Below are positions 1-64,000 of a stretch of DNA of 64,000 nt, piece by piece; positions within the stretch are counted from its first letter, which is position 1, and every line of letters begins with the position of its first letter. The translations under genes and the position numbers were made by a program. Origin of the DNA: Branchiostoma floridae (lineage: Eukaryota; Chordata; Leptocardii; Amphioxiformes; Branchiostomatidae); the NCBI RefSeq assembly GCF_000003815.2, contig NC_049988.1, forward strand, positions 18,202,920-18,266,919, read 5' to 3'. The notes under the pieces are model-generated. The model saw nothing but the letters and a program-made list of their open reading frames with translations, made no database searches and was not told the origin of the DNA.

Positions 1-3000
1 AACTCGATTGAATCACTATTCTAGCGGTCCACCAACATGGGTCCCCGTGTGGAGTTTGCTCATCTGTGATCAATTGTTACAAATTTAGTCGGTTTTTTTG
101 TACGTAAAGACGTGGTCTTTTAGAAAATAGTACTCTCCTCTGGAGGAAGAGTCATTTCATGGAATATGGCCCATCTACATTTCGTTATTCTAGTTATTTG
201 CACAATGAGCATATACGTTTCCCACGTCAGAGGTTGAACTTCTACCTCAAGTCAAGTAAAGTGTAGTGACAGGTTAACCGGAATAGACAACATCTTCAGA
301 CAGGGTGTGACACGGGCAGGTCAGCACTGCAAGCTTAAAGATCTCTAACTTTGTCACCAACTTTGTCTCACAGGTGGGAATATATTTACTGTGTACGTTC
401 TAGTTGAAGAAATGAAGGTTGTCTTCTGTCGCAGTGAGCAGGGTTTGAAAAGCTTCATAGCATGCAAGTTACCACGCACACATGAGGGGGGCGGAAACTG
501 TTGGGCAAGGAGAGCGTTTTTAGTCAGGCTATGGTTACTTACGAAGTAGTTGAGTCAGACCGTACCTCAGGCCGAAAGACAAGTCGTATTGAAGCTCGTT
601 GGGTGAACTACGCGCGAGTTCTCCAAATTACGTCGCGCCTTGTCAAACAACGTCGTAGTTGGCTGAAGCACGCCGTAGCTCAGTTTTGACCGGAGTAGAA
701 AACAATTCACACGGAGTCAGAGTTGGAGAAGCGCCAAATCTTGCCCCTTGTGAGGCAAGTGGATAGTGAGGGCAGCTGGATACTGGGGTAGACTGTGTAA
801 CGCAAACTCCGCTGTATAGGGCTGTAACTAGTCTAGTCCTCCGTGCGCAGCCTATATGATAGGAGTGTACATAACGTTATATAGTCGCCCAGGGTAGCGG
901 TAACAGATGTCCGGGTATTCAACCATAGGCAAGAGCGTTAGATCGTCGAATGCCTTTTCTCTTAAATAGTCCATGGGCCAGAGGGGTTTTTGGTACCACC
1001 GAGAGGGACAAGTGCTATCATGGATTTTTTTTATTAGTAGGAACTAAAGTTTATTTTAAGCCATGATAACCAGTTGTCATGCACAGCTTTCCTACTGTAA
1101 TCACGTGACCAAGTGATGTCATCCAAATTGACCTGGCCGTTTGGTCATTTATTGAAAAAGACGAGATAAATATGTAAAACATCAATAATTTCCAATGAAA
1201 ATTGGTTTACATGTGAAAAATACCACAAGAAGTATTAAGTTTTTTGTCGTTTTTTAGCATCTTTAGGAAGTTATGAATCTTTAAAGGCTGATTTTTGGGG
1301 TAATTTTTGCGTAAAAATTACATTGTTTACTTTCCAAAACCAGGCATTTATTCAGCCTGCCTATGTGGCCTTGTTTGATACGTTTTCGTGATTTGCCACA
1401 TCTTTACCTGCATTTTGGGCTTTAAGCACAAAATCCGTCAATTCCAGCAGGAGTTACGAGTATTTCAATAATTACACCCAACGGACTTTTTATCGTCTGC
1501 GTTGTCGAACACCGAAGCGACGCAAGCGTGGCGCGAGTGTAGTGAGAGTGGACCTTTAGCACGGAACGCTCGTATCGCCTGAGGAAACTTTTCACGATGG
1601 TCCAAATCGGTTCTGTTTTTCACCACTTCTAGGTAATTAATATTAATGAGAAGCTGATGTCAATCACTATTATCGCCCTTGGAAACAGTCAGTGATTGGT
1701 TCTCACATTTGAAGGACTGATCTGAAAATGTTTGAGTTTCTTCTGACCCCCTGTGTTTTTCCGCCGGGAGTTTTCCTTTCAAATGCGTAGTCTTCCCCGC
1801 CCCGGCCTATTGTTTTTGTTTCCCCATGATTATCACTGTCCAGCGAAATCTGCATTGTCTACACAACCTGGTTGAAGAAGAAAAACTGAAGTTCATACAA
1901 TGAGCCTAAAACCCTGCTTTCGGTGTGAAAAGCATTTTGAAACACTGAATTTTTGAAACATACTGAATTTCGAACATAACATTCCCTCCTACATTACGCC
2001 TCAGATCATAACGCATGCTCGTATGCCTTTGTTTTGAAGCCGCCATGGAGGGGCACCGGCGTGTTTGGCCCGTAACAAGGAACAAGCATTGAACCACAAA
2101 ATCACAGCATTACCTGGTTTTCCGCTGTGATTTCTTCTCCTCTCGTATAATGGACATTTACAGCTTTTTAAATACCAGTACAGCATCACTTCATGAAATC
2201 TGGGGCAGGTTAGGAAGTTCAAAATGCGTAGTGACACCACGGAGGCCAGCGGCCAGCGGGCCCTCTGATTGTTTGACATAGAATTTCATACCAAGCATTT
2301 CAAAAGATCGGTCAATTTCAACACAGAAAATAAAGATTTTGTACAGTGGCACACACATTACATTACGTGAAGTATGCCTCCTGTATGCGGTTAAATGAGA
2401 GACAACGCGTCTTGGTTTATAAAAAAACTGCTTCCGACCGGAATTCAGTTCCTTTGTTTACAAATGCACCACTCAACCCACGCCATATTTGTTTCAATTT
2501 ATTCCTAAACGTTTAATTGCTAATCAAGTACTGTAACACAACAGAAATAGCTTGGTCTAGACTATCGTGGCTTTCAGATTTTCTGTAAACTCGTCATGTC
2601 GATAAAAACCTGTTTGACCGTTTTTTAAACCTCACTCCTTGAGTTGGCTTGACAGTGCAAGAGTTTTTTTAGCTTACCCGTCGAACACGAACAGAAAGCC
2701 GTATCATTACTGAATTTTCAACCCTTTTGACGGCTAAGTTGGCTACGATATTTCTTCAATGTTTTGAAATCTTTAGGTACTAGGTAGAGTTAGTTATCTG
2801 CGATGTCAAGAGCTTTGAAATACACAAATTGTCGATTCTTTTTCGCAACTTGAAAATCCCGGGCAATTATCACGCTTGGGGCCTCCACGAATAACAATGG
2901 CCCGATCGGCACCTCATTTGAATTTGTTTTCATAAGGCTGTGTTTTCTTAGCCGCCATCCTCATTATAACTCGAAAACATTCAAAATTTACCACGAGGAA

Positions 3001-3072
3001 ACGTTGAATAAAGTCTATATTTCATATTTTGGGCTATATCTGGAGTTTAACAAAATAAAATTTGATGAAAAT
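1..3072. other. intergenic, no gene recognised
   Basis: I see no protein I can identify and no run of phase-compatible exons on either strand. Open frames are short and random-looking. The segment near 1500-1590 has a CpG-rich patch, and a phrase there (CGTATCGCCTGAGGAAA, about 1571-1587) recurs near 7543, which suggests old transposon sequence. Confidence 0.5.
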
Positions 3073-5183
3073 GACAACGCCGAAACAGATTTTGCACCTG
3101 GGAGCGACCCTCACGGTCAGCCATCTTATATAGTAAGAGTGACCGTGTTTGAAAACCTCGTGAGGATCTCTTGAGGAGTATCTGGATTTAAACTCTTTTT
3201 CTGCACAAGATTGAAAACCTCTTGGAGATCACTTGTGGAATAAAGCTTTTCGTGAGAACGCATTAGTTCTGGTGTCAAAACTTGAAAACATTTCAGGGTT
3301 TGAGGATCTGTGAGGATCTGTTACTCAGCCCGTACTACTTCGGCACTCTATGGGGTTTTCGCGTCATCTTATATATATCGCAATAGAGGCCCAGAATTTC
3401 ACTTCTGGGTCAAGTATTTCTCTTCGCAGTTTGACGGAACAGCTTTCAAAAGATGTTACAGACAACGCTTTACGACATAACAATTTGGGTAATTTTTTAG
3501 ATATAACTTTGCACATGTCTCTGTATATTAAAATGGGCTTTGCCTATCTGATTTGGGGATACCACATCACGTATGTAAGTTACAATATTGTTACAGTCAA
3601 GGCGTCATACTCATAGAGAGAGAATAGATTCCCGAGTATGATAGCACACAGTAACGTTACATGTAACATCTATTATCAATATCATAATACCGGTACGTTT
3701 ACGACGATTTCTCTAGCCATACTGATTTGACAAATTGTCCACGCATCATTTTCTACAGTTACATGTTGCTGTTATAGGTTACCCTTGCCACTTCTTCTGT
3801 GTAACTTTTCTGCCACTCTTGTCCTGCTAAAAGCGTAATATTGTAATTGTAACACGCCGCGGAATTACACGGCGAACGGGCGCGTGGTTGGGAGGGGGTA
3901 AAAAATACCGGTAGGAAGAAACACGGCACAATTAACTGCCGCTATGTACATCTATACATCCTCTGATGTTCCTTCCTTTTCTGTCAGTAAATGCATAAAA
4001 CATAAACCTGCATGAGCATACAAAATGTCATGAGAAAACGGACGTATACTGTAAAGAATTTTCATTTAACTTCTGTCCGTCACAACCGCTATGACGTAAC
4101 ACTTCACTGCTAGCGTAGATATAAAAATGGCGGGAAAATGGCTGCGTACGTTCAATTTTGCCCATTCAGTCGTAGATCCGGGCTATTATGCAACGGTTCT
4201 TCACACTTTTGCATGAGTTGTAGGTCACCAACAGAAATTCAAGATTGTTGTTGAATCATGTTCGTCTTGTGCCGTGAGCATGTGTAATTATTATCTATAA
4301 ATTTGGCAATGAATGTGACAGTGTGTTCGTCCCACGACGAGCTGCCTACCCCGAAAAAGATACTGAAAACTTTTGGCCTTGTTGTCTTCGAATGCATTGT
4401 TATCGATGCTTTGTAAATGATGTATTGGACACCTAGATGTCTGAAGTGTGCACAGCTCAGAAATAACTATTGTTGCAAGTGTAGATCTCTTTAAGTTCCA
4501 GTATTTTTAATCTACCGGTATAAGTCTTACTACCGGTATTATGCCAATGCATGTTACTCGATTCCCACACTTTCGTAAAAAGGATACAAGACAATCATAC
4601 ACCAACACGCACTGTGTACTTGGCTCAATAAAAGATAGTAAATTCAATCCACAGAAAAAAGTCTCCAGAATCGTACACAAGCAGTAATACACACTCACTT
4701 TCTTCAATCAGTAGCCTTCTACTGGTTCAAGGCCTGTGTCTGTAGAATGATTTTTATTGCCGGACGGCCAGTTAGTTTGTTCGGCTGCCCATTAGAGAGT
4801 CTGCCCGCCGATCAAAAATTAGCGCTCCGAGGAGTAAAAGCCCGAAAGAGCCGGCAAAACTCACTCAGGCCAAGGACGTCCTTGCTCAGGCTATTAGATT
4901 GGCGGGCAGACAGTGCATTGAGTCACCGAAGAAACAGCCTGGCGACCCCTGGGTAATAACATTAAGCTTTCATCTTTTACTGCTTAATTTGTGGCAAAAA
5001 AATTACACTTTATGTTGCTAAAATCCCTTCTACCACTGCCCTCAACTGCTCTAGAAACACGTAATGCAAATGTGACCCGGAAACAGATTGGCCACGTTCA
5101 ATCACCGTGTGTCTCGAAACCCCCATATAGAACTATGTCTTCTCGTGAGGGTCGCTCCCATATACACGATCTGAAACAACGTC
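3073..5183. mobile_element. possible inverted-repeat DNA element
   Basis: The 16-bp word GGGAGCGACCCTCACG at 3100-3115 recurs inverted at 5144-5159. Similarity extends outward on both sides for about 25 bp. This suggests a roughly 2.1-kb element with imperfect terminal inverted repeats. The interior encodes nothing recognisable, so it would be non-autonomous. A smaller inverted pair (about 4799-4816 and 4893-4913) lies inside. The outer ends and any target-site duplication were not resolved. Confidence 0.35.
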
Positions 5184-7700
5184 GCCGCCATTTTTAATTT
5201 GGTCGGAGGCTCGTACGTTCTCACCGAAAAGGGATATGGGAGAAAACGTACCTCAAAATTAGTAAAAAAAAGTTAAATCTCCTAGACATCCAACATTTGA
5301 GAACGTAGCCGTATTTTCGCAGGACAGAAGGTTAGATAATGTAGTAAGGTACTGTTTTACACGTAAAGGAAGGATTTGAGTTTTGTCAGTGCAAAGTTCA
5401 ACGGCCGAGAGTGACCTCTGTGCATGCGACGCATTTTGTTCCCGAGGGACGTAGCATTAACATGTCAGCTCTTGATTTTTACATAGTTCCAGAACCAACA
5501 CATTTCTTTGATAGTTTTATACTTTGTATTTTCAATACGATTGTCAGATTGTATGTTAACTTGAAAAAATATTTGTGCCGATCCTTGTTCTGCCAGCAAG
5601 TCAGAGGTGGCATCCCGCCGTGACAATAGTGGGTGCGGCCTATTCACATAGCAATGGGGATTTTAGCCTAGCAACCGGACCACCGTGTTTGTGTGAAACA
5701 TTACCGACATCTCCATAATAATTACGAAGAAAGGACACCTAGCTATAGACAGCCCAGTGCGGCTCTTCTGCATTTTTCTTTTGTCACATTTGTTTTTAAC
5801 ATGATGGCAAATACGACCAAACGACAATCAAATGTTCAGATTTTCATTTGTACATGTAAACACACACCAACGGATTTGCCCAGTCACCGGTCTGGGCGCA
5901 GGCGCCAACTGTGACAGCCTCTCTCTGGGCCCCTAGACTGCCCGATCTGGTCTTTCTGCTTTTTTCCTTGGTAACCGCATTGGTTCCGAACTCGCAAACT
6001 GGGCTGGTCGGTATAACCTCGAGTTCCAGACTTGCAGTTTCTTGGTTAAAAACAAAAACACAGAACGAACGATTCCCGACTTGTCATCTCAAAGACGGTA
6101 TGTGCTGTTTTGAACCTTTTGCATTTGTATTTAAAGATGATCATCACATTTTGTTACATCATTTCCTATGTTGGTTACGTTTGTGTCTGTTGTATACAGT
6201 CACACCTGTCAAAGCGGGGGGGGGGGGGCTGGAGAAATGTGGCTACTGTAGACAGGTGGCCACTATAGAGAACATTTCTATCAATTGACCACGAGCAATA
6301 AGTTACACAGTACCCACTAATTTTTCCCACCAAGTAACATTGTTAACAACGTCGCACTTGCAACCGGCACCTCTAGGTTCGGTAGTGGTGTGGTTACCTC
6401 TAGATTTCGTGAATAATACATCTGCGTTCTCGAACCCAGTAGTGCTGCAAGCGTGCCCCAAGTGCAGTGAGATACCACCTTAACTATTTCTCTAGCCCGG
6501 CTATTGGGCGTTCTACCTGCCCAGACCCAGGGCTAGGCAAGCGTCGGCCCTTAGTTTCGACGTTCGATCTTTCTGGCAGCTGATCGTGAATTGTCTGATT
6601 ATGACGAGGTAATTATGCATGTGGCAGTAGACTAGGGTGGGCGGGAAGCACTGCCAGTGCCGACCGAGGGGAAACTTTTATTACGAAGAAAATAAGGTGA
6701 AGTGCACGGTTACAGGTAACGTTTGTAACTCCTGCCTATGATATAACCCTTGGGTCGAAAAAAGCTGTCATTTTTGGCTATCGTAAATGGAGACACAGTA
6801 GGGGGTGTGACTGAAAAATGGGTACATGTATATCTATCATTTAGAACATGGCCATCTTTCCTCAGCCAATCAGGAGCGAGTATTTCTTGTGACTATATCC
6901 ACATAGTATGGTGTCCCTAGGGGTAGGGGTGTACTTCGCCCTCGGGGACCCCAGCAAACTCCTCGGGTGGGCGGAGCAGTACCAAATCCACATAGTCAGG
7001 CCACTCCCATGATCTATCTATTGCATAAATTGACTAAGTTGGAGACGCCCACCATTCAACTGAATGGTCTCCCTTGGGGTAGGGGTGTACCAACCAACGA
7101 ATAAATTGACTAAGTTGGAGACGCCCACCTTTCTCATGCAAATAAAAGAAACGTTGACAAAACATTTCATCAACATTTTTCATTGACGTCGTCAAATAAA
7201 GATGGTCAGAATGGTGTAAAAATGTTTAAAGAGCAATTATCATGTTGCTTTCCTATATCTATATGAGGTGAATAAAACGGAGAAACTTCAATGTGGACGT
7301 TGTCTGGACTTAATGAATAGTTATAAAACTTGCATAAATGGTATGAAGTGGGTGGTTACGACCTAAAACCTGCACGATAAATCAACTGTGATATGAATTA
7401 AGCAGTAAATAAAGATTTGTGAGGAAAATCATTTTGCAAATACATATATTACATTTATCGGCATTAAATTTTTTGCAAACACCGATGCAATATTTTGGTG
7501 TCACAATTAAGAAATGCCTTCTCATGAGCGCACAAAATGCCCGTATCGCCTGAGGAAAACTTTTGAGGGAAACAATACCGACATCTCCATAATGATTACC
7601 AAGAAGGGACACCTAGCTATAGACAGACCAGTGTGGCTCTTCTGCATTTTTCTTTGGTCCCCGCATTTATGTCAAACCCACAAGCTGGACAGATCGTTAA
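5184..7700. repeat. intergenic with dispersed repeat copies
   Basis: No gene is recognised. A block of about 100 bp at 5700-5795 (containing CCGACATCTCCATAAT and GGACACCTAGCTATAGACAG) recurs in the same orientation at about 7579-7665. A second direct repeat, containing AAATTGACTAAGTTGGAGAC, occurs near 7026-7053 and 7103-7130. These look like remnants of transposable elements. Confidence 0.5.
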
Positions 7701-8691
7701 AGCCTGGGCACAACCCACCGTACGTGCAATTTGTCCGTACGTTTTTTTGTGGAGGCCACGTCCGACACGTATTCCTGAAAACGTGGGGAACGACTGGCAA
7801 GAGCAGGGAGGGAGTACGTCAACGCACATCACTCGCACGGTTGCGCAAGGTGTAAGTACGTGGTCTGCACGCCACGCCTGGCTGCGAGCGGTTGCGTTCA
7901 TCGTTCGTTACGAAAGTGGTAGGTGAGTTGCACGTGCTTACAACGTACGGTCTCTGTGCGATTACGGTCTCTGTTGACGTATGCAGGCCCTACTTACACG
8001 TGCTACTTACGTACGGTTTCCTTACTCGCATGGTGTAAGTGCGTTCAAGTGCGATGAACGTAAGTTTTTCGGGGATGTATATATAGGACGACCTTTCAAG
8101 GTCTTTCTTTTGGGCGGCTCTGGTCGAAGCTGCTACTGATGCAACTGACGGCTTCTTCTGCGTCTTCTTGCGCATCTTGAAGACGGGTTGGCAGTCTTTC
8201 GTCGACTCGGCTCTATATCCTGCAGAAACCATGTGCTCAATGCCACGTGCGTTGTACGTGCGGAGCACCTGCTCCCTCGTTACAGTGCAGGTGTGTTGTG
8301 CGTCGGCATTCACAGGTGAACAAGTGAAGCGCGAATTAAGCACGGAACACGCAATCACCACGTCCGTAGCACGCACGTTCTACGTGCGCCGTCCGTACAG
8401 CAATTGACTGTGAGAACACTTTAATACACTCAGGGAGCCAGTGCGTTGTACGCTCATTGGCTGTACATGGCAGGTGCGTCGCCCGTACTGGCACGCACGG
8501 AGGGCGAATCCGCAGCCCGAACGCAGAGAAAGTTCCGCATGCACTTAAATTTCTACGGCGTGTCTGCGTGCTCCCAAATCCGTCGAATTCCCTACGAGCT
8601 CGTACGGAGACGGTACTTACCACTTACGGACACCAAAAGATTGCCAACGTTTTGGCACGTATTTGCACGTACGGCGGGTTGTGCCCCTAGC
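7701..8691. mobile_element. CpG-rich TTAA-flanked TIR element, non-autonomous
   Basis: TTAA lies at both ends (7697-7700 and 8692-8695). Just inside, imperfect inverted repeats share GGGCACAACCC and CCGTACGTGCAA. The 991-bp interior has no transposase-like frame. It is unusually rich in CpG and in ACGT-centred words (CGTACG, GCACGTAC, CACGTG), unlike its AT-rich flanks. A TTAA target site is the hallmark of piggyBac-type and some other cut-and-paste elements, so a piggyBac-like non-autonomous element is the best guess. Confidence 0.6.
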
Positions 8692-8695
8692 TTAA

Positions 8696-10283
8696 AGCCG
8701 GGAACGGGTTTTCTGTGCGTTCAAATCTAGGCACGCGTTAAAAATCTGCGCGTCAAAAATAAAGTCCTTGAAATATGCCAGCAAATGTGCAGTGAGAAAT
8801 TCTTATTCTTGTGACCCCATGATATGATTTTCCATCTGTTACCTGGATTTGGGGTTTGAAAAGCCCCAGATATTTAGGTCTTTTGGAATAGGTTTATTTG
8901 CAAAATATCCAGAATATTTCAAAATCAATGAAGTTTGACGCAAATACATGAGAAAAGTACTAACGTGTATCGTTTTGTAAAATATTAGGCTTTACTCAAT
9001 TCTATAAGCTTCATTTCTCAAGCAGATTGTTTCACATGCAAATTTCAAGGAGACAGTTCCACATCTAAACTATCAATCACCTGGCAACCCAAACCCAACC
9101 ATGGCTGTATTCACAACCAAGAATAACGAAACGGAACGTTCATGGTGACAAATTTATCCGTTTTAGCTTGCCAAACTGATGAACCGTTTCATTTTTTTGC
9201 ATCGTGAACAGGGCCTTCCATATGATATTTAAGTACACTTTACCATTGCTGATCACGAAGGTACCGTACCGCCAAAAGCGACTGCTATTACCGTCTATAG
9301 GACCCGAGTCGCAGTGTGGTTTCTGACTGACTGCCAATGACTTTAAACCACTGCAAATATTTTCTCCTTCGCGCAAAAGTATGTCCCCGCAATCTCAAAT
9401 ACATGTACAGCTAATAGACAATGGACTGGTAGAGAACAAATTTTATTGAGTTTGTCACGTGCACAGCAAGTTGTCTCCCAAATCATAATGCCGGCTTTTG
9501 GCGGACGTGCGTCTTTTTATGGCGCCGACACGCGCAGGACCCGCCCACGACTTCCCACAATATCATTTTCTTTTGCTCCCAATAACAATTTCATACATGT
9601 TGTCGGTATTGCGCTTCTACACAGGCAATTATCGGCCTAATTGTACCGCGTATGCCAATTTTAAGCACGCATATTCAGTCCATTTGGCGACGATGTTTGA
9701 CAAATTTACGTGCATTATTGGTGACTTTTCATCGTGCAGATAAGCGAAGTCACTAACAATGGAGTGAATGGAAGCTGGTTTGGAATTTAAGGATTCCGTG
9801 CAATTGACTGAAGTGTGCGTTTATCCGACGCGCAATTAACTGGCTTCTATTGTATACCACTTTGAATCTCAGATTTTAAACAAATAGTATTCCTAAGATT
9901 TTAGCATTGAATCAGCATTTGATATGTCCCTTACAATGATTCCAATTTTTATGAACAGCCCTCTTGCTGAATCGTTGCTGTGAATTGCCTCGTTGTTGTG
10001 AATAGGCCAGGAGGCATGTGAGTCTTGTTGTTGTAATACAGAAAGAAGATAAGATGACCTAGGATTATGCTCCATATCATCCATATGTAACTGAGTCAGA
10101 CTTACAACTCACAACGAAAAGTCATTTTGAGGACTTTTAACATAATGATGGCACAAGACATCGATAAACGTTTGCATTGGAAAATGCAAGATGACATGTA
10201 CAGTGGCAAGATGCCAAAATAGCGTCCTGATTTCTGTCTCCTGACTTCTTTGCTAAAAATGTCTACTTTTCTTACGCACCTAG
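8696..10283. other. intergenic, no gene recognised
   Basis: No supported exon. The stretch 9757-9853 resembles part of the TA-flanked element at 40928-41098 (both contain GAAGTGTGCGTT and a GGCTTC end), so it is probably a decayed relative. Confidence 0.4.
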
Positions 10284-10292
10284 CCAATGAGC

Positions 10293-11208
10293 CACCCATG
10301 TCCAGTATCAGGGTGAAATGTACGAAGTTGTCCTAAGTTAAGTTAGATGTCAGAAGTTGTCCAAAGTTGTCCAAAGTTGTCCGAAGTTGTCCGAAGTTAT
10401 GACGTCACGCTAACCACGACTTCATCCTAACTTTGGACAGTCAGTCAGGGGGTGTACGGAGTTGTCCGAAGTTATGACGTCATCTTAATTATGACGTCAT
10501 CCAAACTTTGTATAAAAAGACGGGGGGTTACCGAAATTGTCGGAAGTTGAGACGTAAATATAAAAGTGATTAGATCGAGATCTAAAAAGTCTGTGTTTTT
10601 GGTGGGACATAACGTTAAGAGGAGAAATAAAAGACAAAAAGACATGAAATAAGTGAATTTTTTTACAATGCATGAACATTGATTTTGTGCTGATTAATGT
10701 GCATCTATATTTTATTTGTTTATATGCGTGAGTGGTGTGTATCTTATTTACATATATATAAGTTTTTACCATGTGTTAATTAACTTTGGACAAGTTCGTA
10801 CACATGCCGCCCTACCCTGCCTACTGTACGAAGTTAGATGACGTCACTTAACTTTGCACAACTTAGGACAACTTTGCACACTTGTTGACCTACCCTGCCT
10901 ACTGTCCGAAGTTAGATGACGTCACGTAACTTTGCACAACTTAGGACAACTTTGCGCACTTGTTGACCTACCCCGCCCACTGTCCGAAGTTAGATGACGT
11001 CACGTAACTTTGCACAACTTCGGACAACTTCGTACACTTGACACCTTACCCTGCCTACTGTACGAAGTTAGATTACGTCATCCAATAAATGTTTTGACGT
11101 CATCTGTGACTCCCAATATAGCCTCAAAACCAGTAGGAAACGGTTGTAACTTCGTACAACTTCGTACACCCTAACTTCGTGCACTTCACCCTGATACTTG
11201 ACATAGCT
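10293..11208. mobile_element. foldback TIR element with 9-bp target duplication
   Basis: CCAATGAGC occurs directly repeated at 10284-10292 and 11209-11217, bounding a 916-bp element. Inside, the ends are inverted: each arm has ATGTC, one variable base, then AGTATCAGGGTGAA. Both arms then break into arrays of 10-13-bp units of the type CGAAGTTGTCC, reading outward in opposite orientation, around an AT-rich centre. A 9-bp duplication is typical of Mutator-like elements. The arms have therefore grown by tandem amplification. No transposase is encoded. Confidence 0.7.
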
Positions 11209-11217
11209 CCAATGAGC

Positions 11218-11984
11218 TAAACTAACCACTAAGAACCCTACCACTGTTTATGAATCGTTCAGTGTAATAACTCAAATAACTCATTTTTGAAGTAATGTAA
11301 GCACAAATTATTCATAGTGCCCTGTGAGCAAATGCCCAATGCACCTCTGTATCAAATTTCAGGTCATTAGGTTGTAATACCAGGGTACAGGGGCCCAAAA
11401 TATATATTTTCCGCCAAAAATGACTAAAAACCCTAAATGAAACAATTTTAAGGTCTCTACCAAAAAAGAGAGGAAAAAAGTCTGGGGGTATTTGTTATCT
11501 CTACCTCCATGCCAAATTGCAACTCATTTGGGCCAAAGATGAAAAAGTTGAATCCATTTATGTAAAGATTTGGCAGGAGAAACACTGCAAAAAAACAATA
11601 TACATGTATTTCAATCCACACTGTAGTATGGATTAAAATACTAAAAAGTTCTATTTATTTCTTACCTAACTAAAATGTTTTCTAAGAGCCCTTACATTAG
11701 TTATGAATCGTTCGGTGTCATTGGTCATGCCTTGATAATGGCTAAATTTCAAAAACATCCAACAATGGCTTGCTTAGCAACTTTCCTGTAAGAAAATGCT
11801 ATTTTTCACCGTTGCCATGGCAACCATTGTGGAAATTTGTCTAAATTTATTTCAAAATGGTTCCAAATATATTCAACAGGTATTTGTATGATCTAAGTGC
11901 AGAGAAATACTCATCAAATGTGGTTGGGGATTAATAAAACCACTTTTGATGACTTGTAATAAACGATTTTTGGTAGTTCTATAG
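11218..11984. other. intergenic, no gene recognised
   Basis: AT-rich sequence with no supported exon, repeat or RNA gene. The words TATGAATCGTTC and GTGTCATT/GTGTAATA recur near 11250 and 11702, hinting at a degraded direct repeat. Confidence 0.4.
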
Positions 11985-12522
11985 ATTTGAGTGACGTCAC
12001 AAAATCACGTGATAATTCCTATAAAGCTGGGCATCTGACACGGTTATCATGCAAAATAATGAAGTAGAGGAATCAACCTTTTCAAAAAAGTAAGTCACCC
12101 TTTGTCCCTTTGTTTGGTACCAAATGGCCATTTTGGGGGACCTGGCCCATGGACTAAAAGCACATGGATCAAGACCTATTATTACAACTTTGTCCTGATA
12201 TCTAGCCTTGGCTACATCACTATATCATTCACAGTACGGAGACAAAACAGCACACTTGAACCCGCCGCAAGTAACTTTGATAGCACCGTTCTGTGTTCTA
12301 GTCATCCAGGTTATCATCCAACATGGCGCCCACGCGTGGCGAAGCGGTTTTCGAACGTTCTGTGAAAACGATCTATGAAGTTGATGAGGAAATACTGTAA
12401 GATCTATGCGTATCGTTCTATCCTGAATCAGCAAAAGGACACGTTTAATAAATTCAGGTCTAATCTTATATTGCACAGGAAAATTGTAGGATCTAGACAA
12501 GTGTCTGCCTAAAACGATTGTG
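11985..12522 (+). promoter_or_regulatory. putative promoter and 5' leader of the EgtD-like gene
   Basis: A full CRE-type site (TGACGTCA) lies at 11992-11999, a TCACGTGA E-box at 12005-12012 and a TATAAA word at 12020-12025, in the order of a compact promoter about 500 bp before the chosen start codon. A 25-codon open frame starts at 12324 in good context (A at -3, G at +4) and ends at a stop that overlaps a GTAAGA donor-like word. It could be an upstream ORF or part of an alternative leader exon. Function is inferred from motif order only. Confidence 0.4.
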
Positions 12523-12723
12523 ATGGATGGCCATGCCAGTGACGTGGGTGATGACGTCTTGAGTGATGACGTCATGAAACATGATGACGTACCCGATGAG
12601 CTGATGTCGGTAGTGACGAGTCTGACGTCACCGCGTAGATACGTGCCGCAGTGGTACGTGTACGATACACGCGGGTCGGAGCTGTGCGAGCAGTGAGTAT
12701 GGGTACACATAAACAGATACACA

Positions 12724-12757
<34 letters not shown>

Positions 12758-15700
12758 TGCTAACACATGTACACACACAGAAAGACACACACGCACAAAC
12801 ACATACACAACTAGAAAGGTAATATTTGCAAGCAAATACAGAATGTTACCTTCACATGTTGTAGTCTAACACTGGTAACTGTTTTGTTCATTCTTATTGG
12901 AACACATTTATATATAACGTTTATTGATTGTTTCAACAACCTCTAGATACATTGCAGCGCCCTAAGGCGCTGAATTGCGTATTTAGGCATTTCTAAATGT
13001 AGTGAACCGAGCCCCTCTAGATCTGACATTGCTACATTATGTAACCGAACACCACATGGTGCCTGCTACTTTACCGGTTACCATGGTGACAGCCGTCTGG
13101 TCCAGGTCGTTGACCTTATTTGCGCGGAGAGGAAGAAACAAAGCAAAAACAGACATGTTCCCTTCTATGAAGGTAACATAATTAACACACACAGTTACAC
13201 ACGTACGCGCACAAACCTACAGAAAACACACGTACACACACACAAATTTATACGTGATTTCATTGTTTTCAGATTGGTACAGAAATCGGAGACGTACAAA
13301 GTCTGGCAGCACGAGTACAGCATACTCCAGGCCCACGCAGACGACATCGCCGGCAAAGTCTCGTCCCCGGCCGTTCTTGTGGATCTCGGCAGCGGAGGGT
13401 CCTCCAAAACCCGCCTGGTTATCGAGGCTATGCTGAAGCGGCACGGGAGCCCCACGTTTGTACCCGTGGACATGGCGAAGGGTAATAGTTTTAGCTTGTA
13501 ATGTGCCCACTTCTTCAGTCGCAGAGCACTGACAGTGCATGGCCATGATCACATCCGCCAAAAACGTGATTTCGGTGCCGTTAGTCAGTGTGTACATCTA
13601 TGACTGTATAGTTGTAGAGTTTGAGGATCGAAAATACATGGTGAATGTTTTTTCATTGTGTTAGAACAAAGCTTAACTTTGCAATCATTTTACCAACACA
13701 GATGTACACACAAAAGCAAAACCCAAGAAGCTGTGAATAGAGCTTTAGGATATGTGGTATGTGGTATATTTTTAGGTTTCGGCAAAACAAATCTCAAGTT
13801 CGATTATGAACCCCCTGGCGTCTTTCTATGGTACTGCTGTGGAACTTCTTGTTTTCATATATCGTGTTCTGGACATGGTATTGGCATGGCTTTTCGGTAA
13901 CAGATAGCTATCTTGTTTATCAACGTAGAGTTTATCGAGGCGTGCGGGCGGCAGCTGGAGACAGACTACCCGGGCCTGACTGTGGAGCCCTTCGGCGGGT
14001 TGTACATGGACGGGGTGCGGCATGTCGCCGCCAGGAAGGAGCCTAAGTTGCTGCTTTGGTTCGGAAACAGCTTCAGTAACATCTCCATCCATGGCCAGGT
14101 GCAGATGCTACAGGAGATCCGGGCTCAGCTCAATGGTATGTATTCAAGAGCGTTCTAGTGTTCAGATGGATGTCACTAGCCTCTACCAGGCTCCCCAGGT
14201 CGCTGGAAAGATAGTAGAAATTGTCCAAATAGACAGAAAACACACCAGAGGAGTTGGTTGACCGAGGAGTTCAGTTTGCGACCTGAGCGACCTGGGTAGC
14301 CTGGTAGAGGCTAGGATGTCACCGTCGGTATTAAATTTGTCACGAACACGTATCAAGTTACAAGTGTGTGAACTTGTAAATGCTGCACGTCAAACCTTGT
14401 GGAAGACGAAACACATTTCATCATTTTTATCTTCATAGGCTAGATATGAAACATGTTGCTTTTTTGCTCTGCACCGTCCTCTTCTTCATCTCCAATCAAA
14501 TATTAAAGATTTCCTCGGGCCCAGCTCCAGGTATTCAAACTAGCTGACATTGTGCCTAACTTTGGGTTGAAAGGTCCAAACACTGAGGAAGTTTTCTTTC
14601 CTTTTACTGTAGAGCAGGACAGGTTGGTTCTCGGGGTGGACATGAACACTGACCGAGAGGCCTTGTCTCAGGCGTACGGGGAACAGTGGACACCGATATG
14701 GCGGGACAACCTCATCTCACGCTTCAATAAGGTAACAGTGATCTTGATGAACCCTTGTCTTGTTGATCCCGTATACGGGCGGTACATATATGATGCCTGT
14801 ATGATGGCCCAGCATCTTTATATGGGTTTGGGACATTTCTCACTTAAAAGCGGCATACCGCAACAAATTGCATGCTTTGCCATTGGGGAAGCAAATCTGC
14901 AGCAGCAGCACAGAATAGGTCATGTTTTGCCGAATATTTAAAAATTCTTATGAGGACAAGGGCTTTAAATGTGCATATCAGGTGAGCACAACAGTGGGGA
15001 TTTGAACTAAGGGCCTCTTGTCGATGTAGGTTAGACATCCAGGTAATATACGCCAAAAAGTAGTTACTCAAGCAATTGGACATGGTTTTACAAAACAATA
15101 TCCAGTCGCATGACTGAGTACTTTTTGTGTCCATCCATTCTAGTAGCATGGATTCACGCGGTGAGATATAACAACGAGAATTTGAACTCACGTCCTCTTG
15201 TTGGTCTTGGTCAAGAGAGAGGGCCATTAACCACTAAACTACGTACGCCACTTTGTCTTTTATTTGGTGGTTAATTCTACGGATAAAATTTATTATATTT
15301 ACACCTTCCGATGCTTCTTCTTATCCCAGGACTTTGACGGAAACATGGACGCTGAGAAGTTTGAGTACAGGTGCGAATTTGTGGAGAACCCTCCGAGCGG
15401 AGACACTCCGAGCTACATTGTGAAATCTCTGACCAGTTTGGGCAAACAGCGGGTGCGATTTGGTAAGTTTTTTGTAGATCTCTGTACAGGGATTGTCTTG
15501 TTCCTAAGAACAACAAGCGGTCACAAAAGTTGCTTTGTAGCATTTCCAATACGTTTAAAAATATGTACTAGTTTTATTATGACTAATCATCAAAGCTTTA
15601 CAATTATCAAATCTAGAATCTGATTCTAGAAACAGTATTGTTTAGACCTGTCGTGTATCTGTCTGCCTTACAAAGAACACTAAATCATAGTTTGCTTCAC

Positions 15701-15998
15701 GACACAGGAGATAGGTATCACAAATGTAGAATGTTTGGATTCTCATTTTCTGTGGCAACATGTTTTCTCTGTTCCAGAAAAAATCGGCCTCGACATTGAC
15801 TTCGAAGACGGAGAAAAGATCTATTTCTACGAGGGGCCGAACACCAGCTGCAAGTGGAACCTTAAACAGCTGCGTCGCCTAGCGGAGAAGAGCAGCTTTG
15901 CAGTCGATGAGCACTGGACCAATGATGAGGAGAATTATTGCGTCATCTGCTTGGCACCAGCAGATATCATTCCAACTTCATTTCCTCGATCTGAGTAG
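12523..15998 (+). CDS. EgtD-like histidine-specific N-methyltransferase (six exons)
   Basis: Exons 12523-12692, 13273-13481, 13929-14135, 14613-14731, 15330-15462 and 15778-15998 join in phase (1059 nt, 352 aa). The family transfers methyl groups from S-adenosylmethionine to the alpha-amine of histidine-like substrates; EgtD makes hercynine, the first step to ergothioneine. Visible signatures: YDTRGSEL around residues 48-55, the SAM motif VDLGSGGSSKTR at 93-104, VPVDMAKEF at 120-128, WFGNSFSN at 170-177 (Asn at the substrate-contact position), and a C-terminal segment with Glu298, Ser303 and Lys305 matching the family's E..S.K region. Length suits EgtD (about 320 aa) with a short acidic N-terminal extension. 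No EgtB/OvoA-like sulfoxide synthase is fused or nearby, so the product is uncertain. No targeting signal is seen, so it is probably cytosolic. The exon 3 acceptor at 13928 was chosen because it restores the family sequence. Confidence 0.85.
12718..12757. repeat. CA microsatellite in intron 1
   Basis: An impure run of CA dinucleotides begins about 25 bp after the exon 1 donor of the EgtD-like gene. It continues as scattered CACACA words to about 12800. Confidence 0.85.
14176..14314. mobile_element. 139-bp MITE in intron 3 of the EgtD-like gene
   Basis: The 29-bp ends at 14176-14204 and 14286-14314 are inverted repeats of each other with one mismatch; they begin CTAGCCTCTACCAGGCT. The interior is too short to code. 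It is a miniature inverted-repeat element of unassigned superfamily. Confidence 0.8.
14985..15255 (-). mobile_element. tRNA-like SINE fragments plus foldback piece in intron 4
   Basis: On the minus strand, 15255 to about 15165 reads like a tRNA head: TAGTTTAGTGG suits an A box and GAGTTCAAATTC a B box. A second B-box-like piece sits at about 15001-15011. Between them, about 15051-15085 carries CCAAAAAGTAGTTACTCAAG, which is shared with the foldback element at 44727-44975. No standard tRNA gene structure is complete, so these are best read as SINE or MITE debris. Confidence 0.5.
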
Positions 15999-18795
15999 GA
16001 TGGATAACTTCATGTGTCTGGGACGTCGACAAAAGTTTCTTCGAGGGATGGGCATAAAAATTTGATAATATGTTAGTTAGGCTGTGGTGGCTCGATTTTA
16101 TGAATTGCATCCTCTGATAAACCTCAGAACTGACGCGAGCCTGAGAAAAAAATTTCCCTTTATTGTGGAATGGTTTAATGGGTGAATACAATGTAAACTA
16201 AAATGGGTTTGGTTGAATCATTTACTTTGTTAGAGAAGATTCAGTAGAATTTCTTTGTTGGATGTGTAACTGATATATCATAAGGTGTACGCGTATACGT
16301 GTCGTGGTCATTGGGACTAGCCAAAACCGTCGTCATGCAATGAACAGGTAAGGGAGGAAGAGAGAACAGAAAAGATGGGGGAATAATATAAGAAAATGGA
16401 CAGGCATAGTACAAGTTAGAAAACTAAGGAAAACAGAAAATGGAGAAGAGTGGATAAAACCGGTTGCCAGATCTTCTGTGATGTTCCAACAGTCAACATT
16501 TTACGGTGCACACCCCAGTTTATTTGGGGTCTCAAATCGAGGCTGCGCACCCTCAAGTCGAGAGGCCGTCTCTCCAAGAAAATAAATCTAAAGCAGAAAA
16601 GCAGAATGAAGGGTATTACTCTAGCTTTGAGAACAGCCGGGTTTCAGTTTCTTCACTCTCTCCGATCCACTTTTCGTAATTTTTTTGGGAGAAAAGTTTT
16701 TTCACGTAAAAAAGTATGCAAAAAAGGGGTATTTTGGCGTGGAAATAAACCCATCACCTATATTTTAGTCATGAAAATGACTGATATTGTCGGAAAGAGA
16801 ATACACCTAGGATTAATCAGGCAAAAAATAAAAAAATCGTAACACTGAGATTTTTACAATAACCCGACGCGGGAGGCAGAACGCATATGATATGGACTTG
16901 AATCTGGGTCAACGAGCGAATCACTTCCAACGCGTAGAAATACAAGGAAGTGACCCTCAGGCCCAAAACCAATTTGCACCAAAAACACATCACTTCTTAC
17001 GCTTTTTAGCCATGCCATACTCAGTATTAAATGACACTTCGCAGCAGATTATGAGAAATTTGAGCTCAAACCTAGTCTTCGAGACCCTTTTGTCACATTT
17101 TTCTCGCGCACTATCACCTGTCGCGGAAGAATTGGTGTGTGCACAGTTTAGACTCATGGATAAATGAGATGAGATGATGAGATTTGAATTTGTAATGCAC
17201 AACTTACCTTATAAATATAACTGGAAGTAATTGCTATGGGCCTACTCAATGTGAATAGAAATAAAACTCAAACGCTCTGATAAGCATTTTCATAATACGT
17301 AGATTTATACAGCTGTAAACTTTTATCATAAATAAACAAAGGTTCAATCAAACAAACAATCATAGCGTGTATTAAGTTTTAAATGTACCCACACCGGATG
17401 ACTACATCAAAGTGAAGACTTGTCAGAAACGCTGAACTAAGAAGAGTTTCAGTTTCAGTGAGTTTTAATTACAGATCGGGTCTGTCCGAAGGACACGTCA
17501 TTTTCCGAGTCCAAGGCAGGGAGAGATGTTTGATGTTACCTAACCTTGCCATGTTTGGTAATCTGAAAGTCATTAAAGGTCACTTCCTACAAATCACCAA
17601 TTTGCATATCGCTCGGCTTTCTTCATAGGTGATTGACAAAGATGGCGTAGGTGACAGGGCCGTGAACATGCGGCATAATTTAGCTCCGATTATCCAACTA
17701 TAAAAGCAAAGACACGGCATAGCTGTGCTTATTTAGGAAGTTTTATAGATAGCCTTCTCATCTGTGGTGGTATCTTTTCACATTTCGTATTTGACGATGA
17801 ATAATTTAAGAGTTTCCCTGGCCATGTTCTTAATATGTTCGCTCGTCAGCATCCACGGAAGGCGTCAAACTTGTGTACTTTTTTCAATCGTTATCTGTTG
17901 GGGCTTACCAACTTGGACACATACTCTGACTTTTCAGTTATTTACAACAAGGTTTAGTCCATAACAAGTTGTACTTATCATGTGCAGACACGTATGCATA
18001 TCTCCGCAAAAATGATTTTAAAATCCTACCGGACTTTGGACCCCTACCGGACTTTGGACCCCTCCCGTTATCATCAGCATTCACACACACTGTCTCTTTC
18101 TTCCTCTAACGTTATAACGTTACATTTGTAAACAATAAATACGACCCAGTGCTTTACATTTGTTCAAATTTGACTGTTAGATTGCAAAACAGCCGGTAAT
18201 GAGGAAACGGATTACGAAATTTCTTTTTGTTGATCGTTTTGTGTCAATCTGTACGACGCTAACACAAATGTTGAAAGTCATTCAGCACCAAGGACAGGGA
18301 AGCATTTCTCAGTAGTGTCATTAGTAAACACTGGTCCCACGCCTGGGGAGCGAGGCTAGCTGCTGATGCCCCGTATGTCAACTCTGTTGCTGGTGTAGGG
18401 TGTTGAGGTACCAGAGGAGCACGTGAATAAACAGAATCCCTGTGATTTGTGTGACTGTGAGTTTTTATTTCCACGTAATTACTATCTAAGGTTCAGTTAT
18501 GGCATCTAAATCCAAATAGAACAGATTTTATTATCGTAAGACATCACCAAACACATAACCATGATGATTTCCATTATAATAACTACACTGTACTCTCGTT
18601 TCAACTGATTTTAACTTAAATAATATGTAATTTTGTTTGTTTTATTGCCAGGTTAGTTTGTGTATTGGTTACATCCTGCCGTAACTTGAGCCCGTTACCA
18701 GGCAACATGATTGTTCGAACAATGGTGACGTCACGACTAGGATACCAGGATAGCTCAGGCGGGGTGCGGCCGTGTTCCAGTCGTGCTCGTGCTAA
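15818..18795 (+). repeat. segmental duplication, upstream copy
   Basis: This stretch shares ordered similarity with 27823-29577 in the same orientation. Matched pieces include the end of the methyltransferase exon 6 (15818-15960), a short block near 16436-16495, a GATGAGATGATGAG block near 17165, and a nearly continuous block 17250-18795. Shared words include CACGCCTGGGGAGCGAGG, GTGAATAAACAGAATC and GTGACGTCACGACTAGGATA. The other copy is shorter, so insertions or deletions separate them. The rest of 15999-20867 holds no recognised gene. A GGTGATG-rich simple repeat lies at about 20570-20755. Confidence 0.8.
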
Positions 18796-20867
18796 AGACA
18801 AAATAAGGCAAATCACGTGTTCAACGTGAATCCTAATATAACTCGAAAGCATAATTAAGATGAAACAAGAAATAGAAATATGTCATCGTATTATGTGGGT
18901 CCTAGTGGCAAATAGGGCAGCAATTTTTCTTGCAGATTCAGTAGCAGGGTATATATATCCTGTTAGCCCCTCCCCTTTAACGTGGGTTTCAGTACAGAGT
19001 CAATATCTCCCCATGTAAATGTACCTGTACGTTGCACGAACACCTTTTATAAAGAGCACATCTATCAGATACATTCTTACCTGTTAACAGCAGCAGCTTG
19101 TCCATCTTCGCCTTGTTCGCGAGTCTTCTTAACGTTAATGTGAACGATCCAGTCTAGGTCACACAGATGGTTTGTTTAAAAGTCTGTTTGAAACGCACAC
19201 TGGATGTCTACAACACTCACAGACGATAGTTGCACAAGTGTTGCCCACGCAACAGCCCTGCTTTGTTTGTTATGCGATCGTAACGCAACAGGTAAGTAAT
19301 TCGCCTGAAGAATCTAGAGATTCAAACGGACATTTTCAGCCGAGATTCGACCTCTGCACGATTCTTTGGCGAAAAAATTGTGTTCTGTCTTTTGCCCGCC
19401 TACCTAATTGTTTCACTTGCGAACTTAAAACCACCGCGAACACTTCATTTCTTACCTGCCGCGAAATTAATTCCCCGTAAACATTTTCCCTCTAACACTT
19501 ACCCGGTATTTATTTCCGACCTTGTTTGCGATGATGTGCTTAATTATGAGTGGAGCTACACAAAGAACCTGTACATGTTGTCATCTGCTCAAATATGCTG
19601 CTAACCTTGGTAGCTTTCATCCTTTCACAGGACGTGGTAACATATCACCCAATCTTTCTGTGTGATTAAACAACATTGTATCCATCCTAGTGCAAATCAT
19701 ACGGGTGGAGTGTGCCCGTGTTTAACGTGTCCCATTGATAGCTTTTATGTGAAACCTTTTACAATATCAAAAAAGGGGTTTGGCGAGTTTGTAATGTGAT
19801 ATCTTACGGCTTGGATGTGAAACCTTTTAGAAAAGAGAGGTTTGGTAAAATTTGCCTATGAAATATATTTTTTTGGCGTCGCAGTGTGTGAAAAAGCTAA
19901 GATGTGCTAAACATGTGGTGTAAAATGTAACAGTCTCGGGATTTATAAAAGGTCGTAAAATACATGGAAGGTGCTTCATTGCAGGCTTTAATTATTCATA
20001 TAGCCTCGCTAATGTGACGCTTCACGAGGCCGTACAAACGCTCTAAACCGGCGTCATGCTGTGTGCGACCTTCGGCCGAAGTCACCAAAAGATTTACTCT
20101 TTTATACTCAAGGCCAACTTCTATCCTCCAATAGTATATTTACCATCTTATCTTCAAATTGAGTGCAAGTGTGCGCATGACACATGTATGACAAAAACAC
20201 TGTATTTTTACCACTTTTATTTGCCCCAGCATCAAAGCAGACATGCAGTAGATTGATGTTTTGTCTTGATTTTGTTTTTCAATTCTACGGAGGAAACTGT
20301 TTCTACCTTTCTACAAAATATTTAGACCCTTATTTCTTCAGTTAAATGTATTACGAAACGTATCACAAAACTTAATGGAATATTCTACTTAATATAGTTC
20401 AGGTATACGTAGACTCCAAGCTTGCTCCTCTGCTTTCACCTTAATTACTATTCAAATCCTTTATCATTACGCAGCCATGTTCTAGATTTATGTATCTTAT
20501 GTCCATTGGAAAGAGACGACAAAGATTTAGTTTCGTGACAATTTTTCTGATTGTGATGATTGTATGGTGCTACTGAGATGGTGATGGGTTTATGGTGCTG
20601 TTGAGATGCTGATGGGTTTATGGTGCTGATGAGATGCTGATGGTTTTATGGTGCTGATGAGATGGTGATGCTTGTATGGTGGTGATGGTTTTATGTTGCT
20701 GATGAGACGGTCATGGTGTGATGATGATGATAAGATGGTGATGATCGTATGGTCTGACGACCGCGAATGTATTGTGCTGATCAGCAATCTGGCGTTTGTC
20801 GGCAATAACAACAATTCAATAATAGCTCATAAATGTAAACAACTGGAGGTGGCTTTCAGTTACATTC

Positions 20868-23800
20868 TTAATAGCGTGGCCTGTAAAACTCGAAGGTTGG
20901 TGCGGCATTTGGCCCAATCTCAGGATCCCCATCCGGGTCTACTGGCGTCCGCACAAGCTTTTTTCCCCAGGCTGTTAATGAAGACATCATGCCCATGCAG
21001 TCCTTCATCTTGTACGGGTTTCCGTTAAACGCCTCGTGGATACACTTCAGCAGGCCTGTGTAGATCTTGTTAAAGTTGTCAGAATATTTGCGAACCTGCG
21101 ATGCTAGCGGGTATCTCTCGGAGTGCGGGTTAGAAATGGTCGGCCAGACACCGACATCAAAGAAAGGCACAAGTCGGCCAGCGAAGCTAAAAGTCTTGGT
21201 GCAGTTCATGTCATCATCACATGGGAAAAAGTTGTCAAAGCACTGTCCCAGTGATGCGTCTTCTTTGTCTGTTTCTATCAGCCTCCGTCCGTGCACCACC
21301 TCGGCAAACTTGAAGTAGTGTGACAGCTCGTCCTTCTCGTCAAAAGGGTCGCAAGGGTCGCTCCCTTCGCCCTCAGTGGCGATGTCCACTATGGCAGCTA
21401 CTGCAGTGGGAAGATTATACACTGCATATGGGGAGCTGTCCCTCTTGCCAAACCAATGGTCACTGGTTATCTGCTTCGTGTTTTCACCTGTAAACAGACT
21501 CCGTGCTTGTATCTGTAGTACGACCATCGGGCAGAGAATCTGATGGATGTAGATGGCACCGATGGTAGCTGGCCTTGTCGTGGTCTCTCTACACCGTCGA
21601 TCGATTTCCGCCCAAGTGTCCTCATTGCCCGTAGGTGCATCATCACTGCACTTTATTAGACGTTTTCTATGAGTGCGAAGATACTGGAACACATCAGAAT
21701 TCACCATCTTATAATTACAGTCTGGTCTCTCTATCCCCTGAAAAACGGTTCGGATCTGGTTCAAAGAGCACCTCGCGAGCTTTACCACAAGACCAGGGTT
21801 GGCGCCCCCAGGAAGGGCATTTGGATAGGACGGTACTATAGACGGATGGTTTAAGTTTGGCGCCCCGCCAATCGCGTTCAGGAGGTTGGAAACCAGAGCC
21901 ATGTGTTTCATCTCATCGACAACTATACTTCTGATCAGGGAGGCCACCTCTCTGTTTTCGCCATCTTTTATCGAGAACAGCGCACTCAGATAGGGAGGGA
22001 TTGTCGCCAGTTCCAGCTGAAGAGCTACCTGGAGAGACCGCTTTAGTTCCTCTAAGGTGTGGGTGTTCGTACCTATTGGTGGGAGGTTCGTGGATGTGTC
22101 CAGATCGTCTAACCATGACAAAATCATTCGCCGCTTTGTTGGAGAGAGGTCTCTGGTTACAGGCATGTAATTCGGGTTTGTTTCGGGGAGAGTAAAGACG
22201 TGTTTGAGTATTTTCAGTTTTTTAGTGACATCCTCGTAGCTTGCAAGGTTGATAATCGGCTTCATGACGGGGTACAGGTTGGCATACTGTTGGAATATCG
22301 GGTAGACATGTTCGTACCAGGTCACTTTACCGGGAGTGAAGGTGTACTCTGAATACACCTGAGCTGAAATCATTAGGTCCCGAACTGTGAATTCATGATC
22401 ATCTTCCTTTTGGGCAATTATGTCGTATTTGTAGACCTGGCCATCTAGCTGCTCTTCTCTCCTTGGTTCCCCTGGATTGCTGGACCGGAAGGTTATCGCA
22501 GAAATGCCGTTGCTGCCGGATGGTTTGGTACTGACGATATCTATTGCTGGTTTCGGGTCATCTGGTGGCCAGATTAGCTTGGGTTTGACGAGAACTCCTT
22601 TGGCAGACCTTCCAAACTGGAAAGCGCGAAATTTCACATTCCATTCATTATTGGGCTCTTTCCGTGCAACACGATTGCCCACGGCCTCAACGAACAGGCC
22701 ATCTGGTCTTTCCTCCAATACTGGCTCGCAGTGCGTTGGGGACATTTGTTGAATAACCGCCAATGGAGTGTTCCCAATTGTTTCAATTGCTTTGTGTTTT
22801 ACTGAAAGTGCAATTATGCCTGCAGTCCTCAGAAACCAGTGGTTTCCGCACAAGTTTCCGCTGAGTTTGATTTCTCCCAGGTTGTATGCCTCGTTGCTGA
22901 GAGGTTCACACCTTCGCTTCGTGCCGTTGTACTGAAGAAGATACAGGGGTCCGCCTGAGGGTTCGACAGGGTTACCTTCGATGTCGAACTTCATACTATT
23001 GGCAAAGTCCAACACTACATGCTTCGTGTGGACGTCAACATAGAACGGTACATGACCACCGTCATCTCTCCACAGCATCCTCTTATACAGGCCATAAGGA
23101 AGAGGGTGCTTCGACACTGCTGCAAATATGGTCCCAACCACACGGCCATACAGGTAGTCTTCAGACTTCGGTGCCACTCTCATGTTGTAGACGTTGAGTT
23201 TGACGTGCAACTGAAATCCAGGCATGCAGCGGAGAGCCATGACCTGCTGTATGAAGTCAGACTGTCTTGCAAGAGGACCTTCGATCCACTTCACGTTTTG
23301 TAGCGTCGACACCCAGACCGCAATAAGACGTGTAAACGCAACTATTGAATTGCAGCCCAATCCCGTACAGGCGTCGTGCATGTGGTTGAATGACCGCGGG
23401 ACGAAATCCCCCTTCAGGAAGCCATCCACACCGACCACGAGGCCCCAGAGTTGAGATTGGTCTTGGTTGTCTGTATCCAGGTCCACCAGTTTGCCTGCAC
23501 TTGTGCTGTCCGAGCCTAGATAATCAAAGAAGCCACATCTGTGCATTTTTGTGGGTAAGGCGCAAATCAGATGTGATGCAAGGCCACACCAATATAAGTA
23601 TTCAACATAGAAATGTATGTCGAAAGACACTGAGTTGGAAATGAACTTGCATGCATGCCGTCCGGTTCGGTATTTATGCCTGCAATGACATCTTGTCCCT
23701 TTGGAACCTTAAGGACATCTGTGCACAACATTGAACTATATCTGATCTGTCGTCTTCTTTGCTGAGTCTATACGTACATCCTGAAATTCCGACCATAGAG

Positions 23801-26800
23801 ATGAATCCTAACGATGGCTCAGGGTGTATTGTTGTTAAAGCTGGACCAAGACAAGAGAGTAGCTTAGTAAAGATAGAATATTACCTATGATCGTTTGGCC
23901 AACGATAGGGTCGTTCACGACGCCGCAGTGTCCGTCCGCAAGGCAGACTTCTGTGACTCTACAGTCAACCAACCGGAAATCAGCGCTGCCTTTCGGGTTC
24001 CAGCCGGGCTCTCTGAAGGGATCAAATGTGCTGCTGTTGAAATTCCCCCTTAGGTTGTTGAAGGTTGAGACGTCGGCAAGAAATCTCCCAGCGAAATTCA
24101 ATCGAAGTTTAGCTGCAGGAATGACAACACATTTATAGGCAGGGTCATCAACATTCTTCATCATGATTCAAGTGTTGGCTCCATAACCACATTTCCAAAC
24201 CGAGACCCCGCCGGGCTGTTTGTAGAAGAAATATACACAAACTATGCTCATGATTCTTACGTTTATGTGTTTTGTTGTCATTAATTGCATACTCGTTGTT
24301 CCCTTTCATGAATGAAAAGTATGACATAAAAGGCACCAAACTACACAAGACGTAAAGATAATAGTTGTGGGCATTATTTGTGTACATTTTTACATAGACA
24401 TTTTTATTTTTCGTTTCCAGAAACAGCCCGGCCGAGCCTCGGTTTGGAACTGTGACGTTGGGCTAATAGGGAGAAGATTTTGCCAGGGGAGTTTTGCTAC
24501 GAAAAGGTTTGAATTGCCGCGCAGTCGAAGGGAGGATATTAACCTAAGGCCTACGTCACATTTCCAAACCGGGGCCCCTTTCGGGAACGGAAATTATCAT
24601 ATAAAAGACATCCAACTACACAAGACGTAAAGAGAATAGTTGTGGGCATCATTTGTGTATATTTTGGGGTATACATTTTTATTTATCGTTTCCAGAAACA
24701 GCCCGGCCGGGCCCCGGTTTGGAAATGTGACGCTGGTCTAAGCGCGCGTGGACTGAATCTCCAGGCCAATTATTTGTCGAATTCCCAATTCATTGGGTTT
24801 TACCCCATTTGCCATCGCGATTGCTATTTTGTCATTGGGTGGGCCGACTACTCTCTTCGCAGCCCGGGGCTGAATTGTGAGGATTAACAATAGGCAGGGC
24901 TAAGTACTATTGAATAATTGAGAAAACTGACAGTCTTTATTTAACTGTAACAAGCTTCAAACGTTTTATACAAAAAATAATGACTCCACTAACATGCATG
25001 TTTGACCTCACACTTTGATAGAGTACAATGAATTCTACCAATAAACGCAATAACGTACCAGAGGGGCTGATGTGTCCAGTTTCAACTTCGTCCTCGCCAC
25101 GTTCACAGAAGTCGTCAATGGAGCCTGAAGTTAAGCATTTGATAGACATTTCAGGAATGTGATGCGTGATCATTTCTATTTATTGGTTGAAATTGAAGGT
25201 GATTATCACCCTTTCAAAATAACAAAATGTGAAATTTTGGTAAGTGTGGTGGGTTCTTTAACGTGTTCGAGGTGTGGCTCTCCTTAAACATAAGGTGCCC
25301 ATCGCTTTATGCCCTAATGAGAACCTAGCCGAAGCTAGGTTCTCATTTTCAATTGAATGGAGCCAAGGAATTGGTGTTAACATGTTACCAATGCACAAAA
25401 TCAGGTAGGCATTATACTCCAAAACCTTTATGTGCAGATTCCGTGTTGAATACATGATTGTGAACTGTGTCTACGCTACGCACTACTGGACAAAAACCCG
25501 CTTGGGCATACCATCTAGGAACAAACTCAGAGGCCGAACAGTAGATCGGTCCTCCAAACTCCTGCCACCACCAGTAAGATGATAATCAATGTTGCACCCG
25601 CATGAATGGCCTAGGTGGATGTTACTACTTTTATCTCACCTGTATTGTCATCTTCTACTTGCTCACTTTGGGGGTTCTGGCTGTATAGGCTGTGCTCATG
25701 GCTGTGATGGTCTGTAGCCGAATCTGAAATAAGATTAAACCAAGAATGAAACGTCCAGCTCATCAACTAGAGTTCCGCGATCTCATAACCTTCGCCAAAT
25801 GATGCCAACCTTTAAAACTGACGTATACAAAATGTTTCTGGTTAACTATGTACAAACGACGCCCTTATTAATGGTAAAGAATCGCTGGAGGATGAAAGAT
25901 CTCACTTGAAAAATTATCTCTACTTTTAATTCTCAAAAGGCTCTAAAATTATGACTTTTCTTCTCGTCGTGTATACACACTGATTATACATGACTTTCCA
26001 TGAAACAAAATCCTATGAACAGTATGCTTGCGTGTTATAATTATGTACACAGTGCTGAACAGGTATTAAAACCATTCCTAAATCACAACGTTGTTAACTC
26101 CAATAAGTCATATCGAAGAAGTTGTCTATCCAGTTCTATCGTTGAGTCGATGCCTCCTACGCAGAGAAACACCTTTAACCTTTGTCTCAACTGTACACTG
26201 CTCCACACATTACCAAACAAGTGCGCTCAAATGTGCCCATAGATACATGCAATAAATGCCCTGGGCGCACCAGAACTGGTTAGACATGATTTTCTGTCCT
26301 CTGGCCATGGGTCATGGAGAGGTTACAGGCATTAACAGGGGAGGGCTGTATACGGAGGGAAAAGCTAGTAGTAGTATACCAAAAAACTTGAAAGACTAAA
26401 CAGTGACCAATCTTTTCTTTTTTTTTCACATGTATTTCATTAACTTTCCCTTGAATGCCTATCATCGACGATCTCACAAGCTAAAACGTACAGGCCAGGA
26501 TAGTAAAGTTCTAGGTAGTTCTGAATAATCCAAGTAACGTTACGAATATAGTAAGAACGTGCTATCTTACTACATTATACAGTACATACAACTACAAAGT
26601 CTGATACGCCACAATTCATGCGAGCAAGTCATGCCCCCTGTCCTAAATTGAGAATATCTTAGGAACTCTCGAACTGTATGTGACACCAGGATGTGCCAAA
26701 TAACAGTGAACCGTACAGTAACAAACTATTTAAAGTTTTCAGAAAGGGAGGGGGTCTGCACGATGTTTTGAAATAAACCACCAGAACCTGAATGTCTCAC

Positions 26801-27047
26801 CTTCCTCAACGTAACAACAAGAAGTACCACAGGCATAGCAAACACAAACTTAACAACGACCTAAGTTGGAACTATTCCGATGGGTGAACGCTGAAAAATG
26901 ACAGAACAAAGATAACGAATTCTTACATTGTAATAAGGAGTCCTTTTCCCCGATGTCGCCGCCCAGTGTGGCTGAAGACGACGAGCATGCTTCAACACGA
27001 GTCACAGGAATCATCAGGAAAAGCGCCAAAACGCGCCAGTAGTCCAT
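20868..27047 (-). CDS. secreted VioB/RebD-like imine-dimer synthase family protein with ferritin-like domain
   Basis: Exons on the minus strand, in transcript order, are 27047-26927, 25723-25640, 25124-25059, 24112-23885 and 23515-20868. All junctions are phase 1 and join to 3147 nt (1048 aa); VioB and RebD are about 1000 aa. Residues 1-20 are a signal peptide (hydrophobic LALFLMIP, cut after VEA). Residues 41-90 form a polar linker with HHSHEH. From about 91, KLRLNFAGRF matches the family's conserved N-terminal LHFAG strand. Near 570-640 the WYEHVYPIF and YMPVTRDLSPTKRRMI motifs match VioB. The ferritin-like domain (about 650-1000) shows Glu668 (LELATIPPY), Glu701-x-x-His704 (DEMKHM), a TEGEG loop near 880, and Glu896-x-x-His899 (DELSHYF), the expected metal-ligand pattern. 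Bacterial members couple two oxidised tryptophan-derived imines. Substrate here is unknown, and secretion argues for a different role. The last exon is 2.65 kb without an intron. The gene is convergent with the EgtD-like gene, 4.9 kb away. Confidence 0.85.
24188..24741. mobile_element. two adjacent MITEs of the GTCACATTTCC family in intron 3 of the VioB-like gene
   Basis: Copies at about 24188-24455 and 24545-24741 share inverted ends, CACATTTCCAAACCG on one side and CGGTTTGGAA.TGTGAC on the other, enclosing an AT-rich core. The core includes CACAAGACGTAAAGA and GTTTCCAGAAACAGCCCGGC. Related copies lie at 28243-28446 and 50027-50195. Confidence 0.75.
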
Positions 27048-27677
27048 GGTGTCCGCCCCTTTTCTGTCTAAATCTCCACAAGTGCGCGGAACGGAGGTGT
27101 AGGTGGCTGGGGCTCGTGAGCGCCCAGGGCACAGGTGCGCCGTTTGTACCATGTTAAGCCACGAATAGTGTGAACCGCTTCCGGGGAAGGGGGTTATGTC
27201 GAGGGTTTGGGGTGAAATAATGCTGTGCAAGACTAATTCAGAAACGACAGAAAGAGAATTAGAAGCGGTTGACCTGTACGGAGATTGCATCAGTCTTCAC
27301 ATACATGTGATATAATATGATATTTTCAACGTGATATTTTGTGAACAGCCCCTACATCAATTATGAATACGTGGTCGATTTTGTGTTGTTTTGCCTTTCT
27401 GGCATGGTTATCATGGATTCTTTTTTCATTATCGACACAGTTTCCGCAACGCGCAAGTAAGACAAGTAAAAAAAAAAGATGAGACTGACAAGCAAGTGTG
27501 GAGGACTAAATGTATGAGACGACTTTGATTGCATTTCAGACGGAGACGTTATCAATTACCAATGCCCCTCCCAACAAGCTTGACAGATAATTTATGGTGA
27601 ACATTTGTGCACAATCTAACGACGGTCTGGGACGTGTAGGGTAAGCTAATTTGTTACCAGCCAAGCGGTAATAAGTT

Positions 27678-27797
27678 TTATCCCTCCAAACAGTGGTTCG
27701 GCTCCGGCTATTCTGACGTGTTTAGGCGTTTTTGTCAAGATATTCTATTTTTCACTGTTTTCTTTATGCCATAAGGCTGACAAAAACGCCTAGAAAT
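27678..27797. mobile_element. degenerate MITE abutting the duplicated exon
   Basis: The words CAAACAGTGGTTCGGCTCCGG and, inverted, AAAAACGCCTAGAAATGTC resemble the ends and arms of the elements at 52627-52819 and 56093-56278. It ends about 25 bp before the segmental-duplication copy starts, so it may mark the breakpoint. Confidence 0.4.
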
Positions 27798-27822
27798 GTC
27801 AAGCTTTGAGAGCACAAACTCC

Positions 27823-27981
27823 TATTTCTACGAGGGGCTGAAAACCAGCTGCAAGTGGGACCTGCGACAACTGTGCCGCCTTGCAGAGAAGAGCGGCTTT
27901 GCAGTCGATGAGCACAGGACCAATGATGAGGAGAATTATTGCGCCATCTGCTTGGCATCTGAAAAATTAATCCATACTTAG
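27823..27981 (+). pseudogene. orphan copy of the last exon of the EgtD-like gene
   Basis: The frame matches residues about 295-345 of the methyltransferase: YFYEGLKTSCKWDLRQL, then an Ala-Glu-Lys-Ser-Gly-Phe segment, then DEHRTNDEENYCAICLA. It is open to a stop at 27979-27981. The motif residues corresponding to Glu298, Ser303 and Lys305 are all kept. The start of exon 6 and exons 1-5 are absent, so it cannot make an enzyme alone. It is the first segment of the downstream duplication copy. Either it is a pseudogene fragment under weak decay, or it is an alternative last exon, which would need long-range splicing across the VioB-like gene. Confidence 0.75.
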
Positions 27982-27999
27982 TACACACTAAGGGAAACA

Positions 28000-29577
28000 C
28001 AACTAAACAGATAATACCGAAAAGGAGGTAGAAGCTGGTTCCAGATCTGCCCCAACAGTTAGATATTTGCTATTTAGACTGAGGGATAGATGAGAAGAGA
28101 TGAGACGATAAGATGAGACTTGGATGGGGGACCAACTAAGTGCGTCCGGATTGCTGTAGCCTCACGAAGCTTTCCACGAAATCGTCTTCCGGGAGGGACG
28201 TAAAACGGGGGTCCCGTGCTCGAGGAGGTGCCTCGACCACGTTAGGCCTAGGTCACAATTGCCATCCCGGGGCCCGACCGGGTAGCTTTCGGGAGGGAAA
28301 AGAATGATATAAAGGACATCAAAATACACGAAATGTCAACATAAGATTCTTGAAAATTACATGCGTATGTTTCTAGGTATACATTTTAATTTTTCATTTC
28401 TTTAAACATCCCGGCCGGGCCCCGGTTTTGATATGTGACCTAAGCCATAAACGGCCTCATTACCCACCCTAAGGGTACCTACTGGCTGCAAAATACACCC
28501 GATATTATTATCATTATTATTAATGTGCACTGAACTGCTTCTGAATCACTGGAAGGATAACCGTTAGCTTTAGGGCTAGCTAAAATAAAACTCAAACATT
28601 CTAATAAGCATTCTCGCAATACGTAGATTTAGACAGCTGTGAACGTTTATCATAGCGTGTAACATAATGGCGTTTTAGCGAACCCACAGCAGAGAGCATG
28701 TCAGAAACGCTAACTAAGAGCAGTTTCCACTTCATTGTAGTTGCGGATTGGGTCTGTCCGAAGGAACTTCCAGAGTCAAAAGTCCAAAGCAGAGAGAAAC
28801 GTCTGCTGTTATCTAACTTTCCCTTGTTTGGTCATATGAAATCATTAAAGGTCTTTCTACAAATCGTCAGATTTTAACGTTACATGAATTAAAATTCAGT
28901 GTTTCTCTTTTGATACATTATGCAGAATAAAACAGCCAAGTGCTGTAAATTTGGTTTGATTTGACATTCAGTTGGAAAAACAGCCGGTAATGACGAAACT
29001 AGTTGCGAAATTCCTGTTTGTTGAACGTTTTATGTCAACCTGTACTACGCTGGCACTATTCAGCACCAAGGACAGGGTAGCCTTTCTCAGTGTGTCATAG
29101 GAAACACTGGTCCCACGCCTGGGGAGCGAGGTTAGCTGTCGATGCCCCGTATATCAACTCTGTTGCTGGAGTAGGATGTTAAGGTACCAGAGGAGAACGT
29201 GAATAAACAGAATCACGGTAAATTGTGTGACTAAGTTTTTATTTCCACGTAACGTTATACCAATCACTATCTGAGTTTCAGTTGTGGCCTCTAAATCCAA
29301 ATAGAACAGATTTTATTATCGTAAGACATCCCAAGACATATTGCCGTGATAAGTTCTATTATGACAACTACAGTACGCTCATTTAAACTGGTTTTTACTT
29401 AAATAATATGTAATTTTGTCTGTTTTATTGCCATTTCAGTTTGTTTATTGGTTACATCCTGCCGTAAGTTGAGCCCGTTACCAGGCAACCTGATTGTTCG
29501 AACAATCGTGACGTCACGACTAGGATACCAGGGCAGCTCAGCCTAGGTGCGGCCGTGTTCCAGTCGTGCTCGCGCTA
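28000..29577 (+). repeat. segmental duplication, downstream copy
   Basis: This is the same-direction partner of 15818-18795. It continues from the orphan exon through the block with CACGCCTGGGGAGCGAGG to GTGACGTCACGACTAGGATA and the closing GTGTTCCAGTCGTGCTCG. Similarity stops near 29577, exactly where the leader of the next gene begins. A SINE tail (about 28195-28255) and a MITE interrupt it. Confidence 0.8.
28243..28446. mobile_element. MITE of the GTCACATTTCC family
   Basis: Inverted ends TAGGCCTAGGTCACA and TGTGACCTAAGCC bound an AT-rich core with CCCGGCCGGGCCCCGGTTT. The layout is the same as at 24545-24741. It sits inside the downstream duplication copy and is absent from the upstream copy, so it inserted after the duplication. 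Confidence 0.7.
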
Positions 29578-29903
29578 AAACTCAGAATTTCAGCAGTCAG
29601 ACGGCGTGTTAACCGTCAAAAAGTGCCCCATATATTATTCAGACATTGTTGTAACTACCACAAACATGGGACCGGGTTAGGTTGGGAAGAATCCGAGTTA
29701 TCAGCGTCAAAAGGACGACCTTTGACGCGAGAGACTCTGTCTGAGGAGCCGCCATATTGAAACTGCAGCTGTTGACGCCGGAGAGTCGACAGACAGAAAC
29801 AAGCCTTAACAGTGATGACAGACTGAAGATTGTAGCACGACAGAAGACTCAGGAACACATCATACATCCCTCTACAACTCAGCAGTTTCTGGTTAAAGTT
29901 ACG
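29440..29903 (+). promoter_or_regulatory. putative promoter and non-coding first exon of the 31198-33318 gene
   Basis: A perfect TGACGTCA lies within GTGACGTCACGACTAGGATA (about 29508-29527). It is followed by a CpG-rich leader that ends at a donor, ACG|GTAAGC (exon end about 29902). The leader has a GCCGCCATATTG stretch of the YY1-like type seen near vertebrate and lancelet start sites. Splicing to the acceptor at 31180 would place the start codon 17 nt into exon 2. No transcript evidence is available, and the link to the downstream gene is inferred from distance and splice signals. Confidence 0.4.
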
Positions 29904-31197
29904 GTAAGCAGTTTTTCTTGTACAAAAGTTGTGACACCTCTAGAAAAGTGGCGGAACATTTTCTTTGGCCTGCAGAGGCTCTACTCAGGTTCAAGATTGT
30001 TCTGCATGTAGAGCACTTGAGGAGTTGGACGGAGAGGTAAGATAAGGAAAAGACTTCTGTATTGAAAATGTACAATAAAGGTCTTCATTCATGTATGAGG
30101 ATGAAAGGGATTGAAGTAAAAGATATAGATATTCACCAACGTTTACCGTGTTCTCAAGCAAAAATATACGAAGTTTGCATTGTGGTTTACAAGTTTGGAA
30201 GAAAGGAAAGGTGGCTGATACTTGTCTATTATTACTACTTAAATAGATGATATTTGCTACTATGATAAATCGATAAATTGACGTTGCTTTAATCAGCTGC
30301 GAAGTTTCCAAACTGTCTACAGAATATCTCTTGTTTAGTGCATCGCTTGTCTGTCTAGAATAATATAAACGTTACAAGTAGTTTGTTCTACTCGCCTTGA
30401 TTGATTTTGGAACTCACTGATGTCCAGTTGTTTGACGTTTGTTGTTTGTAAACTGCAGCTGTGTGTTATCTGAATTGAGTAGGCAGTTCAGTGTAACATA
30501 TTGCAGGATAGAATATCTTAGATTCATTCAGAAAAATGGTGTTTTTGTGGTCAAAATTGCATCTTACTTTTCATGCCAAGGTAGGTGTTAGCTCTGTGAT
30601 TATAGGAAAAGTAAAAACACAGAATTGATACCACGTCAGGAAGGAAATTTTCCTACAGCCATTACTGGTGAAGGATAATGCTAAAGCTTTAGCCTCATTG
30701 CTAGACTTGTTTCAAACTCAGTGCTAGAATTTTTGGGATGCCACAGGGGCGGAGCCTTATTTCTGTTGCCTTTATGATTATCATGTCTTTGACTTCTCTG
30801 ACAATCAATTGAGAAGAATAGAGGAGCCATGTTTAGATTTCTTTTGTCATCTTTGCTTTCAATCAGGATACAAACATTGAATCAGCAACTAGGTAGTTTT
30901 TCTGCTGTATATGTGGTGTTAAGTATTAGAAGAAATGTTGTCCTCTTGTATAGTTCACAAAATCTGACTGTTTATCAGAACAGTATACCACTGTAGTAAC
31001 TCCTAGAAAGCAAAGTTATATACATGAACAGGAAAACAACAAGATTATCAACATGGCAAGTAAGAGTCAAGAGGAAGAAAACCAAAGTGGGCTGTTTGAC
31101 CGTAAAGAGCAATTTTGTTGAGTCTACCTCATTTTTGAGAAATCATTTTATGTAAGATTACAAACTATTTTCTATTCCAGGCCCCATCATATTCACC

Positions 31198-33318
31198 ATG
31201 TACAGAAGATTACAAGATATCCGCCAGTCCCATGAGTTGTACCGTGTCCCCAACCCTCCCTCCAACCCCAAGCCAGCCAACCAGGCACCACAGGATGTCC
31301 AGCGCCAGACCCGTAAGGTCCGCAGAAACCTCCGCAAGGCCCCCCAGGTCCTCGGTGTGGACATGAACGAGGTGATGGACTCCTGTGAAGAAGCCGATCG
31401 TCACCTGAAGGCTGGGCACAGACCTGAGTACATTCCATCCAGAGGATTCTCAGACAACATGCCAAACAGGTGCACCCTTGGAGTTATCCTAAATCTTAGA
31501 ATTTTTATGGACTCTTCACCTGCTCCAGCTGTCTTGTGCTAATGACCTATGAAAGTGTATCTGTAGAGGTGTGTACCTCATTTGCTGTACTCCATATATT
31601 GCTCAGTGCTCTTACTTTTTCCCTTTTTTGTATCTGAAGATACATGAGATCATCCCCCACAGAAGAGGAGCTGGATAGAGCCTTAGACGAGCACGCTGAA
31701 AAAATCTACCACCACAAACTACAGACCCAGATGTTTGGGGAGGACCTCAGCGCCTCCAAGCTGCCGACCAAGAAGCGAGGGAAGAAAGTCCGCGCACAGG
31801 AGAAGCTCCACCAACTCGAGCAGGAGCGCCACAACGCCGTCCCCTTCAACCATGAACACCAGCTGCTCCGATCGGCGTGTACCATGGCCATGTTTGGTGA
31901 GGACCTGTCCGATAAGTCATCAGCGACCCGTAGAGCGCCCGCACAGCCCGGCCTGGTTGGAGGACGGAACCACCGAACCCACGACATGCAGGAAGCAGAG
32001 AAGCCGCGGTACCAGGTGAAACCTGAGCCTGATGATCAGGATGAGGCCGTCTACATCACCATGGCAGACCTGGACTTCCGCGCCAACAGACTGAAGCAAG
32101 CAGCCGACTGGGATCTCTCCTCTGACAGGACTGGTGAGAGTTTGAAACTCTGTGTTGAAAAGTTGTACTAACTTTGTGTTGAAGTATAGAGTTCTACTGT
32201 GTACTCCTGTTTTTTAGCTCTTCAGTGTAACATGATCGAGGTGGATGGAGAAACTGCATAGTCTCACTGAATCCTAACACAAACCTCCACTGCTGCTACT
32301 GAACTGAGTCAAACCTTTTCTTTCTTTCTTTTCTTTCAGAAAGTTCAAGCAGGAAAGTAGTTTATAATTATATTCACGATGTTGCCATAGCTTTTCCTAT
32401 CATCTTTTTATTTTCATATGTCTTGCAAACTTATGTGACAACCAGGGCTTGTTGACATCTGTAAGAAAATTAGCCAGGTTGCCAAGTATTTTCCTTACAG
32501 CTTAATAATACTGTTGTGAACATCCCTCTGTGTTTTCTACTCTGTAGCCACTAAGCTGCCGTCCCTGGCTCCACAGCGCCACCATCTGGCTGGGAAGAGA
32601 ACTGCAGCAGCCGCCACCATCCCTGGCCGCCACTCGGTGAGTTTCAGCACATGCATGTTGACTGGTTTATTGAAACTTATAGTAAACAGTTTTGGCATCA
32701 ACTTTCAGGGTAAGAAAGGTAAGAAAGTAAGATCAAGGCAAGAAGTTTCTTGGTTTATACAATCACCAAAAAATTACTATTAATGATTAGGTTAAACACA
32801 AAGTTTAATACATTATGGACTCTCTGTCACCACTATAGCTGATGGACACAAAGCCACACATTGTTGCACCGTCCGTCAACGCTGCATCCAGCAACATCTC
32901 AGGCCACTACTTGGTGAGTTTCAACCTGTTGACTGATTTCTTGAGACTTACAGTTCACACTGGTGCAAAAGAGTAAAAAAATTGCAGTTGCATATGTATT
33001 GAGAATCAACATTAAGTAGACTGAAGTAGCTGCTTCACTACTGAACCACTTAGAATGTTCTTGCTTTGTATAATCATTGATAAATAAAAAAAGTTACCTA
33101 CCGATCAGCTTATTATATAACCAAACATTAACCATGGACTTTTCACCACTGCGTAGTTAAAGGAGCCAAAGCCTCCGGTTGCCGCAAAGTCTGACAACGC
33201 CATGGCAGCAGAGAATCTGCAGACCAAGAAGCGAGCATCCCACCGCAGGACGAGAGACAGCCGGGCCCTGAAGCGGCGCTGTGAGAGTCCCAGCGGCCCC
33301 GTGCGCAGCAAACACTAA
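31198..33318 (+). CDS. unrecognised basic protein with MFGEDL repeat (five coding exons)
   Basis: Coding exons 31198-31469, 31640-32133, 32548-32636, 32839-32913 and 33157-33318 join in phase to 1092 nt (363 aa). The start has a strong context (CACCATG) 17 nt after a good acceptor. I do not recognise the family. Visible traits: a charged, mostly hydrophilic chain, no signal peptide or membrane segment, a helical acidic/basic stretch around residues 95-150, and the word MFGEDLS twice (about residues 119 and 167), each in a helix-like setting. There is also an acidic patch PEPDDQDEAVYITMADLD and a highly basic tail with TKKRASHRRTRDSRALKRR that looks like a nuclear localisation signal. A nuclear, centrosomal or chromatin role is possible but unproven. 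Two short exons (89 and 75 nt) end in the same donor context. Confidence 0.75.
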
Positions 33319-34177
33319 GTCCTCAGGTTGCCCTGACATCCCTCATAGTATACATGGTCGTTCATAAACACTGTTTAACTCACAGATAGAAACCCCTCAA
33401 AAACCTCATTCCCCTTGGTTGGTTAAAACTATTCCTACCTCAGCCTTTGTACAACATGTATATATATAAAAGAACCTGTCAATGCTTGACAATTTTACTG
33501 GATATTTTTCCAGTTTGAAACATAAATCCATATCCTTTCATAAAACAACTCCCCACTAGTGAACATTTAAGGTTAAAAGTTACAACAAAACTTGTTCCAT
33601 TGCGGTGCATGAGGTAAGAAAAGGGGGGGGGGACCAAACACCACAGACCTGCACATGAGGGATGTATTGGCCAAATCTTGCTAGAGGAATGTTCATGGTA
33701 CAATCTAGAGAAATATGCCTGTAGCTAACAGATATCAGTGCCATAGACACTCCTTGAGTTATTTCGTAAGATCAAGGGTGTGTTTGAGTGATGCACTTTA
33801 TCTCCTTAAAGCCTGCCATCAAACACCTCTAGTTAAGTACCAGGGCTGGAGGCATTATCAGCACTTCTTCAAGTAAATTTTGAGTGCAAATATTATTCCA
33901 ACAGTGCTTAATCTGCTGTTGTAGGAAACCCAAAGGGAGGCTACCAGTAGGGTGGTTCCGCACACAGTAAATGACCTTTGCCTCTCGACAGGGACTGTCC
34001 AAGTCCCGACAGAGTAGGGTTTCCCTTTAGGGGTTTTCCCTTTAGGGTGTGTGTGGGTAGGTGTGAGTGTGGCATCTTTTGGTCTCCTGCAAAAACCTGG
34101 ATGAATTCCGAAGCCCCAGCCTGTGAAGACCAAAACATGCATGTAAATGTGTGTCTAAATAAGGGTGGTTGGGTGGG
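33319..34177. other. 3' flank, no gene recognised
   Basis: This follows the stop of the preceding gene and probably includes its 3' UTR. No further exon is seen. The words CCCTTTAGGGGTTTTCCCTTTAGGG form a short direct repeat near 34023-34047. Confidence 0.4.
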
Positions 34178-34230
34178 ATGTTTTGGTCTCCTGTCCGGAA
34201 TGGCCCCTTCCGGACAGGAGACCAAAACAT
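34178..34230. repeat. perfect 23-bp inverted repeat with 7-nt loop
   Basis: 34178-34200 and 34208-34230 are exact reverse complements (ATGTTTTGGTCTCCTGTCCG plus three more bases), separated by TGGCCCC. Parts of the same sequence (TTTTGGTCTCCTG, GACCAAAACATGCATGTAAATG) recur just upstream near 34077-34150. The word GAATTCCGAAGCCCCAGCCTGT occurs at both about 34103 and 34373. The whole 34070-34400 stretch looks like a local foldback cluster. Confidence 0.85.
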
Positions 34231-35538
34231 GCATGTAAATGTCTGTGTAAATGTGTGGGGGAGAGAGGGGGGAGGGAGGTGGGCAGCGTCCTAACTTCCA
34301 AGATCACAAACTGCAGTGGAAACAAAAACACGGTTATTGACAGCACTAGCATTATCATGCAAAAACTAAAATGAATTCCGAAGCCCCAGCCTGTAGAATT
34401 CGAAACCAAAATCAGATCAAACTCTCTTGTTTGAATAAAATAGATGCAGATTCTGTAAGTACTTATTCTGTGGGAAGTAATCCTCAATTTTTCCTCCGTA
34501 AGCAAATCAAAATCCAGCCGAGATTCTTGTTGCTTGAAGAAGAGCGATACTTGTTAGCAGCTTCCTTCTGCATTCCTTTGCTATTTCTTGGCTTTCTTAG
34601 CGCCAAGCTCATGTTGAATGTCACGGTAACAAAGTTTAAGTTCCTCAAACGCAAATGACTATCATTTTTTATGTGGAAGTCCTGAGACAAAGTCAACTGG
34701 TACTTAACCTGTATGTTATAATTACAACATGTTCTGAAGATTTTAGTATACATGTACACCCAAACGTGCTGGTAAAACCCCTTTCTTATTTTACAGACTC
34801 TTTATTCGACAAAAAAATACACACAACACTTATAATAAGATAAGAGCACAGTCACACTGAAGTACGTAGTACACATGTTGCTTAGTGCGCATTTGCAATA
34901 TCCCCCCGTTTTCTGTAGTGACAGGACAAATCATTTTTGTGCAATTATATTTTCTTCTTGGACTTATTGACAAAGGAAACAATATAATGAAATACCCAAA
35001 GACTGACGATAATCCAATAGTATTACCATATTGAATATTATTAATGGCACTGCTTCACCCAAAAGAATGTTCATGAGGTTTTCATTGTTAAAGATAGAGC
35101 CCTGTTTTTTGGTATAGCCAATTTTTTAACTCTCTCCCAAAGTCTCTCCCCAAAAACCCTCTACATGTCCACATCCACAGATAGTACAGCCAGAAATGTG
35201 CATGTTTTTTTTTCTTTTCTTTTTAGTTTTGTCTCTTTTCCAAATGTTACATGAAAATGTGGACTTTGGCATGGATTGATAGTGCACTCATGGCAAACCC
35301 ACTCCAGTTAAACAGACCACACAGTATTCTTCACTGCAGCTGGGGTGGGGAAGGGGCGGGCAGGGTCAACTCCACAGACGGTAGACACTTGGCCCTCCTA
35401 GACTACTTCAACCTCTCCCACTGCACCATCTTGCAGATATGTCTGTGTCTTCCAGCGAGCGATGGCTGTCCTGCGCCTCATCTACCAATGGGGTGATGGG
35501 CCCCATCCTCGCTGGACTCCATATTCATGTCTGCTTGT

Positions 35539-35867
35539 AGCTAGCCTCCTTCACAGCCTTCCACGAGCGCTGGCAGTTATTATTGGGGGGAGCGATGATT
35601 CGCAATTTTCAACATATGGGCCAGGTTCTTTTGCCGGGAAGGTCCTGTTTGCACCCTACTTTTTCCCTACCCCAATCCCCATCATTCCCTACCCCAATTC
35701 CCATCATTCCCTACCCCCATTCCCATCATTCCTTAACCCAGTTCCCTGTGGGTGCAGACACCACCTTCCTGGCTTAAGAACCTTGCACATGTGTTGAAAA
35801 TCTCAAATCAGCGCTCTCCCCAGCAATAACCGCCAGCGCTGGTGGAAGGCTGTGAAGGAGGCTAGCT
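35539..35867. mobile_element. foldback element with long arms
   Basis: AGCTAGCCTCCTTCACAGCC at 35539 onward recurs inverted at the right end (to 35867). Imperfect complementarity continues through GAGCGCTGGCAGTTATT and GATTTTCAACAC for roughly 110 bp per arm. The centre holds three tandem copies of a CCCTACCCCAATTCCCATCATT-like unit. No coding capacity is seen. Confidence 0.7.
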
Positions 35868-35879
35868 TGCAGCAGTGGG

Positions 35880-36035
35880 AGAAGTAGGACTAGTCTGCAG
35901 GGACTTGTGTGTGCTGTCTGTGTGGGGAGATCTTGTACCAAACTGGAACCACCCCGGCTGAAGTGGAGATGTACTGCCTGGTCTTCTCCAACTGGAGTGG
36001 GTTTGCCTCATGTGCACCATCTGTGCCAGACGAAA
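35880..36035 (+). other. possible unidentified coding fragment
   Basis: One frame here is higher in GC than its surroundings and reads as plausible protein (CGEILYQTGTTPAEVEMYCL followed by VFSNWSGF), but it lacks clear splice sites and a family match. It could be a decayed exon of a gene or of a transposon. An AATAAA near 37223 might be the poly(A) signal of such a transcript. Confidence 0.2.
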
Positions 36036-37497
36036 CATTTTCATGTAGCATCTTTTTTCTTATTCTTTCTTCTTTTTTATTCCTTACATATTTCTACACA
36101 TTGCATATCCATAATTCAGTTTTTCTTTGAATCTTTTGCAGAGAAATTTATACATTTTCATGTAGCATCTTTTTTCTTATTTTTCCATCTATAATCATTC
36201 CATACCCATCTCATTCCAAATTCAACCCATATTATTCCCAGTTCAATTCCTTTCTCATTTTTCTTTGTATCATTCCTTACTCATATCATTTTGCTCCATC
36301 TAAGCCAAATGAAACAGGTAGCATATTTTTCTGATTTATCGTTTATTTTTTATTTTTTCTTTCTTTTTATTCCTTACATATTTATACACAATGCTTATCC
36401 ATAATACAGTTTTTCTTTAGTATTTTCAAGAGAGAAATTCATACATTTTCATGTAGCATCTTTTTCTTCTTTCTCATTTTCCCATCTATAATTATTCCAT
36501 ACCAATTTTATTTCCAATTCAACCCATATCATTCCCAGTTCAATTCCTTCAATTCTTTTCTTATTTTTCTTTGTATTATTCCTTACTCATATCATTCTGC
36601 ACCATCTGTGCCAAATGAAACATTTTCATGTAGCATATATTTTCTGATTTATCTATCATTATTTACTTGTTAATACAAGTTAATACACAACGTAACCCAT
36701 GAACATGTTTTTTCTTAATGTATTTTGCAAAGAGAAATTATGAAAAGTCACACAAAACACGCAGAGCCTCCCTTAAGTCCAGTAGAAACCACTTTCACTA
36801 GTAAATTTATGGTCATATCATATAATCATAATTCTCATTATCATCTTATTATCACCATATCATAACATTGTATCGTTACTCTCATTCTCATTTTATTATC
36901 ACCATATGATAACATTGTATCATTATTCTCATCACCATTTCATTATCACCATATCATAATATTGTATCATTATTCTCATCACCATTTTATTATAACCATA
37001 TCATAACATTGTATCATTCTAATCACCACTTTATTATAACCATATCATAACATTGTATCATGACTCTCATTCTGATTTTATTATCACCATATCATAACAT
37101 TGTATCATAATTCTCATTATCATGTTATTATTACCATATCATAAAATTATATCAAAGTATAGTTATAATTTTGTGATCATTTCAACACATTTGTTTGTAT
37201 TGTCCTTCTGTTGTATTGTGCTGAATAAATGTTGACATGTATTTTCGGCTCAGGCATTCTGATCTGTAGGTTATGTTGAAAGTCATTTAGTATCTTTTGA
37301 AAGGGACATAAAATGGGAGTCCCGTGTTGAGGAGGCACCTCGGCCACATTAAAGGCACCCAATGCAATATTAGAGCATTAAAACTGGAAATAGTCTGGAT
37401 AAGGCATTGGTATTGACATTTACTTCACCATACTAGCACTTTTGTATAACTTATACTTTGAGCATTTCAAAAGAATTCAGAAACATGCTGCAAATGG
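36036..37497. repeat. AT-rich tandem-like sequence
   Basis: This is a pyrimidine- and AT-rich stretch. Two related segments (about 36040-36300 and 36340-36650) share ATTCCTTACATATTT and ACATTTTCATGTAGCATC. A second simple array at 36810-37150 is built on ATCACCATATCATAACATTGTATCATT-type units of about 45-50 bp. A SINE-tail-like piece is at about 37310-37360. No gene is recognised. Confidence 0.65.
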
Positions 37498-38153
37498 NNN
37501 NNNNNNNNNNNNNNNNNNNNNNNNNNNNNNNNNNNNNNNNNNNNNNNNNNNNNNNNNNNNNNNNNNNNNNNNNNNNNNNNNNNNNNNNNNNNNNNNNNNN
37601 NNNNNNNNNNNNNNNNNNNNNNNNNNNNNNNNNNNNNNNNNNNNNNNNNNNNNNNNNNNNNNNNNNNNNNNNNNNNNNNNNNNNNNNNNNNNNNNNNNNN
37701 NNNNNNNNNNNNNNNNNNNNNNNNNNNNNNNNNNNNNNNNNNNNNNNNNNNNNNNNNNNNNNNNNNNNNNNNNNNNNNNNNNNNNNNNNNNNNNNNNNNN
37801 NNNNNNNNNNNNNNNNNNNNNNNNNNNNNNNNNNNNNNNNNNNNNNNNNNNNNNNNNNNNNNNNNNNNNNNNNNNNNNNNNNNNNNNNNNNNNNNNNNNN
37901 NNNNNNNNNNNNNNNNNNNNNNNNNNNNNNNNNNNNNNNNNNNNNNNNNNNNNNNNNNNNNNNNNNNNNNNNNNNNNNNNNNNNNNNNNNNNNNNNNNNN
38001 NNNNNNNNNNNNNNNNNNNNNNNNNNNNNNNNNNNNNNNNNNNNNNNNNNNNNNNNNNNNNNNNNNNNNNNNNNNNNNNNNNNNNNNNNNNNNNNNNNNN
38101 NNNNNNNNNNNNNNNNNNNNNNNNNNNNNNNNNNNNNNNNNNNNNNNNNNNNN
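37498..38153. other. assembly gap
   Basis: 656 unknown bases. The sequence resumes directly inside a minisatellite, so the gap is probably unresolved repeat and its stated size may be nominal. Confidence 0.95.
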
Positions 38154-39461
38154 CCCTGAATGACACAACAAGACTATTCCCTGTTCCTGGTGCTGAATGA
38201 CACACCAACAAGACCAGTGCCCCTGTCCCTGGTGCTGAATGACACACCAACAAGACTGGTGCCCCTGTCCCTGAATGACACACCAACAAGACTATTCCCT
38301 GTTCCTGGTGCTGAATGACACACCAACAAGACCAGTGCCCCTGTCCCTGGTGCTGAATGACACACCAACACGACGTGCCCTGTCCCTGGTGCTGAATGAC
38401 ACACCAACAAGACTGGTGCCCCTGTCCCTGTCCCTGAATGACACACCAACAAGACTATTCCCTGTTCCTGGTGCTGAATGACACACCAACAAGACCAGTG
38501 CCCCTGTCCCTGGTGCTGAATGACACACCAACACGACTGGTGCCCTGTCCCTGGTGCTGAATGACACACCAACAAGACTGGTGCCCCTGTCCCTGGTGCC
38601 AAATGACACACGAACAAGACTGCTGTCCCTGTCCCTGGTGCTGAATGCCACACCAACAAAACTGGTGCCCCTGTCCCTGATGCTGAATGACACTCCAACA
38701 AGACTGGTGCCCCTGATGCTGAATGACACTCCAACAAGATTGGTGCCCCTGTCCCTGAATGACACACCAACAAGACTGGTGCTGCTCCTGTCACTGGTGC
38801 TGAATGACAACCAACAAGACTGGTGCCCCTGTCCCTGGTGCTGAATGACACACCAACAAGACTGGTGCCCCTGTCCCTGAATGACACACCAACAAGACTG
38901 GTCACCTTGTCCCTAAATGACAGACCGACAAGACTGTACCCCTATCCCTGTATGACACACCAACAAGACTGGTGTCCTGTCCCTGGTGCTGAATGACACA
39001 CCAACAAGACTGGTGCCCCTGTCCCTGGTGCCGAATGACACACCAACAAGACTGGTGCCCCTGTCCCTGGTGCTGAATATCACACCAACAAGACTGGTGC
39101 CCCTGTCCCTAAATGACACACCGACAAGACTGGTGCCCCTGTCCCTGAATGACACTCCAACAAGACTGGTGCCCCTGTCCCTGAATGACACACCAACAAG
39201 ACTGGTGCCCCTGTCCCTGAATGACACACCGACAAGACTGGTGCCCCTGTCCCTGAATGACACTCCAACAAGACCAGTGCCCCTGTCCCTGAATGACACA
39301 TCAACAGGACTGTTGCCCCTGTCCCTGGTGCTGAATGACACACCAACAAGACTGGTGCCCCTGTCCCTGGTGCTGAATGACACACCAACAAGACTGGTGC
39401 CCCTGTCCCTGGTGCTGAATGACACACCAACAAGACTAGTGCCCCTGTCCCTTGTTTTAAA
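38154..39461. repeat. 36/42-bp minisatellite, open on both strands
   Basis: More than thirty tandem copies of a unit around CTGAATGACACACCAACAAG and ACTGGTGCCCCTGTCC, alternating between a 36-bp form and a 42-bp form with an extra CTGGTG. All lengths are multiples of three, so frames stay open for long runs. One plus-strand frame reads LNDTPTRLVPLS(LV), and one minus-strand frame reads RDRGTSLVGVSFSTRD. No start context, splice site or flanking domain supports a real protein, so I call it non-coding. Confidence 0.9.
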
Positions 39462-39772
39462 CTGAACCAAAAACATTGCTTCCTGGTTCTGTGTTTTTCT
39501 ATACTAGAAGAAAACAACTGCTTAAGACAAAAGTCATCCAGATCTTCTTTTAATGATTTATTTGGAAACATACCTAGAAATCTATACACAGCTTAAAGTG
39601 TCATAGTAGTGTATCTAATTCACAAGAGAACCATGTCAGTCATAGGATATTGGTGACTTATTATCATAGATTTCCTTTAAGTAATTAAAACAACAAGGCA
39701 AACAAAGTTAGTATCTGCTACACAATAAAGCTGTTGGCAAAATGTGCATTTCAGCACTTTCTGAAAGCAATT

Positions 39773-39900
39773 CAATCTCTACAACTAGATAAAAACCAGA
39801 GATTTACTTCCAGATGTTTTGCATGACGCTGAAGAAGATTGATGGGTGTCACTCGAAAAGTACAGAAGTAAATCTCTGCTTTTTATCCAGTTGTAGAGAT
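39773..39900. repeat. foldback with 40-bp arms
   Basis: CAATCTCTACAACTAGATAA at 39773 onward is the inverted partner of TTATCCAGTTGTAGAGATTG ending at 39900. Both arms include AGAGATTTACTTC or its complement. The loop between them (about 39815-39861) contains ATGACGCTGAAGAAGATTGA, a phrase of the kind found near retroelement 3' ends. Confidence 0.65.
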
Positions 39901-40157
39901 TGTACATGTCTAACCTCCAGAAATTTATCGTTACCACTTGAACTGATAGCTGGTACACATTGTCAATATGACTTGGAAGGAACAGTCTTTGGAAAGATCG
40001 TACACTCAGTGTGGCCACTTTTTGCATTGCCAACAAGAACTACATGCACAAGTCCTTAAGTCCCAGTGTGGCTGGTTCATCGCCAACAAGCACTACATAC
40101 AAAAGTCCTTCAGTCTTCTGAAATAGTGTCAGAAACATTGTCCATCGAGTTCCAGCA

Positions 40158-41707
40158 TCACTTTTTCTTGAACAAGTGGCTGTATCTCTTAGCGTCAAAG
40201 TCATCCTCATATTCCTCTTCCACCTGCCGCACCTGTTTTGGCATCCGCTTGGCCATCCGCAGTCGCCTTTCTTGGTCCGACAAACTGTCGATGTCCAGGG
40301 GCATCTTTGAAAAGAAGGTTATCATTAACCCATCTACATTGAATTTTGAAGTTCATTAAATACTTGAGCTGTAAAATCAGCATGTCTTACAAAGCAATAT
40401 ACCCAGTATTCATAGTGCAACTCGGTATGACACATGTTAGGGGCATTTTCATTGGGTTGTGTGTCTTACCTTTATTACTCCTATTGGTTCCTTGTAGGGT
40501 ACAGTGATTGTGGATCCGTCTGCGTGCACCACACGTGCGTTGTACGTTCTCATGTACCTTGTACGGTTCAGTCTGGCAATGGAGGTCCTGTTGGAGTTGT
40601 GTCGGACTTGATACACCAGAGAGGAGAACATCGCAGGGTCCCTATAGCCACAGGGACAGAGCCTTGTGTACAGCATACATCTGTAGAAAATGGAGGTTGG
40701 GGATGAAGACTTGATGTTGCTTGTTGGCAAGCTGTTCTTGTGGGTCCTCTTTAACTAGTCTAAGATATTTTGCCAAAATTACACTTTTTTCCCACAACCC
40801 CAGTCCGGTATATTGACTAGGTACTTTTTAAAGCCGCATGTAAGCTTTAAGGTCGAGCAAGGAAACGCACAGAAGCCCTGAAAAGTCCGTACACTTAGAT
40901 TAAGCACACGAGCAAGCAATTACTTTACAGTAGAAGCCACTTACTGTAACTGCACGGCTTATTCGCCAGCGAATTTCGTGCAATTATCCGGCTGGTGCAA
41001 TAATTCGAAGTTATCTAGCTGGAAAGCACCAGTTTGGGATTTCATGCAGTTAATAGAAGTGTGCGTTAATCCGTTGTGCAATCAACTGGCTTCCACTGTA
41101 CAATAAAACCTCCTACATGGGATATACGACACTTCATGTCCGTTTGAGTTAAATACGAGCACAAGAACAAGGGGTCACTGCCTCCGGATTAAGAGACATG
41201 CGTCGAAAAGTAACAGAAGATCACACTCCTTCTGCATCAGAGTTGTCTCATGGTGGAACAATCTACCAGAGCCGGTGGTGACATCCCCAAGTGTAAACTG
41301 CTTTAAGGAAAGACTAGACAACCACATGAAGAAACACAGCGTGTATTACAACTTTAGAGCTCTGGACGATCCGCAATTACCTGGGATGTCAGTGACTTAG
41401 AAAGGAAAGAGCGGCCTAAACTGGAACTGCAGTTCCTACCTGAGCCTGAAGAACTCTACTCTACTCTACTCTACTCTGTGGAAAGTGATCATGATCTTCA
41501 GCTTCTTCTTCTTTCGATTGAGTTGCCATTTAAGCCAAGTAACCGACATAACCCGCAGTCAGACAGGTTCATATCACCTCATGACGCACAATTTTTTATT
41601 CTGGAACCATAAGAAGATAATGGAGGCTGCCAAGTCTGCAGAAGACGTGAAAAATGCCATAAGAAGGACATTTCGTTAGCGACTCACCTCATCATGGGCG
41701 CTGCCAT
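40158..41707 (-). CDS. MRPL55: mitochondrial large-subunit ribosomal protein mL55
   Basis: Minus-strand exons 41707-41688, 40680-40470 and 40304-40158 join in phase (378 nt, 125 aa; human mL55 is 128 aa). The tiny first exon gives MAAPMMR. The core NSNRTSIARLNRTRYMRTYN, followed by HADGSTITVPYKEP, matches the family's conserved block. The third exon begins exactly at MPLDIDSLSDQERRLR, equivalent to the vertebrate MPIDLDTLSPEERR. The chain ends in the basic AKRYSHLFKKK. An N-terminal basic and hydrophobic stretch (residues 7-30, MRCMLYTRLCPCGYR) fits a mitochondrial targeting peptide. It is a metazoan-type component of the 39S subunit. The start codon lies head to head with CTNS. Confidence 0.93.
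40928..41098. mobile_element. TA-flanked 171-bp MITE
   Basis: CAGTAGAAGCCAC at the left and its near-complement GGCTTCCACTG at the right are flanked by TA on both sides (40926-40927, 41099-41100), as in Tc1/mariner/pogo-type elements. It lies in intron 1 of MRPL55. A decayed relative is near 9757-9853. Confidence 0.7.
41160..41478 (+). mobile_element. 3' end of a non-LTR retrotransposon (CR1/L2-like)
   Basis: The frame from 41215 to the stop at 41398-41400 reads RRSHSFCIRVVSWWNNLPEP then VVTSPSVNCFKERLDNHMKK, the typical last segment after the reverse transcriptase of CR1/L2-type LINEs (pattern F..R.V..WN.LP..V....S...FK..LD). Four tandem CTCTA units close the copy at about 41456-41476. It is heavily 5'-truncated and inserted in MRPL55 intron 1 in antisense. 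Confidence 0.85.
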
Positions 41708-42060
41708 CTTGGTACGGACTGACGCAAAACGGCAAGGTCAATGACCTGTGTTCAGCACCCAAGATTTAGATTTTTTGTCGCCTCTAAGGAACCAACATAG
41801 CAACAGAAACAGAATCTAGTTCTTTAAAAGATTAAAAGTATATAAAATGTTGGTTTTGACAATTATTGTGAATTCTAAAGAAAGACATAGAGAAAACTTT
41901 GAACCAGTTGCGATTTTACGACGGTAGACCCGGATGACAGTCATGTGATGTCATCAAAGATGGAGGAGTTCCTGACGGAAAATCTGTGTCTGGAGATTTT
42001 GAGCTGAATTTTGACTCCCAGAGGCTACCCTACGGCTAGGTTAGTATCCTGACAACGTCT
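41708..42060. promoter_or_regulatory. putative shared promoter of MRPL55 and CTNS
   Basis: MRPL55 starts leftward at 41707. CTNS coding starts rightward at 44117 after an acceptor at 44071, so it needs an upstream leader exon. A candidate leader at about 41935-42038 contains CATGTGATGTCATC and AAGATGGAGGAG and ends near a GTTAGT donor-like word. The arrangement is inferred only. Confidence 0.3.
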
Positions 42061-42502
42061 ATATCTTCTATGTTAAGTAATAGCTCACTGTTGTGTATCT
42101 ATAAGCATTCAAAACCCGCTATAACGACTATAGCCTAACATGTTATGATCAAGTCCTTGGGGAGGGGGAGGGGCAAAAAAGGTTTTGTAAAAAAGGAAAA
42201 CTACAGATTGTGAGGTAGCCCAACCAGTCCAAGAAAATAAGAACAAAAAGTGTTAAGAACTTATAATCGAAGTGCTGCACCTGGAGCATTTATTTCTGTC
42301 CAAGGCCTACTCTAGAAATACATATTTCTAGAATTATTTTTATCGATTTTAAAGACCCCACAGCTATTTGAAAGTTGCACAAGTTTAATTTTAGTATATT
42401 TATGTTTGTGCAGTAGAACTGCTTAGAAGTAAGTCATAATTATGATGAGAATATGTCTAGTTTAGATGCCAAGCCCCTACATGCAAGGCGATATTATATT
42501 GA

Positions 42503-42505
<3 letters not shown>

Positions 42506-42555
<50 letters not shown>
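42506..42555. repeat. TA microsatellite
   Basis: A pure run of about 25 TA units that directly abuts the left end of an inverted-repeat element. Confidence 0.95.
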
Positions 42556-42558
<3 letters not shown>

Positions 42559-42882
42559 GCTTTTAGCTAGGAATTAATTTTAGGGCGTCCAAAGTAATCG
42601 GAGTGATCTGCGGCGCGAGCATTGTAGGGGGTCGGGGGGGGGGGAATTTTGAAATCATAACCCTCTGAAATGCTATTTCCTGCATTTTGAGGTGCATATT
42701 TTGTAGAATTCAGCCAAGATTTTTTTTGTGTCTGTTACAATATGTTTGCCCTGACTGAGGCTGGGAGAAAAAATTTGGGCGTCCGCAGTGCGTCTTGCTT
42801 AAAAGTTTTGCGTCGGATTTCTTATGTTTGTTAGGACAGTGCGTCTAAATGACACGTTGACGCATGCCTAGCTAAAAGCCTG
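42556..42882. mobile_element. hAT-like non-autonomous element with CAGGCTTTTAGC ends
   Basis: Perfect 16-bp inverted ends CAGGCTTTTAGCTAGG at 42556-42571 and 42867-42882, inserted in TA-repeat sequence. The interior carries a module, CCCTCTGAAATGCTATTTCC then TGCATTTTGAGG, shared with elements at 56702-57252 and 62566-64000. The CAGG start and AGCTAGGA core match the element at 43474. Confidence 0.8.
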
Positions 42883-42910
42883 TATATATATGATATATAT
42901 ATCCCTCAGC

Positions 42911-43135
42911 TATAAAGCCCTTTCACAGAGATCAGCACAAATGTGTGTCGACAGGAAAGTAATATGTCAAAAGTAAAGGCCTCAAAAAAGAAAACAGCCC
43001 TTCTCTTGACCATCATTTGGACTTGCATAGCGTCCAGACGGGTTTTGTTGTCTTTTTCAGGGCCTTTACCTTTGACATATTACCTAGAATTCCTGTCGCC
43101 GCACATGCGTTCTGATCTCTGTGAGAGGGCTTATA
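42911..43135. mobile_element. nearly palindromic MITE
   Basis: The left arm from TATAAAGCCC through CACAGAGATCAG, CGACAGGAA, TAATATGTCAAA and GTAAAGGCC is mirrored by the right arm ending at GGGCTTATA. The arms are about 95 bp each around a short loop. The transcript would fold into one long hairpin. No coding capacity. Confidence 0.8.
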
Positions 43136-43410
43136 CCCTAATCTAGTGCCAGTGGGGCCTGTGGTATAATTTCCGTTTGGTTATGATGGCCCTAGAGCCA
43201 AGGATCTAACCTATGTAGGACCTGGAAACAGTCTGGCATCCAGGCTATTATACATCCATTGACATCTGGCAGCTAAACTGCTCTGTCATTCTTCATCATC
43301 ATCATCATCGATTCATCGTACATTATCCGGTTTACACCAGTGAGGTACAATACACAAGTACAGTTTTTCCAGTATGAACTGTCATTCATGGCAGACACTA
43401 ATGTAGTCCC

Positions 43411-44050
43411 TGACAGTCCATCCTCCTATGCAGGGACATCCAACAGCGAAACCGCCTGTCTGGATGTACCCTGCAGGGTTCTAGCCAGGATTTTATTTTA
43501 GCGTAGTGGGAATGGCATGGTAGCGAAGCGACTAATCAGGAGCTTGTTGTGGAAGGGGGGTCTTGGTCCTTCCACGGTGAGATTTGAAGATGTAGAGTTA
43601 AAAGTTAGAATTTTGGGGTCAGTTTTGAGTGGCATATTATCATTTTTCATTGTTCAGACATTGATTAGTCATTGTTGAACAAGCAAATGACAGCAAAGCA
43701 CCACTACACTAGTTAAAATTAAGCATAGTGGCCCTTATTTTAGCGTAGGGGTCACAAATTTTAGCGTAGTGGCCCACTACGCTAAAATGCACTAGCTAGA
43801 ACCCTGCCCTGCTTTCTCAACAGTCACTCTTAGTTCCTGTGGACGCCCCCCCCCCCCCCCCAAACCAGATGTCAGCCAATCAGAGAATAGGCCTTTCAGT
43901 TATCAAAAGGGGTCTTGCACGTATAAGGGTAAGCTCATTAATATTTATAAGCAGGGTGGTCAGGAACTAAGGGTGGCGGTTGATGAGAAAGCAGGTTACA
44001 TCCAGACAGGCGGTTTCGCCATTGGATGTCCCTGCGTAGGAGGATGCTGA
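43411..44050. mobile_element. foldback element split by a nested insertion
   Basis: The arm TGACAGTCCATCCTCCTATG, GACATCCAACAGCGAAACCG and CCTGTCTGGATGTA (43411-43468) is inverted at 43995-44050. Complementarity resumes after the nested 43474-43806 element (CTTTCTCA and CTTAGTTCCTG against CAGGAACTAAGGGTGG). The right end stops about 20 bp before the CTNS first coding exon's acceptor. Confidence 0.8.
43474..43806. mobile_element. nested hAT-like MITE with 5-bp target duplication
   Basis: The ends CAGGGTTCTAGC and GCTAGAACCCTG are inverted. CCCTG is duplicated at 43469-43473 and 43807-43811. The unbroken partner arm of the host foldback (near 43992) shows the empty site. A CAGGG start with a short duplication fits the hAT group with 5-bp targets. 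An inner pair TTAGCGTAGTGG / CCACTACGCTAA is also inverted. Confidence 0.8.
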
Positions 44051-44071
44051 CAATGTTTTTACTCCCCACAG

Positions 44072-47000
44072 ATGTCTGTTCACTTTAAGTTGAGGAGTCG
44101 TCTGTGTTCTATCATCATGCCGAGGTCTACATATTACCAGTTCCTCTTCACTGCCACCCTGGGCTGCTTTCTGTTTGTGGGACTGGTGGAAGGTTGGTAC
44201 TAGTACATTTGCCTCCCAAAGAAATAAGTACCGGTACTAGTGGTATATGGCCCCCTTCAGTCATAGATAATGGCCATGGTAACATCCTAATTGATATCAG
44301 CCCTACAGCTTTGGCTATATGGCCAAACAGTACTAGTCCTATATGAATGACAGTCTCTGCCACATAGGGTACATGTGTATGCTGACTCAGGTCTGTTGAA
44401 GAGTTCTTTTTGCAGGATCCGCTTTTCTTCTGCCATGTGCATCAGCCTGGCTTCTTCTGATTTTAGCTGACAGAACAGTGTATGATATGTAGTTTGATTT
44501 GTGTGGTTATAAATTAATTATGTACATGTTTGTGTTTTTTCCTTGTTCAGGTATAGGAATCAGCGCCATTCGTGACCTGACTATGGAGCCTGGACAGAAT
44601 GAAACCATAGTCATCCAATTAAGGTACGGGAGTGGAATCATGTTATTGATTTCATCATATAGGCCAGGAAGGAGTGGGCAATTTTTGTTGTATTGTAATT
44701 ACATAATGGTACCATATTGACTACATGCCAAAAAGCAGTTACTCAAGCAACTGGATATGATTTTTGCAATGGTCAGATTTTTCAGATAGCATCCATTATC
44801 TTTTTGTTAATGACACTGAAAAGATCTGGTAGAATCAAGTTTTATACCCTAACTATGATTTGATATGCAACAGAGACAAAGAGCTTCAGTAGCACTGACC
44901 TAGGATAGTGGATGCTATTCTGACTGTTTCCAGAATCATATCCAGTTTCTTGAGTAACTGCTTTTTGACGTATATATAAGTGATAACCTTGATGTTTAAC
45001 CTTCATTGACACTTGATATCTTATTCTCATTACAGAATATCTGAGTGTAGATTCTTACCTGTAATTGATATCATCATTTCATGGTGTGTTTGTTCATTCT
45101 TTCAGTGGTCGGTTGAAGAAGTCAACCACCCTTTTCGCTGAGTCCTCCAACAAAGATATTTGTTCTGTGGGAAACGTAAGTACTTGTATAGAACAAGTTC
45201 ATTGCCATAAAAAGTGTTTTTAATTGTGATCAATAATATTAGTATCATTTGATAACAATGTTTAATGATAACGATAATAGTAGTAAGTTTATTGTTACGT
45301 TTTTGCCTGAGGATTAATTACAATAGCATGGGTACCATCCTATTTCTATCAGGGCTCCTAACACTTGCTAGTCGCTACCCTAAAAAAAAATGTAATATTT
45401 TTTTATGGCACCAAGTGTAAGGAGCCCTGGTACTAGAAATAGGATCCGATGGTACCCAGGCTATGATTACAAATGTCAGGAAAAAAACACATTGAAGAAC
45501 AGACAATAATAGTAAGTGCGCAACAGTGAATATAACTGAAAGTGTCCTACACTTAGTGACATACAGTATGTTTGACTGTCGCTTTCAGGTTTCCATGATA
45601 ATAATTGTACGTTCATTGTTGATTTTTGCCAGAGGACTAATTACAGATTAGAAAAAGACAAAGAACAACAAATTATAGTAGTAAATAAATATAATAGTAA
45701 GTGAGCATCTATGTATATTACTGAAAGTGTACATGTTTGTGTCTGTCGCTTTCAGGTTTCCATTCCCGCGGGATGGAACTCTTCTGTACATACCCGCATC
45801 ATCGCTCTCAAGGTCGGACAGACTGACGTGACCTTCAACAGCACGTCTTCAGAACTCACGGGGTATGTTCTTTTCTGTCTTAATCTTAAAGGAAACTGCT
45901 GGCTCAGACATGAACTTTGAGGATAGAAATACTTTTTATCTGTTTCTTTGAAGTATTCATACCTGTCCCACAGGTATGGAACATGGAACAACAAAGTCGT
46001 ATCATTATACCCACTGTTGAAATTTTAACCAAGCACACTTCTGCTCTTATCACAAAATGTGTTCATTAAGGGACAAGGCTCCATATCATGTGATTTTTAT
46101 TTTTATGTCCTTGTACTTTGCAGATTAGACAGTGTGTTTACCAAGGTGTCTGTGGTCCACAGTCTGCCCCTGCACATAGTGAATGAACTGAATGCTGCGA
46201 TCAGCATCATTCATACTGTACATGTCTTTCTCTCTATTGCAGACTGGACAGTGTGTTCACCAAGGTATCTGTGGTGCGCAGTCTGCCCCTGCACATAGTG
46301 AATGCTGTGATCGTCATCATACATATTGTTCATGTCTTTCTCTATTGCAGACTGGATAGTGTGTTCACCAAGGTATCTGTGGTGCGCAGTCTGCCCCTGC
46401 ACATAGTGAATGCTGTGATCGTCATCATACATATTGTTCATGTCTTTCTCTATTGCAGACTGGATAGTGTGTTCACCAAGGTATCAGTGGTGCGTAGTCT
46501 GCCCCTGCACATAGTGAACGCTGTGATCGGCTGGATCTACTTCGTGGCCTGGTCTGTGTCCTTCTATCCACAGGTGTTCGAGAACTGGAGAAGGAAAAGG
46601 TGAGAGGGACGGGGGTGTAGCTTGGTTGTCTTATCACAGATTGTGGGACCGCGTAGTACAGTGGCAGCGTGTTTGCCTCGTGACCAAAAGGTCACGGGTT
46701 TGAATCCAGCTGCCGTGTTATCGATGTTGTGCCCTTGGGAAAGGCACTTAACACAACTTTCCTCACTTTACTCAGGCGAAAATGAGTACCTAGCTTAGGC
46801 TAGGGCAGTCCCTCGGATAGGACGTTAAATGGAGGTCCCGTGTTCGGGGAGAGCCATACCTCAGGCACGTAAAAGAACCCTCCACATGTGCGATGGTGCA
46901 ATGTGAGGGGATCAAACCATTCCAGCCAAAATGGGGTAGGGAATTTCCCGAGCAGCCTCGTTACCCCTGCTTAGCCTATTGAGTCAGTGAAGTCAAGCTT

Positions 47001-48293
47001 GCCTAAGCTTGATGTTTCTGACTTAGGAAGAAGAGATGCTGCTACAGTTATCGCTATGGACCGCTCTTCATCTTCATGATGGTAACATCAGGCCCTACGA
47101 ACCTGATTTAGAAAAAAAAAATCCCACAGTCATTTGGCCGCACATGGGGCAGTTGATGTCGTATTGAAGTAGCACCAAATGGCAGCTTGCTCCAGACCCT
47201 TGCAACAGTCGTATTGAGGTCACCTGAGTTAGCACCAAATGGCAGCTCGCTCCAGACCCTTGGAACAGTCGTATTGAGGTCACCTGAGTAAGCGCCAAAT
47301 GGCAGCTTACTCCAGACCCTTGAAATTTAGTCCCACTTCATTGTAAGCTCCTTACAATTCAGTCCCTGGCTGCAAAGAGAGAGTAATCGGCCCACCCAAT
47401 AACCAAAATTCACACTGCACTGGTTATAGATTATTGGTCTGATGGGTCAATGTTCAAGTATGGGTCTTTGAATTTTGTCTGATAATGTTATCATGTACAA
47501 ACAAACAGGCTATCAACCCCTTATTCTAAAATGTCTCCTTTGTTGCAGTGTGGTCGGCCTGAACTTTGACTTCTTGGGCCTGAACTTGACCGGGTTCCTG
47601 GCCTACGGGTTCTACAATGTGGGGATGTTCTGGGTCAAAGAAATACAGGTAAGGTTCTTCTTCTTCCAGATATGTGTCAACTTTATTAGGTTGAAGACTC
47701 TGGCACGGTATGGGTTGCATATAATTGTACAGTCATTCCTTCACTGTACCGTAAGTAAATACAACAATTCACCTGCTTAGGTCTCTTGTTGGCCCTCCGT
47801 TTGTTCTACTTGTCAATGATAATGTGAAATATTGTATGGGATTATACCTGTAACAGACTTTACGCAATTCAGGGAGGCTTCAAGATATTTCCTGTACATG
47901 TATATGTATGTCTGAGGTTTGTTGCACATGTTGCATATAGCAAAATTTTATTTAATTTTTTCTTCCTTCCAGACGGAGTACAAAGCTCATTTTGGTCTCC
48001 ACACCGTCAACCCTGTCCAGCCCAACGATGTGTTTTTCACCATCCATGCTGTGTTCATCACAACTGTCACTATTATACAGTGTTGTATATATGAGGTAAG
48101 CTGTCGAATCATTCCTGGTAAATGTTGTTGGGTATTTGGGTGTTTAATAGGGGTATAGTGGTATAAGACATTGGTAGAAGTAACTATGAGTGTAGTTAAT
48201 GTTTTGCCCAGGTGATTAGAGATGGTAGACTTCACCCCTTTCATCCAAACTCAGAAATGTATGGACAAACACACACACAGATATACAAACATG

Positions 48294-48385
<92 letters not shown>

Positions 48386-50450
48386 AAGAAACTTCTGTAA
48401 CAACCTTCACCGCTGTCTGTTCCAGAGAGGAGGACAGAGAATGTCATATATAGGGATAGGACTGGTGGTGATGGCATGGCTGGTCACTCTCACTCACACA
48501 GAAACAAACAGACACTGACACATCTCGTACTTTGTGCCTGTTAGAAAGAGTTACACAGAGATTTTCATAGTTCTGAGATTTCACCTCTACAACCTTTACT
48601 ACTGTCTGTCCCAGAGAGGTGGACAGAGAATGTCATACATAGGGATAGGACTGGTGGTGGTGGCGTGGCTGGTCACACAAACATACACACGCACAGAAAC
48701 ACACATACAGAAGCATATTTACTTCACTGCTGTAACAACCCTTACTTCTGTGTGTTCCAGAGAGGAGGACAGAGAATGTCGTATATAGGGATAGGACTGG
48801 TGGTGGTGGCGTGGTTGGTCACACACACACACACAGAAACACACACACACACACAGAAACTTCTGTAACAACCTTTACTACTGTGTGTTCCAGAGAGGAG
48901 GAAAGAAAATATCGTATACACTGACACAGACACCCACACACAGTTACACATGCACACACACACAGAGCTATACATACTGACACATACACAATCATGACAC
49001 ATTTACAACCTTTACTACCTTGTGTTCCAGAGAGGAGGACAGAGAATGTCGTATATAGGTATAGGACTGGTGGTGGTGGCATGGCTTGTCGCCGGGGTGG
49101 GGCTGGTTCTGGCGCTCACCAAGACGCTCACCTGGCTCACCTACCTCAACTTCTTCTCATACATCAAACTGGTCATCACGCTGGTCAAGTACATTCCTCA
49201 GGTGAGGCAGGGGCATGTCTTGGGAAGTTTTCTTTTCTTTTAGGCTTCGAGGCTGTTAAATCTTTGTGTAGGAAAACTGAACTGTCATTGCTGATGATGA
49301 AGCTTATTGTGTCATGAAAGACAAGCTGGGCAGAAGGCACAGCCTTAAAGTTGAAGAAGACAATGATGTGGGCACAGTTATACTTTTAATGGGATTGACA
49401 TTCTGCTAGTTAAGCTTGGGTCAGATATGTTTTGCGATAGGCAACACAAATTTGTTCTTGGATTTTGATCTTGTTCATGGATTTTGTTCTTGTTCATGGA
49501 TTTAATGCTATGATGAAAGAACAACAATAGAAACGGAGCATGAGAGAAAGGTTTATGTCTTTTTTCAAATGTTAAAGAAATGAATATGGTCAAGATGTGC
49601 TTGAAGGAATGACTGACAGTTACAGAACAATTTTGTGATTTCTAGGCCTTCATGAACTGCCGCAGGAAAAGCACAGAAGGCTGGAGCATTGGAAATGTTC
49701 TGCTGGATTTCACAGGAGGCACCTTCAGTCTCCTACAGATGTTTCTAATAGCCTACAACACAGGTAGGTCTCCTATAGGTGTTTTTCTATCTAAAACCTA
49801 AGACTGTTATTGTACGTGTAGAACAAAGTTTCTCTGAAACCACATGACCTATTTCTTAGCTAAATATATCATGCACTGTTAATGTCAATGCAAGGAAGTG
49901 AAGTATTGTTGTTGCTATGTGACTGTATTCATGTGTGTGTGTGTCTGTTTGTTTGTATGTACAATGTATGTGTATGTTTTTTGACCCACATGAAAGGGGT
50001 GAAGTCTGCAATCTCTGTTATTTGTAATGCTTGGGTCATGTTTCCGAACTGGCACTTGGCCGGTCAGTCTGTGGGAACAAAATATATTATTAGAGACAAC
50101 AAAAGATTTTTGAAAAGATTTCTTGATATACACCTTTATTTTTCATTTCTGCAAATAGCCAGCAGTCTGCTGTTTGAAAATGTGACACTAGCATTATAGC
50201 AAATATATTTTCAAAACTATTAACAACTCTACCATGTTCCACCCCAGACGACTGGACCACCCTGTTTGGAGACTTCACCAAGTTTGGTCTGGGTGCCCTC
50301 TCCATTCTGTTTGACTTGTTCTTCATGCTGCAACACTACGTTCTCTTCCCAGTGTCAAAAAGAGAGAAGCACATCCAGAATCCTGCTGATAATGTTGTTG
50401 CCAATAATGTTGATGACAAGGAGCCCCTTCTAAAGGCTGCTCATGCCTAG
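44072..50450 (+). CDS. CTNS: cystinosin, lysosomal cystine/proton symporter
   Basis: Exons 44072-44192, 44551-44623, 45106-45175, 45756-45862, 46459-46599, 47549-47648, 47973-48095, 49031-49201, 49646-49763 and 50248-50450 join in phase. The likely start is 44117 (393 aa; human 367), which puts a signal peptide ([16 protein letters not shown]) first. The in-frame ATG at 44072 would add 15 aa. A luminal domain with N-glycosylation sites (NETI, NSSV, NSTS) follows, then seven membrane helices. PQ-loop 1 is [15 protein letters not shown] with the nearby FDF. PQ-loop 2 is [20 protein letters not shown], followed by LLDFTGG, which keeps the proton-coupling aspartate. The tail has DKEPLL, an acidic dileucine sorting motif, in place of the vertebrate GYDQL ending. 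It exports cystine from lysosomes. Exons 5 and 8 are preceded by arrays of partial copies of themselves. Confidence 0.95.
44727..44975. mobile_element. foldback MITE in CTNS intron 2
   Basis: CAAAAAGCAGTTACTCAAG at the left and its complement CTTGAGTAACTGCTTTTTG at the right bound arms of about 75 bp that also share GATAGCATCCA. The same arm occurs at about 15051-15085. Confidence 0.75.
45325..45468. mobile_element. MITE in CTNS intron 3
   Basis: ATGGGTACCATCCTATTTCT at the left is inverted as AGAAATAGGATCCGATGGTACCCA at the right. An inner pair AGGGCTCC..ACACTTG is also inverted. The AT-rich centre is about 40 bp. Confidence 0.75.
46124..46458 (+). repeat. tandem partial copies of CTNS exon 5 with acceptor sites
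   Basis: Three copies of the exon 5 start, each after its own polypyrimidine tract and CAG, begin at 46124, 46243 and 46351. The true exon starts at 46459. Spacing is 119, 108 and 108 bp. The 108-bp units are open in the exon's frame and encode [20 protein letters not shown] followed by [16 protein letters not shown], so choosing an upstream acceptor would add 36 or 72 residues with a hydrophobic helix in each. Use of the first copy would shift frame and stop. Confidence 0.9.
46645..47035 (+). mobile_element. tRNA-derived SINE in CTNS intron 5
   Basis: The head reads like a tRNA: TAGTACAGTGGCAG as A box (about 46654-46667) and GGGTTTGAATCC as B box (about 46695-46706). A body with CCCTTGGGAAAGGCACTTAA and GGTCCCGTGTTCGGGGAGAG follows. 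Body fragments of the same SINE recur at about 50895-51000, 28195-28255, 37310-37360 and in the foldback at 57.9 kb. Confidence 0.85.
47140..47340. repeat. 60-bp tandem repeat in CTNS intron 5
   Basis: Three units containing GCACCAAATGGCAGCT, GCTCCAGACCCTTG and AGTCGTATTGAGGTCACCTG. One inverted copy of the same unit lies at about 58105-58160 inside the large foldback. Confidence 0.8.
48295..48380. repeat. CA microsatellite in CTNS intron 7
   Basis: About 43 CA units with few interruptions, directly upstream of the exon 8 copy array. Shorter CA runs separate the later array copies. Confidence 0.95.
48426..49030 (+). repeat. tandem partial copies of CTNS exon 8 with acceptor sites
   Basis: Copies of the exon 8 start (AGAGGAGGACAGAGAATGTC..., encoding [20 protein letters not shown]) begin at 48426, 48615, 48761 and 48894, each after a TGTGTTCCAG- or CTGTCC-type acceptor. 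The true exon starts at 49031. Each copy breaks off after about 60 bp into CA-rich sequence and reaches a stop. The fourth copy is decayed (AAAGAAAATATC). Spacing is about 189, 146, 133 and 137 bp. Confidence 0.9.
50027..50195. mobile_element. MITE of the GTCACATTTCC family in CTNS intron 9
   Basis: GGGTCATGTTTCCGAACTGG at the left and TTTGAAAATGTGACACTAGC at the right are diverged forms of the family ends. The core has TATACACCTTTATTTTTCATTTC, as in the other copies. Confidence 0.6.
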
Positions 50451-50894
50451 GTACATGTAGCATTGATGGATGAGTGGTCATGCTATCAGACGTGATCGAG
50501 AGGTTACAAAAGTGCATGAGTAGGGGTGGGTACTGTTACACCATGCTGAAGCAAAACATTTTTTTTTTTTACCGGTCTGAAAAAAACAGACCTGACAAAA
50601 ATCAGTGAACCAGATTTTAGGCTGATTAGAAAATGACTACATTATATCAGCAGGTGTCCACACATTTTGGGGCTTACAAGTCCAACAAAATGACAAGAAC
50701 AAAGTAAAGTTTATATGCAAAGTGGACCATTATTTTAAATATTACTTATTCACAATTAAGTTTTCACAGACGATTGGGTTCAGGTCCAGGACTGGACCAG
50801 ATCCTCTGAGCCGGAACCGTATCTGTACCTGAACTTTCTGTACCAGTACCCACCCTTAGTCATGGGTTCCATTCCTAGAATGATGTTGTGTCCA

Positions 50895-51040
50895 TGGGAA
50901 AAGGCACTTAACAAAATTTTCACCCCACCCAGGTGTAAATAGGTACGTGACTTCAGTTTAGAGGGTAAAAACATCAAAGTAGGGGAATTGGGCAATACCA
51001 TGCCCAAGACCACTGCCTGTATAGCCTGAAAAAAGGACCA
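50895..51040 (+). mobile_element. SINE body fragment in the CTNS 3' region
   Basis: CCATGGGAAAAGGCACTTAA and the following CACCCAGGTGTAAATAGGTAC match the body of the SINE at 46645-47035, without a clear tRNA head. Confidence 0.6.
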
Positions 51041-51164
51041 TTACATTTTTCTTGTACATACCTAGGGTAAAACAATGGAAAATACTATACTATTGTTAGC
51101 TTTGCATTGTATGTAAGCATTGTAAAGTTTTATTGGTATTGTACTATGTATTTTTAGTCAGAAA

Positions 51165-51170
51165 AATAAA
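51165..51170 (+). terminator. CTNS: candidate CTNS poly(A) signal
   Basis: AATAAA, 715 bp after the CTNS stop codon, is followed by a TG/AT-rich stretch. It is the first canonical hexamer I see downstream of the stop. Confidence 0.4.
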
Positions 51171-52626
51171 GCAAGTTAATGATGATAATGATGCTAAGTG
51201 CTGTAAATATGTCAGAGTGGACTTAACATAAACAATGCAAAATCCTGTAAATAATGAATAGTCATACTATTGTGATATGGTAAGGTGCTACACTGGACTA
51301 AGTGAACATACTATGCATTTTAAGTAAGAGTAGAATTATTGGCAATTGGTACTGTATTAGTCTAAGAGGTCTAGTGACCTTACAGTGCATGTTTGATCCA
51401 TTTGGTCTTAGGTTTTTCTAGATACACAAGTTCTATTATCCAAATTGATAAATTAACTATGAGACAAGGAGGATTAGAATGAGTAGTGAAACTTCTACAG
51501 ACTATATGATTATGATATCAATTACAATTAAAAGTAAAAGAGATCTCAAAGCAGCTTAATTCAAATGAACTCAGTGAACAGTTGAGGTACTCTTCCACTG
51601 GCCATGGCAGAGAAGACAGATTTTTTAAATAATAACTAGTCTCCACTGTAAGTTAATATGCTAACTAGTTGCACATTGAGAGAAACCAGTAGACCTACTA
51701 TGCTATGGTGAAAAGAGTACAGCACAGGCATCCATAGGTTTGCGATGGTTAAGAGAAGACGAATACATATCGACTTAAAGGCAAAAATGGTGCACAGGCA
51801 TTTTGCCTCTTTTATGTAAATGACGTTAGGCTATTAAAAGGTAAAATATGCAGTGTTTGTTTCTTTGTGTGTTTTCCTTTGGCTAGAAACGTCTATTTTA
51901 TGAATACTACTAGTAAAAGGCTAGCCGGCCTAAAATCGCGCCCCAAGCGGCCGGCCTTACAGTTGCCGCCATGGAGGGGTCATTAAACCCAGCCAGCGAG
52001 AGATTGTGTAAACACAGTCTAGTAAAATGTAGCAAAAATGTCTAGAGTGGTTATTTGTTGAAACGTGCGTCCATGTGTTCTTGGGAATGATTGCCTCTTC
52101 CTTTGGAAAAATTAAGGAAATCCTGTAGGAAGTGTAATCTCTTTGGAAAATGAGCATATTGATCAATTGAATTCACCGCTATCTGAATGAGTTGGTATGT
52201 TTACTGTGCTGAGCGTCATTCAAAAAGAAGAAAACCTTAACGAAGCTGAACTCTCTGTAATTCCACCAGATGCCATAATACCGCCAGGAAAGAAAAGATA
52301 CACGAATTCAAAGTTATTCAAAGAGATGTAAAATGCAGCCTAGCTTAGTAATCCTGACGAATATATACACGCTTCAGATATTTAGGCGTTCAAGACAATC
52401 TTGAAGGGTCCTCTATAACATGTTTTTTTAGGGGCGAGATTTATCCATTGGCAGGATCCGGTAGGATTATGACAGTTAATCATGTTATTAGGATTTAGCA
52501 GCCAGCAATCGACAGAACATGGTGTAAAATGTTTCCCTTGCATCACGCGTGTCACCAGATTGACCTCTTTGCATGTTAAAGAATCGAATTAATGGGCATG
52601 CAACATACCACCGGTGCACCCAACGT
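51171..52626. other. intergenic, no gene recognised
   Basis: AT-rich sequence without supported exons, up to the MITE at 52627. Confidence 0.4.
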
Positions 52627-52819
52627 ACTCTACAAGCAGAGGTTCGGCTCCAGCTGTTTTTGTGTGTTTTCAGGCTTTTTTTATTGGGCATACTTATTTG
52701 TACAATTTTCTGTATATCTTTCAGTCGCGAGATATAAAGAAAACAGTACAAGATAGAAAGCCCAATAGAAACGCCCGAAAACACGTCAAAAGTCGACGCA
52801 GAACCTCTGCTTGAAGAGT
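52627..52819. mobile_element. MITE with ACTCTMCAAGCAGAG ends
   Basis: ACTCTACAAGCAGAGGTTC at the left is inverted as GAACCTCTGCTTGAAGAGT at the right. The interior has paired words (AGGCTTTTTTTATTGGGC against GCCCAATAGAAACGCC). It is the same family as 56093-56278 and, degenerate, 27678-27797. Confidence 0.8.
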
Positions 52820-53538
52820 GACCCATCGTACCAACGACCAAGTAGAGCATTGATGACAGTGAAAATAAAAACCAAAGACGTAACGGCAGTTTTCTATTTC
52901 GATTTATTAAATGCATTCCTTCTAAAAAATACATATCTATATACACCGAAACTTAACAACACAACCACACACCATTGTTTCGTGTATATAATTACGTATA
53001 TTTTGTATTTCTAAATTGTCTATAGTGTATTCCTATATAGTATTTCTTGTATCTCTATATTGTATTTTTATATCATACTGTTATCTCTAAAAGCTTGTCA
53101 ACAACTGAATGCTTGAAATCAAATGATTATTATCATGTATTCTATTGTTATTTTTGCTTTATATATTATAAATTACTACCTTGCTTCATTACTTTCCGTA
53201 CAAATTGTATTTTCCTTTACTATTTCATTTCATTTTTACTTGACCTCCGACCGCTCCCGCTCCGATTTTGAATTAACGCTATAAAGTTTTCTGTTGATTC
53301 AAATACTAGTAGATATTTTGTTGTATAAATCGGAGCACAATCGATTTATAAATGCTACCTTTATTTTTGTCTATCACTGATTTTGAGTTCACCCTATGTT
53401 TGCTTTCTGTTAATTCAAAGTCATAATTTGTTGTATATTCCTGTTGTATTTATATTTTGTATTGGCTTAATCTGGAATCCAGGAAGAGTAGTGATGTATT
53501 GCTAATGAAGATTGAAATAAACTAACCCAAACTAAACT

Positions 53539-53930
53539 GGATCGGACGTATCCTGTTCTTCTCTGGCGATCCAATGACAAAGGAAGATGCAGTCGACCAT
53601 CACTGACCCTTAGGAGGTTGATTGAGGAGGATGTTGGTCTCATAGACAGATCTAGAAACTTCTTGTCTGTCACGCAAGACAGAGTCATCTGGAGGGACTT
53701 CATTAAGCCCCCTTTACAAATCAAGAATTTAGCTCGGCCGAGTTGTCGGCGAGCTCCAAACTACGAGGAGGCATGACTCTGATGCCTACGAACAAATGGC
53801 AGAATTTCTTTGTCGGCACCAGGGTCATACCTCCTTGCAATTTGGCGATCGCTGACAACTCGGCCGAGCTAAATTTCTTGATTGTAAAGGGGGCTTAACG
53901 TCACCGGATGGATGAATTGAACTGAACAAA
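53539..53930 (+). mobile_element. LINE reverse-transcriptase tail interrupted by a MITE
   Basis: The frame reads LDRTYPVLLWRSNDKGRCSR, a Pro-Ser-Leu-Thr-Leu-Arg-Arg-Leu segment, then LIDRSRNFLSVTQDRVIWRD and Phe-Ile, a pattern common at the very end of non-LTR elements (RP..T....L..D.......R...DR..WR..). After removal of the 53707-53894 insertion the frame continues NVTGWMN and stops. Typical 5'-truncated copy. Confidence 0.65.
53707..53894. mobile_element. 188-bp TTAA-flanked MITE inside the LINE tail
   Basis: TTAA is duplicated at 53703-53706 and 53895-53898. The roughly 45-bp ends are inverted: GCCCCCTTTACAA, then ATCAAGAA and TTTAGCTCGGCCGAGTTGTC. The target choice suggests a piggyBac-type transposase in trans. 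Confidence 0.88.
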
Positions 53931-53938
53931 GTGTTTAT

Positions 53939-55528
53939 CTAACGAATGGTTGGTCCGAATTGATGTCGTTCCCCGTAGAAGTAGTTGAAGAATAATCTGA
54001 AGACAAAGGAGCAGAAGTCAAAGGCTTTACGGAGAAAGCTTCCAGCATTGCCTTCTTCTCTGCGATCATCCGCGTCTTCTTCCCTGCGATCATCTGCGTT
54101 TTCTTCCCTGCGATCATCCGCGTCTTCTTCCCTGCGATCATCCGCGTCTTCCCAGTGATCATCCGCGTCTTCTTCCCTGCGATCATCCGCGTCTTCTTCC
54201 CTGCGATCATCCGCGTTTTCTTCCCTGCGATCATCTGCGTTTTCTTCCCTGCGATCATCTGCGTTTTCTTCCCTGCGATCATCCGCGTCTTCCCAGCGAT
54301 CATCCGCGTCTTCTTCCCAGCGATCATCCGCGTCTTCCCAGCGATCATCCGCGTCTTCTTCCCTGCGATCATCCGCATTTTCTTCCCTGCGATCATCTGC
54401 GTTTTCTTCCCTGCGATCATCCGCGTCTTCTTCCCTGCGATCATCCGCGTCTTCCCAGTGATCATCCGCGTTTTGTTCCCTGCGATCATCCGCGTCTTCT
54501 TCCCAGCGATCATCCGCGTCTTCTTCCCTGCGATCATCCGCGTTTTCTTCCCTGCGATCATCCGCGTCTTCCCAGTGATCATCCGCGTTTTGTTCCCTGC
54601 GATCATCCGCGTCTTCTTCCCAGCGATCATCCGTGTCTTCTTCCCTGCGATCATCCGCGTTTTCTTCCCTGCGATCATCTGCGTTTTCTTCCCTGCGATC
54701 ATCCGCGTCTTCCCAGCGATCATCCGCGTCTTCTTCCCAGCGATCATCCGCGTCTTCCCAGCGATCATCCGCGTCTTCTTCCCTGCGATCATCCGCGTTT
54801 TCTTCCCTGCGATCATTCGCGTCTTCTTCCCTGCGATCATCCGCGTCTTCCCAGCGATCATCCGCGTCTTCTTCCCTGCGATCATCCGCGCCTTCTGGAA
54901 AGCGTTCCCCGTAGATGTAGAAGTTGAAGTAGAACATGAAAATGGAGAAGAAGAACTCAAAGGCTTCTCTGAGAGAGCCTTCTCCATCATCTTCCTCTTC
55001 ACTGCGATCATCCGCGTCTTCTTCCCTGCGATCATCCGCGTCTTCTTCCCTGCGATCATCCGCGTCTTCTTCCCTACGATCAGCCGCGCCTTCTGCAACA
55101 ACTCTTCCAAATGGAATGCCTTCCCTGATACTAGCAACCCTTCCTAATGGAAAATGCTCCCCGTAGAAGAAATAGTTGAAGTAGACTGTGGAGACACCTT
55201 CCCTGAGACAGCTTCTAAAATCGCCTTCTCCAACATCATCGTCTTCTCCAACATCAGCGCCCGCTCCAACATCATCTGCCTCCCCAACATCATCGCCTTC
55301 TCCATCATCTTCCTCTTCCCTCCGATCATCCTCATCTGCTCCAGCATCATCGGTCCAACCCTCTATTGGTCTCCTACAGGTGGGGCAAATTGGGTTTCTT
55401 TCACACCATCTCTCGATGCACACTTTGTGATAACTGTGAGGTGTTGCATTTGGACATTGTTCCCAAATTTCGTCCCGTTCTGCTAATGCTTCCTTACAAA
55501 TATCACAATCAGGCATTTTTGTACTCAT
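53939..55528 (-). CDS. RING-H2 protein with Asp/Arg/Glu tandem repeats and three hydrophobic modules
   Basis: A single-exon frame of 529 aa. Residues 8-51 form a RING-H2 zinc-binding domain: C8-x2-C11, C25, H31-x2-H34-x2-C37, C48-x2-C51. Such domains usually recruit ubiquitin-conjugating enzymes. An acidic stretch (residues 58-103) follows. Three similar hydrophobic modules come at about 104-129, 181-212 and 496-529 (pattern S.LREAF.F...FYFN.Y.YGER.P.G). Between the second and third lie dozens of repeats of DDRREEDA (24 nt) or DDRWEDA (21 nt). The modules could be membrane-associating, and the repeats form a highly charged rod. I know no family with this layout. Lack of introns suggests a young or retroposed gene, and the repeat part varies by unit number. 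The coding call rests on the intact RING domain and the unbroken frame. Confidence 0.65.
   Translation of the reverse strand: MSTKMPDCDICKEALAERDEIWEQCPNATPHSYHKVCIERWCERNPICPTCRRPIEGWTDDAGADEDDRREEEDDGEGDDVGEADDVGAGADVGEDDDVGEGDFRSCLREGVSTVYFNYFFYGEHFPLGRVASIREGIPFGRVVAEGAADRREEDADDRREEDADDRREEDADDRSEEEDDGEGSLREAFEFFFSIFMFYFNFYIYGERFPEGADDRREEDADDRWEDADDRREEDANDRREENADDRREEDADDRWEDADDRWEEDADDRWEDADDRREENADDRREENADDRREEDTDDRWEEDADDRREQNADDHWEDADDRREENADDRREEDADDRWEEDADDRREQNADDHWEDADDRREEDADDRREENADDRREENADDRREEDADDRWEDADDRWEEDADDRWEDADDRREENADDRREENADDRREENADDRREEDADDRREEDADDHWEDADDRREEDADDRREENADDRREEDADDRREEGNAGSFLRKAFDFCSFVFRLFFNYFYGERHQFGPTIR
54060..54892. repeat. 21/24-bp minisatellite encoding the charged repeats
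   Basis: Units of GCGATCATCCGCGTCTTCTT plus CCCT (24 bp) and a 21-bp form with CTTCCCA, all multiples of three. Other frames are also open: one plus frame reads FPAIIRVF repeats, another SSSLRSSA, and another minus frame GKKTRMIA. A smaller block of the same unit is at about 55003-55090. Confidence 0.9.
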
Positions 55529-55560
55529 CCACTAAACCTCTCGAATTGTTACTTCTTTTG

Positions 55561-55755
55561 CTTTGGTTAACTCGACCTCGACTTGCTTCTCGTGAAGTAG
55601 GAAATTCCGTCGGTTTGATTTGATACAACTTTCTCGACTTTGACTTGCTTCTTCTCGCGAAGTAGGCTTGTTCTTTCCGTCTGATACAACTTTCTCGACG
55701 TTGACTTGCTTAAGTCTCGCGAAGTAGGCTTGTTCTTTCCGTCTGATGCAAGTAC
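55561..55755. repeat. 60-bp tandem repeat upstream of the RING gene
   Basis: Three copies of a unit containing TTTCTCGAC.TTGACTTGCTT and CTCGCGAAGTAGGCTTGTTC, beginning about 35 bp upstream of the RING gene start. A further TTTCTCGACTTTGACTTGC occurs near 55872. It may be part of that gene's promoter or leader. Confidence 0.75.
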
Positions 55756-56092
55756 TTCATCATATATGAAGTATGTCACCACCGGATGGCGGCGGCGGCA
55801 AATGTAAGGCATGCCGCTAGGGGCGCGGGTGTCGCTTTAGCTCAGTTTGTCTGCCTCCCAACCGCACAGTTGCTTTCTCGACTTTGACTTGCATACTTAC
55901 CAACTGACTAAAACTGCGCCCCTAGCGGCCGTTCCTACAATAGCAATAGATTTAGACTGCAATAAAAAAATGCAAAATTAAAAATCTGTGAATTGTTTGT
56001 TGCATTTTTCTTTCAAATATTTGAAATATATTCCTAGTTAAAAATGTGAGATTCGTTGGACTTTTCCAAGGTGGGCGATCTTGACCCTAGTA

Positions 56093-56278
56093 ACTCTCCA
56101 AGCAGAGGTTACGCTTTTTTTAGTCATGTTTATCGGGTATTCCATTTTGTATTGTATCTTACTCTGTCAAAACCTTATTGGCTGACGGACTTCAAGAAAT
56201 ATTACAAAATAGAAAACCCAATAAAACGACTAAAAAGGCCGTAAAAAACAGCTGGAGCCTGATCTCTGCTTTGAGAGT
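56093..56278. mobile_element. MITE ending 10 bp before the RBM48 start codon
   Basis: ACTCTCCAAGCAGAGG at the left and its diverged complement CTCTGCTTTGAGAGT at the right, with internal complementarity (TTTTTAGTC..TTATTGG). Same family as 52627-52819. The right end lies directly against the RBM48 leader, so the element supplies its immediate upstream sequence. Confidence 0.75.
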
Positions 56279-56288
56279 AGTAACCAAG

Positions 56289-59200
56289 ATGGCGGCGCCC
56301 ATGGACAAAGTTGCCGAACATCACAAACAAAAACAGATTTGTGCCTCAAGACCGGCCTACCGGCAAGGCAGGAGAGACAGAGCCGTGAAGGTAGGTACAA
56401 AGAATACAATCGCACGACAGGTATGTGTTTCAAATGCTATTATATAGGTGTCGTTGTTCCTATTACGTCCAAATCGCCCCCTGACCCCCCTCCCCACTGT
56501 CTCGGCTTTTAGCAAGCGGGCGCAGCCGGTGGACTGGACGGGCCGACATGCAGCGTGGCCCGCCAGATAAATCCTAGCCTGGTTACCAAACCCCAGCCCG
56601 ATCTCAAGTATATATCGAAAGATATATCTTGAGGTTGGGGTATGGAATCCAGGCGAAAGATATATCTTGAGGTTGGGGTATGGAATCCAGGCTAGATAAA
56701 TCCATGCCCGTAGCCAGGATTTTGGTTGGGGGGGTTCTTTTTAGTAATTGTGGGACCATCGAGCGCCGCAGGCGCGAGACTCACGCCGAAGGCGTGAGCT
56801 GCCCAGGGGGGTCCGGGGGCATGCTCCCCCGGAAATTTTGACCCTCTGAAACGTCATTTCCTGCATTTTGACAGGCAAAAATCGCTTGCGAAGTTTAATG
56901 GAATTTCTATTAAAGGACAAGGCTTTTGCGTAAGTCTTTGAGGCCAACTCTCTCGACATATTTTCACCATGTCCGACACCAAAGGCGTGAGGGGTCGCAA
57001 TGGAGGTAACGGGGAAATTTTGAAATCTGGACCCTCTGAAAAGCCATTTCCCGCACTTTCTGGGGCAAATTTTGCTGATAGACTCACTAAGATTGACTGA
57101 AATGTCTATCAGGGAAAAATGCAAATAAGTCATGCCTTTGAAAAAAAATCTTGGACATGAAAAAGTGGACCTTCAAGCCTGAAAAAGTGGACCTTTTGAG
57201 CGTGTGGGGGGGTTCTTCCGAACCCCCCGAACCCCCCCTGGCTATGGGCATGAAATCGGGGTTAAATATCTGCTAAACAAAGAAAAAGAATTTGAAATTT
57301 GAGTCACGAGGTTTTGTTGTAAAGTAATAGAAGTATGATAACGTTAGATGTGTAAGGTTTCTCTGTAAATTTTAAATATCAAGATATTAAAGCTCCTTGC
57401 CCAGGACGTAATGTGCCGCGAGATATATCTTGAGGTTGGGGTATGGAATCCAGGCTAGCGAGAGGCATGTTGTCCTGTATTTCAAAGAAGAAGAACAAAG
57501 ACATAACAATGTAACGAAATGACTTTATATAAAGATGTAACGAAATGACTAATCTGATGCAACAAACTGACTTCATGATGTAACAAAATGACTTCATGAC
57601 ATGATGTAACGAAATGACTTCATGCTGTAACAAAATGACTTCTGATGCGGGTCTACGGAAAAGGCAGGGCTGTCTACCTGGGCTGTCTACCTGGGCTGGC
57701 TATCACGTCAGGCTACTTGAACCTACGAAAGCCTATTGGGACAAAAGCTGTTTTAGCAGTAGGGGTTGTTTGTGCTCAATGAAGAAGCTATGTGTGAAGA
57801 AACAGTATGTAAATGGGCTGTATGTGAAAGAGCGCTGTGTAAAGGGGCTTTGTGTGAAGCAATTGTGTGTGTTACATAACCCAGAAATTCTGGGTTCTTC
57901 ATATCAGTTTCAAATCAGTTGATATGCTACCGAACTTTTGCCCTTGGGAAGGGCTATTAACACGATTTATCGGGCTGATTGGATTGGTCTTAAGACTGGT
58001 GGCTAGTTTCTCAAAGGCGTCCAGGAGCCATTCTTTAGTGGCTGTCAGGGTCCAGCCTTCTACGCCATACCTTAGGATCGACAATTGAATCGTTGCTAAA
58101 GTGCAAGGGTCTGGAACTGTTGCCATTCGGTGCTAACTCAGGTGACCTCAATCGACGGCAATTACCCCAGGTCTGGTGTGTCTACAGGTCTTAAGGTTTT
58201 AAACTACTTACACTGGGAAGGAAGGACCACTAGTCTTTTCCGTAAGTGTGGTGTGTTCGTTGCCCTATCTGAGGGACCCTTACCGAAGATAGGTGCTCTT
58301 TTCTCTACCCTAGTGAAGGGAGGAAAGTCATGTAAAGAGCCCTTTCCAATCGCACAAGATCGGTGGCATATCAACTGATTTGAATCCAGAACCTCTGGGT
58401 TATGTAACATACACAGCTCCTTCAAACACAGCTGCTTCACACACAGCCCCTTCACACACGGCTCCTTCAAATACAGCTCCTCCACACACAGCTCCTTCAC
58501 ACACTGCCACTTCACACAGCTAATTCACATAATAACACACAGATCCTTCAGACACAGCTTCTTTGCTGAACTCAAACAGCCCCTACTGCTAAAACAGCTT
58601 TTGTCCCAATGGGCCTTCGTAGGTCCAAGTAGCCTGACGCGATAGCCAGCCAAGGTAGACAGCCCAGGCAGACAGCCCAGGTAGACAGCCCAGCTTTTTT
58701 CCGTAAACCCCATCTGATGCAACAAAATGACTTCTGATGCAACAAAATGACTTCTGATGCAACAAAATGACTTCTGATGCAACAAAATGACTTCATGATG
58801 TAACAAAATGACTTCATGACATGATGTAACAAAATGACTTCAGATGTAACAAAATGATGTAACAACCGAAGTACACTCTAGGCTGGGCTTTAGGGCAACA
58901 CATCAATACTACAATGCCGTACTCGTCTACAAAGCTCTGAACAGCAAACTCCCACTCTACATGGACTCAAAACGATGTAACTTTATCTCTATTATATACA
59001 ATGTACTTTGTCTGACCCTTGCCTCTTCCCTCATGACCTCAATGAAAAGCGGCCTGCAGGCCGATTTGAGCTTTCATGAATAAATAAAGGTTCAAACAAA
59101 ATGACTTCATCATGTAACGAACAGGAGATGTAGCGAAACGACCTGTGTTCTTCAAAACCACTACAGTACCAATGCCCCCCCCCCCCCAAATGGAAAATTA

Positions 59201-61990
59201 ATCACATGCCGTTAGATTTGGAGAGCATACGAGACATACAACACAGCAGGGAACAACACTACAGAGACACTGATATCACCATGCTAGCCAGAATGAGAGA
59301 AGGCCTTTTAGAGGTACCAAACAGATGTACAAAATTGGCCTTGAAGACTCCCGGTACATTATATTTTTGAGAGTTAACGCACAGGTTCGACGTACTCTAC
59401 TAGAAACAGCTGATCCAGCAACACCTAGCATCAAGAGAACTTGGCTAGCAAATAATAGACAACAGCAACAACAATAAAGCATAATTATAATGTTAACTTT
59501 ATTTATGAAATTATGGTTTATTTGACCAAGGATTTCACATACTGTAGAGACATAGAGATTACAAACAAAACATCACACTTGCAGTCATAGGACTGAATTG
59601 CAGTGAGCATTTACAGTTACCACACATACTAACTACAACACGATATACAACTGTAAAAGGTATAAAAGTGAGAAATTGTCGCAATGTTGTTTACAATAAG
59701 ATTAAGATTATAATACTAGTAGTTATGTTTAGTGCAGACTCTCGGATCTGTAATTTAGACGAATGAGAGAGAAGTATCACATATTAAGAAAATGTCTAAA
59801 TATTTCTCTCTATAAAAGTATAATAAGGTCTCCGAACGCTTGGTTACGTATGTTTTATTATCTCAGGTGTACACAGTGAACCAGGAGTCCAGGTACCTGT
59901 TGGTTATGTATGTTTTATTGTCTCCAGGTGTACACAGTGAACCAGGAGTCCAGGCACCTGTTGGTTATGTATGTTTTATTGTGTCTCAGGTGTACACAGT
60001 GAACCAGGAGTCCAGGTACCTGTTGGTTATGTATGTTTTATTGTCTCCAGGTGTACACAGTGAACCAGGAGTCCAGGCACCTGTTGGTTATGTATGTTTT
60101 ATTGTGTCTCAGGTGTACACAGTGAACCAGGAGTCCAGGTACCTGTTGGTTATGTATGTTTTATTGTCTCCAGGTGTACACAGTGAACCAGGAGTCCAGG
60201 TACCTGTTGGTTACGTATGTTTTATTATCTCCAGGTGTACACAGTAAACCAGGAGTCCAGGTACCTGTTGGTTATGTATGTTTTATTGTGTCTCAGGTGT
60301 ACACAGTGAACCAGGAGTCCAGGTACCTGTTGGTTATGTATGTTTTATTGTCTCCAGGTGTACACAGTGAACCAGGAGTCCAGGCACCTGTTGGTTATGT
60401 ATGTTTTATTGCCTCCAGGTGTACACAGTGAACCAGGAGTCCAGGTACCTGTTGGTTATGTATGTTTTATTGTCTCCAGGTGTACACAGTAAACCAGGAG
60501 TCCAGGTACCTGTTGGTCCAGGGTGTTCCCGCCATCGGAGTGAGCGAGGATCTCGTGAAGCGGTTTGCGCTGTACGGTGCCGTGCAGGAGTACCGGATCC
60601 TACACGAGTACCCTGCTGAGGAGTTCACACAGGCTTACTGGGTCAAGTTCGACAGACTGCAGGCCGCAAGGTTGGGAATAGAACCTTTTTTTCTGTAACA
60701 TTTTTCTTAAGGATTTGTGCCTCTCTTTAAACCTAATAGTAATAATCAGGAGTACCGGATTCTACACGAGTACCCCGCTGAGGAGTTCACGCAGGCTTAC
60801 TGGATCAAGTTCGACAGACTGCAGGCTGCAAGGTTGGGAATAGAACCTTTTTTTCTTAAAATTTTTCTTAAACCGGCTGGTTTCTTGCCCAGGGTAAGAA
60901 CAATAAGGAAGTGCTCCCACTGTGACTTGTCCAGCAGTTTGAATGGTGGATTGACCCCCATAACTACATAAACTCATAAACATCCCAGTCTGTCTACCAG
61001 CTAGAAACAATGGTCAGAGATAGATTTGCATATTACTGGTCACTGATTCAAATATTCTGCACTGGTTTTCATAGGAACATTATCAAATCATACAGAATGA
61101 CCCAATGTAAGTAACAAGATTACACAATACAAGGTTTCAATTAGATAAGATCATGTAAGATGTAATAGTAAGATAGTACTATCTGCAGTTTTTGGAACAA
61201 CTTTCTTCAAATTTTAAATCAGCCTTGTCAAAATTGTATCAAAGCATCTACTTGCATCTACATTTCGAACTTGAGAATGTCTTCCTTACAACTAATAGCT
61301 CTCAAGAGTTGTATGTGTAGAAACATGACTTGTAATACTTGACTTATATAGTAAGAGACCAGTATAGACCTATGCTCTGTAGAACTGCACAAAAAAACTG
61401 CCAGCTGATGTCTCACATTGAATAGCAACCCAGTATTGTCATTACTTCATATTCTGGGCCGAATGTTCTTCAACAAGCTAATTTCTCTATGATGTGTAGT
61501 CTTACTTCAATTTCTTATCTGTTGTCTCTAGATTTCAAACATGATTTGAAGAGTAACTTGTACTTTCTCAGTCAGGCCACCACTGATGTTAACTGCACGG
61601 GTGCCTGTAGCATACTGAAGACCATAGTTTATATTATCTGGTCTTTATATAGTTTTACCAGCCGGTTTAAGGATTTGTGCCTCTCTTTAAACCTAATAGT
61701 AATAACCAGGAGTACCGAATCCTACACGAGTACCCCGCTGAGGAGTTCACTCAGGTTTACTGGATCAAGTTTGACAGACTGCAGGCTGCAAGGTTGAGAA
61801 TAGTACCAGTTTCTCTTGTCCTTTGACATTTTTTCCTTTAAGGCTTTAAACCTGTACATGTACCTAAAACTAAATCTGTACCTGTAGCCCTGTACCTAAA
61901 GTAACAAATATAACTATGTACACCTTTACCTACCAGTCATTTGGCATTGCATACAGGTCATAAATATAATGAATAAGTCAATGAATAGCA

Positions 61991-62084
<94 letters not shown>

Positions 62085-62433
62085 TGTACTGAAGTTTTCC
62101 ATATTCTGCTAGAGAATGCTTACTCATTTGAGGGTGAAGTTACCCTGGAGACCATACCCAATCTCAAAAATATCTTTCGTGTCAGATACTTTGAGATCGG
62201 GCTGGGGTTTGGTGACACCTGAGGTTAGGGTAAAGTCAGCCACCTCTGATTTTTGCCTTTTTCTTTTCTTTTCTGTCTTGTTTCCAGAGTAGCCAAGAGA
62301 AAACTTGATGAGTACTCGTTCTTCGGAGGCGTGCTCCATGTGAGCTATGCTCCTGAGTTTGAGACAGTGCAGGACACGAGGGAGAAGTTGGGAGAAAGGA
62401 GACTCCTCATCGCCAACAAAACTAGAGGAAATG
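56289..62433 (+). CDS. RBM48: RNA-binding protein 48, N-terminal exons (gene continues past the window)
   Basis: Exons 56289-56390, 60480-60670 and 62288-62433 join in phase to the first 146 codons. Exon 1 encodes MAAPMDKVAEHHKQKQICAS, then YRQGRRDRAVK. Exon 2 supplies the RRM start VYTVNQESRYLLVQGVPAIG followed by EDLVKRFALYGAVQEY and DEYPAEDF-like HEYPAEEF. Exon 3 gives VAKRKLDEYSFFGGVLHVSY and APEFETVQDTREKL. These match RBM48, an RRM protein of the minor (U12-type) spliceosome that works with ARMC7. The HVSYAPEFE segment is the RNP1-side strand. The C-terminal part is not found before 64000. Exon 2 is surrounded by partial copies of itself on both sides, and intron 1 is about 4.1 kb filled with repeats. 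Confidence 0.92.
56574..56695. mobile_element. MITE with CTAGCCTGG ends, RBM48 intron 1
   Basis: CTAGCCTGGTTACCAAACCC at the left is inverted as GGGGTATGGAATCCAGGCTAG at the right, flanked by ATAAATC on both sides. One end unit (ATATATCTTGAGGTTGGGGT) is duplicated inside. It recurs at about 57419-57458, and a related palindrome is at about 62140-62210. Confidence 0.8.
56702..57252. mobile_element. TIR element with AAATC target duplication, RBM48 intron 1
   Basis: CATGCCCGTAGCCAGG-type ends (left from 56702, right to 57252) are inverted. AAATC is duplicated at 56697-56701 and 57253-57257. The interior has two copies of the module with GACCCTCTGAAA and CATTTCC that also fills 62566-64000. Confidence 0.85.
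57530..58870. mobile_element. large foldback with arms of about 400 bp, RBM48 intron 1
   Basis: The left arm runs from the TGATGTAACAAAATGACTTC repeats through GGCTGTCTACCTGGGCTG, AAAGCTGTTTTAGCAGTAGG and AACCCAGA to TCAGTTGATATGC. The right arm reads the complement in reverse order (58320-58870). Both outer ends are arrays of GATG(C/T)AACAAAATGACTTC. The centre contains SINE-body and 47.1-kb-repeat pieces. No coding capacity is seen. Confidence 0.85.
58880..59110 (+). mobile_element. LINE 3' end (L2/CR1-like), RBM48 intron 1
   Basis: The frame from 58880 to the stop at 59081-59083 reads RLGFRATHQYYNAVLVYKAL then NSKLPLYM, a typical post-reverse-transcriptase segment, and ends in SGLQADLSFHE before AATAAAGG. 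The copy is short and 5'-truncated. Confidence 0.75.
59117..59866. other. intron 1 remainder, nothing recognised
   Basis: AT-rich sequence without identifiable repeats other than a C-run near 59176. The frame around 59279-59370 resembles low-grade retroelement debris but cannot be assigned. Confidence 0.4.
59867..60479 (+). repeat. ten tandem copies of the RBM48 exon 2 start with its 3' splice site
   Basis: Units of 61-62 bp begin at 59867, 59928, 59990, 60051, 60113, 60174, 60235, 60297, 60358 and 60419; the true exon starts at 60480. Each unit holds TTTTATTGTCTCCAG or a TGTCTCAG variant (acceptor), then about 37 nt of exon 2 (encoding VYTVNQESRYLLV). Most also hold CCAG|GTACCT, a donor-like word 26 nt in. 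Reading runs through many units without a stop. Confidence 0.92.
60750..60832 (+). other. duplicate of the second half of RBM48 exon 2 (copy 2)
   Basis: 83 bp after a CAG, encoding EYRILHEYPAEEFTQAYWIK then FDRLQAA plus AG, and followed by the same GTTGGG donor as exon 2. Relative to exon 2 there are four silent changes and one conservative change (Val to Ile). It begins in phase 0, so it could join exon 1 directly in frame. Confidence 0.8.
61710..61792 (+). other. duplicate of the second half of RBM48 exon 2 (copy 3)
   Basis: Another 83-bp copy, preceded by the same intronic words (GGATTTGTGCCTCTCTTTAA, ACCTAATAGTAATAA) as copy 2 and ending at a GTTGAG donor-like site. Changes relative to exon 2 are mostly silent, with Ala to Val and Val to Ile. 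No stop or frameshift. Confidence 0.8.
61993..62082. repeat. GT microsatellite, RBM48 intron 2
   Basis: A pure run of about 45 GT units. Confidence 0.95.
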
Positions 62434-62565
62434 GTAATGAAAAGTTCAAAGGGAAAATTTATTTTCATGCATTTCTTAAGCAAGTGTATATGTACATATC
62501 TACCCATGTCATTTACAAATCATTAATACTTGTTGATAGTAGTACTAAGGGACCGTATGGTGTTT

Positions 62566-64000
62566 AGTGAGGGGGGAGGGCCGGTCACCAGAGGGTCGGG
62601 TCTAAAAAATTTTGCTAGGCCCTCCCCCCAGGTAAATTTTTTTTTGCTAGGCCCTCCCCCTGGCAAAATATTTTTTTGCTAGGCCCTCCCCCCTCCTATC
62701 AACTTTGAAAAAATATTCAAGACGTCAATAAAACATGCGCTCCCATTTGGAAATGTGCTTTGCGTCCTACTTTTTCACGATTTTCATCGCGAAGCATAAA
62801 GCAGATCTCTCGCCCCTAGTAAAAAAAAGGAAAACAGAATGGCTCAAAATATCTGCTTAATAATAGAAGGATAAATATCTGCTTCATGGAGGCATAAATA
62901 TTTGCTTTATAGAAGCTATTTCATTGTTTTGATATCAAAACAACACCTAAAAAGCATTTGTATCTGGATTTCTAGTAGATATGCGCCACGAAGCGGTGCG
63001 CGCCCCGCCCCCATAATTTACGTATTGCAAGCTCGCGGGCCTGAGCGGCTTGACGGAAACCATTTTCAATGTACATGTAACGTTACATATACATTGTATT
63101 TTTAACTTTTTCCTGGTTCTGTGGTGGTAATAACTAACGGTAAATCGGGGAAAAAATGAAAACCAAAACGACGACGCGATTGGACTAACAAAAACTCTAG
63201 TGGGGAGGGGGGCGCCGACGCATGACGCTGATTTTCCCACGGCGGGGTAGACCGGCGCCTCTCTAGCTCTATCCGCCGGCGACTTGCAGGAGATCTTTTA
63301 AAAATGCCACGCTTTTTTGCCATGATTTCCTGCATTGCTTTTTTATGGGAAAATTTGCTGGTTAAATGATATTTCTATGGAAAAATTACGAGGGTTTCAA
63401 GTTTTTGAGAACGACGTTTCCAACACCGGCATGTCTGACGCCAAAGGCACGAAGAATCGCAAGGTAACATTAGGTCCGGGGAAATTTTGAAATCTTGACC
63501 CTCTTAAAAGCTATTTCCTGCAGTTTGAGGGGAATATTTTGCTGGCAAACAAAGCTAACTTTAATGGAATTTCAATTTAGAAATACAAAATTAAATCCCC
63601 CCGAACTCATTATCACGATGTCGGCTACCAAAGGCGCGAGGCCGGTCACGTCAAAAGGGATCCAGGGAAATTTGCAAATCTTTACCCTCGAGCTCTGAAA
63701 CGCCATTTCTTACATTTTGAGGGCAACAGGACAGGGGTAAATTTTGTTGGCAGACTAATCTAGAGTTTAATAACATTTCTGTAAGTGAAAAAGGTTTTCG
63801 AGGGCGATGCATAAGCCCCGCCCCCTCCCCTTTCGCATTTTCACTGTGTCCCAAGTGCCAACCTTGGGCGATCCCTTGCGGAGGTCCAGAAAAAATTTGA
63901 AATCTTGACCCTCTGAAACGCCGTTTCTTGGATTTTAAGGGACAAATTTTGCTGGTAGACTAAGCTATTTTTTTTTGCTTGGCCCTCCCCCCAAGTCAAA
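62566..64000. mobile_element. repeat element with internal tandem module, runs off the window
   Basis: It starts near GTTTAGTGAGGGGGGAGG with four copies of TTTGCTAGGCCCTCCCCC and later has about four copies, roughly 180-200 bp apart, of a module with GACCCTCTGAAACGCC, CATTTC and GGGCAAATTTTGCTGG (about 63320, 63480, 63690, 63905). A TTTGCTTGGCCCTCCCCCC near 63976 echoes the start. It probably belongs to the 56702-57252 family. RBM48 exons after 62433 are not visible here. Confidence 0.65.

Follow-up and report, generated by a model that had tools for sequence, protein, structure and literature searches.

In this study, we report a spliced gene of the amphioxus Branchiostoma floridae, located on the minus strand of an analysed stretch of 64,000 nucleotides (the window), whose product is an animal branch of a bacterial full-length VioB-like family; VioB and StaD are its remote relatives. 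The gene structure, the family, the copy number, the single animal clade, the gained cysteines and the conserved ligand set are direct results of the computation. The gene is real and unusual, its family is well supported, and its chemistry and origin are proposed by reasoning from the sequence. The complete reading, namely a spliced secretory-pathway member of this family that multiplied in amphioxus and would act as a metal-dependent oxidase, is held with somewhat better than even confidence. Members of the superfamily are known from pathways that make bacterial pigments and antibiotics. If this reading is true, a spliced, probably secreted, multi-copy animal branch would clearly exemplify the capture of a gene and its later re-targeting, in which the 5′ exons and the cysteines that were added can still be recognised. 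It would also indicate a small-molecule pathway of animals that has not yet been described.

Gene structure and copies in the amphioxus genome

Once joined and translated, the five exons of the window gene give 1048 codons plus a stop without any inner stop, and all four introns are of the GT-AG type and in phase 1. The last exon sits in an open frame of 946 codons, a length far above chance. With the frame intact and one phase throughout, the coordinates and the five-exon model of the preliminary description stand, and the gene with its predicted spliced structure is confirmed. An acceptor at 23539 for the last exon was discarded because it breaks the frame, and that at 23516 fits. The features are as follows:

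26927..27047, minus strand: exon 1, with the start codon, a signal-like peptide from aa 1 to about 20 (MDYWRVLALFLMIPVTRVEA) containing a hydrophobic 11-mer, and the donor GTAAG
26988..27047, minus strand: signal-like peptide, aa 1-20, cleavage point estimated by eye
25640..25723, minus strand: exon 2, phase 1-1, with HHSHEH at 25692-25709
25059..25124, minus strand: exon 3, phase 1-1, acidic linker, from the gene model
23885..24112, minus strand: exon 4, aa 91-167, where the conserved N-half begins (LRLNFAGRF..), its 5′ end at most about 5 residues from the start of the bacterial homologues
20868..23515, minus strand: exon 5, aa 167-1048 and stop, with the remaining N-half, the MPVTRDLSP block and the ferritin-like half
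22140..22166, minus strand: MPVTRDLSP block, aa 617-625, common to bacterial relatives
21294..22034, minus strand: PF12902 Ferritin-like domain, aa 661-907, Pfam match
22011..22013, minus strand: E668, probable metal ligand by conservation
21912..21914, minus strand: E701 (ExxH), probable metal ligand by conservation
21903..21905, minus strand: H704 (ExxH), probable metal ligand by conservation
21366..21368, minus strand: E883 (GEG), probable metal ligand by conservation, taking the place of the E896 proposed earlier
21318..21320, minus strand: H899, probable metal ligand by conservation

Some other elements were observed in the window. Intron 3 contains, at about 24320-24720, two similar stretches in tandem that both include ACACAAGACGTAAAG and AGAAACAGCCCGGCCG and, as judged by eye, may be what remains of a mobile element. 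On the plus strand, there are an exon of a histidine-specific methyltransferase at 13196-13501 (Methyltransf_33, E 2.1e-12) and a PQ-loop exon at 46187-46603 with a 108-base unit present about three times. A stretch of N adjoins 32 tandem copies of a 42-base unit at about 37500-39452, and on the minus strand, at 53939-55531, a RING-finger-like ORF (just below the Pfam cut-off) precedes a long array of 24-base repeats that encodes DDRREE-type repeats.

The PF12902 search over the 513-Mb genome gave 17 matches at 16 places. These are spread over seven contigs; six are chromosome-size, and the window gene lies on a contig of that size. These places correspond to 10 long copies (window gene included), the damaged near-duplicate L041 and five copies with the ferritin-like half only (the short copies), and a protein search added the fragment L054 and a lone copy of exon 1 (L055) on a 9-kb contig. 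L041 (G000:C10:1045500-1053300) is, by piece, about 79-94% identical to the window gene and has its frames broken. Frame breaks were found in two of the 10 long copies (an in-frame stop in L043 and a frame change in L047), and the short copy L050 carries two stops in its upstream part. The dN/dS values ranged from 0.29 to 0.58 in seven of eight pairs, the eighth being saturated; the value for the window gene and L039 was 0.29, and, among the long pairs, the four whose value is finite gave 0.29-0.40, the L047/L048 pair comprising 374 codons, mostly of the ferritin half. The short copies (L049-L053) lie in a cluster on C16 and on C305. Four of them (L050-L053) end in RIEL, RNEL, RIEL and HIEL after a Gln run, and the open frame of L049 does not. 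These ends resemble ER-retrieval tails; the long-copy C-termini that were inspected have no such tails.

It must be considered that the best matches outside this genome are bacterial, as would be seen if bacterial DNA had contaminated the assembly, although the collection behind those matches holds prokaryotes only. Given the shared introns, the distribution of the copies over chromosome-size contigs and the 47 Wnt matches that mark the same genome as metazoan, contamination was rejected and deserves practically no credence. GFP genes, sought in this genome as a mark of amphioxus, gave no match; neither did the controls, which makes this result uninformative.

Family membership and origin

In the window protein, PF12902 matched aa 661-907 with 176.8 bits, against a curated cut-off of 22.3 (E 7.7e-52), while the NCBIfam VioB model (TIGR04492, iminophenyl-pyruvate dimer synthase) matched only aa 614-685 with 21.8 bits, against an equivalog cut-off of 1250. 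Relatives were sought in sequence collections of prokaryotes, viruses and plasmids. The scan of the prokaryote collection revealed 483 related stretches, and all locus counts given here refer to the best 80 of these 483. According to their ORFs, 15 are fused full-length genes, 22 have the halves as neighbouring genes (split) and 43 have the ferritin half only (C-only). Contig ends truncate two of the fused proteins (L065 and L067), and the 13 uncut ones were used. They belong to several phyla and align with aa 94 to 1036-1047 of the window protein at 30-35% identity. Both halves in one chain with an overall identity of about 30% or higher is our own definition of this grouping, and the window protein agrees with it. 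Profile searches found no N-half, even a diverged one, beside the C-only genes in any of the 43 loci (best 80 of 483), and none of 25 viral stretches that matched a pattern was confirmed.

In one bacterial family, true VioB proteins above the VioB cut-off were found in 11 of the 61 genomes. For the StaD type, 31 of 246 genomes gave a match of any kind, always below the cut-off, and five of these proteins were used. In pairwise searches, VioB/StaD proteins matched the window protein over about 100-190 aa, VioB with 26-30% identity over about 100-150 aa. With a profile of the bacterial N-half alone, all 10 long animal copies scored 306-421 bits and nine of ten VioB/StaD-type rows 29-50 bits, the value of the tenth (L162) being unreported. 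Profile-profile comparison of six animal copies with nine fused proteins gave E 1e-155, and that of the same number of animal copies with the 10 VioB/StaD rows (hhalign) gave E 4.5e-16 over 705 columns; when the window protein and nine fused proteins were compared with VioB/StaD, E was 4.7e-43 over 860 columns. Homology over both halves, on which the assignment to the VioB/RebD/StaD superfamily had been staked beforehand, was found in this way by profile alignment and by the N-half HMM. The product had been described as a VioB/RebD-type imine-dimer synthase homologue; its place in the superfamily holds, but a strict VioB/RebD identity does not, in view of the score with the VioB model, the short pairwise matches and the long branch mentioned below. 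Family membership and a single animal clade are nearly certain.

The whole-protein tree comprised 44 rows (10 animal, 13 fused, 16 split from 14 of the 22 loci plus two plasmid loci, and 5 VioB/StaD). In it the 10 long animal copies formed one clade with support 100/100, and VioB/StaD a distant one on a long branch. The ferritin-half tree comprised 66 rows (10 long, 5 short, 13 fused, 16 split, 15 of the 43 C-only and 7 VioB/StaD), L105 having been dropped for its long branch. Here the 10 long and 5 short copies again formed one clade with support 100/100, and since the short copies were nested among the long ones, the short form has probably lost the N-half. In AU tests, a grouping of the animal copies with the fused proteins (p-AU 0.302), with 11 of the fused proteins (0.181) or with VioB/StaD (0.198) was rejected in none of the three cases, and that with the split proteins was already present in the tree, with support 68/77.

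As called, nine of the 13 fused proteins begin with MSYLxxPR; in L058, L060, L066 and L071 the mechanical start lies further upstream, with MSYL inside (VSYL in L066). By eye, an AG acceptor is found within about 5 residues of the bacterial start point in 10 of 11 animal copies (the stretch of L039 does not cover it), and the exon 4/5 junction is common in place and phase to all 11 copies (the 10 long ones and the damaged one). Exons 1-3 have no counterpart in the match of any fused bacterial protein and, given that exon 4 starts near the bacterial start (MSYLxxPRLxFAG), they look added.

Horizontal transfer or an overlooked ancient family had been proposed from the beginning. Against a comparison set of prokaryotes, viruses and plasmids, the pattern fits capture from bacteria and suggests that an animal may have captured and re-housed a bacterial oxidation enzyme. 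An old eukaryotic family, passed on by vertical descent and absent today from most lineages through loss, is a less probable origin than capture in the amphioxus lineage, yet one to be taken seriously: PF12902 genes beside lodA and lodB are mentioned for a fungus (PMC4417212), PF12902 is named in Schistosoma vesicles (PMC7563238), and the tree, as the AU values and the split grouping indicate, is compatible with several bacterial donors. The proximity of the exon 4 boundary to the bacterial start hints instead, though not decisively, at a captured reading frame.

Secretory features and candidate metal site

The window protein begins with a hydrophobic segment (VLALFLMIPVT, mean Kyte-Doolittle 2.59 over the 11-mer), which by its hydropathy may be the signal peptide claimed in the preliminary description. 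The His-rich linker pointed out there (HHSHEH) is present as well but, in the stretches from 10 paralogue loci, it is confined to the window gene and its recent duplicate L041.

There are 22 cysteines in the window protein and 4-12 in each whole fused bacterial protein. In the alignment, C147, C153, C216, C221, C429, C766, C808, C888, C925, C932, C938, C991 and C1006 are Cys in all 10 long copies. Among the 13 fused proteins, one also has Cys at C147 and three at C216, and C141 is common to bacteria (12 of 13). The other 11 fixed columns are Cys in 10/10 long copies and in 0/13 fused rows, and represent a gain with respect to the bacterial homologues; C925, C932 and C938 fall in gaps in all bacterial rows, and C429, C808 and C888 in part of them. 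This is as expected for an oxidising compartment. On these sequence features, the window protein very probably belongs to the secretory pathway.

With respect to the candidate metal site, translation placed E668, E701, H704, E896 and H899 where they had been reported. E668, E701, H704, E883 and H899 occur in every one of the 10 long copies and 13 fused proteins of the alignment; in the short copies, E701, H704, E883 and H899 are present in 5/5 and E668 in 4/4, the piece of the fifth stopping short. The equivalent residues of VioB/StaD (E612, E672, H675, E806 and H819) are invariant in the 10 rows, so that the ligand pattern of the superfamily (E, ExxH, the Glu of GEG, and SH) was recovered in full. 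The Glu/ExxH pairs proposed earlier are in consequence retained for E668, E701/H704 and H899, but not for the pairing of H899 with E896, which is Glu in nine of 10 long copies, 10 of 13 fused proteins and one of five short copies (Val in the other four); the invariant acid is E883. It is likely, from conservation, that E668, E701, H704, E883 and H899 are metal ligands. At the position that follows E668, the 13 fused proteins have His, six of the long copies Leu and the other four Trp, and the VioB rows Leu, which indicates that the site has changed in the animal copies. A single-sequence structure model of the window protein reached a pLDDT of 35 and was useless for metal-site geometry.

Proposed function and comparison with known systems

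Among the best 80 of 483 loci, with fetched flanks of up to 4 kb a side and some shorter, ebo genes flank 5 of 15 fused, 4 of 22 split and none of 43 C-only loci, that is, 9/37 two-half loci against 0/43 (Fisher p 0.0005), the nine coming from five or six genera and not being independent. Full-length VioB-like genes beside ebo were seen at L059, L060, L071, L068, L069, L070, L073, L074, L107, L164 and L165. Of 163 plasmid records, four were examined: genes named Ebo occur in two, a third has TatD and dehydroquinate-synthase genes only, and the fourth has none of these. The ebo genes are described as exporting a scytonemin precursor that undergoes oxidative dimerisation in the periplasm (PMC6282210). 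Genes for LodA-type amino-acid oxidases were seen near L165 and L132; LodA together with a halogenase-type flavoprotein is found close to the VioB-like pair of Mycetohabitans and to that of L132, and a weak flavoprotein match without a Pfam match lies near L057; among the best 80 of 483 loci, LodA is near one and a halogenase-type flavoprotein near two. By analogy, the ebo and LodA neighbourhoods, together with the fungal lodA/lodB context, suggest that the bacterial relatives work on amino-acid-derived metabolites, but LodA_C and EboE had no match in the animal genome.

The most likely role of the window protein is that of a secreted metal oxidase of ferritin fold, with small aromatic or amino-acid-derived molecules as substrates. 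The gene would derive from bacteria by capture and would later have received a 5′ signal-peptide module, and the protein would fold in the ER with disulfides before secretion. In the ferritin-like half, E668, E701, H704, E883 and H899 would form a two-metal site at which such substrates are oxidised, and perhaps coupled, with O2 or H2O2, in a pocket that the N-half may shape. Metal-dependent oxidation is fairly probable, and oxidative coupling in particular can be proposed only tentatively. More speculative still, and to be given little weight, is the proposal that the captured enzyme, with its approximately 15 paralogues (secreted long and ER-resident short), performs oxidative coupling of small aromatics in the ER lumen or outside the cell, where it would serve pigmentation, defence or cross-linking.

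A secreted ferritin-like ferroxidase, peroxidase or catalase dealing with iron or peroxide, without coupling chemistry, is rather unlikely but must be weighed. The five short copies nested in the long clade would speak for it, as the ferritin-like half seems to work alone, and VioB itself is said to show catalase activity (PMC9705886). Nevertheless, the N-half has been kept in ten long copies, with the dN/dS values of the long pairs indicated above, and some bacterial relatives lie in metabolite clusters. A true imine-dimer synthase, coupling tryptophan-derived imines like VioB and RebD, seems improbable: the superfamily match over both halves, a ligand pattern identical to that of VioB/StaD and the p-AU value of the joint clade are compatible with it, but the window protein is far below the VioB cut-off, the branch to VioB/StaD is long and the LodA partner was not found in the LodA_C search of the animal genome. 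A secreted metal oxidase is the reading that we prefer.

In the literature search, no paper was found joining amphioxus with iminophenyl-pyruvate dimer synthase, nor any bringing VioB, RebD and ferritin-like together, and among the matches listed no title or abstract dealt with a VioB-like family in an animal. The main-text terms of a compendium of animal gene transfers (PMC13342648) include no Branchiostoma, amphioxus, violacein or ferritin, and the searched terms of PMC5133447 no VioB or ferritin. Against the PDB, the VioB/StaD profile found no relative and the fused-family profile found ferritin-type chains only; a stable secreted member could therefore yield the first structure of the two-half form.

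Three groups of known proteins can be compared with the window protein. The PF12902 proteins without N-half, which include the solved relative found (PDB 3hl1), have in common with it the ferritin-like half but lack the N-half in the 43 loci; a GMC oxidoreductase lies directly upstream in the three that were checked (L085, L103 and L113). VioB (TIGR04492) and the StaD/RebD-type chromopyrrolic acid synthases share both halves (by profile) and the ligand pattern with the animal copies, from which they are separated by a long branch and by the VioB cut-off. According to the literature, VioB and RebD/StaD couple imines and contain heme (PMC9705886, PMC10851217), heme b in the case of VioB (PMC9705886). 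Closest are the fused bacterial VioB-like "ferritin-like" proteins (such as L057 of Verrucomicrobiales, L056 of Mucilaginibacter and L059 of Undibacterium), for which we found no established name. They resemble the window protein in both halves, in their end-to-end identity, in the MPVTRDLS block and in the five ligands, and differ from it in consisting of one ORF from MSYL, without a signal peptide as judged by eye, with few cysteines and with His beside E668.
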